Assembly: GCA_025356095.1 (NCBI GenBank)
Contig: JANXUR010000097.1
Coordinates: forward strand, 62,001-126,000
DNA: 64,000 bases
Source of the DNA: Acidobacteriaceae bacterium
GTDB taxonomy: Bacteria; Acidobacteriota; Terriglobia; Terriglobales; Acidobacteriaceae
Reading direction: 5' to 3'
Program-made: the position numbers and the translations under genes
Shown here: piece by piece, positions 1 to 64,000 of the stretch
How the letters are laid out: every line of letters starts with the position of its first letter
How positions within the stretch are numbered: the stretch's first letter is position 1
The notes under the pieces: generated by a model
The model's database searches: none
What the model was told of the DNA's origin: nothing
The model's input: the letters and a program-made list of their open reading frames with translations, nothing else

Positions 1-602
1 GTGCCGCCGCATCAGAGACCGCACACGAGTTGTCGTCGGCAACATCACCTTACTGGAACCTGATTACGCAAGCACTTCTGCCCAATGCAGGGGTTACGGC
101 GCAGCAGGTAGGTATCTTGTATGTGGAGGATGTGGATTCGATTGCAGCGGGTACCTTCCCGAGCGATATGCAGGGACTGCAAGCGGACTTAGAAGGTCTA
201 CTGCAGAACGCATTGGTGCTCTTCCCCAACCTGAAGATGGCGTATCTGGGTGGCCGACCTTATGGTGGTTACTCCAACGGAGTTTCTGTTGTGGAGCCAG
301 AGCCGTTTGTGTATGAATCAGGCTTCGCCAACCAGTGGGTGGTGGCCGACCAGATCAACGGGGTAGCTGCGATGAACTATCAGCCGCTCTCCGGGCCGGT
401 GCTCGCTCCCTGGGTAGCTTGGGGTAGCTACAACTGGGCCAACGGAATGGTGCCGCGGCTGGATGGCACTTACTATACCTGCCAAGACTTCCGCAACGAC
501 GGGTTACATCCTTCCACGGATGGCGATAACAAGGTTTCTGGCGCGATGCTCCAGTTCTTTAAGACCGATCCGACGGCAACGCCTTGGTTCTTAGCGCACT
601 AA
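1..602 (+). CDS. SGNH/GDSL-like hydrolase, C-terminal part (5' end outside window)
   Basis: The reading frame is open back to base 3, so the gene begins before the window; a TTG at 30 is not a convincing start. About 200 residues are visible. Near the C-terminus is DGLHPSTDGDNK, which fits block V of SGNH hydrolases, where the Asp and His of the D-x-x-H pair belong to the catalytic triad. The nucleophile block GDS would lie in the missing N-terminal part. The visible part is rich in aromatic residues and Gly and has no membrane segment, as expected for a secreted carbohydrate- or lipid-ester hydrolase. Substrate cannot be told. A hairpin follows the stop. Confidence 0.55.
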   Translation, partial: AAASETAHELSSATSPYWNLITQALLPNAGVTAQQVGILYVEDVDSIAAGTFPSDMQGLQADLEGLLQNALVLFPNLKMAYLGGRPYGGYSNGVSVVEPEPFVYESGFANQWVVADQINGVAAMNYQPLSGPVLAPWVAWGSYNWANGMVPRLDGTYYTCQDFRNDGLHPSTDGDNKVSGAMLQFFKTDPTATPWFLAH

Positions 603-632
603 GGCGTTGGCGCGTCATGAATCTTAAAAGCA

Positions 633-662
633 AAGGCGGGGAGCAGTTACGCTTCCCGCCTT
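633..662. terminator. Bidirectional terminator hairpin between the SGNH gene and clpC
   Basis: A 12-bp stem (633-644 with 651-662, one G-U pair) has a 6-nt loop. Read on the minus strand it is followed by TTTGCTTTT, a usable U-tract for ending clpC. On the plus strand it is followed by CGTTTAAT, a weaker tract for the SGNH gene. It lies between two convergent genes. Confidence 0.7.
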
Positions 663-686
663 CGTTTAATCTGCCTCGACCTTACT

Positions 687-3128
687 TTACTTGTAGAGCA
701 AGATCCCTTCGATCTCCTGCGAGTTTACTGGCCGGTAGAACAACTTGGCATCTTCTAGAAACACTTCCAGAAACGCAGGGCGCTCGGTAATCGTGCCCTG
801 AATCAGCGCCTCCGAGAGCGGATCCTCGATGTATTTCTGCAAGGCGCGACGAAGCGGACGCGCACCATAGCTGCGGTCGCCCGTGGTCTTTTCCAGAATC
901 CACTTCTTGGCTTCTTCCGTCACCGTGATGGTGATGGAGCGTTGCGCCAAGTTGGTGTTGAGCTGATTTACCAGCAGTTCCAGAATTTGGATTAGGTCGT
1001 TCTCGCCCAAAGCGCTGAAGATAATGACTTCATCCAGGCGGTTGAGGAACTCAGGATTGAAGGTACGCTTGACTTCATTGCGCACCAACTCCTCCACCTT
1101 TTCTGCGATCATCTCTTCCTTTTGCGAAGAGAACCCAAGCCCGGTCCGCTTTTGCAAGTGCCGCGCGCCGATGTTTGACGTCATGATGAGAATGACGTTC
1201 TTGAAGTCCACCGTATTGCCTAGGCCGTCGGTGAGTTGCCCATCTTCAAACACCTGCAACAAGATGTTGAAGACATCGGGATGCGCCTTCTCGATTTCGT
1301 CAAGCAGGACGACCGAATAAGGCGCGCGCTTGACGCGTTCGGTGAGTTGGCCGCCCTCCTCGTAGCCGACGTATCCGGGAGGCGAGCCGATCAGCTTGCT
1401 GACCGAATGCTTCTCCATGAACTCCGACATATCGAAGCGGATGAGCGATTTTTCGCTGCCAAACATGAACTGAGCGATGGTACGTGCGACTTCAGTTTTA
1501 CCCACACCCGTGGGGCCAAGAAAGAGGAACGAGCCAATGGGGCGGAGCGGGCTCTTGAGTCCGGCACGAGAGCGGCGAATGGCACGAGCCAGCGCACTGA
1601 TCGCCTTGTCTTGCGAAATTACGCGCTTGTGCAACTCTTCTTCAATCCGCAGCAGTTTGCGTGACTCTTCTTCTTTGATGGAGGCTACGGGCACTCCTGT
1701 CCAGCGTGAGACGACATCTTCAATGTCCTCACGCGTGACCACGCCCGTTGCATTGTCATCGAGGTGATATTTCTCTTTGAGCCCGCGCAGGCTGTCGCGC
1801 ACTTTGCGCTCTTCGTCGGTGTAAAAACGGGCCTTCTCGAATTCGCGGCTAGCGATAGCGCTTTCCATCCGCTGCACGATGAATTTGAGCTGCTTCTGCA
1901 CCTCGGTGATCTCATCGGGCAGGGAAGTCTGGCGCAGCTTCACGCGCGCGCCCGCTTCATCAATCAGGTCAATTGCCTTGTCGGGCAGAAAGCGATCTGG
2001 AATGTAGCGGTTCGAGTGTGAAACCGACATTTCAATTGCTTCATTGGTGTAGGTGACGGCATGGAACTTCTCGTAGCGTTCCTTAATGCCATACAGAATC
2101 TTAATCGCATCGGCCTCATTGGGCGGCGGAACCTTCACCGACTGGAAGCGCCGCTCCAGCGAGCGATCTTTCTCGATGGACTTGCGGTATTCGCCGGGGG
2201 TGGTCGCGCCGATGCACTGAATCTCGCCGCGGGAGAGCGCTGGCTTTAGAATGTTGGCGGCATCGAGCGAGCCTTCCGCTGACCCAGCCCCCACCAGCGT
2301 ATGCAATTCGTCAATAAAGATGATGGAATTCTGCGACTCCATCAGTTCTTTCATGATGGTTTTGAGTCGCTCTTCAAATTGGCCGCGATACTTGGTGCCA
2401 GCAACGATCAGCGACAGGTCAAGCGCCAGCACTCGCTTGTCGGCCAGAAACGAGGGCACCTCGCCATCTGCAATGCGTTGCGCCAAGCCTTCCACAATGG
2501 CGGTCTTGCCAACGCCCGGTTCGCCAATCAGCACGGGATTGTTCTTGGTGCGGCGGCACAAAATTTGGATGACGCGATCTACTTCGTTGTCACGCCCCAC
2601 CAGCGGATCGAGTTGGGCGTCAATCGCGGCCTGCGTCAGATCGCGAGAAAACTCGCTGAGCAGTGAGGACTCGCGAGGTTGGCGGGCCTGGCCTTTTTCT
2701 TGCGAGCTGCGCGCCAGCTCTTCGCGAATCGTCGGCAAGCGCAAACCGCGTTCGTGCAGAATTTCGGCGGCAAAGCACTTTTCTTCGCGCAGCAATCCCA
2801 GCAAAAGATGTTCGGTGCCAATGTGCTTGTGCGACAACCGCTCCGCTTCTTCGGCCGCAAACGCCAGCACCCGCTTGCACTCATTGCTGAGCGGCAAGTC
2901 TACCGATGTCGAAACCTTCTCTCGAATGGTGGTGTGCCCTTCAATCTGCTTTCGGATGGATTCCACGGAGGCGTGCGAGCGCAGAAAGCGATTGGTCAGC
3001 GCTTTATCTTCGCGAAGCAACCCCAGAAGCAGGTGCTCCGTTTCGATGTAGGGCGAGCCAAATTGACTCGCCTCGTAGCGGGCAAAGAAGATGACCCGCC
3101 GGGCCTTCTCGGTATAGCGCTCAAACAT
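687..3128 (-). CDS. clpC: ATP-dependent Clp protease ATP-binding subunit ClpC
   Basis: An AAA+ unfoldase that feeds substrates to ClpP in the cytoplasm. The 813 residues match the normal ClpC length. Domain order: N-terminal domain with two Clp_N repeats (about 1-145, each with the [11 protein letters not shown] signature); first ATPase domain with Walker A GEPGVGKT and Walker [11 protein letters not shown]; middle domain with a UVR-type helical pair, which separates ClpC from ClpB; second ATPase domain with Walker [10 protein letters not shown] and the [13 protein letters not shown] pore loop; C-terminal D2-small domain. The ATG is preceded by GGGAGA at good spacing. It is probably transcribed alone: the next upstream minus-strand gene (lolD) ends 245 bases away. 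No mcsA, mcsB or ctsR is seen nearby. Confidence 0.95.
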
Positions 3129-3340
3129 GCCAGATCTCCCGGGCGGTCGGGCTGGGTGTCCCCTGCCGGCAACCCCTTTTGATCACTTTATCATGCTACC
3201 GGAAAGCATTCGATAGCACATCCGCGCTATGCCACCAGTGCGAAAAATACTGTGGAATATGGCTTTTGGTAGGTCTGCCTGCGTCCCACCGCGCGAACCG
3301 CCGTTGTGGCCGAACACTTGCCTACCAAGCAAAAACAGTT

Positions 3341-3380
3341 GAACTACATTGAACTACATTGAACTACAGCGAACTACAGC
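3341..3380. repeat. Four 10-bp tandem repeats overlapping the lolD stop codon
   Basis: Two copies of GAACTACATT (3341-3360) are followed by two of GAACTACAGC (3361-3380). The last copy contains the lolD stop codon (3374-3376 on the minus strand), so the array touches both the lolD 3' end and the clpC upstream region. Function unknown; it could have grown by slippage. Confidence 0.8.
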
Positions 3381-4099
3381 GACTGCGGGGCAACTTCCTG
3401 CAACCCGCCGCTGCCCAGTTTCAGCACGCGTGAACATCTCCGAGCAAAATCCAAGTTATGGGTTGCAATCAGCGACGTAAGTGAAAAATCGCGGTGCAGC
3501 CGGTTCATCAATGTGAATACTGCTTCAGCGTTTCGTGCGTCTAGGTTGCCCGTCGGCTCATCTGCCAATAGCACGGCTGGCCGCGCTACCAAGGCTCTTG
3601 CCAATGCTACGCGTTGCTGCTCGCCGCCAGAAAGCTCACCAGAACGATGCTGCGCCCGTGCCTCCAGGCCAACTTCTCGAAGCCAATCCACTGCCGTGGG
3701 CAGCGCTTCCGCCGCAGCCACTCCCCGCGCCAGCAGCGGCATGGCGACATTTTCTGCGGCTGTAAACTCGGGCAACAAATGGTGAAACTGCCATACAAAT
3801 CCTATGCTGCGGTTGCGAAAGTCGCTGGCTTCAGCGTCACTCATGGCTGTGAGGTCACGTCCTGCACAAGTGACATTCCCAGCCGTCGCGCGGTCGAGTG
3901 AGCTAAGCAAGTACAGCAGGGTGCTTTTGCCCGAGCCAGATTCCCCCACCAACGCGACCATCTCGCCGCGCTGAATCGAAAAGGCAACGGCTTCGAGGAC
4001 GGGCAGTGCAGCTGCGCCACTGCGAAACACCTTGCACAGGCCGGATGTGCGGATGACTGCCGCGTCACTCAATTCACTCTTTTCACTCATTTCACTCAT
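3374..4099 (-). CDS. lolD: Lipoprotein-release ABC transporter ATP-binding protein LolD
   Basis: The ATPase subunit of a LolCDE/MacB-type exporter, which uses ATP to release lipoproteins from the inner membrane. It has 241 residues with Walker A GESGSGKST, a Q-loop region (FVWQFHHLLPEFTAAENV, typical of the LolD/MacB branch), signature LSGGEQQRVALARAL and Walker B VLLADEPTGNLD. The start is placed at 4099: its ATG overlaps the end of lolC by 8 bases (ATGAGTGA), which suggests translational coupling. The open frame continues further upstream but lacks homology there. The first residues (MSEMSEKSELSDA) come from a short repeat in the DNA. Confidence 0.9.
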   Translation of the reverse strand: MSEMSEKSELSDAAVIRTSGLCKVFRSGAAALPVLEAVAFSIQRGEMVALVGESGSGKSTLLYLLSSLDRATAGNVTCAGRDLTAMSDAEASDFRNRSIGFVWQFHHLLPEFTAAENVAMPLLARGVAAAEALPTAVDWLREVGLEARAQHRSGELSGGEQQRVALARALVARPAVLLADEPTGNLDARNAEAVFTLMNRLHRDFSLTSLIATHNLDFARRCSRVLKLGSGGLQEVAPQSL

Positions 4100-5429
4100 A
4101 GCGCAGCGCCTCCGCTGGAAGAATGCGCGAGGCCGCGAGCGAAGGATAAATGGTCGCGAGAAAGGAGATGCCCAGCGTGAGTGCGGCGATAAGCAACCCA
4201 TCCACTAAACGCGGCGCAAAGGGTACGTAGTCAATTGAGTACACTTCCGCCGAAAGCGAGAGGAAGTGGTAGGTAGCCCCGGCCCAGGCAAACCCGTAGC
4301 CAATGGCCAACCCGAGTGCCGTGCCCGCCCCGCCGATGACCATGCCTTGGGCCACAAAAATGCGCCGTATCTGCTCGCGCTTAGTGCCCAGCGACATTAG
4401 CACGGCGATATCGCGCGTCTTTTCCATCACCATCATGGTGAGCGAAATCAAAATGTTCAGCGCCGCTACTAGAACGATGAGGCCAATGGTAATCAGGGTA
4501 ACCACGCGCTCCAGTCGCAGCGCCCGGAATAGTGCGCGATTCTGCTGCATCCAGTTGGTAGTCTGAAAGCCGGTGCCCGCTGCGGCTTCGATGTTGCGGC
4601 CAATCTCGGCGGCGCGATCCAGATCATCCACCTTGAATTCGATCACCTGAATCACGTCGCCGAGGCCGAACAGGTCTTGCGCGTCGCTCATGCGAGTAAA
4701 GACCCACGACGAATCGTAGTCATAGAAGCCAGACTGGAAGATGCCAACCACGCGGAAACGGACGTATTTGGGTGACATGCCGAAGGGCGTGAGTTCCCCT
4801 TGCGGCGAGGTGACCAGCACCACTGAACCGAGGCCAGCACCAAGGTCGTTGGCCATATCCTGACCCAAGATGACTGGCGGCAGCGAGGCAACGCGCTGCC
4901 GCGCGCCTTCGAGCGAACTGGGCGAACCGCCCTCTGTGGTGACTGACCTTGCAGGACTGCTTGGGAGACTCGTTGGGGGATTCCCTGGGGGATCCGATGC
5001 TGGTGCGTCCAGATCCGCCGCAGAGCCCTGATGCACGGTATTGAGCAGATCGCTTACGCTGCGCTCGTACTGCGGCACCATGCCCTTGAGAACCGCGCCG
5101 CGCGCGCGGGCTCCGCGTGAGATCAGTACCTGCTCATAAACAGCCGGTGAGGCAGCCACCACGTGTGGTGCGCGGCTCAGGTGCTCCAGCAGCGGACGCC
5201 ACGCAGGGATGCCATCGTTCTGAATCCGCAGCAGGCTGACGTGCGCGGTTGAGCCCAGCAGACGCTGTTGCAAATCTTGGCGGAAGCCGTTGTTGACCGA
5301 AAGTGCAATCACCAGCGATGCGACGCCAGCGGTGATGCCGAGGACGGAGACCGCCGTGATGACGCCAATCACCGCCTGCCGGCGCTTGGCCCGCAGATAA
5401 CGGTTCGCGATGAAGAGTTCAAAGCGCAT
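4092..5429 (-). CDS. lolC: Lipoprotein-releasing permease, LolC/LolE family
   Basis: The membrane partner of LolD. The N-terminus FIANRYLRAKRRQAVIGVI is the family signature that leads into the first membrane helix. A large periplasmic MacB-PCD-like domain follows, then three C-terminal helices of the FtsX type with the cytoplasmic coupling loop EKTRDIAVLMSLG. 445 residues is slightly long. The extra length is a Pro/Ser-rich stretch at about residues 138-175 in the periplasmic domain, probably a disordered loop. Only one permease gene is present, so the complex may be a homodimer, as proposed for single-LolC organisms, or the second subunit lies elsewhere. Overlaps lolD. Confidence 0.88.
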   Translation of the reverse strand: MRFELFIANRYLRAKRRQAVIGVITAVSVLGITAGVASLVIALSVNNGFRQDLQQRLLGSTAHVSLLRIQNDGIPAWRPLLEHLSRAPHVVAASPAVYEQVLISRGARARGAVLKGMVPQYERSVSDLLNTVHQGSAADLDAPASDPPGNPPTSLPSSPARSVTTEGGSPSSLEGARQRVASLPPVILGQDMANDLGAGLGSVVLVTSPQGELTPFGMSPKYVRFRVVGIFQSGFYDYDSSWVFTRMSDAQDLFGLGDVIQVIEFKVDDLDRAAEIGRNIEAAAGTGFQTTNWMQQNRALFRALRLERVVTLITIGLIVLVAALNILISLTMMVMEKTRDIAVLMSLGTKREQIRRIFVAQGMVIGGAGTALGLAIGYGFAWAGATYHFLSLSAEVYSIDYVPFAPRLVDGLLIAALTLGISFLATIYPSLAASRILPAEALRYE

Positions 5430-5470
5430 GGAGTGAAGGGCTTACAGCGCACAGGCGCTTGTCAGTCAGT

Positions 5471-6067
5471 CTAGCGCGGCGCGTGGCCGATTCGTGGTAT
5501 CAACATCGGCACCCGCGACTGGTATTTGCGATACTCCTCGCCAAAGCGGGCGACGAGTTCTCGTTCTTCCAGCCAGATCATCAGCCATCCTGTGACCAGC
5601 CCAACCGCAAGCAGCGCATAGATGACTGCGAGACCAGTGCCGCAGGCCCAAGCCGCTAGTTCGCACAAATGTGCGGCGTAGATGGGATGCCGCATGCGTT
5701 GGCGAATCCCAGTGACGATCAGCTTCTGCGGCGCAGCGCCCGACGAAAGCTCGGGCAGGCCGCTCAGCAGTTTCAACGAAAAACTGCGTCCGGAGGCGCG
5801 ATAGAGCCAAACCCCGAGCAGCAGGAGGGCGGCAGCAGGCAGCCAAGTCCACGGTGCGTGGTACAGCGCAATGTGCCGGTAGTGCGCCGTCGTGAAGCCG
5901 AGCGCGATCCACAGAGCGATCCACGCGGGTACCAGAAGAATGTAAGCCGGGCTACGCCGCGCCCGCCAAAATTGCGCGAAAGGATGAATTGCCAGCCAGA
6001 AGCAGGGAATCGTCGCATAGACGATACTGGCCAGCCATCCAAAGGTGCACAGAAATGAGAGCAACAT
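5471..6067 (-). CDS. Isoprenylcysteine/phospholipid methyltransferase-like membrane protein
   Basis: A 198-residue integral membrane protein with about five hydrophobic segments. The C-terminal half carries the family signature of SAM-dependent ICMT/PEMT-type membrane methyltransferases: RHPIYAAHL, then EERELVARFGEEYRKYQ and a final VP. The Glu-Glu and RHPxY residues line the SAM and substrate pocket in characterised relatives. The bacterial substrate (lipid, small thiol or isoprenoid) cannot be predicted. It lies 11 bases after the propeller gene and 41 bases before lolC, so it is probably in the same transcript. Confidence 0.75.
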   Translation of the reverse strand: MLLSFLCTFGWLASIVYATIPCFWLAIHPFAQFWRARRSPAYILLVPAWIALWIALGFTTAHYRHIALYHAPWTWLPAAALLLLGVWLYRASGRSFSLKLLSGLPELSSGAAPQKLIVTGIRQRMRHPIYAAHLCELAAWACGTGLAVIYALLAVGLVTGWLMIWLEERELVARFGEEYRKYQSRVPMLIPRIGHAPR

Positions 6068-6078
6068 GACAGGTCCTG

Positions 6079-8403
6079 CTAGCGCTTGCTGGCGGCCGCA
6101 TTCGGCACGTTCAGCACAATCTTGGCGGTCACTGCATTGTCATAGCGATCGAAGACGCGAACCACAACAACGTGCTCGTCGCCAGCCTGCGTCTTGTCGC
6201 TAAGAGGCTTGGGCAGCGGGGCAACAAAGTCGTAGCTAGCGTTCTTCGAGTCGGCAAGTTCGCCGACCGGCTCCAGAAATTGCCAGTCGCCTGCGTCTAT
6301 CGAATACTCAGCTTGTTTGATGACGGAGGCATCGCTTGCGTGGAACGTGACGTGTATGCCGCTTGCTGCGGCAGCCGCTTTCAGTTCTTCGATGCGTGGT
6401 GCTGTGGTATCCACCTGAAAGCGCTGGCTCGCTTTTTCGCCGGTCAGGCCTTCGCCCGGCGTGTGTGAATCGGCGTCGCTCGCCACTACGCGGACCGTGT
6501 AGGTACCATCCGGCAGCAACGCCGCCTCAAAGCTCAGCCAGTGGTCGCTCAGGTCGTCGCGCAGCAGTTGCCAGCGCGAATCACCTTCGCTACGGTAGTA
6601 AACCGCAAAACTCAACTGATCGTCGTTGGCATCGCGCGCATTCCACTTGACGGCGATGGAATCTCGGTCTCGAATTGTAGGCACCGGCGACTCAAAGCGG
6701 TCACTCGACGAGCTTTGTGAATTCGCGCTCAGCAGAAAACTCTGTCCGGTGGGCCGTGATGAAGCAGTCACGCGCGCACCCACTTGCACGGTTACATCTT
6801 CCACCACGGGTGCTACGTTCTTGGTGCGGTAGTTGACTGCAACCGTGTTTAGTTCTGAGTGCCCGCTACCGGGCTTGAGGATGGCCTTCCATTGCAGATA
6901 GCGTGCTGGCGGAGCTTGCACCTTGGCGTCGCCACCGAGTTCAACTTTGCTCCACAGGCTCCAGTTGCGGTCTGGATTATCCACATTGCCGCTGCGGGCA
7001 AATAGCTGGACGTTGTTGCCACGAAGCTCGGTGCGTCCCCAGCGGGAAAAAATCCTGGCGTCGAACACGTCGCTCTCGTAGCTGCCTTCTGCGGCCAGCG
7101 CCGGGCCCAGCTTAAATACTTTGCCCAAGTTGCTGGTCGCAAGAAAGAGTCCGCCGTTCGGTGCTGGAGCAAAGGCTGTAACCTGACTTGCATTGGCGCG
7201 CCCCAGGTCGGCATAGTCGTCGTCGCCGGTAAGGGTGGCGTTCACCGCGAAGATTCGGCCCTTGTTGCCAGTGCCCACCAGCAGACGACCGTTGGGGTCG
7301 AACGCCAGGGCATATGCAATCTCATCATTGGAATTCCAGATACGCTCAGGGGAACCGTCGGTTGCAATGCGAATCAGGTCAGAACCGCCAGCGGCACCGA
7401 AGGCAGGCAAAGGTAGTGGCCCAGCATTTTGGGGCAACGGACTGGCACCGATGGGGCCAACGTGTTGGTTGCCCGTGACCGTGATGGTGACCGGCTGTTG
7501 CGCCAGAGCCTGCGCCAACCCGCCGCTGGAGCGTTTTTCGCCTACGGCAGCAGCATAGATGTTGCCGGCTTTGTCCACTGCCAGCGCGGTGATCTCTTTT
7601 TTGCTGGCGCCGTACAGCACTAACCCTTCGCCAGAAGTGGAGATGCGGTAGATCAATCCGCTGCCGTCCGAGCCGGCGATCAGGTTGCCGGTGCCATCGA
7701 GTGCGAGCGAGCGGATGTGTGCATCGTCGCTCTTAAAGAAGACTTTGGAGTCGCCTTTGGGCGTCACTCGGAAAATTTCGCCATTGTCGCCGGTCGCCAC
7801 GAAAAGGTTGCCGGTCGCATCAAACAGCATTGCCCAGATGTAGCGGGTCTTGGGGTCGAAGAACACGCTGGAGCTGTAAGTCGCATCCACCGGGGGCTTG
7901 GCATCCTCCGGATTGGCTGCCGCGTTTGTAGCGTTGCCGGCATCTGTTGTTTTTGCTGGGGTTGCAGCAACGGCCGCAGTGCCACTCCCTTTCACGATCT
8001 TGTACACCTTGCTATCTGGCAGCGTGGCTGCAAAGATGGCTCCTGCCTTATCCACCGCGATGGCTTGCACTTGCAGGTCTTTGCTTTCAAAGACGATGCT
8101 GGCCTTGCCATCGGCGGTGATGCGGTACACCCTTGCCGGCGAACCGGCTCCGGCGTAGAGGTTGCCCGCATCGTCACTCGCAATCGTCCAAATCTGTGTG
8201 GAAGGCGAGGCGTAGAGAGGCGTAAGGCTCGGAGCCAGTTCCAGTCCGCCATTGCGGCGGATGGCGACATCTTTCGCTGTACCCTTTTGCAGCTCGTCAT
8301 ACTTCGATTGCTCCCACAGTTTGGTGCCTTGCGCGAGCAGCGCAACAGGCAAGAGGAAGAGCGGCAACACAGCGCAGCAGCGGAGAGTGTTCTTAAGAGT
8401 CAT
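6079..8403 (-). CDS. Secreted beta-propeller protein with C-terminal FN3/Ig-like region
   Basis: 774 residues with a signal peptide ending near LLAQG. The first two thirds contain NHL/SMP-30-like blades with recurring patterns of the type D-x-x-G-N-L-x-x-A-T/G plus V-Y-R-I, forming one or two propellers. The last third (from about 540) has beta-sandwich features and ends in a likely Ig/FN3 module with DTTAP and DGTYTVRVVASD. There are no catalytic motifs. Such proteins bind ligands or partners at or outside the outer membrane; no specific role can be assigned. It lies between the S55 peptidase gene (91 bases upstream) and the methyltransferase-like gene. Confidence 0.6.
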   Translation of the reverse strand: MTLKNTLRCCAVLPLFLLPVALLAQGTKLWEQSKYDELQKGTAKDVAIRRNGGLELAPSLTPLYASPSTQIWTIASDDAGNLYAGAGSPARVYRITADGKASIVFESKDLQVQAIAVDKAGAIFAATLPDSKVYKIVKGSGTAAVAATPAKTTDAGNATNAAANPEDAKPPVDATYSSSVFFDPKTRYIWAMLFDATGNLFVATGDNGEIFRVTPKGDSKVFFKSDDAHIRSLALDGTGNLIAGSDGSGLIYRISTSGEGLVLYGASKKEITALAVDKAGNIYAAAVGEKRSSGGLAQALAQQPVTITVTGNQHVGPIGASPLPQNAGPLPLPAFGAAGGSDLIRIATDGSPERIWNSNDEIAYALAFDPNGRLLVGTGNKGRIFAVNATLTGDDDYADLGRANASQVTAFAPAPNGGLFLATSNLGKVFKLGPALAAEGSYESDVFDARIFSRWGRTELRGNNVQLFARSGNVDNPDRNWSLWSKVELGGDAKVQAPPARYLQWKAILKPGSGHSELNTVAVNYRTKNVAPVVEDVTVQVGARVTASSRPTGQSFLLSANSQSSSSDRFESPVPTIRDRDSIAVKWNARDANDDQLSFAVYYRSEGDSRWQLLRDDLSDHWLSFEAALLPDGTYTVRVVASDADSHTPGEGLTGEKASQRFQVDTTAPRIEELKAAAAASGIHVTFHASDASVIKQAEYSIDAGDWQFLEPVGELADSKNASYDFVAPLPKPLSDKTQAGDEHVVVVRVFDRYDNAVTAKIVLNVPNAAASKR

Positions 8404-8494
8404 GAATTTTATTGGTTCGAGGACAGTTCTAAATTCTTGTGATCGTCAAGTGCAACTGCATTCTTAAATCGGCCGCATTCCTCTGGGGCACCGC

Positions 8495-10348
8495 CTACTT
8501 CACGGTGACGGTCACCAGTTGCGCACCTGAAACTGCGTAGTCTACCGCGACAGAGCTCTCGCCTACCGCAGATTCGCCCATCAGCATCAGGTCGCGGGGA
8601 TTGCGCGCCGCATCCATGATGTTAAGCACGGAAAGCGGTAGGGCCGGCATCACTTTGTCGTCCACAATCGCCTGCGGATTTTGCGCCAGTACGGACGCGT
8701 AGATGCGATTGTTGGCGTGATCTTTGTTGATCTGTGCGATGGTGGAGTTCAAGTCGAGGGGCTTGCCTGCGGCACCCGAGCCGCGGCCAATCCGATCCAG
8801 CAGATCGCCTTCGCTCACCAGAACGCGGAGCGTACCCTTGGGCGCCGAAGACGGAATCCGCACCGGTACCTGGCGAATCACTGGCTCTCCTCGAAACGGA
8901 CGCAGTACCGTCTCAATCATGATCTGGTCGCCGGGTCGGGCCTCGGTCTGGTCGGTGCGAGCGCTTTCAATGCGCGCCGCCAAGCGGTCGCGCGAGAGGT
9001 CAAAAACCAAGTCCACGCTCTGCACTTTCGGCGCGTCGTAGGGGTTGCCAAAGATGCGGTCAAAGCGGTCGCCTATCGAGAGCGCGGCAGCCTGCGCGGC
9101 CGGTTGTCCGCCGTCGCTGGGCGCAAAAATATCGCCGACTGCCACGTCCGGAAAACCAGCCACCCGAATCTTGCCGCTCATGCGGTAGCTCACGTCTTCG
9201 CCATATTGATTGATGCTGTGCAGGGCATTAAACACCGTAGACATCACCGCAACCGCACTGAGGCGAGGGTTGCTGAGCACCTCAAAGTGGTATTGCTGGT
9301 TGGCTTCGCCGGTCAGTGAAAGCGTCACCGGAATCATCTTCGCCTGGCGGCCCATTACACCGAGAATCCCCTTTTGGCGATCCTGCACAAAGGCACCCAC
9401 CGGCTCGGTGGTGCTGACGATTTTGAACGCATTGAGCGGCGACGCCAAAGTCGCCAGCACTTCTGCCTTGTTCATCGGAATATCCACCGCACCAAACTGC
9501 AACACCGGATGCCCGCACGCCAGCAGCCGTTGCGGATCTACATACGTCACGGTGCAGGTTGCAGCGATATCCATATCGCCCCGCACCAGCAACATGCTGA
9601 CGGCGCTGCCCGGGATGATCGGCTCGGGCTGAGCTTTGTCGCTCACCGAGCCTGCGCCCATCATGGGCACAATGCCCGCCGCCGCGAATTGCGGTGCGAA
9701 TTGCTGAATTGCTTCCTGCGAAAAGCCGCTAAACACCAGCGGCGTCTCAATCGCTTGCAGTTGATTGATGAGCGGAGCGGGCAGGCTACCGTTTGCTCCT
9801 GACGACACTCGCGCGGCACCCCCTGCTGCATCGTGGGCAGCGGATGCAACACTCGCCGAGGTGGCAGGGCTGGATTCCCGGCTCTGGTCAATCGCCTTGA
9901 TCTCCAGCATCTCTTCGATCGGCGTGACCCCGCCGATCGGTTCTTTGGAGAATTGCCCGATGCGGAAGGCCAATGCTCCGGCGAGCTTGCCTTCAAAATA
10001 GACCGGACTGCCGCTCATGCCGGCGACCACGCCCGTGTATTCGGCCTTGGCTCCGTGCAGACGCACCAATATCACGTCACCCTTGGGGCCGTTGTTGTTT
10101 TTCATCACGCCCAGCACTTCCACTTCCATCGGTTCAGGCTGGGTGCCTTGGAATACCGTGTACGCCACACCCCTCATGCCGGTGTGAATCTGCGCCAGTG
10201 GCAGAATGACCGTTTGGGTGGGCGGGAGCGGCGGCCACACCGTTCCATCAGCCGCCCAAAGAGCGGACCCGGCAAACGCAATTAAGGGCAGGAGCCAAAA
10301 CCAAGGCGAAAGGCGCACGGTGAGCGGTTTCCTAATCTTTTTGAGCAC
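8495..10348 (-). CDS. SpoIVB-like serine peptidase (family S55)
   Basis: 617 residues; a GTG start is followed by a signal-anchor sequence (about residues 12-32). Residues 52-60 (AQIHTGMRG) hold the family His, and GMSGSPVYFEG at about 110-120 holds the presumed catalytic Ser. The segment GALAFRIGQFSKEPIGGVTPIEEML closely matches the S55 domain as found in non-sporulating bacteria. In Bacillus, SpoIVB cleaves SpoIVFA to release a sporulation signal; no other sporulation genes are visible here. The roughly 400-residue C-terminal extension is beta-rich and unassigned. First gene of the probable minus-strand run down to lolD and divergent from the VWFA gene. Confidence 0.8.
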   Translation of the reverse strand: MLKKIRKPLTVRLSPWFWLLPLIAFAGSALWAADGTVWPPLPPTQTVILPLAQIHTGMRGVAYTVFQGTQPEPMEVEVLGVMKNNNGPKGDVILVRLHGAKAEYTGVVAGMSGSPVYFEGKLAGALAFRIGQFSKEPIGGVTPIEEMLEIKAIDQSRESSPATSASVASAAHDAAGGAARVSSGANGSLPAPLINQLQAIETPLVFSGFSQEAIQQFAPQFAAAGIVPMMGAGSVSDKAQPEPIIPGSAVSMLLVRGDMDIAATCTVTYVDPQRLLACGHPVLQFGAVDIPMNKAEVLATLASPLNAFKIVSTTEPVGAFVQDRQKGILGVMGRQAKMIPVTLSLTGEANQQYHFEVLSNPRLSAVAVMSTVFNALHSINQYGEDVSYRMSGKIRVAGFPDVAVGDIFAPSDGGQPAAQAAALSIGDRFDRIFGNPYDAPKVQSVDLVFDLSRDRLAARIESARTDQTEARPGDQIMIETVLRPFRGEPVIRQVPVRIPSSAPKGTLRVLVSEGDLLDRIGRGSGAAGKPLDLNSTIAQINKDHANNRIYASVLAQNPQAIVDDKVMPALPLSVLNIMDAARNPRDLMLMGESAVGESSVAVDYAVSGAQLVTVTVK

Positions 10349-10469
10349 TTTTTCGATTCTACTCTTCCTTCTTCGACGCTTTGGTTCTATCGGCTAGCAA
10401 TTGGGTTTGCTGTGCCCATTTTCGCAGTCCACCCGTTGGGAGGTCTTTCGGGTTCCGGGCGACGCCGCT

Positions 10470-10526
10470 GCTGGTTAGACGCATCTGTGCTGGTTAGACG
10501 CATCTATGCTGGTTAGACGCATCTAT
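10470..10526. repeat. Three 19-bp tandem repeats in a divergent promoter region
   Basis: The units GCTGGTTAGACGCATCTGT, then two copies of GCTGGTTAGACGCATCTAT, run head to tail at 10470-10488, 10489-10507 and 10508-10526. They lie in the 236-base gap between the divergent S55 peptidase and VWFA genes, about 60 bases before the VWFA start. Nineteen bases is close to two helical turns, so bound proteins would lie on one face of the DNA. This could be an iteron-like regulator site or simple slippage. Confidence 0.8.
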
Positions 10527-10584
10527 ACTGTTAACAGTTCCTTTCTCGTGTAATTTTGTTGGGAAAGCGCCCAGAGGTTTTGCC

Positions 10585-11829
10585 ATGCCGGTTATTGCTC
10601 CGAATCTAAAGGCTGATGGAGTGTTTTTACGCCTTTGCCTGACGACTCTCGCTCTTTTTTTGACTTTGCCCGCCACGTCCGGGCTGGCCCAAGCGCAAGC
10701 CCCGCCCCCTGACAAGAGCGACAAGAGCGACAAGAGCGACAAGAGCGGCGCGCAGGCACAAGCACCCGCGCAGGGCCAGCAGGCTCCGCCAGAAGCAGGG
10801 GGCGCCCAAGGCGACATCGGGCCCTACGCCATCCCGAAAAAGACGGAGAAAGATGCGCCCCCGCCGCCGCCACCCCCCACCAAGCCGAAGAAGATTGACG
10901 GCCTCGACGACTACTCCATCCGGGTGGACGTGCCTTTGGTGAATGTGGACGTATCGGTGGTGACCAAGGACGGCCAGTTTGTGCCGGGGTTGCGCAAGGA
11001 GATGTTCCACATTCTGGAAGATGGCCAGCCCCAGACGTTGACCAACTTTGCCCAGCAGGGCGACGCGCCCATTACGGCAGTGATTCTGATTGAGTTTGCC
11101 TCTACCAACAACCGCTACCTTTATGATGCACTGAATGCGGCCTACACTTTTGCCAATCAACTGAAACCGCAGGACTGGGTTGCAGTGGAAGCTTATGACA
11201 TGCGTCCGCAGGTGCTGGTGGATTTTACCCAAGATAAGCGTGAGATTCTGGGCGCGTTGAACACGCTGCGTATTCCGGGATTTTCTGAGCGCAACCTGTT
11301 TGATTCCCTATATGACGTGCTGGACCGGGTGGATCGAATCCCGGGCCGGAAGTATGTGATTCTGATTTCAAGCGGGCAAGACACCTTCAGCAGAATTACG
11401 CTCGACCAGATGTTCAAGAAGATTAAGGCAACGCAGAATGTCACTATTTTTCCGGTGAGTATTGGCCGGGCTTTGCGGGAAAGTCTGGATGCCCGCGGCT
11501 ATGTAGGCCCCGAGCGCAGTCTCGATTTTCTACAGGCTGATAACCAGATGAATGCCTTTGCCAAAATGACGGGCGGACACTTCTACAATCCGCGCTTTCA
11601 AGGTGAGTTGCCGGAAAACTTCCGGGACATTGCCTCCAACATCCGCAATGAATATGTGCTGGCCTATCATCCCGCGAATAAGGCGCTGGATGGCAGCTAC
11701 CGCAAGATTAAAGTGGAACTGCTAGCCCCAGATGGTAAGCCGATGAAGCTGGTAGATCAGAAGGGCAAAGAGCTGAAGTACCAACTCATATTCCGCGAGG
11801 GCTACACGGCCAAGCATCAAGTGGAATAG
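10585..11829 (+). CDS. Secreted VWFA-related protein, acidobacterial type
   Basis: 414 residues. A signal peptide (to about GLAQAQA) is followed by a low-complexity Pro/Gln/Ala-rich linker that contains four DKS repeats (four 9-bp units at 10711-10746). The body, from about residue 110, begins with VDVPLVNVDVSVVTKDGQFV and continues into a von Willebrand A-like domain: ITAVILIEFAS in place of the usual DxSxS metal site, then RKYVILISSGQDT. This layout is the acidobacterial VWFA-related family, a large paralogous group of unknown role, probably in protein-protein contact in the periplasm or at the surface. The start has AGAGG upstream. Confidence 0.8.
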   Translation: MPVIAPNLKADGVFLRLCLTTLALFLTLPATSGLAQAQAPPPDKSDKSDKSDKSGAQAQAPAQGQQAPPEAGGAQGDIGPYAIPKKTEKDAPPPPPPPTKPKKIDGLDDYSIRVDVPLVNVDVSVVTKDGQFVPGLRKEMFHILEDGQPQTLTNFAQQGDAPITAVILIEFASTNNRYLYDALNAAYTFANQLKPQDWVAVEAYDMRPQVLVDFTQDKREILGALNTLRIPGFSERNLFDSLYDVLDRVDRIPGRKYVILISSGQDTFSRITLDQMFKKIKATQNVTIFPVSIGRALRESLDARGYVGPERSLDFLQADNQMNAFAKMTGGHFYNPRFQGELPENFRDIASNIRNEYVLAYHPANKALDGSYRKIKVELLAPDGKPMKLVDQKGKELKYQLIFREGYTAKHQVE

Positions 11830-11881
11830 GGGCTGGCAACGCGCCACGAAGCATTGTAACTACCGCAGGGGCACGAGAAAA

Positions 11882-11915
11882 TCCGCCACGGAGTACGCGA
11901 CGCCTCCGTGGCGGA
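11882..11915 (-). terminator. Terminator hairpin between the VWFA and ZIP genes
   Basis: A perfect 12-bp stem (11882-11893 with 11904-11915) has a 10-nt loop. On the minus strand it is followed by TTTTCTCG, so it can end the ZIP transcript. The plus strand lacks a clear U-tract but the hairpin may still serve the convergent VWFA gene. Confidence 0.65.
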
Positions 11916-11932
11916 ATGTGCCTTCAGCAGGC

Positions 11933-12661
11933 CTAGACGTGGAATGCCAGTTCCAGCAAGTACAGCGTCGCGGCACCCACAAACACCAGCACTGCCATCG
12001 CGATGCCGGGCTCTTTGTTCACTTCTGGAATAAGGTCTGACGCAGCCACGTAGATGGTGACGCCAGCCGCCAGCGGCAAGCCCAGACCAACCTGTTGGCG
12101 GAAGACCGCCATGGTCAGCACACCCGCAAATGTCGCGACGCCCAGCATCGCCGAAGCCGTCCAGGCAAAGCGGCGGCTGCGGCCGCTCGCCAGCATCACT
12201 GAGGCTACGGTGAATCCTTCAGGAATTTTGTGCAGAAACACGGCCAGAAAAATAATCCATCCCAGCCAATTAGAGACGATGAACCCGGAAGCGATGGCGA
12301 TGCCGTCGAAAAAAGTGTGCGCCATCAGGCCAACCAGAATGCGATAGCTGCGTCCGGCTTCGGCGAACTCGTGGGCATGGGTTTCTTCGCCGAAATGAAA
12401 GTGCGGCACCACAGTGTGCTCCACGAAATGAATGGCGAGGTAGCCAAGCAGGATAAGGAAGGCGGCACGTTCCCCGCCAAGCGTAAGGCTGTGCGGCACC
12501 ATCTCTGTGAGCGCGGTGGCAAGCATAAAGCCAGCGCCCAGCGCGATAAAGTAACGGAGGTAGGAGTGGCTCCATTGACGGCGGACGATAAGGGTGCCGC
12601 CGAAGACGTTGGCTGCGGCAGCAGTGAGTCCGAGCAGCAGGCTGAGCAGAATGGGGTTCAC
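11933..12661 (-). CDS. ZIP-family metal transporter
   Basis: 242 residues with about eight membrane helices. The metal-site motifs are clear: HTFFDGIAIASG in helix 4 and HKIPEGFTVAS in helix 5, matching HxxxDGxAI and HE/KIPEG of the ZIP family. A His-rich loop (VVPHFHFGEETHAHEF) lies between helices 3 and 4, as in many ZIP proteins, and may sense or collect metal. Likely zinc or another divalent cation, imported into the cytoplasm. No metal regulator gene is next to it. Confidence in family is high; substrate is inferred. Confidence 0.88.
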   Translation of the reverse strand: MNPILLSLLLGLTAAAANVFGGTLIVRRQWSHSYLRYFIALGAGFMLATALTEMVPHSLTLGGERAAFLILLGYLAIHFVEHTVVPHFHFGEETHAHEFAEAGRSYRILVGLMAHTFFDGIAIASGFIVSNWLGWIIFLAVFLHKIPEGFTVASVMLASGRSRRFAWTASAMLGVATFAGVLTMAVFRQQVGLGLPLAAGVTIYVAASDLIPEVNKEPGIAMAVLVFVGAATLYLLELAFHV

Positions 12662-12716
12662 GATGCTAGCTTACCGCGAACCGGTGGCGGCGTGTGAGTG
12701 GGAGTGCGAGGTTGCT

Positions 12717-12752
12717 GTGTGAGTGAATGTGTGAGTGAATGTGTGAGTGAAT
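12717..12752. repeat. Three perfect 12-bp tandem repeats
   Basis: The unit GTGTGAGTGAAT occurs three times without change, just upstream of the ZIP gene start (56 bases away). It may sit in the ZIP leader region; function unknown. Confidence 0.8.
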
Positions 12753-12875
12753 GTGCGCGCGAGGGTGGGGAAGTGGGCAAAGGGAGAATGAGCGCACGGC
12801 ATGGGGAACGCGCCGAAGCAGGGCGCGAGCGAGCGGCGTGGAGAGCGTGGGAGTGACGCGGGTGCGGGAAAACGC

Positions 12876-12980
12876 AAGCGCCATGCGCCATGCGGCAAGT
12901 GACACGCGCCAAGCGCCAAGCGCCAAGCGACAAGTGTCAAGCGCCAAGTGACAAGCGCCAAGCGGCAAGTGACAAGCAAA
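12876..12980. repeat. Heptamer tandem array, 15 units
   Basis: Fifteen adjacent 7-bp units with consensus AAGCGCC and variants such as AAGTGAC, AAGCGAC, AAGCGGC and ATGCGCC. The phase is kept without any insertion or deletion over 105 bases even though the bases vary. That means slippage alone, which gives identical copies, has been followed by substitution or that unit length is under constraint. There are no spacers, so it is not a CRISPR. Confidence 0.85.
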
Positions 12981-13080
12981 GGGAGCAAGGGGAGCAGAAA
13001 CCCCTAAGGGAGGAAGCAAACGGGGGCAGACGGTCAGTGGGGAAACAAAGTGGGGAAATTAAATTGTTCACCGAAATAAA

Positions 13081-13105
13081 ACTATGCTAAGTATATTACT
13101 ATAGT
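13081..13105. promoter_or_regulatory. AT-rich dyad, possible operator
   Basis: A 25-bp imperfect palindrome with arms ACTAT..TAA and TTA..ATAGT around a 5-bp centre. A second, perfect 10-bp palindrome (TACTATAGTA) overlaps its right end at 13097-13106. It stands out in a GC-rich setting and lies 180 bases before the small lipoprotein-like gene. It could be a repressor site of the BlaI/PadR style common in this phylum; this is inference only. Confidence 0.3.
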
Positions 13106-13284
13106 AGGGATACAATTTGGGGTAGGCTTGTGTGGTTCTTTCAAAGCTGCTGTAATGGGCGGGCACCGCGAATGCGTACCAAGGTGGCAGATCATGACAA
13201 GCGACTGGGGCTGCGGTGGTCCCGACAGAACGGAGAGCATGCGGGCGACGCTGGCCCGGTCGTCGGAAAGTGGGTGGGTCTGCC

Positions 13285-13686
13285 ATGACAGGCAAAGGGA
13301 GACGGTCGTTGATCCTTATCTTAGTTGCGTTACCCTGCCTGCTGATCGCGGGATGGGAATCGCTTTACTGTGGCTACTATGATCCGAAGAACCTCGCCTA
13401 TGTGCTGTGGAAGCACGATCTCTGGAAGGTCGATACGAGCAGGGCGCTGGCGGTCATGACGCATGACCAAGACCCGGCCAGTCTGGTAGTTGGGAAGAGC
13501 AAAGATCAGATCGATAAAAAGTTCGGCCCTCTTGCCCCCATGAGCGAAGCATCAGCCTACGTACGGGGTTGTGCCTCTCAGGAGGAACTCACGTCGGGCA
13601 ATTCGGTGATGTTGCGACAGAGCGAATGGATGGTGACATTCTCGGATAACCGCGCGGTGGAGCTGACGTTAGTTAAAGGTTGCTGA
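13285..13686 (+). CDS. Small membrane-anchored or lipoprotein-like protein, possibly SmpA/OmlA-like
   Basis: 133 residues from the ATG at 13285 (an upstream GTG at 13216 would put a charged extension before the signal sequence and is less likely). The N-terminus is a Lys/Arg patch followed by a hydrophobic segment. The body has VVGKSKDQIDKKFGPL, which resembles the Gly-x-S/T-x-x-x-V-x-x-x-F/L-G-x-P turn of SmpA/OmlA/BamE-like folds. Isolated gene with no operon partner. Real but functionally unassigned. Confidence 0.5.
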   Translation: MTGKGRRSLILILVALPCLLIAGWESLYCGYYDPKNLAYVLWKHDLWKVDTSRALAVMTHDQDPASLVVGKSKDQIDKKFGPLAPMSEASAYVRGCASQEELTSGNSVMLRQSEWMVTFSDNRAVELTLVKGC

Positions 13687-14021
13687 TACGCAGCGCTAGA
13701 TGCCGCGCTGCGGGCGGCCTTGCGGGGTCTGAGAGGCCAGATGTGTATGTTCTATTGCAATCGGGCCTTCGTCCTCACATTGCTTTTACAACAAGGCAAC
13801 AGCGCATGACTCAAATAACGCCAAGAATAATCCGGCCGTCCCAGCCTTCCGCCTGTATTACTCGACCGAAGGTCTCGCACCCTTTGCGACGTTCGAAGAG
13901 TTGGGATGTAAGATGCGGACGCCTTGCAGACGTTGGTTTTCTCGATAGCAAATTGCTATCTGTCGGCTAAGCTTTATAGGCTGGGAACGCTGTTATCCGT
14001 TGCCGAATCAAGTAACTCTTG
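13687..14021. other. Intergenic region without recognisable content
   Basis: 335 bases between two convergent genes. I see no convincing coding frame, hairpin with U-tract, tRNA or repeat. Confidence 0.5.
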
Positions 14022-15107
14022 CTAGCCCGAATGCCGGATGTGCATAATGTCGCCATCCTTCACGGGATAGTCCTTGCCCTCGAGGCGCAGTTTGCCTTTG
14101 GCGCGGGCGTTGGCTTCGGAGCCTTCTTCCAGCAGGTCATTCCAGGCGATAGTTTCGGCGCGGATGAAGTGCTTTTCGAGGTCGGAGTGAATGGCCCCGG
14201 CTGCCTCCTGCGCGCGGCAGTTGGCGGGGATTGTCCAAGCGCGGCATTCGTCCTCGCCCACGGTGAAAAACGAAACCAAACCCAGCAAGTGATAGGTGGT
14301 GCGGATAAGGCGGGTGAGGGCACTCTCGGTGAGTCCGTAGCTGGATAAAAATTCTGCGGCTTCTTCGTCGGGCATCTCGGCGAGCTCCGCTTCCACCTTG
14401 CCGCAGATGGCGGTAGCGCCAGAGTTAGGCCGGCTGGCAACTTCCTGCAGCCCGAATTTGGCGACTGCTGCGTCCAGGTCTTTGCCGAGTTCGGTGGATT
14501 CGCCAATATTCAACACGTAGAGAATAGGCTTTTCGCTAAGGAACATGAATCCGCGAAAGGCTTTTTTATCGGCCTTGGTCATTTCCATTTCGCGCAGCGG
14601 GCGCTCGGTTTCCAGATGAGCCTGAGCGCGTTCCAGCAGTTCGGCTTCGTGTTCCAGTTCCGTGGTGCGGCCTTTTTTCAGGTCTTTGGCGACGCGTTCG
14701 CGGCGCTTTTCAATCTGCGCCAGATCGCTGACGATCAGGTCGAACTCCACGTTCTTGATGTCGCGCAACGGGTCTACCGCGCCCACATGCGGGATGGAAG
14801 GATCGTCGAAAGCGCGCACCACGTGCGCCAGCGCATCCACGCCGCGGAGGTGGGTGAGGAAAGCTGCCTCTTTAAGGGCTTCAGCGCCGATAGCACCTAC
14901 GTCCACGTACTCGACCTGGACATGGACCAGCTTTTTTGGATTAAAGAGTACGGCGAGCCGGTCGAGCCGGTCGTCTGGTACGCGGGCGATGCCAATGTGC
15001 GCCTCACGCGGGTTGGAGTAGGAGGCGTCGCTCGCCTTGACCTTGGTGAGAATGCGGAACAATGAGGATTTGCCTACTTGAGGCAGGCCAATGATGCCAG
15101 TTTTCAT
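14022..15107 (-). CDS. ychF: YchF-like P-loop ATPase/GTPase (Obg family), divergent
   Basis: 361 residues, normal YchF length. The P-loop is GLPQVGKSSLF. The nucleotide-specificity motif is LNIGE, of the N-x-x-E type that makes YchF prefer ATP over GTP. The C-terminal half is a good match to YchF: FFTVGEDECRAWTIP and a TGS domain ending in the segment GKDYPVKDGDIMH. It departs from E. coli YchF in the switch region: the usual DIAGL...KGEGLGN segment is replaced by DVGAIGAEALKEA, and NxPFxTIEPN is replaced by YSNPREAHIGI. YchF binds ribosomes and is linked to stress and translation control. Stands alone. Confidence 0.82.
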   Translation of the reverse strand: MKTGIIGLPQVGKSSLFRILTKVKASDASYSNPREAHIGIARVPDDRLDRLAVLFNPKKLVHVQVEYVDVGAIGAEALKEAAFLTHLRGVDALAHVVRAFDDPSIPHVGAVDPLRDIKNVEFDLIVSDLAQIEKRRERVAKDLKKGRTTELEHEAELLERAQAHLETERPLREMEMTKADKKAFRGFMFLSEKPILYVLNIGESTELGKDLDAAVAKFGLQEVASRPNSGATAICGKVEAELAEMPDEEAAEFLSSYGLTESALTRLIRTTYHLLGLVSFFTVGEDECRAWTIPANCRAQEAAGAIHSDLEKHFIRAETIAWNDLLEEGSEANARAKGKLRLEGKDYPVKDGDIMHIRHSG

Positions 15108-15309
15108 GCGAATGAGGCTCGTTCCAGCGCGGGGCGCAAAGGGTGACTACAGGTGACACTCTAGGATAAACGATGAGGGGGGTTGAGCCGTAACGGGGGC
15201 GGGTGGAGAGAGGATCACCGGGGGCATACCGGGGGCATACCGGGGAATCTAGCGAAGCGGCGAAGGTAGCCGGGTCGTCACGGGAGGTATTTTGCAGGGG
15301 TGGGTGCGC

Positions 15310-15792
15310 TTATTCTCGCCGCATCCCAAGGCGCCGCGAGGTGATGTAGAGGACGCCCAGTCCGAGCGCGAAAACTGTGCCTTCCAGCCGTGTAGACCAA
15401 TGATGCAGGTCATTGAACCCGACCCGCACCGGATCGTACTTGGGAACATTGTCAATCACCACCATCTGATTCCGCATGGCAGTCATCTTGGGTGTCAGGG
15501 CAAACTGTGAAACGGCCAGCAGGCCGAGCATCCCCACCACCAGCAAGTGTGAAGTCCGCAGCGGCCGTATGGCACCGGTGCGAAGCTGGTTGGAGATCAT
15601 GGAAAAGATGAGGAAGAGTACACCACAGGTCGCACCCACCCAGTGCAGCTTTTCCAGCAGCGGGCTAATCAACTCGCCAGCCAACTGATGGTTGGTGGGC
15701 AACACGGCGAAAACGGTAGGCGCCATCAGCGCAAAGAAGAAGATGGAGCCAAGCCACAATACGAGCGTAAGCAATGCGAGAAACCGAATCAT
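15310..15792 (-). CDS. DUF4149 (TMEM205-like) membrane protein
   Basis: 160 residues with four membrane segments. The N-terminal SIFFFALMAPTVFAVLP and the following short helix-turn match DUF4149, a family of unknown role in inner membranes. The end region YDPVRVGFNDLHHWSTRLEG is also typical (the F-x-x-L-H-x-x-S motif). Good Shine-Dalgarno (AGAGGATC) before the ATG. It lies 29 bases after the end of the carboxypeptidase-regulatory gene region in the opposite reading direction of transcript order, that is, downstream of it, and could be its last co-transcribed gene. Confidence 0.7.
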   Translation of the reverse strand: MIRFLALLTLVLWLGSIFFFALMAPTVFAVLPTNHQLAGELISPLLEKLHWVGATCGVLFLIFSMISNQLRTGAIRPLRTSHLLVVGMLGLLAVSQFALTPKMTAMRNQMVVIDNVPKYDPVRVGFNDLHHWSTRLEGTVFALGLGVLYITSRRLGMRRE

Positions 15793-15821
15793 GGTGATCC
15801 TCTGTGGGTAGGCGGCAGGTC

Positions 15822-17165
15822 TTATCCCTGCCGCTTGATCGCACGCGACAATGTCTCATCCAGCGCGGACTTCGCTTTGGCGTATTCCGCGTCGCTCAGC
15901 TTGCCCTGCTGCTTTTCTATTTCCAGTTGAAACAGCTCGTCCTTCAGCACTTGGAGCAGCGAACTTCCAGCCGCTGGGTAGGATGCTGGCTCCGCAACAT
16001 ACGGGGGAGCCGCTGAAGCGGCGGGGATGGCGATGCCTTCAGGCATCACAATCGCCGAATCCTTCTTGCGGCTTAAGATGAAAGCCGCGCCCATCGCGAG
16101 CACTGCCACAAAACCGGCCAAAATATACCAGCGATATTTTGCCAACGGGTCGGGCGCATCAATGGGTGCGCCAAGTCCGCCGCCGGGGCCCTGTTGGCCA
16201 CCGCCACCACCCATCCCCACACCGCCACCACCGGCTTGGGAATCGCTGCCACCATCGGCAGCAGGCGCGGCCCCGCCGCCATTGGGTGCGCGGCCTTGTG
16301 CAGGTTGTGCTTGCTCGTCGGGTAAAGTGCCATTGCCAGATACTTTGAAGCCCAGATCGCTCGACCCCGGAGTGATGTTCTGCGCGATCTGTACGGTTGC
16401 GTTAAAGCCGCTGTTCGGCGGCGGAGGGGTGAAGCGCGCGGGGTTGTCAGCGACAAACTTCATCTCCGGTGCCATCATCACCACAAAATGCTCTTGGGGC
16501 AATTTGGTGCGCGGACTGAATTTCGCGCTGCCGCTATAAGGTAGGTGGTACGAAATCTGGAAGCGGGTGTCGCCGGGACGTAGCGGGAAGGCGACGGTGT
16601 AAAGCCCGCCACCCAACGGATTCGCGCCCGCATTCACCGGGATGCCGCCAGCGGTCTGTGCACCGACCGAATCCACTTTCGCATTTTCCGGCAGGTAGAA
16701 CTCAAACGCATGGTCGTTCATCTGCGTGCGCGGAGGCTGCGAGGGGTTGTGCACCGCGATGATTTCAATCACCTGCAACTGCCCACCGGAGGTCTGCATG
16801 CGCAGCACATCGGCAGTGACGCTGAGCTCGGCGATCTTTTCTGCGACGTCGTAGACCTCGATGTCTGCTGCCGGCGTGCCCGGAGGGGCCATCTTGTTGT
16901 AGGTGACGCCCTGATGCAGCACGCGAATCAAATGCGGACCGGTGGAGGCGATGTTGAACTTGAACTTGCCGCGGGCATCGGTTTTGGTGCGAGCGGCTTC
17001 GGTCATACCGCCTTGGCCCACATCCATCGCGGTAACGTCGTCGCCTGCGGAAGGTTTGTTGCTGGTGCGGTTGGTGACGGTGCCGGTAAGAGTTTCGGCC
17101 AGAGCCTGGCCAGCGAAGAGCGTCGTTGCGAACAGAGAAACTGAAACAATCCGTGGAAGCCGCAA
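15822..17165 (-). CDS. Secreted/membrane protein with carboxypeptidase-regulatory-like domain, downstream of ccm genes
   Basis: About 447 residues from a TTG at 17165, chosen because AAAGGAG lies 5' at 8 bases and a clean signal peptide (RLPRIVSVSLFATTLFAG, cleavage near ALA-ET) follows. An upstream start at 17234 is possible. Residues after cleavage form a beta-sandwich like CarboxypepD_reg. A second beta domain ends in FTPPPPNSG. A Gly-rich linker, one membrane helix and a short SHOCT-like helical pair (LKDELFQLEIEKQQGKLSD) follow. The tail resembles the C-terminus of the next upstream gene product (17250-17537), suggesting that the two interact through these helices. A role in cytochrome c assembly is inferred only from position. 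Confidence 0.6.
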   Translation of the reverse strand: MRLPRIVSVSLFATTLFAGQALAETLTGTVTNRTSNKPSAGDDVTAMDVGQGGMTEAARTKTDARGKFKFNIASTGPHLIRVLHQGVTYNKMAPPGTPAADIEVYDVAEKIAELSVTADVLRMQTSGGQLQVIEIIAVHNPSQPPRTQMNDHAFEFYLPENAKVDSVGAQTAGGIPVNAGANPLGGGLYTVAFPLRPGDTRFQISYHLPYSGSAKFSPRTKLPQEHFVVMMAPEMKFVADNPARFTPPPPNSGFNATVQIAQNITPGSSDLGFKVSGNGTLPDEQAQPAQGRAPNGGGAAPAADGGSDSQAGGGGVGMGGGGGQQGPGGGLGAPIDAPDPLAKYRWYILAGFVAVLAMGAAFILSRKKDSAIVMPEGIAIPAASAAPPYVAEPASYPAAGSSLLQVLKDELFQLEIEKQQGKLSDAEYAKAKSALDETLSRAIKRQG

Positions 17166-17249
17166 AATGCGTGCTCCTTTCCAGAGAAACCCAATCCAAA
17201 AATCAATCAACTCAGCAGAGCATATGTAGTGCATGCCAAAACTTGCCCG

Positions 17250-17537
17250 CTACCCTTGTGCCACTGGCTCCAGCCGGGCGATCTCCGCCAGCACTGCTGC
17301 CGCTTCCTGCTCCAACTGCGACCGCATCGTGGCGTAATCCGATTCGGGATACTTGCCGGCCTTGTACTCAAAGTTCAGGTCGCGCAAGTTCTCGTAAACC
17401 ACTTCCTTGCGTTCGCGCAGGTAAGTGATGCGCGTCTTGGTGTCGCCGGTATAAATCTGCCTGGGCTGATAGAACACATACACCAGTACTGCCAGCGTTG
17501 CCGCCAGACAAAAAGGGATTGCTGCTAATGGACTCAT
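17250..17537 (-). CDS. Small CcmI-like membrane protein
   Basis: 95 residues: one N-terminal membrane helix and a helical coiled region (ERKEVVYENLRDLNFEYKAG) ending in a second helix. The pattern E-x-x-x-x-L-R-D-L-x-F-E-Y-K-x-G-K is like the N-terminal part of CcmI, which brings apocytochrome to the heme lyase. The TPR part of true CcmI is missing. The ATG overlaps the ccmH stop (ATGA), so it is translationally coupled to it. Confidence 0.6.
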   Translation of the reverse strand: MSPLAAIPFCLAATLAVLVYVFYQPRQIYTGDTKTRITYLRERKEVVYENLRDLNFEYKAGKYPESDYATMRSQLEQEAAAVLAEIARLEPVAQG

Positions 17538-18034
17538 AGTTCAGTCTCCTGCCGGGCCTGTTCGCGGAAGTGATCGACCTCGGCCTGCGGAATGCCAGCG
17601 GCCACGGGAACAGCCACGGGACGGTTTCGCCACAAGCGCACGATGAGCACCAGCAAGAGCATTCCCGTGAAGAAGGCTAAAGCTGGCACAATCCATGACA
17701 CTTTATCGAAAGTGGTTATCATCGGCGCGGCCAGTACGGTTGCGCCATACTTCTGCACGAAGCTCTGCAGAATCAGATCATCGTTGTCGCCACGATCGAG
17801 CCCGACCGTGAGTTCGCCACGCATGCGTTCAGAATCCTGGCAGCCGACATGGTTGCACTCCAGCAGAATCTGGCCGCAGCCGCAGTGGCACATCATCTTG
17901 TGGCCGAGGTCATTGAAACGTGCTTGTTGATCGCCTGCACCCATGCTCAGGGTGACCGATAGTCCCAGCCCCAACAGGCAAAGTGCGCGTCCAAAACGTC
18001 CGAATTGTTTCGTCAGTTTCGCCAGTGTCTGCAT
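17534..18034 (-). CDS. ccmH: Cytochrome c maturation protein CcmH, variant Cys cluster
   Basis: 166 residues from the ATG at 18034, which lies 2 bases after the ccmF stop; a longer frame upstream lies within ccmF and is rejected. Signal peptide, then a periplasmic helical bundle, then one C-terminal membrane helix. CcmH normally reduces apocytochrome Cys pairs through LRCxxCQ. Here the cluster is MMCHCGCGQILLECNHVGC, that is C-x-C-x-C-x6-C-x4-C, so the chemistry may use three clustered Cys, or metal binding. The rest (a GLDRGDNDDLILQSFVQKYG-like segment) fits CcmH. Confidence 0.82.
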   Translation of the reverse strand: MQTLAKLTKQFGRFGRALCLLGLGLSVTLSMGAGDQQARFNDLGHKMMCHCGCGQILLECNHVGCQDSERMRGELTVGLDRGDNDDLILQSFVQKYGATVLAAPMITTFDKVSWIVPALAFFTGMLLLVLIVRLWRNRPVAVPVAAGIPQAEVDHFREQARQETEL

Positions 18035-18036
18035 TG

Positions 18037-20052
18037 TTAGTCTCCCGCCGGCGCGGGCACAGCCGCGCGAACCGGTGCAGTAAGCTTTGAGGTCTGAATA
18101 TTCGGCACCAGAGTCAGGATGGTTCCGGCGAGCAGAATCAAAGCCCCAATCCAAATCCAGTTAATCAGCGGATTCAGATGCACCTTTAGAATCGGCTTGC
18201 CGCTGGTTGGGTTGCGCCCTTCATAAACCAGATAAAGGTCCGACGCCAGCGTGGAGTAGTTGGCTACCATGGTGGCAGACTGCTGGCTCGCCTTATAAGA
18301 CCGCCGCTCGGGATAGAGCGTAGTCAGATACTTGCCGTTCTTCTGCACGTCAACAATCGCCCATTCGCTGGCGAAGTTAGCGTTGTCGTCTTGCGTGTAC
18401 GACTTGTTAATCAGCGTGAACGCACCCACTTTGATGGTGTCTCCGTAGCCGACTTCTTGTTCCACTTCTTTGTTGAACGCCGTACCCGCGAAGCCGATCA
18501 TCACCAGCACAACTCCGAAGTGCACCACGTAACCGCCATAACGGCGAGTGTTGCGCCGGGTAAGCTGTACCATCGCGGGCAGCAGGCGCTCGCCGGTGTG
18601 GCGGCTGATCACGCGTCCGCCGCGATAGAACTCCGAGAAGATGGTGAAGGCAATCAGCACCGAAAGGCCAATCGTCATCAGCGCGTAGAAGTCGCTCAAG
18701 CTCTCCCACGGATGCACGCCGAGAATCACGAGCACTACCATCAGCACCAGCGTGGCGACACTCGGCCAGAAGAAGTTACGGCGCATACTATCCACTGAAG
18801 TCCGGCCCCAGGCCAGCAGCGGCCCCACAGCCGTTAGTAGCAGCACCACCAGCGCGATGGGGATCATAACGCGATTAAAGAACGGCGGCCCCACGGTCAC
18901 CTTGGTGCCCTGTACCCACTCCGAAAGAATGGGGAACATGGTGCCCCACAGCACTGTGAAGCAGGCCAGCACGAAAAGTAAATTGTTGAACAAGAAGCTG
19001 GACTCGCGCGATACCAGCGACTGCAGTTGGTGCTCGCTCTTGAGGTCTTTGCGGTTCTTCACGTAGTAGAAGACGCAAACCGCCAACACCAACGCGATGA
19101 AGATCGAGAACCAATCGCCGATGGAAGACTGCGCGAACGCGTGTACGGAGCTGATGACGCCGCTACGGGTAAGGAAGGTACCGAAGATCGAAAGCAAGAA
19201 CGTGCTAAAGATCAGCCACATATTCCACGTCTTCAACATGCCGCGTTTTTCCTGCATGATCACCGAATGGAGGAAGGCGGTGCCGGTGAGCCAAGGCAGG
19301 AAGGAGGCGTTTTCGACTGGATCCCAGCCCCAGTAGCCACCCCAGCCCAGCACGTTGTACGCCCAATGCGAGCCGAGAAAAATTCCAATACTCAGGAAGC
19401 CCCAAGTCACCAGAGTCCACTTTCGGGTGATGGCAATCCACTTTTCGCCGGGATAGCGCATGATCAGCGCTGCCAGAGCGAAGGCAAATGGCACCGTAAA
19501 ACCCACGTAGCCGAGGTAAAGCATCGGCGGATGAATCACCATCTCGGGATATTGCAACAAGGGGTTGAGGCCGTTGCCATCCTGCGGAATGTTGCCAATG
19601 ACTTGCCCAAAAGGATGCGCCGCGAAGTTTACCAGCAGCAGAAAGAAGCTCTGCACGCCAGCCAGAATAATTGAGGCGAAGGCAAACAGCCGCGGATCCT
19701 GACGATGCTGCATCCGCAGCACCAGCCCGTAGGTGGAGAGCAGTAACGCCCAAAATAGTAGCGAGCCTTCCTGTCCGGACCACAGCACGGCAAACTTATA
19801 GGCAATCGGCAGGTCGCGATTGCTGTGATGCAAGATGTAGGCGTTGGTGAAGTCGTTTTGGAAGGCTTGCGTGACCAGACAAGCCGCTGCCAGCGCCACG
19901 AATGCCCAAACAGCGATTCCGGCGCGGCGAGCGGTCTCGGTGAGGCGCTCCGGGCCTTCACCCCGCTGGGCGACGCCAACAATACCGGCGACCAAGCAAT
20001 ACAAACTGAGCGCCAACGCCACGATGAGTGCGTAACTGCCTAAAATCAGCAT
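18037..20052 (-). CDS. ccmF: Cytochrome c heme lyase CcmF
   Basis: 671 residues, a multi-pass inner-membrane protein. It has the tryptophan-rich heme-handling WWD segment WGGYWGWDPVENASFLPWL and family His residues around the helices (for example FLTRSGVISSVHAFAQS), as in CcmF. It ligates heme to CXXCH motifs in the periplasm. It is first of four tightly packed minus-strand genes with ccmH and two accessory genes; ccmA-E are not in the window. The product would serve the multiheme cytochromes encoded at 51.7-56.4 kb. The C-terminal region holds a periplasmic beta domain and a last helix. Confidence 0.93.
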   Translation of the reverse strand: MLILGSYALIVALALSLYCLVAGIVGVAQRGEGPERLTETARRAGIAVWAFVALAAACLVTQAFQNDFTNAYILHHSNRDLPIAYKFAVLWSGQEGSLLFWALLLSTYGLVLRMQHRQDPRLFAFASIILAGVQSFFLLLVNFAAHPFGQVIGNIPQDGNGLNPLLQYPEMVIHPPMLYLGYVGFTVPFAFALAALIMRYPGEKWIAITRKWTLVTWGFLSIGIFLGSHWAYNVLGWGGYWGWDPVENASFLPWLTGTAFLHSVIMQEKRGMLKTWNMWLIFSTFLLSIFGTFLTRSGVISSVHAFAQSSIGDWFSIFIALVLAVCVFYYVKNRKDLKSEHQLQSLVSRESSFLFNNLLFVLACFTVLWGTMFPILSEWVQGTKVTVGPPFFNRVMIPIALVVLLLTAVGPLLAWGRTSVDSMRRNFFWPSVATLVLMVVLVILGVHPWESLSDFYALMTIGLSVLIAFTIFSEFYRGGRVISRHTGERLLPAMVQLTRRNTRRYGGYVVHFGVVLVMIGFAGTAFNKEVEQEVGYGDTIKVGAFTLINKSYTQDDNANFASEWAIVDVQKNGKYLTTLYPERRSYKASQQSATMVANYSTLASDLYLVYEGRNPTSGKPILKVHLNPLINWIWIGALILLAGTILTLVPNIQTSKLTAPVRAAVPAPAGD

Positions 20053-20296
20053 AATGTGTGGGACCCCAACCCCTCATTGTTCCACGAAGCCCATGCCAGC
20101 ACAATCAAGCGTGGACTAATTACTTGCACCATTGTAGAAACCGCGCCGGGTCACCACTATGACAGTCATCACAGAATGGAATTAGTTTGTCTCTTTCTGC
20201 GGGGCGGCGCTTGGCGCAATTGCGAGCGATTTGTACGCTTTTCGGGGTGCGGGGGGCGCGGCGAGGTTCAGCGAAACCTGCGCAACACGGTTGGAA

Positions 20297-20689
20297 CTAC
20301 GCCGGCTGCCCGGCGAAAACCTCGCCGAGCTGCCGGATGAGCTTATCTGGAGTGCAGGGACCGCTTAAGAACGTAACATCCAGCCCGTCGTACTCAGGTT
20401 CAGGCCGGTTCAATCGGTTTAGCACCAAAAGAGGTGCATGTGGATTCACGCTTCGTAGTTCCAGCACAAAATCAATCCCACTGGCACCTGCAACCAAATG
20501 ATCGGCCACAATGGCCTCGGGCTGTTTAGCGGCAGGGAGTGAGCGCAATAAAGCGAGCGCGGCCTCGCAAGAGGCCGCACGGACGACTTGAAAGCCTGCG
20601 GCACACAGCACGGCCTCCCGCAGCCAAAGCTGCTGCAAATCGTCATCAATCAGTAAAACTCGAGTCAGAAATTTCTCCTCTTTCCACAA
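20297..20689 (-). CDS. Stand-alone receiver (REC) domain protein, atypical
   Basis: 130 residues with the REC fold: acidic patch LLIDDD, phospho-acceptor Asp in AIVADHLVAGASGIDF, then beta-4 LLVLNRL. The conserved Lys of beta-5 is missing: the usual K-P is replaced by LSGPC, so phosphorylation-driven switching may be impaired. No output domain. The start is uncertain: the longest frame begins with TTG at 20689, but a CTG at 20668 has AGAGGAG 6 bases upstream and would begin exactly at the REC fold. It lies 51 bases downstream of the DUF2934 gene. Confidence 0.6.
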   Translation of the reverse strand: MWKEEKFLTRVLLIDDDLQQLWLREAVLCAAGFQVVRAASCEAALALLRSLPAAKQPEAIVADHLVAGASGIDFVLELRSVNPHAPLLVLNRLNRPEPEYDGLDVTFLSGPCTPDKLIRQLGEVFAGQPA

Positions 20690-20740
20690 TCGGCATAACC
20701 AGTGGAAGGTTCACAAGTACCTGTTTATTAGACGCAGCAC

Positions 20741-21166
20741 TTAGGCGCTACGTTGCACATAACGGGCGCGGACTTCGTGTTCCGCTTGTGCCCAGTCACC
20801 CTCAGCGGAACCGTTGCGACCGCCGCGCTGCAAATACAGTTCATAGGCGCGCCGGCTGATTTCCGCATTCATCTGCTGGTAGAAGGTTTCATCCGGTACG
20901 GTGACGACTTCTGCCGCAGCAGCTTTGGGCGCAGTCGCTTTGGCCGGTGCAATCACGGTCTTTTTGATGGCGGGCTTGCTGACCGCGCCCTCTTTCGCCG
21001 CAACTTGGGGTGCCGCTACCGGTGCGGTGCCGATCGCTTTGGCGATGGCGGGCGTGCTCTTTTCCGGCTTTGCCTCCGCTGCCTTGGGTTTTGCGGTACG
21101 CGGAGAAACGGGTTTGGGAGAAGTGGCTTTGGCGGTCTTGCTAGTCTTGTCTTTCTGCTCTGCCAT
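20741..21166 (-). CDS. DUF2934 protein with Lys/Ala-rich histone-H1-like tail
   Basis: 141 residues from the ATG at 21166, which has AGGAG at suitable spacing. The first 90 or so residues are Lys, Ala, Pro and Thr, resembling H1-like or KAP-rich bacterial tails that bind DNA. The last 45 carry the DUF2934 pattern: ISRRAYELYLQRGGRNGSAE then DWAQAEHE. DUF2934 is small, of unknown role, and often found with basic tails. It follows dnaE2 by about 250 bases, so co-regulation with the mutagenesis cassette is possible but unproven. Confidence 0.65.
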   Translation of the reverse strand: MAEQKDKTSKTAKATSPKPVSPRTAKPKAAEAKPEKSTPAIAKAIGTAPVAAPQVAAKEGAVSKPAIKKTVIAPAKATAPKAAAAEVVTVPDETFYQQMNAEISRRAYELYLQRGGRNGSAEGDWAQAEHEVRARYVQRSA

Positions 21167-21418
21167 TAGGATAACTCCTGCTGCAACATAGAGTTGCGGA
21201 TAGTATGACTGGTCAGGCGGCAGGCGATTTCGCTCCCCATGCTTGCGGGCAGAACTGCCGCCAAGGATACATCTAGTATAGGTGACCGACGGGCGGAAAT
21301 CCCTGTGGAGCGTGCGGAAATTGCGCTTTGCAGTATTAGCATTTCCGATACTTTGCACCGAAGTTTGGGCGGTTTGAAACTTGCAATTTCCGACAATTGC
21401 TGCGGGTGTGCTTTTCAC

Positions 21419-24400
21419 CTAATGGAAGTCGTGCGACTCGGTTTCTGCGTTAGAGACGGCCAGTGGGGCAAACTTGTCGGCTTTGATGGAAATGGCCCCA
21501 TCCTGATTTTGCAGAATGCCTTCGATCATCAAAAATCGCGTAGTGGTGAGCAACGTGCGGTGCTGTTGAAACAAATCGGGTACCACAATCGCGTTGAAAA
21601 CTCCGGTTTCGTCCTCCAAGCTAAGGAAAAGAAAGCCTTTGGCCGTGCCCGGGCGCTGCCGTGTGATCACATTGCCCGCGATGCGTACCCGGCGACCGGA
21701 TGGCGTTGTGGCCAGCGACCCGGCAGACAAAATACCCAGAGCCCGCAGCCGCTCCCGGTGATAGGCCATAGGATGCGGCCCTACCGTGAGCCCGGTGCCG
21801 CGAAAGTCGGCGATTAGCCGCTCCTCTACACTCATTTTGGCGAGCGGGGACGCTGCCTCGGCGATAGCGTTTTCGGCGATAGCGCCGTCAGCAAAGGCTT
21901 CAGCAACGCCGCCCGATATGCCGCTAAGCGGGGCGGAATCATCGGTGGGGCCATCCAGCAGCGGCCCGGCTTTACGCACAGCCCGCGCCACTTGCCACAG
22001 CGCATCGCGCCGGTGGAGCAACGCTGGTATTCGGTTTCTGGTTTCTGATTTCAGGCGGGAAGCGCGTGAAACAAAGACCCTGCCCTCTTCCACCACATAG
22101 GATTCTGTCTCCCCCGCGTAGGCAGACTCATCCCGAGAAGGCTTGGCACTTGAAAGCTGAAACCCGAAACCTGAAACTGCATTCAGTGCCCCCACTTCGG
22201 CCAGCCGGGTCAGTTCCTCGCGGCGCAACTCAGGGACGCGGTGCACCAGATCGTCAATCGAGGCGAATGGCTTCGCCGCTCGCGCCTGCAAAAGTGCTGC
22301 TGCCGCCTCCGCCCGCAGGCCGCGCACATAATTCATCCCCACGCGCAGAGCGAGCCGCTCGCTAAAGCGGGCATCGGGATGCGGCATCTCCTCCAGCGAA
22401 CACTCCCAGCCGGAAACCGTCACGTCTATGGGCAAAACTTTCAGCCCGTGCCGCTGCGCATCTTTCACAATGGTGGCCGCGCTGTAAAAGCCCATGGGCT
22501 GATTGTTGAGCAACGCGCAGGTGAATGCAGGCAGATAGTGGCTCTTGAGCCATCCGCTGGCATAGGCGATCAGGGCAAAACTAGCTGCATGCGACTCGGG
22601 GAATCCATATAGCGCGAATGACGAAATCGCCAACAGAATCTCTTCTTGCGCCTTTTGGGGCAAACCGTTGTGCGTCATGCCCGCGCGCAGGCGGGATTCA
22701 ATTTCCTTCATCCGCGCCACGCTACGCTTGAAGCCCATAGCCCGTCGCAACTCTTCGGCTTCGCCGCCCGTAAAGTTCGCGGCAATCATGGCGATGCGCA
22801 GTAACTGTTCCTGAAACAGCGGTACGCCCAGAGTGCGCTCCAGCACCGGTTCCAGCGAAGGGTGCGGATAAGTGACCGCCTCGCGCCCACGCCGCCGGGC
22901 CAAAAACGGATTCACCATCTGCCCCACAATCGGCCCCGGCCGGATGATTGCTACTTGCACCACAATGTCGTAGAACCTTTCTGGATGCAGGCGCGGCAGG
23001 CACGACATCTGCGCTCGGCTTTCTACCTGAAACCACCCGACAGTATCTGCCTTCTGCAACGCGCCGTACACTTTCGCATCATCCTGCGGAAGTTGCGATA
23101 GATCTACTTCTTCGTTGCAATGTGCGCGGATTAACTTCACGCTATCTTTGAGTACAGCCATCATGCCTAAGCCGAGTAAGTCAACCTTGATAATGCCTAA
23201 GTCGGCGCAATCTTCTTTATCCCACTGGACGACGACGCGGCCCGGCATGGAGGCTGGCTCCAGCGGCACTACAGAATCAAGCCTTCCCTGGCAGATCACC
23301 ATACCGCCGGAGTGCTGGCCGAGGTGGCGGGGAATATCCTGCAGTGCCGCGCACATTTCGTAATAGAGGCGGATTTTGCGGTGCGAAAGGTCGAGTCCGG
23401 CATCGCGAAAGTTGCGTTCCAGCGTGTCGTCTTTGTCACGAAATTCATAGGCGGAAATCAGTGGAGAGACCTTGGCAATGGTTTCGGCGTCAAAGCCCAG
23501 CACCTTGCCGGCTTCGCGCGCCGCCATTTTGCCGCGATAAGTAATGACGTTCGCGGTCATCGCTGCACCGCGTTCGCCGTAGCGCTGATACACGTGTTGA
23601 ATTACCCGCTCGCGATCATCGCCGCTGGGTAAGTCAAGATCAATGTCAGGCCACTCACCACGCTCTTCAGAAAGAAAGCGCTCAAACAAAAGCCCCATGC
23701 CAATGGGGTCCACTGCGGTGATACCGAGCGAATAGCACACTGCACTATTGGCCGCCGAGCCGCGCCCTTGCACCAAGATGCCCTGTTCGCGGCAGAAGCA
23801 GACAATATCCCACACAATAAGAAAGTACCCGGCTAACTTAAGCTTTGCGATAAGAGTAAGTTCACGATCTATTTGCCGCCGCGCCCGTTGCCATAAGTGC
23901 TGCTTGCCAGCAGTGCAATAGCGTCCGCGCGCACCCTCGTCGGTGCGCTGACGCAGAAATGAATCCATGGTCTCACCTGCGGGCACCGGATACGCCGGAA
24001 ACTCATAGCCTAGATCCTGTAGCGTGAAGTGAAGCCGCGCGGAAAGTTCTTGCGTGTTGCCAATAGCGTGTGGCAGGTCGGCGAAAATACGTGCCATCTC
24101 GCGTGGCAGTTTCAAGCAGCGTTCGGAATTTCGCGTCAGTAAACGCCCCGCAGTATCGAGTGTGCGCTTGTGGCGAATGGCGGTCAGGACGTCTTGTAAC
24201 CGGCGCTGTTCGGGCCGCGTATAGCAGACGCCATTGGTGGCGAGTAGTGGCAGATGTAGCGACTGAGCGATTTCTATCGCAACCCGGTTACGGGTTTCTT
24301 CTTCACGCTGAAAGTGGCGCTGTAACTCCACGTAAATATTGCTTGCGCCGAAGATACTAGCTAACCTCTCGATCTGCTGGCGCGCGGCAGAAAGTGCCTG

Positions 24401-24865
24401 GCTGCGCCGCCCAAGCAACGCTGCTGCCAGCGGCCCTTCCTCGCCGCCAGTGAGGCAGATAAGCCCTGCCGCATGGGCGGTAAGTTCGCCCTCGGTAACT
24501 GCGCCTTCTCCTTTCTTGTTGCGAAGCTTCATGGCCGTAATCAGGCGGCACAGGTTTTGATAGCCGGTGCGGGAGGTGGCTAGCAGGGGCAGTCGGAAAG
24601 ATAAGCCGTCAGTAACACGGTTGCCAAACCCTGACGGCTGACCCCTGTTGGCTGACAACTGGCAACTTATCTCTGCCCCAATATGGGCCCGCAGGCCAGC
24701 CTTTTTTGCGGCCATGTGGAAGCGTGGCGCACCGTATACGCCGTCGCGATCCAGCAGGGCCATTGCAGGCATAGCTAAGTTGGCGGCGGTAGTGACTAAG
24801 TCTTCAGGCAGGGAAGCGCCTTCGAGAAAACTGAAGGCAGAGCGAGCGTGAAGTTCAATATACAT
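21419..24865 (-). CDS. dnaE2: Error-prone DNA polymerase DnaE2
   Basis: 1148 residues from the ATG at 24865, directly at the family N-terminus MYIELHARSAFSFLEGAS (PHP domain); the frame continues upstream without homology. Catalytic palm: GRGSAANSAVCYSLG, then PDIDLDLPSGDDRERV, which holds the metal-binding Asp residues of C-family polymerases. The C-terminal OB domain reads VRIAGNVITRQRPGTAKG. DnaE2 works with ImuA/ImuB in SOS mutagenesis and lesion bypass. Two stretches lack family similarity and coincide with 7-bp repeats: at about 24600-24672 (after GAEISCQL) and 22030-22180 (in the little finger/HhH linker region). Confidence 0.95.
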   Translation of the reverse strand: MYIELHARSAFSFLEGASLPEDLVTTAANLAMPAMALLDRDGVYGAPRFHMAAKKAGLRAHIGAEISCQLSANRGQPSGFGNRVTDGLSFRLPLLATSRTGYQNLCRLITAMKLRNKKGEGAVTEGELTAHAAGLICLTGGEEGPLAAALLGRRSQALSAARQQIERLASIFGASNIYVELQRHFQREEETRNRVAIEIAQSLHLPLLATNGVCYTRPEQRRLQDVLTAIRHKRTLDTAGRLLTRNSERCLKLPREMARIFADLPHAIGNTQELSARLHFTLQDLGYEFPAYPVPAGETMDSFLRQRTDEGARGRYCTAGKQHLWQRARRQIDRELTLIAKLKLAGYFLIVWDIVCFCREQGILVQGRGSAANSAVCYSLGITAVDPIGMGLLFERFLSEERGEWPDIDLDLPSGDDRERVIQHVYQRYGERGAAMTANVITYRGKMAAREAGKVLGFDAETIAKVSPLISAYEFRDKDDTLERNFRDAGLDLSHRKIRLYYEMCAALQDIPRHLGQHSGGMVICQGRLDSVVPLEPASMPGRVVVQWDKEDCADLGIIKVDLLGLGMMAVLKDSVKLIRAHCNEEVDLSQLPQDDAKVYGALQKADTVGWFQVESRAQMSCLPRLHPERFYDIVVQVAIIRPGPIVGQMVNPFLARRRGREAVTYPHPSLEPVLERTLGVPLFQEQLLRIAMIAANFTGGEAEELRRAMGFKRSVARMKEIESRLRAGMTHNGLPQKAQEEILLAISSFALYGFPESHAASFALIAYASGWLKSHYLPAFTCALLNNQPMGFYSAATIVKDAQRHGLKVLPIDVTVSGWECSLEEMPHPDARFSERLALRVGMNYVRGLRAEAAAALLQARAAKPFASIDDLVHRVPELRREELTRLAEVGALNAVSGFGFQLSSAKPSRDESAYAGETESYVVEEGRVFVSRASRLKSETRNRIPALLHRRDALWQVARAVRKAGPLLDGPTDDSAPLSGISGGVAEAFADGAIAENAIAEAASPLAKMSVEERLIADFRGTGLTVGPHPMAYHRERLRALGILSAGSLATTPSGRRVRIAGNVITRQRPGTAKGFLFLSLEDETGVFNAIVVPDLFQQHRTLLTTTRFLMIEGILQNQDGAISIKADKFAPLAVSNAETESHDFH
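22030..22177. repeat. Pair of oppositely oriented heptamer runs inside dnaE2
   Basis: On the plus strand, TTGAAAG CTGAAAC CCGAAAC CTGAAAC stands at 22150-22177. On the minus strand, units of the form AGAAACC/TGAAATC stand at 22030-22054. Both have period 7 and a GAAAC core, in inverted orientation, about 95 bases apart. They encode a stretch of DnaE2 (about residues 900-950) that has no family counterpart as far as I can recall. Confidence 0.6.
24631..24672. repeat. Six heptamers inside the dnaE2 5' region
   Basis: The units CTGACGG CTGACCC CTGTTGG CTGACAA CTGGCAA CTTATCT run at 24631-24672 with constant phase. They fall in the reading frame of dnaE2. 42 bases equals 14 codons, so the frame is kept. 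Confidence 0.65.
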
Positions 24866-25017
24866 ATGAGTAGCCAGTGCCCAAGCACCAGTGAATTCAG
24901 GCGCACAGCAGGCAGAATGGACACAATGCCGCATTGCCCGTTGGTGCGGGAGTGTTCAGTTTGCAAACGCGAAACACTAACCGGAGGCTAACAACTGACA
25001 ATGGAGACTGGGCCTGA

Positions 25018-26847
25018 TTAGTCATACGTTCCCTCTACCAGCCAGTTACCTTGTTTACTGTCACGAGTCAGGCGATAGAAGCTGACTGCACCTAAGGCAG
25101 GCGCGGAAGTAAGACTGTGCAGGGCGACATCCCACTCTTCACGCTGCCATTCCTGCTCGTTCCACCACTCGCCGGAGCCTTGCCACGGGCCAGCACACCA
25201 GATCACATCTCCTGCCATGGGCGCACTGCGTTTGCCCGACTTACCTATTGCCGGTTGGCAAATGACGCGCACCGGAATCCGGCCACACAAGGTGACGGTC
25301 GCGGTAAGTGGCGGACGAAACAGCCGCAGCGCTGTGAGCGGAGCTTCCTTGCTGGCGTCATCCGCTGCCTCCGGCGGGTTCGCTGCCGTTGTGCTGACAA
25401 AGCGCTGCATGGCAAATGCGCCGGGACGGTGTGTATCCAGCGGCTCGGCTACACCAATACGACTGGAACTGTTTCCAGTAATCTTGTGCAGCCGCGCCAG
25501 TGTAAGTTCCAGTTGCTCCGGCTCAGGGGAAGAAGGCAAAAACAAGCCGCGTTGCGCAGGCCGAGGCTTTACCGGTTCGGCGCGCAGCCAAAGCTTAACC
25601 ACGGAGGCTCCCGGTGGATTGGCTTGCAGGTCGAGCTGCAACAGCTTCCATAGCAGCCGCGCGTCTTGGGTTGGTAGCGGTAAACGTAGCTTGCGCTCAA
25701 AGATGTTCTTTCCGGCGAAGCCGCTCGCGTCCAGCGCGTCCAACTCGGTGGTGCTTGGTTTGCGAGCTGCTGTTTTTCCTGCGCTAGCTTTTCCTGGGCT
25801 AGCTTTGCCCGTGCTAGCTTTGCCCGTTCCGCCCACCGCAATCACTTGCCCACTGCTGCTGCCGTCGTCGTATTCGCCAATAACGCGTTCCAGTTGCATA
25901 CGCAGCCGCACTTCATTGGTTGCCAATGCGCGGTGCGTCAAGCGCTGGCAAAGTGCTTCCAACATGCGATTTAGCAGAAATGAGAGCGGTTCCAGCAGCG
26001 CCACAACATCTTCCAGATCCAGCGCTTCTTCAAAGCACAGCGGCGCTTCCACGGGAACCAGTGTCCGCTGCACCGAGCCCCGCGCCAGTCGCTGCAAGTG
26101 CAGTCCTTGCTCCCCCAAGCGCTCCCGTACAGAAACTTCCGGCAGCGCGGCGAGTGCCCGCAGATTGCGCAGACCCCAGCGGTCAAATAAATCGAGCAAC
26201 TCGTCGGCACGAAAGAGCGCGTCTTTTGCAGAGGATGCCGCCGTGCCAGAAGCTGAACGAAGATCGTCAAACAGGCTGCGTTGGGCCGAGCCTGCATATG
26301 CGCCCGGGCCATTGGCCAGCAGCACTTCCAGTGGCAGTCCGCCCAGTTTGGTGGCTTCCTGGCCTTCCGGAATCACAGTGACACCACAAAATCCGCGTGC
26401 CGCCAGCGTGGCCGCATCTGGATTCGCGGCCACTGCCACCTGCGCTGTCAGATTCTGCTTTGCCGCCGCGTCAAAAAGTGCTTGCGCGATTTTTGCGGGC
26501 GACCCCAACAGTGGCTCCATGCCCGCCAAATCAAGCAGCAACGTCCCGGGATCTCCGGCTTCGACCTGTGGGGAAAATCTCTGTGTGCAATCCAGCAGGG
26601 CTGCCTGCGCCGACTCTTCTGCCAGCAGTGAACGTTTGCGCAGCGTCAGGTCGCACCACGCCTCTGCACTCAGCCGGGTCATGCCGGCCTCGATGCCATC
26701 CTGGCGCGCCGCTTCATTTACAGCAAAAACTTTTTCCAGTGGAGGCTGGCCAATCATCACCGCAACGGGCTGGCTGGCTAGCGCAGGCTCCTGCCTTAGC
26801 AGAGCGGCTACCGGAAAGTCGGGAATATGGATACAGGCAAATGGCAT
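25018..26847 (-). CDS. imuB: ImuB, Y-family-like mutagenesis protein
   Basis: 609 residues, catalytically inactive Y-family scaffold. The N-terminus MPFACIHIPDFPVAALLRQ has HIPD where an active polymerase has the metal-binding Asp pair. Little-finger and C-terminal regions are typical: AQRGLFLPSSPEPEQLELTL and a final segment ending in EGTYD. A possible sliding-clamp motif QRSLF is near residue 196. A Gly-Lys-Ala-Ser-rich stretch (about residues 345-370) is coded by 15-bp repeats at 25781-25825. In known systems ImuB binds the beta clamp, ImuA and DnaE2. It lies between imuA and dnaE2. Confidence 0.9.
   Translation of the reverse strand: MPFACIHIPDFPVAALLRQEPALASQPVAVMIGQPPLEKVFAVNEAARQDGIEAGMTRLSAEAWCDLTLRKRSLLAEESAQAALLDCTQRFSPQVEAGDPGTLLLDLAGMEPLLGSPAKIAQALFDAAAKQNLTAQVAVAANPDAATLAARGFCGVTVIPEGQEATKLGGLPLEVLLANGPGAYAGSAQRSLFDDLRSASGTAASSAKDALFRADELLDLFDRWGLRNLRALAALPEVSVRERLGEQGLHLQRLARGSVQRTLVPVEAPLCFEEALDLEDVVALLEPLSFLLNRMLEALCQRLTHRALATNEVRLRMQLERVIGEYDDGSSSGQVIAVGGTGKASTGKASPGKASAGKTAARKPSTTELDALDASGFAGKNIFERKLRLPLPTQDARLLWKLLQLDLQANPPGASVVKLWLRAEPVKPRPAQRGLFLPSSPEPEQLELTLARLHKITGNSSSRIGVAEPLDTHRPGAFAMQRFVSTTAANPPEAADDASKEAPLTALRLFRPPLTATVTLCGRIPVRVICQPAIGKSGKRSAPMAGDVIWCAGPWQGSGEWWNEQEWQREEWDVALHSLTSAPALGAVSFYRLTRDSKQGNWLVEGTYD
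25781..25825. repeat. 15-bp tandem repeats within imuB
   Basis: Three units of the type G-(C/G/T)-GCTAGCTTT(T/G)CC(T/C), with a degenerate fourth just before (25764-25780). They encode GKAS(T/P/A) repeats in the linker before the C-terminal region. The period keeps the frame. Confidence 0.7.
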
Positions 26848-26862
26848 AGCAGACTCGCAATC

Positions 26863-26940
26863 TTTTTTGGCAAACTCGCGAACTCTTTCGGTAAACTCGC
26901 GAACTGGCAGACTTGTAAACCGCTAAATCGCAAACTCGGA
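26863..26940. repeat. Heptamer-phased repeats between imuA and imuB
   Basis: AAACTCGCGAACT occurs at 26872-26884 and again 21 bases later at 26893-26905. The whole stretch splits into 7-bp units (CGCGAAC, GTAAACT, CTTGTAA and others). It fills most of the 124-base imuA-imuB gap. Confidence 0.6.
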
Positions 26941-26971
26941 ACATCAGCAAAAAGCACTGGCGCTGAACGCG

Positions 26972-27895
26972 TCACCCCGCCCACGCCGTGCGCGTGTTCC
27001 ATGTAGCGGTATGGGGATGTGCGGGCTTGCGCTCTACAGCAGAAGTTGCAGCCGTGCGCGAACGAATCACCTCCACCCGCAAGCTGAGTCCGCGCAACAA
27101 TCGGACGTGGCTGGGCAAACGTGCTTCTGTGGTGGGGTCGGCTGGAAGCACTGTGCTCACTGCGGGTGGCTCCAGTCGCAACACCAAAGAGGCGCAAGTA
27201 CGGGCACAACTTTCAGAGGTGGCCAGCAACAAAACGGTGGGGGTATTTTCCACGGCTCGGCTCAGGCGAAACCACGAGGTCAGCGGCACTCCTCGTACCA
27301 GTTCAGCGGGGACGTCACAGAGATCCATCACCACTAGCCCAAAGCCACCACTTTGTAGCAGCAAGTCGGTGGTGCGCAGGGCTTGTTCTACGGAGGCGGC
27401 TGCGGGGCTTGACGAATTGCGAATTAGTAGCTGACGCTGCCCCGAAGATGGGGCATAATTCCCAGAATGGGAATCGTGGTACGTCTGATTTGAGGACCCG
27501 CAACGTACCCACAATAGTTGCTCGAGGTGTACCCCGGTCTTTTGTGCGGTGAGCGGGTCAAAGGCGTCGCTGGCATCCACCAAGGCGCAGCTTTCACCCT
27601 GCCGGGTGGCGGAACGGAGCGCGGCGAGGCACAGGCTGGTGCGTCCGGAGGAAGCGGAACCATAAATCTCACTTAGGCCTCCACGTGGCCATCCACTCAC
27701 AAGTGCATCGAGTGAGGTGACTCCTGTGGGGAGCAGAACCGGGCGGGGGCATTGCAGTCGCGAAGCCATGCCAAGGCTGGGAATTTGACGATGGAGCTCA
27801 GCTAAACTATTTGCATTTAGCAACTTAAGATCATCGCTAGGGTTGCAGGGCGAGGAATTGGTGGAGGGTGGTTCGGGTTTTGCAGCAGCAGACAT
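26972..27895 (-). CDS. imuA: ImuA, RecA-like protein of the mutagenesis cassette
   Basis: 307 residues, RecA-fold. It has a Walker-A-like turn in GGLSEIYGSASSGRTSL and the following CALVDASDAFDP (Walker-B-like position). It lacks the RecA loops L1/L2. A Ser-rich central region (NQTYHDSHSGNYAPSS) looks like a linker insertion. In Caulobacter, Myxococcus and mycobacterial relatives (ImuA/ImuA') the protein pairs with ImuB and DnaE2 and is LexA-controlled. First gene of the cassette; the ATG has AGGTGA upstream. Divergent from the large surface-protein gene. Confidence 0.85.
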   Translation of the reverse strand: MSAAAKPEPPSTNSSPCNPSDDLKLLNANSLAELHRQIPSLGMASRLQCPRPVLLPTGVTSLDALVSGWPRGGLSEIYGSASSGRTSLCLAALRSATRQGESCALVDASDAFDPLTAQKTGVHLEQLLWVRCGSSNQTYHDSHSGNYAPSSGQRQLLIRNSSSPAAASVEQALRTTDLLLQSGGFGLVVMDLCDVPAELVRGVPLTSWFRLSRAVENTPTVLLLATSESCARTCASLVLRLEPPAVSTVLPADPTTEARLPSHVRLLRGLSLRVEVIRSRTAATSAVERKPAHPHTATWNTRTAWAG

Positions 27896-27933
27896 AAGAA
27901 GTCACCTAGGAGAGAAACACGAAAAAGGCCTCC

Positions 27934-27954
27934 ACGAAAGTGCCATAGTTTCGT
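27934..27954. promoter_or_regulatory. Dyad upstream of imuA, candidate SOS operator
   Basis: The inverted repeat ACGAAA (27934-27939) / TTTCGT (27949-27954) with a 9-bp spacer is 39 bases before the imuA start. SOS control of imuA is established in other phyla, but this does not match any LexA box I can name, so it is only a candidate. Confidence 0.25.
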
Positions 27955-28150
27955 CTTTTCTTCGCTAATAGTAACAGCATATAACACGGAAGTGGTGGTT
28001 TATTTTGTCTAAGACCGTGGATAATAAAAAGAACGATAGGGCTGGTCGGGCCCCCCAAGGTTAGTGCACTAAAAAAAGGCCAGCGCAACCCCCCAAAAAG
28101 CAATCGCAACGATTGCCAATTTTTGCACTCGGTTGAACAGGGAGCATTTT

Positions 28151-31100
28151 ATGAGCGGAGTTTACCGTTTTGGAATTGCCAGCGTAGTTGGGATGCTAAT
28201 GATGATGGGCGCAGTCGCGGCTTCGGCGCAGACGGCGGTGATTTCTCCTGCCAGCCTGAACTATGGCACAGCGCAGATTGGATTTATCACTCCCAGCCAA
28301 AGCGTCACCATCACCAATACGGGCACCGTCACGCTCACTTTCAATTCGATCAAATTGGCGGGTACCAACCCCAAGGATTTTTCGCCCTTGTCGCACAACT
28401 GCGCAGGTGGAGTGCGAGCGGGTGCCAGTTGCACCATTACAGCAGCATTCACGCCAGCCGCGAATGGGACGCGAAGCACCAGCATCAGTTTGACGGACAA
28501 CGCGCCGGACAGCCCGCAGTCGGTTCCGCTGACGGGTGTGGGTGGAACGCCGGCGGTGAGCCTTTCGCCGGGCAGCCTTAGCTTTGCCAGCCAGAATGTG
28601 GGGACGACCAGCGCAGCGCAGAATGTGACTTTGATCAATACGGGTACAGCTCCGATGGGCATTACGAGCATCGTGGCCAGTGGAGACTATGCGCAGTCCA
28701 ATACCTGCGGCACATCTTTGGTAAACGGTGCAAGCTGCAGCATCAGCGTGACCTTCACTCCTACGGTGGTGGGTACGCGTACTGGCAGCATCAGTTTGAC
28801 GGATACGGTGACGGGTAGTCCTCAGAGTGTGAGCCTCACCGGCACGGGAGCGACGCCGACAGCACCAGCTGTGAGTTTTTCGCCCAGCAGTCTGACCTTT
28901 GCGAATCAGTTGATTCTTACCAGCAGCGCCACGCAGAGCGTGACCATGACCAATACCGGGACGGCATTCTTGAGTGTGAATTCCCTGACGTTGGGGGGAA
29001 CGAATGCGGGCGATTTTGCTCCGTTATCCCACACCTGTTCGGCAGGGTTGGCTGTGGGGGCAAGTTGTACGATTTCTGCGACGTTTACGCCAGCGGCTGC
29101 GGGTTTGCGTTCCGCGACGATTGTGGTGATGGACAATGCAGCGGACAGTCCACAGAATTATTCGGTATCGGGGACAGGCATTACGGTGGCATCAATTGCG
29201 GTGACTCCAACGACGGCGAGCATCGCTGCTGGGCTGAAGCAGCAGTACACCGCGACGGCTACCTTTAGTGATGGCAGCACGCAGAATTACACTTCGACTG
29301 CGGCGTGGACTTCTTCCAACGGAGCCGTGGCCAGCGTAACCAGCGGCGGCTTGGCTTCGGCGCTCACGCAAGGTTCATCCACCATTACGGCGACGGCGAG
29401 TGGGGTTTCCGGCTCCGCTGTTTTGACGGTGACGGCTCCGACACTGAGTTCGATTGCGGTGACGCCAGCGAATGCTTCGATTGCCAAGGGCTTGACGCAG
29501 CAGTACACGGCAACCGGCACATATAGCGATGGCTCTACGCAAAACATCACCGGTGCGGTGACGTGGGTTTCGGCGGTTCCGGCGACGGCCAGCATCACAA
29601 CGGGCGGGTTGGTTTCGACTTTGGCGGTGGGCACCAGCACGATTGTGGCCACACAGGGAAGCATCAGCGGCTCGGTGGTTTTGACGGTGACGGCTCCGAT
29701 TCTTGTCTCGATGGCAGTGACGCCGGGAACGGCGAGCTTCGCGCTCGGGCAGAACCAGCAGTTCACAGCTACGGGAACCTACAGCGACGCCACCACACAA
29801 AATCTAACTACTGCGGTGGCATGGACGTCTTCGAATCCAGCGGTAGGGGTGAGCGCGGTTGGAGTGGCAACGGCGACGGCGACGGGTGCCAGCACGATTA
29901 CAGCCACGCAGAGTGGGATTAGCGGCAGTGCGAGTTTGACGGTGAATGCAGCAGCGCTGGTTTCGATTGCGGTGACGCCGGGCAGCGCCAGTATTGTAGG
30001 TACGGCGACGCAGCAACTGACGGCGACGGGGACTTATACCGATGGCACGGTACAGACGCTGACTGCGACGGCGACCTGGAGCAGTGCGAATCCGGCGGCG
30101 GCTACCGTGAATGCAGCGGGCCTGGTGACGGGGGTGGCGGCAGGTACATCCAGCATCACGGCATCGGCGACGGGAGTGAGTGGCACGGTTTCCGGGAGTT
30201 CAACGATCACGGTGACGGCACCAGTGCAGTTGCAGTCTGTGGCGATCACGCCCACTACTGCGAGTGTGGTGGGAATTGGCACGCAGCAACTGACGGCGAC
30301 GGGCACCTATACCGACAGCAGTACGCAGGGGATTACGGGTACGGCGACCTGGACGAGTTCGAATCCAGCCGTGGCTACCGTGAATGCGGCGGGGTTGGTG
30401 ACGGGAGTTGCTGGCGCCGCAGGCACCACCACCATCACAGCCTCGGCGAGTGGCGTGGGCGGAACTGTCTCTGGCACGGCGACCATTACCGTGACGGCGG
30501 CAACCTTGAACTCCATCGCGGTAACCCCCGCGACCGCGAGCATTCCCAAGGGTGCTACGCAGCAATTCACGGCAACGGGAACTTACAGTGACGGCAGCAC
30601 GCAGGTCATCACGAATACAGTGACCTGGACGTCGGCGAACCTGCCTTCGTTTACGATCAGCGCCACCGGTCTGGCCACTGGCCTTACCACAGGCAGCGGG
30701 CTGGTGACGGCAGCGCAGGGGAGCATCAGCGGAACTGCGGTGTTGAGTGTGACACAGAAAGCACTGGTTTCTATCTCGACGACACCCGTGAATCCGACTG
30801 TGGCGAAAGGGGTGACGCAGCAGTTCACGGCCAGCGGATCTTACAGTGACGGCAGCACGCAGAACATTTCAAGCGGAGTGACGTGGACCTCTTCCAACAC
30901 TGCGGTGGCGACGGTGAATGCAACCGGCTCGGCGTTAACCCTGATGGTGGGCACAACCACGATCACGGCGACGCAAGGTACGGTCAGTAACGGCACGACT
31001 TTGACGGTGACAGCAGCAGTCTTGTCGTCGGTTTCGGTGACGCCAACCAACCCATCGGTCACGGTGGGTGGGACGCAGCAGTTCACTGCGACTGGTATCT

Positions 31101-33064
31101 ACAGCGATGGCAGCACGGTGAACATGACGGCGACGGCGACGTGGACCTCGTCTGCGACGAAGACGGCAACGATTGTAGCGGGGGGCTTGGCGACGTCCAA
31201 GGCAGTGGGCAGCACCACCATCACGGCAACTTCTTCCAGCATCAAGGGGACGACGACGCTGACGGTGGCTGCGGCTGGTACCGTTACGGTGACGCTCTCG
31301 CCGCGCAATGCCTCGGTCACCACGAGCCAGACGCAGCAGTTTACAGCGACGGTGACGGGCAGCAGCAATACGGCGGTGAACTGGTCAGTGGACGGTGCGG
31401 CGGGCGGCAATGCCGCTGCGGGCACCATCAGCGCATCGGGTTTGTATACGCCGCCCGCGGTAACGGGAGCTCATGTGGTGACGGCGACGAGCCAAGCCAA
31501 CACGGCCGTTAGCGCTTCTTCCAACATGTACACCACCACCTTCCCCGGCATGTTCGTTTACAAGAACGATCTGCAGCGCACGGGCCAGAACCTGAACGAG
31601 CCCGCGTTGAACACGACGAATGTGGTCACCAGCACCTTCGGCAAGTTGTTCTCTTGCGCGGTGGATGGCGCGATTTACGGCCAGCCGCTGTACTATGCCA
31701 ACCTCAGCATCGCGGGCGGCATTCACAACGTGATTTATGTGGCTACGATGAACAACTCGGCCTACGCCTTTGATGCCGATAGCAGCAGTTGCCAGATTCT
31801 GTGGCAGAAGAACTTCGTGCTGAGCAACGAAGTGCCGGTGCCCATCACTGACATCAGCCCCTCCTGCGGTGAGATTCCGCAAGTCAACATCGGAATTTTG
31901 GGCACGCCGGTGATTGATACCACATCTGGCAAGATGTATTTCATCACCGCCACCAAGAACACGTCTGGTACCGCTTCCTACCACCATCGGATCTATGCGG
32001 TGGATGTCTTGACCGGCAATACACTGGCGGGTCCGACGGAGATTGCGGCCTCAGTGGCCGGTACGGGCGAGGCCAGCGTCGGCGGCATACTCACCTTTGA
32101 CCCCAAGATGCACAAGGCCCGGCCCGCCCTCACCTTGCTGAACGGCGTGGTGTATACCGGGTTTGGCGGCGAGTGCGACACGCATCCTTACCACGGCTGG
32201 CTGTTTGGCTTCGACGCCAACACCCTCGCCATGACCAATGTGATGTCCACGTCGGCGGATGGCGAAGGCAATGGGGTGTGGATGGGTGGCGGCGGTTTCT
32301 CGGTGGATAGCAACGGCAATATGTTCTTGGTATCCGGCGATGGAACCTTTACCGGAAGCACGGGCGGCACGGGGTGGGGTGACTCGTTCCTGCGGTTGCA
32401 GCCCTTCAACGGCAGCTTCAACATTTTGGACTACTTTACGCCGTCAAACCAATCAGTGCTGGATAACACGAACAATGACTTGGGATCGTCCGGCTTGCTG
32501 CTGCTGCCTGACCAGCCGGGTAGCTTTCCGCATCTGGCGGTGAGCGGTGGTAAAGATGCGGTGCTGCATCTGGTGAATCGTGATCAGATGGGCGGCTACA
32601 ACGCGGGCTTCGACAACAACTTGCAGGATATTACCTTGGCCCAGAAACTGAAGATGACCCCCAGCTACTGGAATGGCAATGTGTATATTGGCGCGCGCAC
32701 CGATTTTGTGCGGCAATATCAGGTGACGGTGAATAGCAGCGGCGTACCCTCGCTGACGCAAGTGCAGGTGAGTACGGCGGCACCGGGCTATCCGGGTACC
32801 GCACCTACTATTGTGGCGGCATCGCCAACTGCGACCAGCGCCGTCGCCTTCTTCCTTGACAACGGCACCTTCGCCAACGGTGCGGCGAAAATGTATGCGG
32901 TGGATGCGACCAACGTCTCGAAACAGTTGTGGGTTTCCACGCAAGCGGCGGGCGGGCGCGACGCGGCGCACAATGCCGTCAAATACACCATCCCCACCGT
33001 GGCCAACGGCAAGGTTTACATTGGCACGCAAGGCTTTGTGGATGTATACGGCTTGCTGCCTTAG
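28151..33064 (+). CDS. Giant secreted protein: choice-of-anchor/ASPM-like domains, Big_2 Ig repeats and C-terminal PQQ-like propeller
   Basis: 1637 residues from the ATG at 28151, which has AGGGAG upstream. Signal peptide to about ASA-QT. Then three HYDIN/ASPM-like domains (each with FxPxxxGxRxxxISLTDN), then about nine Big_2 Ig-like domains with the repeat (A)VTPxxASIxxGxTQQ(F/Y)TATGTYSDGS, then, from about residue 1135, a propeller that begins FVYKNDLQRTGQNLNEPALN and continues with DAIYGQPLY-like blades. The last part resembles the whole body of the 38.7-40.3 kb protein. It is an extracellular or surface-attached protein; the repeats act as a stalk. Ends at a strong terminator. Confidence 0.75.
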   Translation: MSGVYRFGIASVVGMLMMMGAVAASAQTAVISPASLNYGTAQIGFITPSQSVTITNTGTVTLTFNSIKLAGTNPKDFSPLSHNCAGGVRAGASCTITAAFTPAANGTRSTSISLTDNAPDSPQSVPLTGVGGTPAVSLSPGSLSFASQNVGTTSAAQNVTLINTGTAPMGITSIVASGDYAQSNTCGTSLVNGASCSISVTFTPTVVGTRTGSISLTDTVTGSPQSVSLTGTGATPTAPAVSFSPSSLTFANQLILTSSATQSVTMTNTGTAFLSVNSLTLGGTNAGDFAPLSHTCSAGLAVGASCTISATFTPAAAGLRSATIVVMDNAADSPQNYSVSGTGITVASIAVTPTTASIAAGLKQQYTATATFSDGSTQNYTSTAAWTSSNGAVASVTSGGLASALTQGSSTITATASGVSGSAVLTVTAPTLSSIAVTPANASIAKGLTQQYTATGTYSDGSTQNITGAVTWVSAVPATASITTGGLVSTLAVGTSTIVATQGSISGSVVLTVTAPILVSMAVTPGTASFALGQNQQFTATGTYSDATTQNLTTAVAWTSSNPAVGVSAVGVATATATGASTITATQSGISGSASLTVNAAALVSIAVTPGSASIVGTATQQLTATGTYTDGTVQTLTATATWSSANPAAATVNAAGLVTGVAAGTSSITASATGVSGTVSGSSTITVTAPVQLQSVAITPTTASVVGIGTQQLTATGTYTDSSTQGITGTATWTSSNPAVATVNAAGLVTGVAGAAGTTTITASASGVGGTVSGTATITVTAATLNSIAVTPATASIPKGATQQFTATGTYSDGSTQVITNTVTWTSANLPSFTISATGLATGLTTGSGLVTAAQGSISGTAVLSVTQKALVSISTTPVNPTVAKGVTQQFTASGSYSDGSTQNISSGVTWTSSNTAVATVNATGSALTLMVGTTTITATQGTVSNGTTLTVTAAVLSSVSVTPTNPSVTVGGTQQFTATGIYSDGSTVNMTATATWTSSATKTATIVAGGLATSKAVGSTTITATSSSIKGTTTLTVAAAGTVTVTLSPRNASVTTSQTQQFTATVTGSSNTAVNWSVDGAAGGNAAAGTISASGLYTPPAVTGAHVVTATSQANTAVSASSNMYTTTFPGMFVYKNDLQRTGQNLNEPALNTTNVVTSTFGKLFSCAVDGAIYGQPLYYANLSIAGGIHNVIYVATMNNSAYAFDADSSSCQILWQKNFVLSNEVPVPITDISPSCGEIPQVNIGILGTPVIDTTSGKMYFITATKNTSGTASYHHRIYAVDVLTGNTLAGPTEIAASVAGTGEASVGGILTFDPKMHKARPALTLLNGVVYTGFGGECDTHPYHGWLFGFDANTLAMTNVMSTSADGEGNGVWMGGGGFSVDSNGNMFLVSGDGTFTGSTGGTGWGDSFLRLQPFNGSFNILDYFTPSNQSVLDNTNNDLGSSGLLLLPDQPGSFPHLAVSGGKDAVLHLVNRDQMGGYNAGFDNNLQDITLAQKLKMTPSYWNGNVYIGARTDFVRQYQVTVNSSGVPSLTQVQVSTAAPGYPGTAPTIVAASPTATSAVAFFLDNGTFANGAAKMYAVDATNVSKQLWVSTQAAGGRDAAHNAVKYTIPTVANGKVYIGTQGFVDVYGLLP

Positions 33065-33085
33065 CCTTGGACCAGAGGGAACCCT

Positions 33086-33119
33086 GGGGAGGCGCTCTGG
33101 CGCCTCCCCTTCTTTTTTT
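33086..33119 (+). terminator. Rho-independent terminator after the giant surface protein
   Basis: A perfect 10-bp stem GGGGAGGCGC/GCGCCTCCCC (33086-33095, 33100-33109), a TCTG loop and the tract TTCTTTTTTT. Twenty-one bases after the stop. Confidence 0.95.
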
Positions 33120-33254
33120 GCAACAGGGCCGCTCGCCGCGCTGGTGCTGGATTTCGAGCACTTCGGGGTACCTTTCCTCATACAAACCTGATATCGTTCG
33201 GCAGTCCTGAAATATCGTTTTTGTGGGGACGCTGCACCGGGGAGATTTGACCTG

Positions 33255-35135
33255 ATGACCTTCACGCTTTTTGATTGGACCGCGATTGTTGGCTATCTGC
33301 TGGTCACGCTGTTTCTTGGTCTGTACTTTCGCAAGGGTGCGGGGCGCAGCACCGAAGACTACTTTGTCTCTGGCCGCAATGTTTCGTGGTGGCTGGCGGG
33401 CACCTCGATGGTGGCGACAACCTTTGCTGCTGATACGCCGCTGGTGGTCGCTGGGCTGGTGTATTCCGGCGGCATCGCGGGCAATTGGATCTGGTGGGCT
33501 TTTCTGCCTTCGGGCATGATGACGGTCTTTCTGTTTGCGCGGTTGTGGCGGCGTTCCGGGTTGATGACCGATGTGCAGTTCGCGGAGATGCGCTACAGCG
33601 GCAAGCCCGCAGCCTTCCTGCGTGGCTTCCGGGCCATCTATCTTGGTCTGCTGATGAACACACTCATCCTGGGATGGGTCACCAAGGCGATGACCAGTAT
33701 TGTCTCCACCACGCTGGGCCCGACGATGGCCACATGGCCGTGGCTGGTGAATTTTGCCAACGGGATGGCTTCGGTGTTTGGATCGGCCTTTGCGGGCAGT
33801 GATGGGCAGGCCATGGTGGTTTGCGTCTTCTTTCTGATTCCGTTTACTGGCATCTACGTTACGCTGGGCGGGCTTTCTGGCGTGTTGTGGACTGACTTGT
33901 TCCAGTTCGTACTGAAGATGGGCATCGTAGTAGTGGTGGCGTACTACGCGGTAAGCGCGGCGGGTGGCATGGATGCGATGACCGCAAAATTGGCAGCCAT
34001 GCACGCGGCTACGCCTAGCTCTGACCCACTGGCGTTTCTGCCCGATTTTTCACGCGGTCTAACGGGTGAAGCCCTGTGGACCTTGCCAGTGATTACGTTT
34101 TTAGTGCATCTTGGCATTCAGTGGTGGGCGTTTTGGTATCCCGGCGCGGAGCCGGGCGGCGGCGGTTACATTGCGCAGCGCATCTTCAGCGCGCGCGACG
34201 AGCGGCAGGGGTTGTTCTCGGTGTTGTGGTTCAACATCGCCCACTATGCGCTGCGCCCGTGGCCGTGGATTTTCACGGCGCTGGCGGCGATTGTGCTGTA
34301 TCCCGGCCTGGCGCGGCCGGAGACCAGCTACATGCTGATTGTGAATGAGCATGTGCCGCACCCGTTGCGGGGAATTATTCTTGCTGGCTTTCTGGCAGCG
34401 TTTATGTCCACGATTGCGACGCAGTTGAACTGGGGCAGTTCGTATCTGGTGGAGGATTTCTACCGGCGCTTCTTGGTGCGCAAGTCGAGCGAGGGCCACT
34501 ATGTGAACGTCTCGCAACTGGTGACGCTGATTCTGGTGGTAGTGACGGGTTACGTTTCCGCGCAATTGGTTTCCATTCGCTCCGGCTGGGAGTTTGTGCT
34601 GGAATTGGGAGCGGGCACAGGCAGCGTGTATTTGCTGCGCTGGTATTGGTGGCGCATCAATGCGTGGAGCGAAATCTCGGCCATGGCCGCGTCACTTTTC
34701 TTTTCCATTTTGTTGCAATGGCAGGGATTGTGGGTGACGCTGATCGGTCGGCCAGAGGTGTATGCCGGGTCGGGGCCGGTGGTGTTTGCCAAGACGGCGC
34801 TTACCACCACGTTGCTGACTTCGGTGGTGTGGGTTGTAGTCACCTACTGCACCAAGCCCGAACCACAAGAGTTGTTGCGCGCGTTCTATCGCAAAGTGCA
34901 TCCCGACGTGCGCGGCTGGCAGCCAGTGGCGGTGCAGATGCCGGAGATTCCGGCAACCCGAGACCTGGAACGCAATCTGTGGTGCTGGATGCTAGGCTGC
35001 GTGATGACGTATTCCGCGCTATTTGGTGTGGGCAAATTGCTGCTGGGGCACTATGCACTCGGCTGTAGTCTGGTTTTGGTGGCGACTGCGAGCGCATGGC
35101 AACTCTCACGGGAACTGAGCCGAAGCTCCTACTAA
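33255..35135 (+). CDS. Sodium:solute symporter (SSS family)
   Basis: 626 residues with at least 13 membrane helices. The N-terminus YLLVTLFLGLYFRKGAGRST then DYFVSGRNVSWWLAGTSMV, with FAADTPL next, fits the SSS core where the sodium sites lie. A GTGSVYLLRWYWWRINAWSE segment is typical of the sugar-like branch. It imports a solute with Na+; sugar is more likely than an amino acid given the carbohydrate-active gene just downstream, but this is an inference. RBS GGGGAGA before the ATG. Separate transcript from the upstream gene. Confidence 0.85.
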   Translation: MTFTLFDWTAIVGYLLVTLFLGLYFRKGAGRSTEDYFVSGRNVSWWLAGTSMVATTFAADTPLVVAGLVYSGGIAGNWIWWAFLPSGMMTVFLFARLWRRSGLMTDVQFAEMRYSGKPAAFLRGFRAIYLGLLMNTLILGWVTKAMTSIVSTTLGPTMATWPWLVNFANGMASVFGSAFAGSDGQAMVVCVFFLIPFTGIYVTLGGLSGVLWTDLFQFVLKMGIVVVVAYYAVSAAGGMDAMTAKLAAMHAATPSSDPLAFLPDFSRGLTGEALWTLPVITFLVHLGIQWWAFWYPGAEPGGGGYIAQRIFSARDERQGLFSVLWFNIAHYALRPWPWIFTALAAIVLYPGLARPETSYMLIVNEHVPHPLRGIILAGFLAAFMSTIATQLNWGSSYLVEDFYRRFLVRKSSEGHYVNVSQLVTLILVVVTGYVSAQLVSIRSGWEFVLELGAGTGSVYLLRWYWWRINAWSEISAMAASLFFSILLQWQGLWVTLIGRPEVYAGSGPVVFAKTALTTTLLTSVVWVVVTYCTKPEPQELLRAFYRKVHPDVRGWQPVAVQMPEIPATRDLERNLWCWMLGCVMTYSALFGVGKLLLGHYALGCSLVLVATASAWQLSRELSRSSY

Positions 35136-35267
35136 GGTATTGCGTAATATTACTTAAGGACAGGGTGCGTTGGAATTCGGCATCTCGACGCACCCGCACC
35201 CTCCGCCTAGACTTGGAACTGAGGAAACCCCGAATGTCCTCGATTCCTGCTGGCTTCGAGGTGTGTT

Positions 35268-37229
35268 GTGCGCGATTCCTATTCTTCCAGTGCATTCCAA
35301 GTTCGCCAACCTGCGGTTCGTTGCGCGATCCCTGCGCGTTTCAGCAAAGGGGCTCTGCGGTTCGCATTTCTCTTAAACGCTTTGCTGCTGCTACTCGCGG
35401 CGCTTTCTGTGCCCGCGGCGGCGGCCACCGCGCCCGCTATTAAGGTCACGGTGAGCCCTGCCACCGCCACACTAAAGGCAGGTGCGTCATTGCAGTTGAC
35501 GGCTACCGTTACGAACAGTACGAATAAGGCGGTCACGTGGGCGGCCAGTGCAGGCACGGTCTCTGCCGGCGGATTGTTTGTGGCCCCGTCGCCGAAAACC
35601 GCAGGTACGGTGACCATCACGGCAACCACTGTGGCAACGCCGAAGCAGAAGGCCACCGCCAGCGTGCAAGTGCAAGCTTTGGCTCCACTACAAGTTACTA
35701 CCAGTTCGCTGCCATCGGGTACGGTGGGCAAGAGCTTTAGCGCAACTTTGGGTGCCGCTGGCGGAACGCCGCCCTATACGTGGGTACTGAAGGCGGGACA
35801 GGTGTTGCCCGGAATTTCGCTAAGTGGCTCCAGCGGGGTGCTTGCCGGCGCGCCGAATTTGGCGGGGGGGTACAAGCCGTCGTTTACGGTGACGGATGCG
35901 GCCCGCAATACAGTGAGCGTCACTCTCGCCCTAACTGTGGCCGCTCCGGCTCCGCCCTCAGTAACTCCCTCGGCGGATATGTTTGGTATGCATCAGCTTA
36001 CTCGCGGTATCACCGCGCCCACTGTGGCCTATGGCTATGTGCGGCTGTGGGACTCACAAACCGGCTGGTCACAGATCAATACCACGCAGGGAGTATATGA
36101 TTTCACCAAGTTTGACTTGCGTTTGGGCGACGCCAAAACCAAGGGTGCTGAGGTACTCTACAATCTGGGTCGCACTCCAGTGTGGGCACAGTGTGGCCCG
36201 ACGACTGCCTCGTCATGCCAGTCGGCTCCGGGAGACTGCTCTTACACAGATAGCGGCGAAGGCCAATGCTACTGGCCGGGTGACTTGAATGCGGACGGTA
36301 CCGGTTCGAATCAGCACTGGAAGGATTGGGTCACTGCCGTAGTAAGTCATGCGTTGAGCTTGAACGCGGGCCAGTACGCCCACGTTCGCATGTACGAAAT
36401 TTGGAATGAGCCTAACACCAAGGGCAACTGGCGCGGTACACCCGCGCAACTGGCGCGCCTAACGCAAGATGCGGCTTGCATCATCAAAGGTACAGGCACC
36501 GGGTGTTCCCAAGTTGGCCTTGACTCTTCCGCGAGCATCGTGGGGGTGCCGTATGTGGGTGGCTCGACCGCGATTCCCTCGAACGCGACCGCGTACTTAT
36601 ACACTGCGGGCGCTTCCCAGTATGTGGACGCCATCGGATTCCATGGCTATAGCAACGAGCCAGAAGACTTACTGGGCATCGTCTCATCCCTGCGGGCGGT
36701 GCTGTCTGCACAGGATCAGGCAAAGCCAATGTATGACACGGAGGTAAGTTGGGGATTACATTCTACGATTACTGACCCCGACGAGCATGCAGGGTGGGTA
36801 GCTAAGTCAGTATTGATGCACTGGACGGCAGGTGTGTCGCGCACGTGGTGGTACGCGTGGGATGGTTCGGGCACGATGTGGTCGCCGAGTCAGGTTGCCG
36901 GTTGCACCACACCTTCTAACGGCGGCTATCTGTGCACGACCGCCGATGCTTACAGCCAGGTGCAGAATTGGATCTTTGGGGCCACACTGTCGAACGCGTG
37001 TGCAGCCAATGGCACCGTCTGGACCTGCCAAATCGTGCGGGATGGCGGATATCAGGGGCTTATCGTTTGGAATACCGCGACCCGTTGCAGCCAAGGTGTA
37101 TGCGCCTCCTCTACCTTCGATGTGGATCCTAAGTATCTGCACTACCGCGACTTGGCGGGGAGTAGTAACTCAGTGGTGGGAGTGACGGTGGCGATTGGCT
37201 ACAAGCCGATTCTGCTGGAAAACCGGTAA
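35268..37229 (+). CDS. Secreted glycoside hydrolase-like protein (clan GH-A type) with N-terminal Ig domains
   Basis: 653 residues from a GTG with a long N-region before a hydrophobic signal segment (ALRFAFLLNALLLLLAAL). Then a Big-like Ig domain (KVTVSPATATLKAGASLQLT), a putative-Ig (He_PIG) domain (PLQVTTSSLPSGTVG, PPYTWVL), then a TIM-barrel-type domain. Its MYEIWNEPNTKGNW has the acid/base Glu of the clan GH-A NEP motif, and MYDTEVSWGL has a plausible nucleophile Glu. Six or more Cys in the domain suggest disulfides. Family (GH39-, GH5- or GH30-like) not settled. Follows the symporter, so a shared carbohydrate role is possible. Confidence 0.65.
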   Translation: MRDSYSSSAFQVRQPAVRCAIPARFSKGALRFAFLLNALLLLLAALSVPAAAATAPAIKVTVSPATATLKAGASLQLTATVTNSTNKAVTWAASAGTVSAGGLFVAPSPKTAGTVTITATTVATPKQKATASVQVQALAPLQVTTSSLPSGTVGKSFSATLGAAGGTPPYTWVLKAGQVLPGISLSGSSGVLAGAPNLAGGYKPSFTVTDAARNTVSVTLALTVAAPAPPSVTPSADMFGMHQLTRGITAPTVAYGYVRLWDSQTGWSQINTTQGVYDFTKFDLRLGDAKTKGAEVLYNLGRTPVWAQCGPTTASSCQSAPGDCSYTDSGEGQCYWPGDLNADGTGSNQHWKDWVTAVVSHALSLNAGQYAHVRMYEIWNEPNTKGNWRGTPAQLARLTQDAACIIKGTGTGCSQVGLDSSASIVGVPYVGGSTAIPSNATAYLYTAGASQYVDAIGFHGYSNEPEDLLGIVSSLRAVLSAQDQAKPMYDTEVSWGLHSTITDPDEHAGWVAKSVLMHWTAGVSRTWWYAWDGSGTMWSPSQVAGCTTPSNGGYLCTTADAYSQVQNWIFGATLSNACAANGTVWTCQIVRDGGYQGLIVWNTATRCSQGVCASSTFDVDPKYLHYRDLAGSSNSVVGVTVAIGYKPILLENR

Positions 37230-37240
37230 GTGCCGAAATA

Positions 37241-37272
37241 CAACGGCCGCTGCCCAAAGGCAGCGGCCGTTG
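37241..37272. terminator. Bidirectional hairpin between convergent genes
   Basis: A perfect 14-bp stem (37241-37254, 37259-37272) with a 4-nt loop. It lacks a strong U-tract on either strand but sits 11 and 17 bases from the two stops. Confidence 0.65.
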
Positions 37273-37289
37273 GAGTTAGAAGTCTGATG

Positions 37290-38567
37290 CTAGGGCTGGA
37301 TCTGATAGATAACGCCGCAGTAGCCATCACAACCAAATAGGCCGCCGTTGACTGTCGTGCCGTAGAGAGTACCCGTCGAAGCATCACGCGTGATACGTCC
37401 CGAGGGTACACCGCCATCACCAAAGAAGGCGAAGTTGTGAAGGTTGACCTCAGTCCATTTTCCACCTGCAACAGCGGGAGGTGTCAACTGGAATGCAGTG
37501 CCGCTGGCACTCTTCAATGGATTGCCACTCGTTGTGGTGCCATAGAGAGAGCCTGTGCTGGGGTTCCACGTCAACCCTGCTGCTGGGCTCACGCCAGAAC
37601 CGTTGCTGAAGGTAAACAGTACGGTCTGCTTCCAAGTGCCGGTGGCAGGGGTTAGTTGATACGCGACGCCGTTTCCGTTTCGGTTACCGCCGCCGTTGGT
37701 AACGCCGTATAAATTGCCCGCGCTGTCAAAGACTAGGTTGCCCACTGGCGTTGTACCCCCGGTCATGGTTCCGCCACCAAAAGAAAACAGAATAGCTTCT
37801 GTCCAAGGCTGGCCAGCGATGGTGGGTGGAGTCAGCTTGTAAGTTGCACCTAAGTTAAAGGTACCGCCAAGGCAAGCTACGCCATACAGCGCTCCAGTAG
37901 AATCAATTGCGAGTGGGCCATTGGGAGCGCTCGCGTCACTGTTCGCTCCAAAGGAATACAGTACGCTCTCTGCGTAAGTGCCGCCAGTCTTTGGGGTTAG
38001 TTTGAAGGCGACTCCGCCATTGTAAGTGCCGCCCTGCTGCGTGACTCCGTAGATGTTGCCGGCAGAGTCTAGAGTAAGAGCTGCGCTCGGAAGCCGGCCG
38101 TCGGCGCCATTACTTACAAACCCGTAGAGAGGCTGCTCGGTCCAAGCGGCACCCTGAGTGGCAGGAGGCGTTAGCTTGTATACTACGCCGCAGGCGCAAG
38201 TGGCGTCGCCGCCCGACCAGGTTGTGCCGTACAAAGCGCCAGCGCTATCCACAATAAGCTCAGAGCTGGGTACGCCGCCGCCTGCGCCATAGGAGAGGAA
38301 GGTGTAAATGATCTTTTTAGTCCACGCTCCGCCAGTTACTGCCGGAGGCGAAAGCTGAAAGACGCTGCCGTAGCCGTAGGTACCGCCGCCGATGGTGGTG
38401 CCATAAAGGTTGCCGGCGGAGTCTTCCACCAGACCGCCTTGCGGCCAGAAGGTGTCGGCGAGGGTGAAGCTATAAAGGGTAGTGTAAGTAGCCGCGCTGG
38501 CGCGACCGCCAAGCGCAAGCATCCCCAGAAACAGAATCATGCACAGAGTAGCAACCCGACGATACAT
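37290..38567 (-). CDS. Secreted Gloeo/Verruco-type repeat protein (predicted propeller)
   Basis: 425 residues from the ATG at 38567 (AAGGAG upstream; the frame extends 10 codons more but the signal peptide starts here, MYRRVATLCMILFLGML). It has about seven repeats with DSAGNLYGTT.GGG and the following VFKL/VYQLTPP, i.e. the repeat of TIGR03803. Predicted to fold into a beta-propeller of unknown ligand. These are common secreted proteins in Acidobacteriota. Convergent with the GH gene; a separate gene from the one 100 bases upstream. Confidence 0.75.
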   Translation of the reverse strand: MYRRVATLCMILFLGMLALGGRASAATYTTLYSFTLADTFWPQGGLVEDSAGNLYGTTIGGGTYGYGSVFQLSPPAVTGGAWTKKIIYTFLSYGAGGGVPSSELIVDSAGALYGTTWSGGDATCACGVVYKLTPPATQGAAWTEQPLYGFVSNGADGRLPSAALTLDSAGNIYGVTQQGGTYNGGVAFKLTPKTGGTYAESVLYSFGANSDASAPNGPLAIDSTGALYGVACLGGTFNLGATYKLTPPTIAGQPWTEAILFSFGGGTMTGGTTPVGNLVFDSAGNLYGVTNGGGNRNGNGVAYQLTPATGTWKQTVLFTFSNGSGVSPAAGLTWNPSTGSLYGTTTSGNPLKSASGTAFQLTPPAVAGGKWTEVNLHNFAFFGDGGVPSGRITRDASTGTLYGTTVNGGLFGCDGYCGVIYQIQP

Positions 38568-38666
38568 AGAATCTCCTTGAAGACCTGCCCGGCCCAAATA
38601 CCGGAAAGGTTGGTCTTACGTTATCTGACGCCTGCTCATTTCGATGCTTGCAGAGTGACCGCCCGG

Positions 38667-40346
38667 CTATTGCGGACAGGGACAGAGGCCGTACACATCG
38701 AGTTCCGTCGCAGTGCCGACATAGACTTTGCCATTGATCACAGTGGGAACCTGATACTTAGTGAACGGCCCTGCCCGATCGCGTCCGGAAGCAGCTTGCA
38801 TACTGTTATAGAGTTCAGAGCTGAGGTTGGTAGCGTCGAATGCGTGTAATACAAGTGGCTTTCTGCCGGGGAACAAATCGGCGCTCCCGGTGAAGTCGAG
38901 TCCCCACACAATGCCGTTGCTAGTTCCGTTGGAAGACACGACTGCCGAAGTGCCGTTCGCAAAGACAAAGTTGGTGTGCATCACGTCTGTGGCGCTGACG
39001 CCAGCAGCGGAAACGGTGAAGGCTCGAATGGAATCGCCATTGGCGGTGTTGTAGATGTACTGGGTGGTTCCGCTGTTCCAGTAGCCGGGGGAGCCTTCTG
39101 TAGATCCGGCGGCGCTGGTGAAGGAGACTTGGCCGCCGACGTGGCCCATGTTATCGCGATTCACTACGTAATACTGGCCAACGGGGTCGCACAGGGAGGA
39201 AATCTTGCCAGCCTGAAAGATCAGATTCGGTGTAGTTCCGCCCTGCGAAGGAAGGATGAGGGGGCCGGCAGAGCCGAGGTCATAGCTTTGCTGCCAGCGG
39301 CAGGTATAGTCAGTGGGGGTAAAAGAGTCAGCAACTACGAGTGAGTAAGCACCAGTCGTACCGGTAAGGGATAACTTGACCAGACTGTCGCCCCAGTTAA
39401 CGCCTCCGTCAAAAAAGCCGTCGCCGGTGACAGCATAGACGTTGCCGGCGGTATCGGCAGCAATTCCGCTGCCGCCACCCCACACACCGCTATGTCCGGT
39501 GCCGGGAAGACCGGGGACACTATGGGCCTTGCCATCGTAGGTGTAGAAGCCAGCCAGAAAAGTAAGGCTGGCCGCATCATAGGCGAGGACCCAACCAGCG
39601 TTGCCGGCAAAGCCTAGGTAAAGGACGCCTTGGCCGAAGCGGGAGTCACTCACCAGCAACATACCCGGGCGCGGTTGTTGATGCTGCGGCGGGAAGCTGC
39701 CCAAAGTGCCAAACGAGCAGCCATTGTTGCCCGACCCAGAGCAGATGGTGACCGGACTACCTACGCGCTCACTGCCATTCGCGATATTAAGTGCGTGCAA
39801 CTTCACCACATAAGTGGTCACGTTATTTGTGGTTTCCTGCGTGCGCACAGTTACGTAGATGGTGTTGGTGGCCAGATTGATCACCGGGGTGGAAGTGATT
39901 CCGACGACTGGGAACAACTGGCAAATGCCCGCACCCACGGCACACGGTACCGGCAAGACGCTCGGCGGAGTTAGGAAACTGGTCTTCCAGACGGGTGCTG
40001 GATTGGTTTTGGCGCTGTCCGCGTCAAAGGCGTAAAGAGTGTCGTTCTCGGTCGCAACATACACGAGGTTGTGGACGCCCGACGTCGTGCTGACGTTTTG
40101 TAGGTAGAGCGGCTGGGCATAGATCTGGCCATCCACCGGATAGCTAAAGATCTTGCCAAAGGAAGTGGAGTTGACGTTGGCGGGTGTCAGAATGGTTTCT
40201 TGCAGATTCTGTCCTGTTCGTTGATTGTCGTTTTCACGGGTCAGGACGTTGAGGCCAGCCGCAGGGGCGGTAGAGTGTTCTGCCGCCTTCTGGGCGAAAC
40301 CAAAGCTGGAAACTAGAATCAGGCCGAGGGCCAGCAAACGGTACAT
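38667..40346 (-). CDS. Secreted PQQ-like beta-propeller protein
   Basis: 559 residues from the ATG at 40346 with a strong GGAGGT. Signal peptide to about GFAQ. The body repeats propeller blades with LYAFDAD, NTIYVTVRTQ and the segment VYAVTGDGFFDGGVNWGDS. The order of blades matches the C-terminal ~500 residues of the giant protein at 28.2-33.1 kb, starting with NDNQRTGQNLQE against its DLQRTGQNLNE. No PQQ-binding Trp-disk or Cys-Cys ring is obvious, so an enzymatic dehydrogenase role is unlikely. Extracellular ligand or scaffold role is guessed. Confidence 0.7.
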   Translation of the reverse strand: MYRLLALGLILVSSFGFAQKAAEHSTAPAAGLNVLTRENDNQRTGQNLQETILTPANVNSTSFGKIFSYPVDGQIYAQPLYLQNVSTTSGVHNLVYVATENDTLYAFDADSAKTNPAPVWKTSFLTPPSVLPVPCAVGAGICQLFPVVGITSTPVINLATNTIYVTVRTQETTNNVTTYVVKLHALNIANGSERVGSPVTICSGSGNNGCSFGTLGSFPPQHQQPRPGMLLVSDSRFGQGVLYLGFAGNAGWVLAYDAASLTFLAGFYTYDGKAHSVPGLPGTGHSGVWGGGSGIAADTAGNVYAVTGDGFFDGGVNWGDSLVKLSLTGTTGAYSLVVADSFTPTDYTCRWQQSYDLGSAGPLILPSQGGTTPNLIFQAGKISSLCDPVGQYYVVNRDNMGHVGGQVSFTSAAGSTEGSPGYWNSGTTQYIYNTANGDSIRAFTVSAAGVSATDVMHTNFVFANGTSAVVSSNGTSNGIVWGLDFTGSADLFPGRKPLVLHAFDATNLSSELYNSMQAASGRDRAGPFTKYQVPTVINGKVYVGTATELDVYGLCPCPQ

Positions 40347-40868
40347 ATCCACCTCCAAAGTCTGGATCAGAAACTACGGGTAACGCGGTAAGGTGCTGCC
40401 ACTAGGTGGTGCCGGATGCGACCAGAAAGGCGGCCGATACCGGGCGCATTGCGAGGCTGCGGACGCGCATTCGCCGGGAACGGAGGGTGCAAATACGACC
40501 GCGGAAACTGCCGGAAAAACGGGCAAAAACTACATCCGGAAGTACACCGATTCGGGCGCAGCAGACACGGGAAGCACAAGCCGTTTTCAGCGAACTACAG
40601 GTCTCGACCTCGGTGGTACGTCAATGGGGGAGATTGACTCTACCATTACAGCAGAAGATGGGGAAAATGGAAAGGAAAAAGAACCGGCAAATCGGGCAGA
40701 TATTGAGCTGCAAGAGTCGGCAGAACTCATGGGTTTACTACAGCGGCTCGTACGCCAGACGGCAGGGGAGGTAAGGGCAGCGTGAGGCGGGCGCCTTTGG
40801 TCAATTTCGTGCGTTCCCGGTCGTTTCATGGTGTTTCCGGTTATCGTTGGCTCGGATTCTGCTTTTGC
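40347..40868. other. Intergenic region upstream of the his promoter
   Basis: 522 bases between the divergent propeller gene and the his leader. Several short frames overlap each other here on both strands. None has a recognisable motif, so I call no gene. GC composition falls toward the promoter. Confidence 0.4.
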
Positions 40869-40897
40869 TTGACGGCAGAGCGTTTCACGATTATGCT
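40869..40897 (+). promoter_or_regulatory. Predicted sigma-70-type promoter of the histidine operon
   Basis: -35 box TTGACG at 40869-40874 and -10 box TATGCT at 40892-40897 with a 17-bp spacer. The expected start of transcription is about 40904, only a few bases before the leader-peptide ATG at 40908, so the leader would be leaderless or nearly so. The box quality is good but unproven. Confidence 0.5.
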
Positions 40898-40907
40898 CGG
40901 GGTTAGC

Positions 40908-40979
40908 ATGAATCTTTTCGGCCATCGCCATCACCATCATCACCATGCCATCGGCGTGTCGGCGAGGTTGTGCGGATAG
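40908..40979 (+). CDS. hisL: Histidine operon leader peptide
   Basis: 23 codons with the start ATG at 40908 and TAG at 40977. Residues 6-13 are HRHHHHHH, seven His codons within eight, just before the his biosynthetic operon. This is the signature of ribosome-mediated attenuation: low charged tRNA-His stalls the ribosome on this run. An in-frame ATG at 40893 would add five residues. A terminator hairpin begins 32 bases after the stop codon. Confidence 0.85.
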   Translation: MNLFGHRHHHHHHAIGVSARLCG

Positions 40980-41010
40980 AGCGAACTACACTTTAGAGCT
41001 TCTACTTATC

Positions 41011-41048
41011 CGGCCCGCTGACTCCACTCAGCGGGCCGTGTGCTTTTG
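41011..41048 (+). terminator. Attenuator terminator of the his operon
   Basis: A perfect 11-bp GC-rich stem (41011-41021, 41028-41038), 6-nt loop, then TGTGCTTTTG. It sits between the leader peptide and hisI. A competing pair is CGGATA at 40973-40978 with TATCCG at 41007-41012, which invades the first two bases of the stem; this is a weak antiterminator candidate. Confidence 0.7.
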
Positions 41049-41100
41049 TGGCACGTTCCGCTCGGTGTAGTCGGCACCGGAGGAATGAGAGAGAGTACCG

Positions 41101-41460
41101 ATGGAAATAGCCATTGATTTCCAAAAGATGGACGGGTTGGCCCCGGCCATTGTGCAGGACGCTGCCAACGGCGACGTTCTTATGGTGGGATTTGTGAACC
41201 CAGAGTCGTTGGCGCTAACGATGGACACGGGGTTCGTCACTTTTTACAGTCGAACCCGGCAGAAGCTGTGGATGAAGGGTGAAACCAGCGGCAATCGCCT
41301 GCAAGTGGTAACAGCGGCGACTGACTGCGACGCCGACACCCTGTTGTTCCGAGTCAACGTGCAGGGCGATGGTTTGGTCTGCCATGAGGGCACGCGGTCT
41401 TGCTTTACGCGCGAAATTGCTCTGAAAGCCGCCGCACAGGAAGCTGAGGTGGCGCAATGA
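41101..41460 (+). CDS. hisI: Phosphoribosyl-AMP cyclohydrolase HisI
   Basis: 119 residues; third step of histidine synthesis, opening the adenine ring of PR-AMP. It has the [16 protein letters not shown] segment, and Cys/Asp metal ligands in [13 protein letters not shown] and the final CHEGTRSCF. The HisE (pyrophosphohydrolase) domain found in fused HisIE proteins is absent. First enzyme gene of the operon; ends with an ATGA overlap with hisG. Confidence 0.95.
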
Positions 41461-42326
41461 AGCTGAAACTTGGCATCCCCAAAGGCAGCTTGCAAGACGC
41501 CACGATTGCATTGTTCGCGCGTGCGGGCTTCAATATCTACGCGAATGGGCGCTCCTATTTCCCCGGCATTGACGACCCAGAGATCGAGTGCATGTTGATT
41601 CGCGCGCAAGAGATGGCGCGCTATGTGCACCACGGCGCGCTCGATGCCGGGCTTACCGGTAGCGATTGGGTGACCGAAAGCGGGCGGGACGTGGCTCGCA
41701 TTGCTGACCTGGTGTATGCCAAGCAGAGCCGCAGCAAGGTGAAGTGGGTGCTGGCGGTGCCGGAGGATTCGCGCTTCCGCAGACCAGAGGATTTGGCGGG
41801 ATGCATTATCGCAACCGAGCTGGTGGGCGTAACCAAAAAGTATTTTGCCGAGCGCAATATCCCCGTGCAGGTGGAGTTCAGTTGGGGCGCCACCGAGGTG
41901 AAGCCGCCGGTGCTGGCCGATGCGATTGTAGAGGTCACCGAGACGGGATCGTCGCTAAAGGCGAACCGGCTGCGCATTATTGAAACGGTGATCGAGTCGG
42001 TGACACAACTGATTGCCAACCCCACCAGCTTCGCGGACGAGTGGAAGCGCCGCAAGATCGAAAACATCGCGCTGATGCTGCGTGGCGCGATTGAAGCGCA
42101 GGGCCGGGTGGGCCTGATGCTGAACGTGCAGAAAGAAAATCTGCAGGCGGTACTGGGGGTGCTGCCTGCGTTGAACAGTCCTACGGTCTCTTCGCTCAGC
42201 GACTCAGGCTGGTTTGCGGTCAATACCATACTAGAAGAAGCCACGGTGCGGGACGTGATTCCACAGTTGAAGGCGGCAAATGCCGCAGGCATTGTGGAGT
42301 ATCCGCTGAATAAGGTGGTGTTGTGA
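41457..42326 (+). CDS. hisG: ATP phosphoribosyltransferase HisG, long form
   Basis: 289 residues, the committed step joining ATP and PRPP. Long-form HisG with a C-terminal ACT-like regulatory domain (about 215-289, starting near [16 protein letters not shown]) that gives feedback inhibition by histidine, so no HisZ is needed. Catalytic region includes [12 protein letters not shown] and the PRPP site [15 protein letters not shown]. Start overlaps the hisI stop (ATGA). Hence the operon is controlled both by attenuation and by feedback. Confidence 0.95.
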
Positions 42327-43585
42327 TGCGACGGCTGGAAGGCCGAGCGGCGGGCGAGTATGTAGAGCGCTGCAGCCGACGGCAGGCTGCCAACTTGGAT
42401 GCTGTGGAACCGGCCGTCGCGGAAATTGTATGCAGAGTTCGCGATGGCGGAGATGCCGCGTTACGGGCTTATGCGGAGCAATGGGACGGTCTGGCTGCGG
42501 GCGAAGCTTTGTTGGTATCGAGCGAGAGAATGCAGGGGGCTCTCCGGTTGGTATCACCAGAGTTCTTGCAGGCGTTGCGGGAAGCAGCCACCAGCATTCG
42601 CTGCTTTGCCGAGCGTCAGCTTCCGCGCGAGTGGCGGCAAGAACAGGAGGGGCTAACACTCGGGCAGATCGTGCGACCGCTAATGGCGGTAGGATGCTAT
42701 GTGCCCGGAGGGCGCTATCCGTTGCCTTCTACGCTGCTGATGACGGTAATTCCGGCGCAAGTTGCCGGGGTGCCGCGCATTGTGGTGACGTCTCCGAACC
42801 CGGCGCCAGAGACACTTGCTGCGGCAGCGCTGCTGGGCGTGGAGGAATTCTATTGCATCGGCGGGGCGCAAGCGATTGCCGCGCTGGCCCATGGCACAGA
42901 GACGTTGGCGCGGGTGGAAAAAATTGTCGGGCCGGGCAATTCCTACGTTACGGCTGCCAAGAAGCTGGTGGCGTTTCACTGCCCGATTGACATGCTTGCC
43001 GGGCCCACCGAAGCAGTGATTGTGGCCGAAGAGGGGAACGCCGGGTGGATTGCGGCCGATCTGGTTGCTCAGGCCGAGCATGACCCGGAGGCTTGTTCCA
43101 TATTTATCACTAGCAGCACGAGCCTTGCCCACGCGGTGTCAAAGCAATTAGAGGCGCAGGCGAGTGGCAATAGGATTGCGCGAGCTGCGCTCGATGCGCA
43201 AGGCGCAATTCTGGTCTCGGAATCGCACGGGCAAGCGCTGGAGTGGGCTGATGCCCTTGCTCCAGAACACTTGACGGTGGCTGCGGCAGATGTGCCGCAC
43301 GTGCGCCATGCTGGTTCGATCTTTGTGGGTGAAAGCTCGTCGCAGGTTTTCGGTGACTACGCCGCCGGGCCAAACCATGTGCTGCCGACGGGCGGTGCCG
43401 CCCGCTGGCGTGGCGGTTTGAGCGTGCTCGACTTTGTGAAGCTGATTACAGTGCAAGAGGTGTCGGGTGCAGCCATGCAGCGACTGGCCCGCACTTCGCA
43501 GACGCTGGCTACTGCGGAAGGGCTGACCGGCCACGCGCACGCGGCCGAGTTGAGAATGGAGGCCGTGCTTGCTGACCGCGCGTAA
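42326..43585 (+). CDS. hisD: Histidinol dehydrogenase HisD
   Basis: 419 residues from the ATG at 42326, overlapping the hisG stop by one base (TGATG); a GTG one codon earlier is also possible. Oxidises histidinol to histidine in two NAD+ steps. Signatures: YVPGGRYPLPSTLLMTVIPA, the IVGPGNSYVTAAK segment, and IDMLAGPTE; the zinc and active-site His residues lie in AQAEHDPEA and ALAPEHL. Full length. Confidence 0.95.
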   Translation: MRRLEGRAAGEYVERCSRRQAANLDAVEPAVAEIVCRVRDGGDAALRAYAEQWDGLAAGEALLVSSERMQGALRLVSPEFLQALREAATSIRCFAERQLPREWRQEQEGLTLGQIVRPLMAVGCYVPGGRYPLPSTLLMTVIPAQVAGVPRIVVTSPNPAPETLAAAALLGVEEFYCIGGAQAIAALAHGTETLARVEKIVGPGNSYVTAAKKLVAFHCPIDMLAGPTEAVIVAEEGNAGWIAADLVAQAEHDPEACSIFITSSTSLAHAVSKQLEAQASGNRIARAALDAQGAILVSESHGQALEWADALAPEHLTVAAADVPHVRHAGSIFVGESSSQVFGDYAAGPNHVLPTGGAARWRGGLSVLDFVKLITVQEVSGAAMQRLARTSQTLATAEGLTGHAHAAELRMEAVLADRA

Positions 43586-44642
43586 CGCTCTGCTGGAAAT
43601 GAAGGCGTATCATCCGCCGCTTCGCGGACGCACCGGGCTGCGGCTCGACTTCAACGAGAATCTCGCGGGATGCTCGCCGCGCAGCCTGCGCGCCTTGCGA
43701 GCCATGAATACTGACGCAGTGGCGGCGTATCCAGAACGCGATGGCGTGGAAGCCGTGACGGCGGAATTTCTTGGCCTGCGGCACGAGCAAGTATTGCTGA
43801 CCAACGGTGTGGACGAGGCGATTCATCTAGTATGCGAGGCGTATCTTGAGGCGGGTGCCGAGGCGCTGATCGCGACGCCGACCTTCGGGATGTACGAAAT
43901 TTACGCCCGCCAAACCGGTGCGAATGTGGTGCAGGTGCAAGCTGGCGCAGACCTCGCATTTCCCGTAGCACGTTTTCTGGCAGCGATTACCCCGCGAACG
44001 CGGCTTGTGCTCATCGCCAATCCGAACAACCCGACGGGGCAAGCCCTCGCCATTGCTGATCTGGAAAGAATTCTGCTAGCGGCGCCTGATGCCGCGGTGC
44101 TGGTGGACGAGGCATACTTCGAGTTCCACGGCGAAACCATGATGCCAAGGCTCAGCGATTTTCCCAACCTGTTTGTGGCGCGCACATTTTCTAAAGCCTA
44201 CGGCATGGCTGGATTGCGCGTTGGTGCGCTGTGCGGCGCTGCGGAGCAACTGGGAACGCTCCGCAAAATTGTTTCTGCTTACAACGTGAATTCCGCTGCT
44301 CTGGCCTGCCTGCCCGAAGCGCTGGCTGATGCAGTATTTGTGGCGGATTACGTTGCGGAGGTAGTGGCGGGGCGGGAGCGTTTCTGTCGCGAGTTATCTG
44401 GGTGGGGGGTGGTGCATTGGCCCAGTCGCGGCAATTTCGTCTTGTGCCGGTTGGCCGATGCTCCCGGTGAGCTTGCCGGGAGCAGCAGCGGTGCCTTGGT
44501 GCTGGCGCTGCGGCAGAAGGGCATCCTTATACGCGACCGCAACGGCGACCCCGGTTGTGCGGGTTGCGTTCGTATCACCATCGGCACCAGAGAGCAGATG
44601 AATCGCTTGCTCGTGGCGATGTCGTCCGCACTGGCAATCTAG
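43569..44642 (+). CDS. hisC: Histidinol-phosphate aminotransferase HisC
   Basis: 357 residues, PLP enzyme. Start set at the TTG at 43569 because the residues that follow ([15 protein letters not shown]) fit the family N-terminus; ATG at 43599 would cut that. Overlaps hisD by 17 bases. NENLAG is the substrate-side start, NPNNPTGQ binds the phosphate, DEAYFEF holds the PLP-ring Asp, and [14 protein letters not shown] holds the Schiff-base Lys. Confidence 0.93.
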
Positions 44643-44656
44643 AGGGAAAGCATCGC

Positions 44657-45292
44657 ATGAAAAACATGGCTGCACTGCGCAAACCAACATCGCCAGGCAA
44701 GTCTCGCACTGCGAAGATCGCGCGCACGACCAACGAAACGCGGATTGCGCTAGAGTTGCGAATCGAGGGCACAGGCAAGTATCAAGTCTCCTCCGGCATC
44801 CGTTTTCTGGACCATATGCTGGAACTGTTTGCGCGGCATGGCGGATTTGACCTGATTCTCACTTGCAGCGGCGATCTGGATGTGGATCAGCACCATACGG
44901 TGGAAGACATCGGCATCGCCTTGGGCATGGCGTTTGATCAAGCACTCGGAGACAAACTGGGCATTCTACGCGCCGGATATTTTTTGATGCCGATGGATGA
45001 GACGCTTGGCATTGCTGCGGTGGACTTTGGAGGTCGCGCAGCGTGGGTGATCGAAACAAAGGTGCGCACCCGACTGGTGGGAGATTTACAGTCCGAGTTG
45101 GTGCCCGATTTTTTTGAGGGCTTCGCGCGCGGTGCGAAGGCGAACGTTCACCTTAAGACTATGTATGGCCGCTCGAACCACCACAAGGTGGAAGCACTCT
45201 TCAAAGCATTTGCACGTGCGGTGTCAGTGGCTTGTTCGCGCAACCAGCGGCTGGCCAAGATGCTGCCGAGCACCAAGGGGTTGTTGGCATGA
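44657..45292 (+). CDS. hisB: Imidazoleglycerol-phosphate dehydratase HisB
   Basis: 211 residues from ATG 44657 with AGGGAAAG upstream; a longer frame into hisC is rejected. Mn-binding His motifs are all present: [27 protein letters not shown] and the later [16 protein letters not shown]. Single-domain form without the phosphatase part, so histidinol phosphatase is separate and not in this window. Ends at an ATGA overlap with hisH. Confidence 0.95.
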
Positions 45293-45879
45293 TGGCCATT
45301 GTGGATTACGGCGCGGGGAACATTGCATCGGTGGAACGCGCGTTGCGGGCTTGCGGCGCGGAGTGCCGCGTGACCAGCCTGCCCGACGAAGTGCGCGGCG
45401 CAGCGAAAATTGTGCTGCCCGGGGTGGGGAATTTTGCCGCCACGCAGGAACTGGCGCGCTCTGGTTTGCGCCAGACGATTCTGGAACGCGTGGCAGTTGG
45501 TGTGCCTTTTCTAGGCATCTGCGTGGGCATGCAATGGATGCTGGAAGGGAGCCACGAGGCTCCGGGCGTGGCGGGTGCTGGCTGGCTCGCCGGACACTGC
45601 GAGCGCTTTCCGCATAATGCCAAGTGTCCGCATGTGGGATGGAACCAGCTCGCGAAGGTGCGGGAGTCACGCTTGCTGGCGGGCGTGGAAGACAATGCAT
45701 TCGTTTACTTTACGCACTCGTATTTTGTAGCCGCAGGGGCCGGTGACGTGGCTCGCACCGATTATAGCGTCGTGCTTTCTTCAGCGGTGGAGCGTGAGAA
45801 TATCTTCGGCGTACAATTTCACCCAGAAAAATCTGGCGACGTTGGTTTGAAAATATTGAGGAACTTTCTTGCCATCTAA
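45289..45879 (+). CDS. hisH: Imidazole glycerol phosphate synthase glutaminase subunit HisH
   Basis: 196 residues. It makes ammonia from glutamine for HisF. Triad: nucleophile Cys in [10 protein letters not shown], and His-Glu in [10 protein letters not shown]. Start from ATG 45289 (overlap with hisB stop) or the adjacent ATG 45292. N-terminus [19 protein letters not shown] is as expected. Followed by a 51-base gap before hisF. Confidence 0.94.
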
Positions 45880-45930
45880 CTTGCGAATGCGGCCCAACGA
45901 ACTCGTCCCGTCAGCGAAGGGAAGCTGCCG

Positions 45931-46707
45931 ATGCTAACCAAGCGGATCATCGCCTGCCTCGACGTTGATGGCGAACGAACGGTGAAGGGCGTGCAGTTTG
46001 CCGACCTGCGCCATGCGGGTGACCCGGCGGAGTTGGCGCTGCGCCACGCCGCTAGTGGGGCCGATGAGATTGTGCTGCTAGATATTTCTGCCACGCACGA
46101 GCAGCGGGCGACCCTGCTCCACACCGTACGCCGCACGGCATGTGAGTTGTTCATTCCGTTCTGCGTGGGCGGCGGCATTCGCACGCTGGAAGATGCGGCG
46201 CGTGTAATGGATGCGGGTGCGGACAAGGTCAGCATTAACTCCGCTGCGGTAAGCCACCCGGAACTGATCGGGCAGATTGCTGCTCGCTTTGGTTCGCAAG
46301 CCGTGGTGGTGGCGATAGACGCCCGGCGCACTGCGGACAATGTGACCGGCTGCAGTGGAGAAGTGATGCTGCGAGGCGGCCGCCAATCCACCGGCCTCGA
46401 TGTGTTGGCATGGGCGCAGAAAGCTGCCCAGTTGGGGGCTGGAGAGATTCTGCTCACTTGTATGAGTCAGGACGGCACTCGCGCAGGCTTTGACTGCGCA
46501 GTGACGGCGCTGGTAGCGCGGGCCGTGCCGATTCCGGTGATTGCTTCCGGCGGCGCAGGTTCGCCGCAGCACTTTGTGGACGTGTTTCAGCACGGTCATG
46601 CCGATGCCGCGCTGGCGGCTTCCATCTTTCATTTTGGCGAACATGCCATCGCATCAGTGAAGCAAACGCTGGCGACCGCTGGCATTCCCGTGAGGTGGCC
46701 ATGCTGA
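45931..46707 (+). CDS. hisF: Imidazole glycerol phosphate synthase cyclase subunit HisF
   Basis: 258 residues, TIM barrel. The base-catalytic Asp are in IIACLDVDG and VVVAIDARR. The later loop reads [12 protein letters not shown] where most HisF have LTSxDxDGT, so one Asp that contacts substrate is Ser here. RBS AAGGGAAG. hisF precedes hisA, the reverse of the common enteric hisA-hisF order. Confidence 0.92.
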
Positions 46708-47375
46708 TTCCTTCGATTGATTTGCAAGGTGGCAAGGTAGTGCAGTTGGTTCAGGGCAAGCGCAAAGCGCTGGAGTTTGATGATCCGGCGGAGTGGATTG
46801 CGCGCTTCCACAAATATCCTCTGGTGCAGTTGATTGATTTGGATGCCGCAATCGGCAAGGGCAGCAACCCTGCGCTGGTGGCCAGCATCGCTGCGCAACT
46901 GCCGTGCCAGGTAGGCGGCGGCATTCGCTCGGTGCAGAGTGCCGTGCACATGCTGGCGCTCGGTGCGCGGCGCGTGATTGTTGGCTCCGCTCTATTTGAG
47001 CAGGGGGCTGTTAACGTGGCGTTCGCCGAGCAGCTTGCGGATGCCGTGGGCGCACCGCAAGTAGTTTGCGCCATAGACACGCGCGGGGGCCGAATCGCCA
47101 CGCACGGCTGGGAGCAACAGGTGGAACTTACCGCAGCGGATGCGATGCCACTACTGGAGCCGTTCTGCTCGGCGTTTCTCTACACCCATATTGATACAGA
47201 AGGCACGCTGCAGGGCTTTCCTATGCACAAAGCCACGCAACTGCGGGCCCTCACCGCACGGCAATTCATCGTGGCGGGCGGCATTCGCTCGCAGGCTGAA
47301 GTGGACGCGCTACACCTTTCGCAGGTGGATGCGGTGGTTGGCATGGCGATCTACACCGGGCTGATGGACGCCTGA
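46701..47375 (+). CDS. hisA: Phosphoribosylformimino-AICAR-P isomerase HisA
   Basis: 224 residues from the ATG at 46701, which has GAGGTG upstream and overlaps the hisF stop; a GTG at 46695 is the alternative. TIM barrel with catalytic Asp in [12 protein letters not shown] and phosphate site in QVGGGIRS and the [14 protein letters not shown] segment. The second acid is in [11 protein letters not shown]. Last gene of the operon; a minus-strand gene ends 26 bases later. Confidence 0.94.
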
Positions 47376-47400
47376 GGCCCGCCAGAGCGAGAGTCTTCCA

Positions 47401-48885
47401 CTACTGGAATTGCACGGAGGGCTGTAACGACTTCTCCACTATTTCTATGCCAGTCTTCACCAGAAACCCTTCGGGAGATTCGCCGCCAATGAGGATGAAG
47501 ACGAAGTCGTTTGGAAGTTCCTCGTCGCCAACTGCGGTGGCGAGCCGGACTGCGGTGGGAGTGATTGCCTGCAGCGTGGAGTTGTAGAGGACCCGGATGG
47601 TTCCGGCCTGCTCTGCGGCACGGAGGAAGTTGCGATTTCGTTCGCGTGCGCGTGAGAAGTCCGTTCCACGATAACTTACGATGACGCGATTCGCGCCATT
47701 GTTACCCACCGCCAACGCGGCTTCCAGCGCGGAGTCACCTCCTCCTAGCACCAGGATGTTCTTGCCGCGATAACTCTCCGCCTCAATCAGCCGATAGGCG
47801 ACTTTACCGAGATTCTCGCCAGCTATGCCCAAGCGGCGCGGTGTGCCACGGCGGCCTAGCGCGAGCACCACATAACGCGCGTAGTAATGCCCCTTGGTGG
47901 ATTCAATGTGAAAGCCAGCGCCGTTGCGAACGACGCGCTCCAGCCGCTCGTTGGTCTTAATCCGCACTCCGGTGTTCTGCACGATCGCCTCCCTCACGGA
48001 GAGCAGTGACTCCTTGGTCCCGTCCGCAAGATAAAGGTCTCCGTAGAGCGGCATGGTCAGCGGCTCCGCCATCAGAAATTTGTGGCGTGGATAGTTGCGG
48101 ATGGTGGCTGCGATCTCGCCTTGCTCCAGTGTAAGGTAGTGGAGCTCATGTTGCTGGGCAGTGAGGGAAGCGCTCAATCCGGCGGGGCCCGCCCCAATAA
48201 TTGCTACGTCGTACGTCGCGTCGGCGGGCACGGCCGCGGGGGTTGGTGGCAGCGTTCCTTCCTGTTGCTGAAGCAAGCTCTGCACGCGGTCCATGGCCAG
48301 CTTACCCTCGTGGATGGCGCTCTTGATCAGGCCCATGCCGCCGAGCTCACCCACAATGAAGATGCCGGGAATGTTGGTTTGGAAGTCCGAGTTGACGTGG
48401 GGTACGCGCACCGTCTGCAATACACCTCCAAAGGCGTAGGTGATGCCGTTGGTCGGGCAAGCTTCAGCGCACTTAGCGTGGCCGGTGCATAGGTCTGGAT
48501 GTGCAAGGATTGCCTTGCCGGACACCATCTCAAGGGCGCCACTCTCCGGGCAAGCCTCAATGCAACTGCTGCAGCCCACACAGAGCGAGGCGTTGATGAC
48601 GGGAGTCGCCCTTCCCAACTGCGCGTTCACAGCGGACTTCGCAACCGCCGCTTGCTGCACCGTCCACATGGCCAGGGCTGCGCCGCAGAAGGAGCAGAAG
48701 GCAGCCCCTTGGGTGATGGGCTGGGCACACCGCGGACAGGGCAGTTGCGCGACCTTAGTGCGCGGCGCGGCGCTACCCGCACTGCCGCGCTGCTTCGCCG
48801 TCAATTGCTTCAGATAACCGCGCACGAAAAAAAGTGTGATCACAGCCGCGATACAAAATGCTACAAACGTATCCATAGATTCCAA
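47401..48885 (-). CDS. Membrane-anchored FeS flavoprotein: zinc ribbon, two [4Fe-4S]-type motifs, TrxR-like reductase
   Basis: 494 residues. Order: an N-terminal membrane helix; a zinc ribbon PCPRCAQPI...FCSFCGAAL (about 49-70); a ferredoxin domain with CVGCSSCIEACP and then CTGHAKCAEACP; a short piece IPGIFIVGELGGMGLIKSAI like the end of a thioredoxin reductase; then a full FAD/NAD(P)-binding reductase (DVAIIGAGPAGLSASLTAQQ, VLALGRRGTP, ILVLGGGDSALEAALAV, and a C-terminal FIL(I)GG). It lacks the CxxC of thioredoxin reductase. Likely moves electrons between NAD(P)H and the multi-His membrane protein. Cytoplasmic face assumed. Last gene of the cytochrome locus. Confidence 0.7.
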   Translation of the reverse strand: MESMDTFVAFCIAAVITLFFVRGYLKQLTAKQRGSAGSAAPRTKVAQLPCPRCAQPITQGAAFCSFCGAALAMWTVQQAAVAKSAVNAQLGRATPVINASLCVGCSSCIEACPESGALEMVSGKAILAHPDLCTGHAKCAEACPTNGITYAFGGVLQTVRVPHVNSDFQTNIPGIFIVGELGGMGLIKSAIHEGKLAMDRVQSLLQQQEGTLPPTPAAVPADATYDVAIIGAGPAGLSASLTAQQHELHYLTLEQGEIAATIRNYPRHKFLMAEPLTMPLYGDLYLADGTKESLLSVREAIVQNTGVRIKTNERLERVVRNGAGFHIESTKGHYYARYVVLALGRRGTPRRLGIAGENLGKVAYRLIEAESYRGKNILVLGGGDSALEAALAVGNNGANRVIVSYRGTDFSRARERNRNFLRAAEQAGTIRVLYNSTLQAITPTAVRLATAVGDEELPNDFVFILIGGESPEGFLVKTGIEIVEKSLQPSVQFQ

Positions 48886-48923
48886 GTCTTCCGGCTAAGG
48901 AACTTTCGTCCCAAGGTAGTTGC

Positions 48924-49886
48924 TTAGTGAAACCCGAGCATCATCACGACCACGATGTGAATGAGCGCGAGCACGGCAAATGAGTAGCTAAAAGGCTTGT
49001 GCACCACGTGCCACAGGTGGAAAACCTGCTGCGCACGGTCGAGGAATACGATGCGTTTGCTCAGCGAGGCTTCGTCGCGCGCGGTTGCGATGGCCGGCTC
49101 CAGTGCCGGATGCTGCGTATGCAGCAGTCCGCAAAGTGGAGCAGCCATGCCGCCCGCGCGCAGCACCTTGCGGCGGATGGCGGCAACTCGGAAGAAGCGT
49201 GCGATGTCGAGCAACACCATGTAGGCCAGGGCCGCGGCCATTGGCAGCCGCGCCACGGTCTCTTGCGTGGGCATCTGGAGCAGCGAGCGCAAGTCGCCTT
49301 CGGCGAGTAAATGTACGCCTTCCCCAGTGGTCAATTGACCGCGCAGCCGCTCTGCCAAATCCTCCTGCAGCTGTTGCATCTCTTTGCGGGAGAGTTCGGC
49401 TGCGCTGAGGGAGCGTGGTATCTGCGAGTAAAGGTAGCGGCCAACGATGCCACTGAGCGAGACGGCCACCATGATCCAGAAGGCGATGCCAGCGAAGCCG
49501 CGGAACTTGAACGCCGCGTGGAACGCGATAAGGAGCGGGGCGCTGATGCCCAGCAGGATGTGATTGTCCAGCCCGTGCCGTGCCGAGCCCATCTTTTGCA
49601 GCCAAGGCCAGCGCTTTCGCAGAGCATAAAGGAAGATTCCCAGAAAGCAACCAAGGCCGAGAAATCCCAGCTTAAGCCCTACCACGCCGCTCGGGCGCAG
49701 CAGAGAGTGTTTTTCTGAGAAGGGCCGCTGCATGGCGTCCAGCGTGTAGTAGTCGTAGCCGTACACGGCGAGCGCCAGCAGCAGACCAGCCGCCAGCAGA
49801 TAGCCAGCAACGAGCCGCAGTTGATGCACCGAAACCCGTGTGACTTCGCGGGGCGGGGAGGAGAGTGTGCTGGCGTTGCTACTCAT
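48924..49886 (-). CDS. Multi-pass membrane protein with conserved His residues, probable b-type cytochrome
   Basis: 320 residues with about five membrane helices. His pairs sit in helices: LDNHILLGISAPLLIAFHAA in helix 3 and HLWHVVHKPFSYSFAVLALI, then HIVVVMMLGFH at the C-terminus. This spacing is what di-heme cytochrome b proteins use to ligate heme on either side of a membrane. A cytosolic helical region lies between helices 4 and 5. Sequence family not certain. It overlaps the upstream periplasmic gene by 4 bases (ATGA). It would pass electrons across the inner membrane. Confidence 0.55.
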   Translation of the reverse strand: MSSNASTLSSPPREVTRVSVHQLRLVAGYLLAAGLLLALAVYGYDYYTLDAMQRPFSEKHSLLRPSGVVGLKLGFLGLGCFLGIFLYALRKRWPWLQKMGSARHGLDNHILLGISAPLLIAFHAAFKFRGFAGIAFWIMVAVSLSGIVGRYLYSQIPRSLSAAELSRKEMQQLQEDLAERLRGQLTTGEGVHLLAEGDLRSLLQMPTQETVARLPMAAALAYMVLLDIARFFRVAAIRRKVLRAGGMAAPLCGLLHTQHPALEPAIATARDEASLSKRIVFLDRAQQVFHLWHVVHKPFSYSFAVLALIHIVVVMMLGFH

Positions 49887-50692
49887 GGTTTGGCGGGAAT
49901 CTCCTCACTGCTTACTGAGAACAACTGGTAACCCGAGAACTCGTGTGTGTTGCGCCAGTGCTGGCGAGGTGTCTCCACTTCCACCCGCGCGACGCTGGGG
50001 AATAGCACATCCGGCGCGTTCTTTAGGCCCACCTCGGCGTAACGAATCTCGCACAGCAGCGTCTTCATCCCGATGTCTTCCATACTGCTCGCGAAGCTGG
50101 CGAAGATATGGGTTACTGCGGCGGTCGCCTCGTCAAGCCAGATGGTGCCGGTAAGGTCGAGGGGAAACTCGCGCCCGCGCAACACCAGTACGGCTGGTGA
50201 GCGTGAGCCGTGGATGTGGGTGAACCCAACCTTGCGCAGGCGGTGGCCCTCCACCGTCTCCTCACCTTCGTCGGTAAAGGCAAACCCATATTGGTAGTAG
50301 GGGTGAAGGATGAGGAATAACGTTGCGAATCCGTTGGTCACCAGTAGCGGGGGCGGATTCAGTGGTTTGCGTTCGTTCTGCTTCAGCACCAGCCGCGACT
50401 CGTCCACACTTAGCTCGCCGCCAGTGTTGGTCATGATTGCAAGGTAGTCGAAGGAGGATTCCTCGCGGTTTTCGACATGGCGATTGCGGCCCAACTTTTC
50501 CTGCAGCACGTGCTCAGTACAGCGTGCATGCGAGAACTGATCTAGAAAAGTCTCGGCCTGCTTCGAGGCGCCATCCAGCAGAAGTGGCATGGAGGCCTCT
50601 GGCGGTGACGCGGGCGGCAGGGCGAAAGTCGTGCCTGCGAGAGTAACAGCAAGAATCATCCGGCTCAACCCATGGCGCAAGGTACGGCTCAT
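49883..50692 (-). CDS. Periplasmic protein, LolA-like fold suspected
   Basis: 269 residues with a signal peptide to about PPASP. Beta-rich; there is a single Cys (SHARCTEHVLQEKLG) near residue 60. It resembles LolA/outer-membrane lipoprotein-sorting folds with segments such as GTIWLDEATAAVTHIFASF, which are typical of DUF1571/LolA-type proteins in Acidobacteriota, but I cannot place it. The ATG follows directly on the TAA of the barrel gene. Conserved position suggests a role in the assembly or the stability of the cytochrome-barrel complex. Confidence 0.5.
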   Translation of the reverse strand: MSRTLRHGLSRMILAVTLAGTTFALPPASPPEASMPLLLDGASKQAETFLDQFSHARCTEHVLQEKLGRNRHVENREESSFDYLAIMTNTGGELSVDESRLVLKQNERKPLNPPPLLVTNGFATLFLILHPYYQYGFAFTDEGEETVEGHRLRKVGFTHIHGSRSPAVLVLRGREFPLDLTGTIWLDEATAAVTHIFASFASSMEDIGMKTLLCEIRYAEVGLKNAPDVLFPSVARVEVETPRQHWRNTHEFSGYQLFSVSSEEIPAKP

Positions 50693-51664
50693 TTAGCGTT
50701 CCCCCTTGTGACCGCGGTTGTCAAAGCGGTAACCCACTGAGAACGAGAACTGGTCATAGTTGTTGAGGCCACCCCGCTGCACGGTCACCGTACCCTGCGC
50801 AAAGTAGTGGAGTCCCAGCGCATACTCGGCATTCGCGGTGAGGAAGCGCGACTGGCTGGGCAGCGCTACAGAAGAGGTGTAGCTCTGCTGGCCCGCCAGC
50901 ACCTCCAGGCGGAATTGCTCGCTCAGGTTGCGGGAGAGCGAGAAGGACTCATAGCTGCCATCGCCAAAAGCGCTCTGGAAGCGCGAATAGCGAACGTCGC
51001 CGCCAAGTTGCGAACTGCTGAGGCCGCTACCATTGCGGTCAATGAGGGTGCTGTAGTCGAGCCCGAAGCGCCCACCTGCGCGATCCACCTCTGGCAGCGG
51101 GGGATGCGGCACTTCGTCGCGCACCTCTTGCTCCAGAGGATCGCCGTCGGTAAAAGTGACGACTGCGGGGTATTTGAGGGTCGCGCCCAGCGATTCCTGC
51201 GCTACCAGCGCCTGCACGTCTTCGGAGGAAAGCGTGGCGACGTCACCTGCGGCCAGCGCCCGCCGGGATGACTTGACCTCGGCCACGGCGGATGACTCAG
51301 CCACTGAGAGTACACTCAAGACGGCGATTTCGCGCGGATCAACTGCGCTGCTGCCATCTTCGGCCACGGCGCCCGCAGCGCTTGCGCTGCCGCCTGCCGA
51401 AGTGGCCACGTCGCGCACCACCAGCTTCATTCCTTCGGTCAAGCCAGTGCTTTTGCCCCCTTCCAGATAGGCGACCCCGGCGGCCACATAGCGGATGCGG
51501 AACGCCGTCTTCACCGAAGCGTTGCTCACCGACGGTGCGGGTGTGGCTTCCGGGGCGGCGTCTTGCGCGACCGCGCAAGTGAGGCTCGGAATCAGCCCCG
51601 CCAGCAGCAAACGACAGGCCTGCGCACTCCCCAGCCCCCAAGATGTGATGCAGTCTGCGCGCAC
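50693..51664 (-). CDS. Small outer-membrane beta-barrel protein of the cytochrome locus
   Basis: 323 residues from a GTG at 51664: AGGAGG lies 5 bases upstream and the gene starts 1 base after the stop of the cytochrome gene. Signal peptide to about CAVAQD. N-terminal ~180 residues form a periplasmic domain (YLEGGKSTGLTEGMKLVVRD). The C-terminal ~150 residues alternate as amphipathic strands (GLDYSTLIDRNGSGLSSSQ, FSFSVGYRF at the end), enough for 8-10 strands. Smaller than known porins of porin-cytochrome conduits, which have 20 or more strands. Confidence 0.6.
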   Translation of the reverse strand: MRADCITSWGLGSAQACRLLLAGLIPSLTCAVAQDAAPEATPAPSVSNASVKTAFRIRYVAAGVAYLEGGKSTGLTEGMKLVVRDVATSAGGSASAAGAVAEDGSSAVDPREIAVLSVLSVAESSAVAEVKSSRRALAAGDVATLSSEDVQALVAQESLGATLKYPAVVTFTDGDPLEQEVRDEVPHPPLPEVDRAGGRFGLDYSTLIDRNGSGLSSSQLGGDVRYSRFQSAFGDGSYESFSLSRNLSEQFRLEVLAGQQSYTSSVALPSQSRFLTANAEYALGLHYFAQGTVTVQRGGLNNYDQFSFSVGYRFDNRGHKGER

Positions 51665-51665
51665 T

Positions 51666-54086
51666 CTAGCCTCCTCCCGATCCCGTGGGATGCCACGAGT
51701 AACAACTGGTAGCCGTATAGCTGTAGCCACCCACGCCCTGATGCTTGGGGTCGGTATTCGATTGCGTGTGTTGGTGGCACGTGATGCAAGAAAACACTTG
51801 GTAGTTGGTGGAGTTGGTATGGCAAGCTGAGCACGTGACCCACACAGACTGGTTGTGCGTGCCGGAGTAGATGGGGAACTTGGTGTGGTTGAAGACTGCG
51901 CCCGCCCATGAAGTGGTGGTATGGCAGTCCTGGCAAGTAGTAGGGAAGGCCGCCGCTACGTGGTTTGGATCTGTGGTGCCGGTATACGCTGCCTTGTGGC
52001 AGGAGTAGCAGTCGGTGGGTATTGTGGTGTAGTTGTTGTTGACGTGGCAACTGGCGCACGGCGTGGTAGTGTGTGCGCCGGTCAGGGGAAAAGGGCCGGT
52101 ACTGTGGTTGAAAGTGCTAGGCGTCCACGCCGTGGTGGTGTGGCAAAGATCGCAGGTCTGCGGATAGCCCGCCGTCACATGGTTTGGGTTCGTGGTGCCG
52201 TTGAAGTTGGTTAAGTGGCACGAGACGCAAGTGGTTGGCAGGCCCTTGAAGACTCCACTCGCGTGGCAGGAATTGCAATCGAGCGCGACGTGCGCACCCG
52301 TGAGTGGGAACGTAGTGTTCTTGGTGTGGTCGAACTGCGCGCCCGTCCACGCTGTGGTGGTGTGACACGTATCGCATGTTGTAGGAAAGCCAGCCTTAGC
52401 ATGGTTTGGGTCGGTGGTGGAGTTGTATTGCGTCAGGTGGCAAGCCGAGCAGGCGGCATTGTTCAGCGTGTAGTTCCCATTCACGTGGCAACTTACGCAG
52501 GCCAGCGCAGTGTGTGCGCCAGTCAGCGCGAAGCCGGTGCTGGCATGGTTGAAGGTGGCCCCACCCCAGTTGGTGGTGCTGTGGCATTCCTGGCACAGGG
52601 TCGGGAACTTCGCCTGCACGTGGTTGGGGTCAGTCGTGCCGTTGTAGTTATTCAGGTGGCAGGAGACGCAAGAAGGGTCCGTGATCTTATAGTTGCCTTT
52701 AATGTGGCACTGCGAGCACTGCAGCGGCACGTGCGCTCCGGTTAGGGGGAAGCCTGTGTTGTTGTGATTGAAGGTGGCGGTGAGCCATGAGGTGGTGTTG
52801 TGGCACTGTTCGCAAGTCTGCGGAAATCCAGCCTGCACGTGATTCGGATTCGTGGTGTCCTGAAAGTTCTTCAGATGGCACGATACGCACGACGCGTCGG
52901 TGATGTGGTAGTTGCCATTGATATGGCATTCCGCACACTGCAGTGTGGTGTGCGAGCCGGTAAGCGGGAAGCCTGTGTTGTTGTGGTTGAAGGTGGAGTT
53001 GAGCCATGTTGCCGTAGTGTGGCACTGCTCACACGGGGTGGGGAATCCTGCCTGCACGTGATTCGGGTTGGTGGTCGCTTTGTAATTCTTGATGTGGCAG
53101 GAAGCACAGTCGGTCGGCGTGCCTGGGTAGCGTCCGTTCACGTGGCAGAGAGTACAAGCAACACCAATGTGCCCGCCGGTTAGCGGATACTTAGTGAAGG
53201 TATTGTGGTCAAACGTTGTGGGGTTCCACGCGGCCGTGCTGTGGCAGGTTTGGCACGTGGTGGGGAAGCCCGCTTGGCTGTGATTCGGGTTCGAGGTGCC
53301 GGAATAGTCGCGCTGGTGGCACTCAATGCAGTTGGCGGGTGTACCTTTAAAGCGCCCATCTGCGTGGCAGGAGACACAGCCAATCGTCAAGTGTGCGCCG
53401 GTCAGCGCGTACCCGGTGAACTTCGCGTGATCAAACTTCGCATCAAATCAGGTGTTGAGGCTATGGCACTGCTGGCACTGCGTGGGGAATCCTGAAGCTA
53501 CGTGACTGGGGCCAGCCGTGTTCTGGTAGTCCTTCTGATGGCAAGACAAGCAGGCGGTTGAAAGTCCTTGGAACTAGCCCGCTGCTGCGCCCTTGTGGCA
53601 GGCCTCACACTCCAGCACTGAGTGCGCCCCAACGAGCGGAAAGCGGTTCTGGTGCTGCTGCACTGCTTGCAGAGAGACCTTCCAGCCTTTTACGGAGTGG
53701 CACTGCTCGCAACTAGAGCCGAACTGGCCGCGGTGCAAGTCTGCATGGCAAGCTGAGCATTGAGCGCCCACGTTGCTAAAGACCGGCTTGGTATGGCACT
53801 GGGTGCACGCCACACCTTGGTGCATTCCGCGCAGTGGGAACTTCGTCTGGTTGTGGTTGAACTCGGGTACTGCGCGGATTGGCTTCCAGCCGTCTGCAGT
53901 GTGGCAGTTCTGGCAGGGAATCGCCAGCGCGCCGTGCGGACTGCGCGAAGTCACCGCGATGGGGTTCGGCCCCGGATTCGCACCGACATGAGGCGACGCG
54001 GCCGTCGCTTGCGCAGGGGGAATCGGCAGGGCAGAGTGCGGCAGCAGAATCGCCAGCACGATTTTCAACAACAGATTCGGCACCAC
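51666..54086 (-). pseudogene. Giant multiheme cytochrome c with 30 CXXCH motifs, two in-frame stops
   Basis: One reading frame of 806 codons from a GTG at 54086 (signal peptide LLLKIVLAILLPHSALPI) to TAG at 51666. It contains 5 CXXCH before a TAG at 53574-53576, 2 between that and a TGA at 53448-53450, then 23 more. The TGA stands where repeats have Trp (HSLNT-stop-FDAKFDH against HSTAAWNPTTFDH), a TGG to TGA change. The last motif is CYSWH where CYSCH is expected. Repeat unit is about 65 residues with three hemes, N-P-N-H and FPLTGAH. Product is periplasmic or outside the cell. Pseudogene, recoded gene or sequence error. Confidence 0.75.
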
Positions 54087-54374
54087 GGGCTCACCGATCC
54101 TTCTGGGCTTCGTAGGATGGACTCGCAGTACGATGCCAACCGGTTCGCATCGCCGTTCCTGCTCATGACAGCGGCAGGTGTGGTTTGACTATGACTGCGA
54201 TGAGTGCAATCGTCGGGCCGGGGATGTACGCTGTGATACTCGTTTGGACGTTTGTGATTGCGGCTAGTTCTGACCCTTTTCTCGCACTTAGAACCGTGTG
54301 AACTTAATTTTTGCTCGCAGCCCGGCAGTAAGGCACTTCTGTGCTGAGTAACTTCTGCCCCATGCGCGCAGTTT

Positions 54375-56392
54375 TTACTTCCGGGGTAGGGCGACAATAT
54401 CCGCGCCGTGGCACGCGGCGCATTGCTTGGGAGTAGGCTGATAAAACAGCACCGGCTTGCCTGAAATCTCTCGCATCAACGAGTGGCAACGGGCGCAGCG
54501 GACATCGCGATGGAAGCCGGTCAGAGCGAAGCTGGTGCGGGCGTTGTGGTCGAAGAGCGAAGGCTTCCACTGACTCACGTTGTGGCAGTCTGCGCATGGG
54601 GTCTTACCCGAGGATTTGTCCACAAATTGCGCCGCATCGGCATCTTGATGGCAGGCTTCGCACTGCGTGGGAGCACTCCGAAAGTCCACATGCTTCAGAG
54701 TAGTCTCCAGATTCGAGGGCCGATGGCATTCTGCGCAGGCTACCGCGCGATGCGAAGCTACTAACTTGAAGTTGGTAGTCTCGTGGTCGAATCCCGTCAA
54801 TTCCTTCCAAGACTTGGTGGAGTGGCAAGTAAGGCAGCCAGCAGGCGAACCATCGGGGCGAGGCTTGGCAGCAGCCATGCGCTCGCTAAATTGCCCCTGA
54901 TGCGGATCTTGATGGCATTGTGCGCATGCCAGATCGCTAAAGTGGAAGACCACACTCGTAGTTACCCTAGTTTCGCTGGAGTTACTCTGCGTTTTGCTGG
55001 CGCGCATGACGGTTTCGTCCTTCGCTGGCTTGTGGCATTCCACGCATGGCGTAGCTACGTGACCACCCGTCAGCAGAAAGCGGGTTTCTTTATGGCGGTC
55101 CAGCGTGAAGGTAGAGGGTGCATAGCCCTGCACGGTGTGGCAGCGGTCGCAGTGGTTCCAGTTTGGTGCCCCAGCAAACTGCCCCTGATGCCCGTCTTTG
55201 TGGCAGTCGTTGCACTGGGCGATGCTGATCTTGAACTTAGCCTCCTTGCCGACGGGAATATGGCAACTGCCGCAAGCCACGGTGGCATGCTTGGCCTCCA
55301 GCGGATACTTTGTGGATGCATGCAGCGCAACCGTGAAGGTGGTCAGCTTCCAGCCATCCACGCTATGGCAAGCGGAACATTCGCCACTGCCGTTGACCTT
55401 CGAGGGATTGCCGCTAAATTGCCCGCTATGGGGGTCCAGCTTGTGGCAGTCTGTGCACTTGGCGAAAGCGACCGGCTTCTTGAAGTCGCCTGAGGCGTGG
55501 CATTGCGCGCAGTTGACGCCCGCGTGTTTGCCCCGCAGAGGGAAATGAGTCTGGGCATGATCAAAGTGCGCACTCACTGCCGCCGCCGCCGCCACCTTCT
55601 TCCATCCACCGGTGTTGTGGCAGGCTGCGCATCCTTGTGGGAAGGATCCCTTGTGCACGTCGGTATGGCAGGCCGAGCACCAGTCAAAGGCAATTCCCGT
55701 CCATCGAGGCTGCTGGTTTGCGCCCGGTGTGTGGCACTTGGCGCACGCTACGTTGGCATGCAGTCCAGTCAAAGCAAATCGCGTCTTGCCGTGATCGAAT
55801 CTCTGTGTGGCCTTCCAGTCGTTGGCATTGTGGCACTGCGTGCAATCGGTGCCCAGGCGGCCATTGTGCTGATCCGCATGGCAGGAAGCGCAACTGCGTG
55901 AAAGGCCGAGAAAACTGTGGCCGATATCCTTCTTCTGAATTGCGCCCTTTTCCGCCTCACCTTGTGGAATGGATTGTGGCATTGGATGCACGGAAGCGCG
56001 GCGTGCTTACCCTCCAGCGCGAAACCAGCCTGCCGATGGTCGAGACCCTTAGGCTCCCACTTCACTAGGGGAAAGTCCCCGCCGTTGTGCTCGGAGTGGC
56101 AGCGGGCACAGCCTTGGCTGCTGCCCGGTTGCAGTCCGTAGGTGGCATGCAAGCCGCGGCGAGCGGTGAGGCGCACTGCGATCTCCGCATGGCAGGTGAG
56201 GCACCCCAACTGCGCGCTGCCGCCGATGGAGTGGCAAGTGGTGCAATGGGTTGCGCCTTCCATCCCGCGGTGCGCCGCCGCGAGCGGCCCGGGCGAAATC
56301 TGCCCCTTCGCTGGCAGGGCGAGGCTCAGTCCTATCCACAGAAGGAGCAGTGGTAGCGACGTGCGTGCAATCAGCGTTTGGCAATCGGACAA
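54375..56392 (-). pseudogene. Multiheme cytochrome c with 23 CXXCH motifs, one frameshift
   Basis: The first part reads from 56392 (TTG; signal peptide, 4 CXXCH) and runs out of frame after CIQCHNP. The remainder in the next frame, up to 54375, has 19 more motifs. A single missing base at 55971-55972 restores CIQCHNPIPQGEAEKG, which continues naturally into the KDIGHSFLGL block; the intact protein would have about 672 residues. Repeats include CHxDxHxGxF units (CHADQHNGRLG, CHKDGHQGQFAG). Start codon uncertain: no clear Shine-Dalgarno. Upstream of the 30-heme gene by 288 bases. Periplasmic, heme attached by the Ccm system. Confidence 0.72.
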
Positions 56393-56711
56393 AGGAGGTC
56401 TCGGAGTGCATCCGTCGCAATCCTCGCGGAACTGCGCGGTATGAATGCAGTGTATTCGCGATTTCAGCCGTTCCCATACACGTTGGTACCAATCCCCCGA
56501 TGGACTCGGCCTACCCGAAATCCTCGTTCAAAAGTTCAAACTAAAGTTCATGTCAGCAGGGACCCTCCGGCATCTTTCAAGCGACAGAGCTTGAGGCTAG
56601 AGTTGGATTGTGAACGTTCGGCATCGCCCTGCGGTTGGAACCTGCGCGCTTCGGATGACGGGGAGTGAGGCTGGCAAACGCTTGCAATAGCGGTAGATAG
56701 CAGAAGGGAGT
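56393..56711. other. Region upstream of the cytochrome locus, before the tRNA
   Basis: 319 bases, expected to contain the promoter of the minus-strand cytochrome locus. I see no clear -35/-10 pair or regulator site and no coding sequence. Confidence 0.4.
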
Positions 56712-56786
56712 TGGTAGCGCTACCGGGAATCGAACCCGGGTTTTAAGATTGAGAATCTCACGTCCTAACCCCTAGACGATAGCGCC
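56712..56786 (-). tRNA. tRNA-Glu(CTC)
   Basis: 75 bases including encoded CCA. Acceptor GGCGCTA/TAGCGCT (first pair G-U), D arm GTC...GAC, anticodon stem TGAGA/TCTTA with loop TTCTCAA giving anticodon CTC, T arm CCGGG TTCGATT CCCGG. Discriminator A. Stands alone. Confidence 0.95.
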
Positions 56787-57008
56787 ACGCAGACTTCGAT
56801 TATAGCAAAGCAACTCATCGCCTGAAATGCGGGGTCGAACCCGTGGCTCCCCGCCCGCAGACTCTGGTTCTCCAGGATGGCGAGTGGAATTGCAGTAACC
56901 GGCATATTGCATCTCATCCCCGTACCCTAAACCCCGCACACTCAACCTTGCGCTGCCACTGCTCTACCCCGCTCCGCCAGCGCGGCAAAGCATCTATGGG
57001 AGGAACAC

Positions 57009-58133
57009 ATGAAGAACCGACTTGCTATGCTATGGGCTGCCGCTCTGCTACTCTCCGCGCTGCCAATCGTTGCCCTTCCGGCCTACGCGCAGGACGAGAA
57101 CGCGATTGTGGTGGGGGAGGATGGACTTCAGCCCCAGGCAGTTCCACCGCCGTTGCCGCTGCCGCTGCGTCCGCGTTTCGCGTCCCTTGCGCCGCGCTTC
57201 CGAGGAGACTTCTTTACAGTAAGCAACACCACCACGGTAACCAACTGGGCGGGTAGTTTCACCGCTGCGGCCAAGTCGTATGCGTTTCGCATGGTGGGCA
57301 CAGATCCAAGCAAAGGTGGGGTCACCACCACGGTGCCGACGTTCCTGATCCCAATCAAGATTACACTTTCCGCCGGCGCAGTCTACGATCCGGGCAAGCG
57401 GATAGGCACCACCCCCAACAGCGTAATGCAAAACATACCTCTGTCACCTCTCTTCCAGAGCAGCAGCTTCAAGCTGGGCACAGTGGATATGGGTTTTACC
57501 CAGTATGTGGACGCGTTTCAGCGGGCCAGCCTCTGGTCTGCGGTTAGTAAGGCAACCAGCTATCACGTCCTATTGGGTACGCCTACACTGCTGCCAGCAC
57601 TCGCACTCACGGTGCCTGCAATCTCTGGTACTACTGTGTCGGCGTTTGGGGTGAACGCGGCATATGTTGACATCAACTACCTAGATGCGCAGTTACAGCA
57701 GTACATGAAGAGCCACACTCAGATTACTCCGAATAGCTTACCGATCTTCGTGAGCTTTGATACTTATCTACACGATTCGGGTGGCTGTTGCATCGGGGGT
57801 TACCACTCAGCTACAGGCTCGTCCAGCGCGCCGCAGACTTACTCCTATGCCACCTACGTGGATCGGACAGGAGCGTTCTCAGAAGATGTGGCGGCGCTCT
57901 CGCATGAAGTAGGGGAATGGATGGCGGATCCCTTCGTCAACAACAACACACCATGCGGGGCACTAGAGGTAGGCGACCCGCTCGTAAACCATGACTTTGC
58001 AGTGACGATGAACGGCGTCACGTTCCATCCACAGGAGCTTGCGTTCCTCTCTTGGTTCGCATTGGACAATCCGTCCAAAGGTGCCAATAAGTGGTATTCA
58101 TTCCGCAATGCACTTAGTACCGCCTGCAAGTAG
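57009..58133 (+). CDS. Secreted protein with zincin-like HEVGEW motif
   Basis: 374 residues from the ATG at 57009 with GGGAGGAA upstream; signal peptide to about AYAQD. A Pro-rich segment follows, then a globular domain. At about residue 297 is ALSHEVGEWMADPFVNNNTP, in which H-E-x-x-E-W could bind zinc and hold the catalytic Glu in the manner of short-spacer zincins; a later Glu or Asp (GALEVGDPL) may be a third ligand. Two Cys (GGCCIGG) lie before it. Function as a peptidase is plausible but not shown. Confidence 0.5.
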   Translation: MKNRLAMLWAAALLLSALPIVALPAYAQDENAIVVGEDGLQPQAVPPPLPLPLRPRFASLAPRFRGDFFTVSNTTTVTNWAGSFTAAAKSYAFRMVGTDPSKGGVTTTVPTFLIPIKITLSAGAVYDPGKRIGTTPNSVMQNIPLSPLFQSSSFKLGTVDMGFTQYVDAFQRASLWSAVSKATSYHVLLGTPTLLPALALTVPAISGTTVSAFGVNAAYVDINYLDAQLQQYMKSHTQITPNSLPIFVSFDTYLHDSGGCCIGGYHSATGSSSAPQTYSYATYVDRTGAFSEDVAALSHEVGEWMADPFVNNNTPCGALEVGDPLVNHDFAVTMNGVTFHPQELAFLSWFALDNPSKGANKWYSFRNALSTACK

Positions 58134-58146
58134 GTGGGGCAAAGCA

Positions 58147-61100
58147 TCAAAAACTAAGTCGAACAGCCAGTTGAATGATTCGCGGTTCCAAGGTGCCCAA
58201 TATCTGGCCAAAGGTGCGGCTGTTGATGTTGGGGTTTGGGGGCAGAAACTCAGCATGGTTCAGCAGGTTGAAAAAGTCAGCGCGAAATTCGACTTGCGTG
58301 CCTTCCCGAAAGAGTGGAGTCTTCTTGGAAACTGCCAGATTGAGGTTGTAGAGGGCAGGGGCACGCAACGCGTTGCGCGGAAGTGTTCCGTATGTGCGTA
58401 GGGAGGAATTCGCCACTGCCTGTGCGTCGGAAGGAAAGACACTGGCACCCGGTTGGCAGGCCAAATCTTGCGCCGCGCACTGCTGGTTTGAGAATGACGT
58501 AGGAGCGAACCAGTAGTGGCCGCTCGTGCCGCCATAAGAATTCACCTGGCGAGGGTCGTGGTATAGCAGTGGCCCAACTAAATTCGCCCGAGCTAGCCCC
58601 GGATCACCAGCGCCCGAGGGGCCCGGGCTGGTGAAGTCTACTTGCGAAGGCAGGTTGGCAAACACGTCGAACGGTATGCCGGTGCGCCACGAAAGAATCG
58701 GGAAGACACTCCAGCCTTGCAGCAGCTGCTTCGGCGCAGCTTCCCACCATCGTTCCAAGGGCAAGTTCCAGCCTCCGCTGAAAACCATACGCTGCCGGAT
58801 ATCGAAGTCGGATGAGGCGCGGAATAAATTTGTTTGATATGCCGGGACGTAGGCACCGCTTCTCCGAAAGCCGGAGGCGTTGTCAATGTTGTGACTGTAA
58901 GTGTAGGCAAGAGTAAAGTAAGACGAGCCAAAACGTGCTCCCTCAGTTACTATCTTTTTCAGGCTAGCCTGCATGCCATTGTAACTAGAGTTGGCTATGT
59001 TCCGGAACTGAGGGAGGCTGGCAAAACTGCAAAGGAAAAAAGTATCGAAGGTACAACTGCTATTGCCCGGCGTAAGGTTCAGTACGCGGTCCGTCGTACC
59101 CAATACGACTGGATTGGCATCTACCAACGAGGTAAGGCCATGCGAGCGGGTGCCGGAGAAATCCACTTCCATTACTAGTCCGCGGCTAAGCTCATGCTGT
59201 AAGTTCAAATCAAACTGAAAGATACGAGGAGTCCTCAGGTGCGGATCCACTGCGTAGGTGGAACCCGAAGAGCCAAAAGGTAGAAAGCCAGCATCTGCGA
59301 AGTTCACCTCAGACGGCGGTCGCGTGGAAGGAAATGGATTGGGTACGCCTCCCGTCTCATAGGGAAAGGACAGACTAGTGGGTAGCGTGGTCGCTGCTGG
59401 ACTCAGTGGGCCGAACACAAACCCCGTGCTGGGGGAAAACGGAGGTTGTCCGTTAAATTGCAGGTTGTCTTCCCCCTTCAGAATGTCGTAAACCACGCCC
59501 GCGCCGCCGCGCAGACTGGTGCGCCCGGTTCCAGTGACGTCCCAAGCAAAGCCGATGCGCGGACTCCAGTCGCTTTCATCAGAAAAATTGGAGCCCCGCG
59601 GAGCGCCGGGGTCGCCTGGGAACACCAGACCCACCGGCGCGTGGATGAAGACCTGCGACTGCTTTCCTGGGATGATGGAGAAGGTTCGGCCCTGGCTGTC
59701 GGTTTTGGGGGTACTGAACTCATAGCGTAAACCAGCGGTCACCACCAAGCGCTTGTGCAAGTGCCATTCATCCTGCAAGAAGGCATAAGCGGTTCGACTG
59801 CCAACATCCGAAGGCGCCCGCGCCGATTGCCGGAAGATCAGCGGCAGGCCAAGCAGAAAGTCCGCGAAAGCATTTTGCGAATAGAATCCGCCTTGCCCCA
59901 GAAACTGGAACTCGCCATTCACGACGAAAGAAAAAGCGGTGTCATTGTGAAAGCCGGTAAGTCCCGTGCCGAACTTGAGGTCGTGGCGTCCGCGGTTCCA
60001 GCTCAGAACATCCGAAAAGGCCAAGGTGTCATCCACAATGCGTTGCGGGCCATTCTCGCTGGGCCCAATGTTCAAGGCTCCAAAGTCGAAGACGAGTCCA
60101 CTGGGGCCGGTGGCTTGGTCTGGGGTAATGTGAATCCCTAGATCCTGCGGGGTGCTAAGTGGCTGCTCCGGACGCAGGCTGTCCCCCAAACTGCGTTGCG
60201 CTGTGAAGCGAAACTCATTGAGCAGATTCGGGCGGAAGATGCGCGCATAAGTAAAGTTCAGGAATAGGTTCTTGAATCCAGATCGAGCCGGGAAGTCAGC
60301 CGTATCAGAAAAATTAAAGGGAGTTGCAGTGATGGCATCGTTGCCCCCGAGCGTCAGATAAAAACGATCTTTGCTTGAAGCCAGCAAATCTGTTTTAAGG
60401 GTGAACTCTTCCGATCGCAAGCTTGCGGTTCCGGTGGGTTGCACAAAGCCGGTGGAAGAGCTTGGAATCCATCCTTTGGCAATGTATTCGCTGGCAACTG
60501 GGTTGATGCGCGTCGGGTCAATGATGGCGCGGAGCGAACGGCTAACGTTGGGCTGAAAGACAGGATATTGCTGCAAGAATGCGACTACATTCGTGTCAGG
60601 CCCCCCGTCTGGGCCGCTCTGCGAAAAATCTCCGGTGAGTTCGGCCGGCGTAAATGCAGACGCTCGGAGCGCGGTCTGCGAAAGCGTTTCTCGCTCCCCT
60701 TGATAGCCGAAAAAGAAGAACGCACCCCGGTCAGAGCTTGGCCGAGTTCGCATCAGGGGCCCACCGAGCGTGCCTCCAAATTGGTGACGGTGTAGGGGAG
60801 CCCGGGGAATGACGCCAGACGCCGCATTTTTGTGGAAGTAGGAGTTGGCATCGAGGGCGTCATTCCGCAAATATTCGAATGCGGCCCCGTGAAACTCACG
60901 GGTGCCCGACCGAGTGGCGATGGCGACGATGCCCCCCGAGTTGCGCCCATACTCCGCGGGAAAGTTGCCGGTCAGGATGCGGAATTCTGCTACGGTATCG
61001 GGATTGGGGTCATAAACCTGATGGTTGTCGAGCAAGTCGTTATTGATGCCGCCATCGAGGAAGTAGGCCACGGAGTCGCCGCGATTGCCCGCGACGCTGA

Positions 61101-61614
61101 AGCCAGAGCCGAAGGCGTCGGGCAGAACGCCGGGTTGCAGCAGGGCCAGGCTGATCACATCACGACCGTTGAGCGGAGCGTCGCGAATCACTTCACCCGT
61201 TACCACATGGCCGATCTCAGGATTGACGGTCGCGACCAGATCGTCGCGCGAGCGCACTTCGATGCGAACCGTTGGCGCACCAATACTCATTGCCACTTCC
61301 ACGTTCAGGATGTCGGCGATGTGGAGGCGGATGCCGCCCACGGTAGCGGCAGCAAAACCGCTGTGCTGCGCGATCAAGGTATAGGTTCCGGGCTGCAACA
61401 AGGGAACGGCAAAATAACCCCGCGCATTGGTTTCGGTTTCACGCGATAAGCCCTGTTCCTGATTGAATACGGTGATTCTCGTGGCAGCCACAGCTGCACC
61501 GGTCTGGTCGCGAACGGTTCCGCCGATGACCCCACGTTGGCAGACTCCAGCCGAAGGCGCGAGGAGCAACGACAACCAAATAACCCGGCAAAGACCAGGA
61601 AGGAGACGGTTCAA
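58147..61614 (-). CDS. TonB-dependent-receptor-like outer-membrane protein with N-terminal CarboxypepD_reg domain
   Basis: 1155 residues from a TTG at 61614 (signal peptide RLLPGLCRVIWLSLLLAPSAG). A CarboxypepD_reg-like domain (about 27-110) is followed by a plug-like region (VTGEVIRDAPLNGRDVISLA, GNRGDSVAYFLDGGINNDLLD) and a large beta-barrel. Ends with IIQLAVRLSF, an aromatic C-terminal strand. This is the Oar-like family that is much expanded in Acidobacteriota. Transport substrate unknown. Follows the sigma and anti-sigma genes in the same direction, 85 bases away. Confidence 0.85.
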   Translation of the reverse strand: MNRLLPGLCRVIWLSLLLAPSAGVCQRGVIGGTVRDQTGAAVAATRITVFNQEQGLSRETETNARGYFAVPLLQPGTYTLIAQHSGFAAATVGGIRLHIADILNVEVAMSIGAPTVRIEVRSRDDLVATVNPEIGHVVTGEVIRDAPLNGRDVISLALLQPGVLPDAFGSGFSVAGNRGDSVAYFLDGGINNDLLDNHQVYDPNPDTVAEFRILTGNFPAEYGRNSGGIVAIATRSGTREFHGAAFEYLRNDALDANSYFHKNAASGVIPRAPLHRHQFGGTLGGPLMRTRPSSDRGAFFFFGYQGERETLSQTALRASAFTPAELTGDFSQSGPDGGPDTNVVAFLQQYPVFQPNVSRSLRAIIDPTRINPVASEYIAKGWIPSSSTGFVQPTGTASLRSEEFTLKTDLLASSKDRFYLTLGGNDAITATPFNFSDTADFPARSGFKNLFLNFTYARIFRPNLLNEFRFTAQRSLGDSLRPEQPLSTPQDLGIHITPDQATGPSGLVFDFGALNIGPSENGPQRIVDDTLAFSDVLSWNRGRHDLKFGTGLTGFHNDTAFSFVVNGEFQFLGQGGFYSQNAFADFLLGLPLIFRQSARAPSDVGSRTAYAFLQDEWHLHKRLVVTAGLRYEFSTPKTDSQGRTFSIIPGKQSQVFIHAPVGLVFPGDPGAPRGSNFSDESDWSPRIGFAWDVTGTGRTSLRGGAGVVYDILKGEDNLQFNGQPPFSPSTGFVFGPLSPAATTLPTSLSFPYETGGVPNPFPSTRPPSEVNFADAGFLPFGSSGSTYAVDPHLRTPRIFQFDLNLQHELSRGLVMEVDFSGTRSHGLTSLVDANPVVLGTTDRVLNLTPGNSSCTFDTFFLCSFASLPQFRNIANSSYNGMQASLKKIVTEGARFGSSYFTLAYTYSHNIDNASGFRRSGAYVPAYQTNLFRASSDFDIRQRMVFSGGWNLPLERWWEAAPKQLLQGWSVFPILSWRTGIPFDVFANLPSQVDFTSPGPSGAGDPGLARANLVGPLLYHDPRQVNSYGGTSGHYWFAPTSFSNQQCAAQDLACQPGASVFPSDAQAVANSSLRTYGTLPRNALRAPALYNLNLAVSKKTPLFREGTQVEFRADFFNLLNHAEFLPPNPNINSRTFGQILGTLEPRIIQLAVRLSF

Positions 61615-61699
61615 CCCAAGGACCCCGAAAGGACGCTAAAACAAAAATCTACCAACAGTTGAGGAATCGCTACCAGAATAACGCGTTTTGCCCCAAACT

Positions 61700-63613
61700 T
61701 CAGCCGCCGAGTTGTTCGAGAAGAGAGAGGAGCCGACTCAGAGCGCCAGAAGTATCGCCGCCATCGGAACTGACGGTGAATAACGACCGGATGAGGGAAT
61801 TTTCAGCTTCCGCCGTTTGCAGAATCAGGTCACTGGAAGCATCGTCTGGCAAAGGCTTGCCAGCAACGGCTTCCACGCCGATTTGAGCCAGCATTTCGCG
61901 CTGGCGACGGGAAAGGATCGCAATCCATCGGCGATGGTCACTGCGGATTTGCTCGATGGTGCGGCTTTGTTCCGGCGAGAGTGACGCCGTGCGCTCTGCC
62001 GGGAATTCATGATCCAGCCGCTTCATCGCCCAGGCATGCAGCAGTGACTGGCGGGCGGAGTTCACCAGTTCATTGGAAAATGCCGCGACCTGCTCCTGCG
62101 CATCGTCGTGCGAACGTCCATTGGCAGAAAAATGCGCCATCAGTTGCACGTAGATTGGCATCTGCTCGCTAGAAAGATCAGCCAGCGTCATGGTCGAGGC
62201 GTGTCCGCCGGCCGGACTGCGTGCTGGAATCTGGTCGGGTGGCGTCAATAAATCCGCAGCGCTGTGCACTTCGCCCGGCGTAATCACATGCACGGTGAAG
62301 TCGCCGTGAACGTTGGAAAGGGCGCGGCGAATTGCGTCACGGCGCTCGGTGCGATCCACCAAACCTTGCACCATCACCGAACCATCTGACATGGGGAAGA
62401 CGTTCACTTCCTCGCCCAGGCAGGCATCCACTTTATGCAAAGCGGCGATCGCCGCGACCTCGACCTCCGTGGGAGTTGTCGCCAGATACGCCACTGGAAC
62501 CGGCCGGAACGTGGGCCCGGGCAGATCATGGGGCGTGCGAGCCGTGGCGTCGTTTGCGGTGGATGCCGAGTCAAAGACTTTCGCCAGTTCCGGCGTTCTT
62601 GCGCTTACCGCGAAGCCGACGCTTTCAAAGCGATATTCCGTCTGCGCTTCACCACTGCCGGTGATTAGCGAGACTCGTACCGGCTCGAAGTCATTGCTGC
62701 GAACCGAGAGCAGCGCCTCGGCGATACCACTTATGTGGTTCGCCGCAAAAGGATAGTGAACCGTGTACAGGCCGTCGCCGTGCTCTACAGAGGTGCCCGT
62801 CGCACCCCGCGCTTCAATCAGTTTGCGAAACTCGCGGACGGAAACCTCGGGCCGCCAGTGGCGCGACGCCAGATAGATTCCCGTGTTTGGTGCCAAGTCA
62901 GACGCTTGCTGCATCCACCGGGCAATCCAGCCGCCAGCTTCGGCGTCGTCGCGCAGGATTTGAGTCTGGTTGGCCAGCGCGGGCGACTTGGCATCTACTT
63001 CTGACGCGGCCGTCGCCGAATCTTGCACCCAGGCAATGCTGCCCAAGTCGCGTGCGGCGTGGGTGACGCGGTTAAACGATTGCACGTGCACGGAGGTCCG
63101 GGCTACCTGTCCGCTGCCCGGCGCACGGCGCGACTCGAAGGTTTGCGCCCGCAGCAGAATGCTCTCCGCCGATGCAGTGGTGTTGATGAGGTCAGTAAAG
63201 GTTGCGAGCAGAATGGCAACTGCCGCCACCGCCGCCAGTGCCGCCCGCCGATGCGAGGCCACGAAAATCCGCGCGGGCCGCAGCAGCATGGCCACAGTCT
63301 CTACGAAAGAGGTTTGCGTACCCGGTTCCTGCTGCGCGGCATGATGCATCAACCGTTGGCGGAACTGCTCCACCGGAGCCGGCGGCAACTGCTCGGCCTC
63401 GGGACGCACCAACTCCCGCGCTTCCACAAAAGTTCGAACGCTGGCTTCGATGTCGTGCATCCGGCTGCGGCATTGCCAACAGGTTTCCAAGTGAGCGCGG
63501 GCCTGCGCCGCCGAGTTCTTCTCAGCCTCGCCATCCAGCAGCGCCACCATCTGCTCATCGCTTAGATGAGAGCCTAGGTGCGCCATCGCCGTTTTTTGTC
63601 CCGTCGAACTCAC
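61700..63613 (-). CDS. Long anti-sigma factor with zinc-finger, single membrane helix and extended periplasmic region
   Basis: 637 residues. The N-terminus has a zf-HC2 type motif H-x-x-x-C-x-x-C in HLETCWQCRSRM, which binds ECF sigma factors. One membrane helix at about 122-142 (AALAAVAAVAILLATFTDLI). The C-terminal ~490 residues are periplasmic and unlike short FecR/RseA types; helical segments near the end (SRRQREMLAQIG). GTG start overlaps the sigma stop (GTGA), so the two are coupled. Confidence 0.75.
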   Translation of the reverse strand: MSSTGQKTAMAHLGSHLSDEQMVALLDGEAEKNSAAQARAHLETCWQCRSRMHDIEASVRTFVEARELVRPEAEQLPPAPVEQFRQRLMHHAAQQEPGTQTSFVETVAMLLRPARIFVASHRRAALAAVAAVAILLATFTDLINTTASAESILLRAQTFESRRAPGSGQVARTSVHVQSFNRVTHAARDLGSIAWVQDSATAASEVDAKSPALANQTQILRDDAEAGGWIARWMQQASDLAPNTGIYLASRHWRPEVSVREFRKLIEARGATGTSVEHGDGLYTVHYPFAANHISGIAEALLSVRSNDFEPVRVSLITGSGEAQTEYRFESVGFAVSARTPELAKVFDSASTANDATARTPHDLPGPTFRPVPVAYLATTPTEVEVAAIAALHKVDACLGEEVNVFPMSDGSVMVQGLVDRTERRDAIRRALSNVHGDFTVHVITPGEVHSAADLLTPPDQIPARSPAGGHASTMTLADLSSEQMPIYVQLMAHFSANGRSHDDAQEQVAAFSNELVNSARQSLLHAWAMKRLDHEFPAERTASLSPEQSRTIEQIRSDHRRWIAILSRRQREMLAQIGVEAVAGKPLPDDASSDLILQTAEAENSLIRSLFTVSSDGGDTSGALSRLLSLLEQLGG

Positions 63614-64000
63614 CGATCCGCCTCAAACTTCTTCAGGCCGCGCGCCAGATAAACGCTTACGGCTTTTGCGCTAATCCCAACAATCTCGCCAATCTCGGCA
63701 TAACTCAAGCCTTCTGCGCGCAGCAGCAGGCAGTAGCGTTCACGCTCATTTAAGCTGGAAAGCGATCGCGCGATGCGCTGGCGCCGGATCATGCCTTCTT
63801 CGGAAGAGACGGTGCGGTCATCCCGTTCGCGCATTTGCAGCCAGACGGTGGTCGCACTCTCTTGCCGTTCGCGCCGACGTAGCAAATCAATGGCCAGATT
63901 GTGCACCACGCGGTAGAGCCAACTGCGATGATTTTCAATCGCCGCGCTGCGCTGCAACTGGTCGTGATACTTCAGGAATGCGACTTGCACCAGATCTTCG
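63610..64000 (-). CDS. ECF RNA polymerase sigma factor, C-terminal part (5' end outside window)
   Basis: The frame is open to the right edge of the window, so the gene starts beyond base 64000. Visible: end of region 2 (NHRSWLYRVVHNLAIDLLRRR) and region 4 with a helix-turn-helix (LSSLNERERYCLLLRAEGLS, SYAEIGEIVGISAKAVSVYL). Typical extracytoplasmic sigma, controlled by the anti-sigma gene next to it. Target genes probably include the TonB-receptor-like gene downstream. Confidence 0.88.
   Translation of the reverse strand, partial: EDLVQVAFLKYHDQLQRSAAIENHRSWLYRVVHNLAIDLLRRRERQESATTVWLQMRERDDRTVSSEEGMIRRQRIARSLSSLNERERYCLLLRAEGLSYAEIGEIVGISAKAVSVYLARGLKKFEADR

Follow-up and report, generated by a model that had tools for sequence, protein, structure and literature searches.

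The his operon and its upstream region

The window analysed here is a stretch of 64,000 nucleotides from the genome of an Acidobacteriaceae bacterium (3.5 Mb in 120 contigs, with a completeness rating of 100%). The top hisG matches of the window are Acidobacteriaceae MAGs and records of Acidobacterium, Edaphobacter, Acidipila, and Granulicella. Eight histidine biosynthesis genes are located at 41101–47375 in the order hisI-G-D-C-B-H-F-A, with hisI as the first gene. These genes, like all features described below unless stated otherwise, are on the forward strand. They are hisI (PRA-CH, 41101–41460), hisG (41457–42326), hisD (42323–43585), hisC (a class I/II aminotransferase named from its context, 43569–44642), hisB (IGPD, 44555–45292), hisH (a GATase, also named from its context, 45232–45879), and two His_biosynth genes to which the names hisF (45931–46707) and hisA (46695–47375) have been provisionally assigned. 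The listed starts of hisB and hisH are probably too early. The genes overlap one another and the sole gap is the 51 nt between hisH and hisF, so hisI to hisA are very probably a single operon. A search of the whole genome for PRA-PH (hisE, PF01503) gave no match at E up to 0.001, and 14 of 14 control genomes gave one; the PRA-PH step is missing, divergent, or unassembled in this genome.

The region in front of hisI contains a −35 hexamer TTGACG (40869–40874) and a −10 hexamer TATGCT (40892–40897), both found by sequence scan, with a spacer of 17 nt between them. They are followed by a leader ORF of 23 codons without a clear Shine-Dalgarno sequence, MNLFGHRHHHHHHAIGVSARLCG and a stop codon (40908–40979), and by an intrinsic terminator hairpin (41011–41038) with an 11-bp stem and a 6-nt loop, after which comes TGTGCTTTTG. 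The sequence-only reading of this DNA had reported the promoter pair, the 23-codon peptide with seven histidines, and the terminator hairpin upstream of hisI, and all of them are present at these positions. It had also attributed them to classical attenuation of the his operon, which is well supported by the conservation of the His-codon ORF, the hairpin, and the promoter spacing among relatives.

Related loci and alignment

A set of 110 related loci has been used for comparison, 30 of them from a genome set that includes the window's own and 80 being the best hisG matches among named records. Since the latter choice is biased to near relatives, 17 order- and class-level hisI neighbourhoods outside the locus set were added. 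Four of the 110 loci have too little upstream DNA, leaving 106. In two of the 106, no leader falls within range (L075, which has 161 nt, and L077, where it is displaced by an intron), leaving 104, and the removal of L096 (three His) and L080 (four His, scattered) gives the 102 loci analysed. Alignment A1 consists of 60 rows, as 38 loci failed the anchoring codon pattern and four of the 64 that passed (L043, L064, L070, and L108) were removed on visual inspection because they were outliers. Two of its rows, L019 and L093, are identical, so that 59 are distinct; further near-duplicates shared by the two sources were kept. Because A1 is restricted to these rows, the covariation counts given below speak mainly for the Acidobacteriaceae-type arm. 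The duplex and 1:2 helix tests cover all 102 loci and the test of the 7-nt core covers 100.

The leader ORF and its His codons

The putative sensor (40923–40946) consists of seven His codons, one at 40923 and six at 40929–40946. A short ORF with at least three His within eight codons has been found upstream of the his operon in 104 of the 106 loci. With at least four His within eight codons the count is 103 of 106, compared to 17 of 2120 dinucleotide shuffles and none of 106 reverse complements. A His cluster of this kind is not a product of chance. Outside the His run, the peptide varies along with the RNA arm and reads VSA, MPA, VLA, or RRA among relatives, and the changes after the His run tend to preserve pairing with the terminator arm.

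These observations bear on the explanation that the His-rich ORF encodes a functional peptide, for example a metal-binding one, and that the hairpin merely stops transcription arriving from upstream. His runs are able to bind metals, and an ORF of 130 codons on the same strand, a candidate gene, ends at 40785. On the other hand, the placement of the His-cluster ORF before the his operon at nearly all loci and the tendency of its non-His residues to follow the RNA arm speak against this explanation, and the next long upstream ORF (38667–40358) is on the opposite strand. A functional peptide is therefore considered very improbable.

Promoter and predicted transcription start

In the interval 40500–41500, two sigma-70-like sites have been found, compared to a shuffle mean of 0.4; one is located upstream of hisI and the other within hisI. 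Transcription usually begins 6–8 nt (about 7) downstream of the −10 hexamer. The −10 hexamer ends 10 nt upstream of the leader ATG, so the start is predicted about 2–4 nt before the ATG (region 40903–40907). Another in-frame ATG is found at 40893, 15 nt upstream of the leader ATG; it falls within the −10 box and would thus be unusable as a start if this promoter is used.

The same spacing is observed in relatives. TTGACA-like hexamers (at most one mismatch) gather 36–41 nt upstream of the leader start. A TANNNT box ends 6–12 nt upstream of the leader start, with a mode of 8 nt, in 95 of 102 loci compared to 166 of 2040 shuffles (8.1%); for the count of 95, in-frame ATGs as far as 30 nt upstream were also accepted as starts, and the shuffles were tested at one start. 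If only the nearest start is permitted, the count is 92 of 102. Seven of the 102 loci have no TANNNT at the expected position, and in several loci of the Bryobacterales type a good −10 lacks a consensus −35 partner. In a search for the best promoter reaching back about 60 nt, a score of at least 8.8 was obtained for 73 of 102 leaders, in 65 of which the site ends 6–12 nt before the start. This score was reached by 26 of 951 shuffles (two of them at 6–12 nt) and by none of 88 hisI starts and 84 hisG starts.

A Shine-Dalgarno match of at least 5/6 has been found for none of the 102 leaders, compared to 22 of 510 shuffles, 21 of 101 hisI starts, and 48 of 102 hisG starts; the hisI and hisG starts of the relatives were extrapolated from tblastn, which makes both their Shine-Dalgarno and their promoter counts rough. 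Based on the −10 spacing and the usual start rule, the leader 5' UTR would be about 0–5 nt long across the relatives. The −10 spacing and the missing Shine-Dalgarno match together lead to the prediction that the leader mRNA is leaderless. The start within about 5 bases of the ATG that had been suggested from the window is thus probable, given the −10 spacing of the relatives. Zheng et al. 2011 predicted that 9.7–19.4% of the genes are leaderless in three acidobacterial genomes (PMC3160421, from the portion of the text available), so a leaderless leader is plausible in this host.

The promoter evidence also bears on the simpler arrangement of an ordinary leadered his attenuator, in which transcription starts further upstream and the ORF is preceded by a normal 5' UTR. 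Such an arrangement has a precedent in hisL of E. coli MG1655, which has a UTR and a TAGGTT box, presumably the known promoter, ending 38 nt upstream of the ATG. In the window, however, no further sigma-70-like site was found in 40500–40868 at the threshold used, and the −10 spacing and Shine-Dalgarno counts of the relatives are against it. We regard a leadered attenuator as improbable and retain the leaderless reading.

The promoter-to-ATG pattern occurs at 19 sites in the window genome, compared to seven for the reversed pattern. By eye, the his leader was the only attenuator-like site among the 16 of these 19 that were read (L113, L128, and L130 were left out). No ATG-started leader of 8–45 codons rich in cognate codons was found within 500 nt upstream of the matches to trpE, leuA, and ilvB, with the limitation that ilvB may not be the leading gene of its operon.

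Terminator and antiterminator

The leader RNA contains segments that can form alternative helices. According to the folds, segment 1 (40919–40929) can pair with 40961–40969 to form a protector helix, 1:2. Segment 2 (40958–40982), much of which falls within the leader ORF, is the 5' arm of the antiterminator and consists of GUCGGCG (40958–40964), GGU (40966–40968), and CGGAUAGAGC (40973–40982). Segment 3 (41007–41022), UAUCCGGCCCGCUGAC, supplies the antiterminator with its 3' arm and, with the part beginning at 41011, the terminator (3:4) with its 5' arm. When 40947–41024 is folded with the terminator 3' arm left out, the antiterminator stem of the window is formed by GUCGGCG (40958–40964) with CGCUGAC (41016–41022), GGU with GCC, and CGGAUA with UAUCCG (−27.2 kcal/mol).

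The sequence-only reading had recognized only the CGGATA/TATCCG pairing, had called the antiterminator partner weak, and had considered that the switching geometry may differ. Neither point is upheld. The 7-bp helix 40958–40964/41016–41022, which engages the terminator's own 5' arm, and the GGU/GCC pairing belong to the same stem, and the pairing of the first part of segment 2 covaries in relatives. The geometry looks ordinary, with the 3' half of the leader ORF pairing with the 5' arm of the terminator.

Taken by itself, the window gives no significant result for the antiterminator (z −1.4, with 20 of 200 shuffles as good; duplex p 0.136) or for the 1:2 helix (z −0.48, and z −0.16 for 40905–40982). 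Among the relatives, the antiterminator does reach significance. A terminator-like hairpin is present in 102 of 102 loci, although the scan also yields some hairpin for 170 of the 204 shuffled sequences. With a cut-off of −18 kcal/mol or lower, hairpins before a T-rich stretch are found in 92 of 102 loci compared to 23 of 204 shuffles; CCGCYG lies within the hairpin in 90 of 102 loci. As a group, the relatives examined do not lack both the His codons and the hairpin, an outcome that would have spoken against the sequence-only reading. The protector helix 1:2 has z below −1.64 in 51 of 102 loci.

The duplex between each leader arm and its own terminator arm has a mean of −20.3 kcal/mol, compared to −17.9 (sd 0.25) when the partners are permuted, though the loci are akin and such permutation tests overstate their independence. 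The duplex beats shuffled arms at p < 0.05 in 62 of 102 loci, the remaining 40 not reaching it. The 7-nt core is wholly complementary in 51 of 100 loci, compared to 4% of shuffled arms.

In A1, 95.6% of the antiterminator cells are paired and 33 double changes are observed, compared to a shuffled mean of 9.4; none of 500 shuffles reaches 33, and the best slid control gives 12. For the terminator, 95.9% of the cells are paired, with 28 double changes compared to 10.5 in shuffles (reached by none of 500) and one in the best slid control. Two measures that count pair types are less clear, since 100 of 500 shuffles do at least as well as the antiterminator and 22 of 500 at least as well as the terminator. 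The shared arm illustrates the double constraint at column 81 of A1, which varies between U and C. With its terminator partner this column gives UA in 29 rows, CG in 21, and other combinations in nine, and with its leader partner GC in 25, GU in 21, AU in 10, and others in three. Both alternative helices covary in the 59 distinct relatives. As part of the leader ORF is also the antiterminator arm, peptide changes like the one from VSA to MPA can be read as RNA compensation.

Proposed mechanism of attenuation

We propose, with a probability of roughly 90%, that the element is a classical ribosome-mediated his attenuator whose leader peptide is encoded on an essentially leaderless mRNA. For this model we infer the position of the 5' end, leaderless translation, the ribosome footprint, and the response to histidine.

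According to the model, transcription would begin about 0–4 nt upstream of the leader AUG. A ribosome, probably a 70S ribosome as on other leaderless mRNAs, would load at the 5' end and trail RNA polymerase. When charged His-tRNA is scarce, the ribosome would stall within the His run with its 3' edge near or before 40958, which would leave segment 2 free. Segments 2 and 3 would then pair (40958–40982/41007–41022), the terminator would not form, and hisI-G-D-C-B-H-F-A would be transcribed. When His-tRNA is plentiful, the ribosome would proceed to the stop codon (40977–40979) and mask segment 2, so that 41011–41038 would fold as the terminator. The unusual step is that the ribosome would have to load on a nearly 5'-terminal AUG.

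The distance from the start of the last His codon to segment 2 is 14 nt in the window. In 88 loci, its median is 15 nt with a 10–90% range of 7–17 nt. The distance in the window and the median both agree with a segment 2 that would be free during a stall and masked by a ribosome at the stop codon. In a tenth of these 88 loci, the arm begins at most 7 nt after the start of the last counted His codon and would not be free with a ribosome stalled at that codon. With the footprint assumed here, segment 2 of these loci would be free only for stalls at earlier His codons.

An extended reading, which we consider doubtful, is that the his operon switch has two inputs, the supply of His-tRNA and the capacity for leaderless (70S) initiation. 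It is suggested by the AUG at the 5' end and by the position of segment 1, which starts 11 nt into the ORF. A failure of leaderless initiation would then allow 1:2 to form and lead to the terminator. The terminated RNA of ~135 nt would in turn serve as a leaderless message encoding a His-rich peptide, which may act in trans like Sinorhizobium rnTrpL/peTrpL.

For the classical attenuator, if leaderlessness is confirmed, the best-known attenuation mechanism would be able to run without a 5' UTR or a Shine-Dalgarno sequence, and this design would be conserved across many genera. The leaders, if leaderless, would also form a natural series in which to study how 5'-terminal initiation keeps up with RNA polymerase.

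Comparison with known leaders

The enterobacterial hisL (Rfam RF00514, His_leader) is alike in having a short ORF with a seven-His run before the his operon and in the proposed selection of antiterminator or terminator by the position of the ribosome. The E. coli operon starts with hisG, and 38 nt separate the end of its −10 from the hisL ATG. In the window, the operon starts with hisI, much of segment 2 is inside the ORF, a clear Shine-Dalgarno is missing, and the UTR is predicted to be almost absent. The Rfam His_leader model scores 18.5 bits on the window (E 0.75) and does not reach its gathering score of 49. In a scan of 40850–41150, His_leader is the top match by bit score and a chance IRES family is first by E-value. 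The element would work like a his attenuator, yet by score it is outside the curated RF00514 family.

The Rfam searches are also relevant to the idea of direct sensing, with a T-box or riboswitch responding to uncharged tRNA-His or histidine and the ORF being incidental. For Firmicutes and Actinobacteria, the matched text of PMC9413887 describes T-box control of his genes. However, none of the Rfam families scores at or above its gathering threshold in the window, the five matches of the permissive scan of 40850–41150 (E up to 10) include no T-box, and the RNA is only about 135 nt long, half of it taken by the ORF. Direct sensing is thus extremely improbable, and ribosome-mediated attenuation is preferred.

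Leaderless attenuators of other operons offer precedents for the predicted start. In the excerpted account of Sinorhizobium meliloti trpL (rnTrpL/peTrpL), a classical attenuator is transcribed into an RNA that begins at the leader ATG (PMC7298713), but that system concerns tryptophan in Alphaproteobacteria and the present one histidine in Acidobacteria. The mycobacterial polycysteine short ORFs are described as leaderless, with a codon run that attenuates the downstream operon (Canestrari 2020, as cited in the matched text of PMC9031893), and attenuation by mycobacterial leaderless Cys ORFs had been proposed (PMC4633059, excerpt). They differ in using cysteine and in occurring in Actinobacteria, and they are likened here by description rather than by sequence. 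In Firmicutes (Bacillus cereus group, Eubacteriales, and Erysipelotrichales), which are another phylum, His attenuators likewise combine a His-codon leader peptide, there with 3–5 His codons, with a terminator and an antiterminator in front of his genes; the same text, as far as excerpted, describes His attenuators in Proteobacteria and some Firmicutes (PMC9413887).

For Acidobacteria, Naville and Gautheret 2010 reported attenuators mostly without assigned functions, in the portion available, and Korolev et al. 2016 counted short leader genes with no his leader named in the matched passages (PMC4833913). Among the listed open-licence full-text matches, as excerpted, none describes a His attenuator in Acidobacteria, although a report in a subscription journal could be missed.

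Distribution among relatives

The element described here is proposed as a His attenuator of Acidobacteria. Of 150 family genomes, 106 match R1, a covariance model built from the 60 rows of A1, at E up to 0.01, and nearly all of them have a single match. No second copy has been established: the extra matches of R1 among the 150 genomes are in G018, where the match overlaps the first on the opposite strand, and in G323. The match in G323 and the one in the distant G224 show no His leader on reading, and the G323 site is the end of another gene. In the phylum, R1 matches 22 of 197 genomes, of which 21 are in the window's own family and the other has been judged false. The figure of 22 of 197 should not be taken as the true spread, since R1 models just the 3' half of the element and overlooks distant variants; in one such case, G054, the leader is present (L140) and R1 gives no match.

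Among 29 family genomes that are at least 90% complete and were covered by both the hisI search and R1, all 21 with hisI have the element and all eight without hisI lack it. Sixteen of the 21 gave rows to R1, so only five test it, and their near relatives may be included in the model. In searches for two his genes, hisI and hisD, these eight genomes (G001, G004, G010, G011, G013, G021, G022, and G024) have a match to neither, nor to the attenuator model, which suggests histidine auxotrophy.

The order- and class-level hisI neighbourhoods were chosen regardless of the leader, and 13 of the 17 have a His-cluster ORF (12 with at least four His and one with three). His leaders have also been found in records labelled Bryobacterales, Solibacter, and Vicinamibacteria. 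Acidipila rosea DSM 103428 (L038) is a cultured relative with the element. The other four of the 17 genomes have no such ORF upstream of hisI. In two of these, L145 and L147, hisI follows what by eye is the end of hisF, and in another, L138, only 264 nt precede hisI.

Two individual loci are of additional interest. In L077, a group II intron match (Rfam RF02001, 76 bits) is located at 2192–2358, between the attenuator terminator and hisI, and the leader sits 611 nt upstream of hisI. L108 comes from a record titled as a Cyanobacteria MAG, which is perhaps mislabelled or misbinned; its his leader and hisG resemble the acidobacterial ones.
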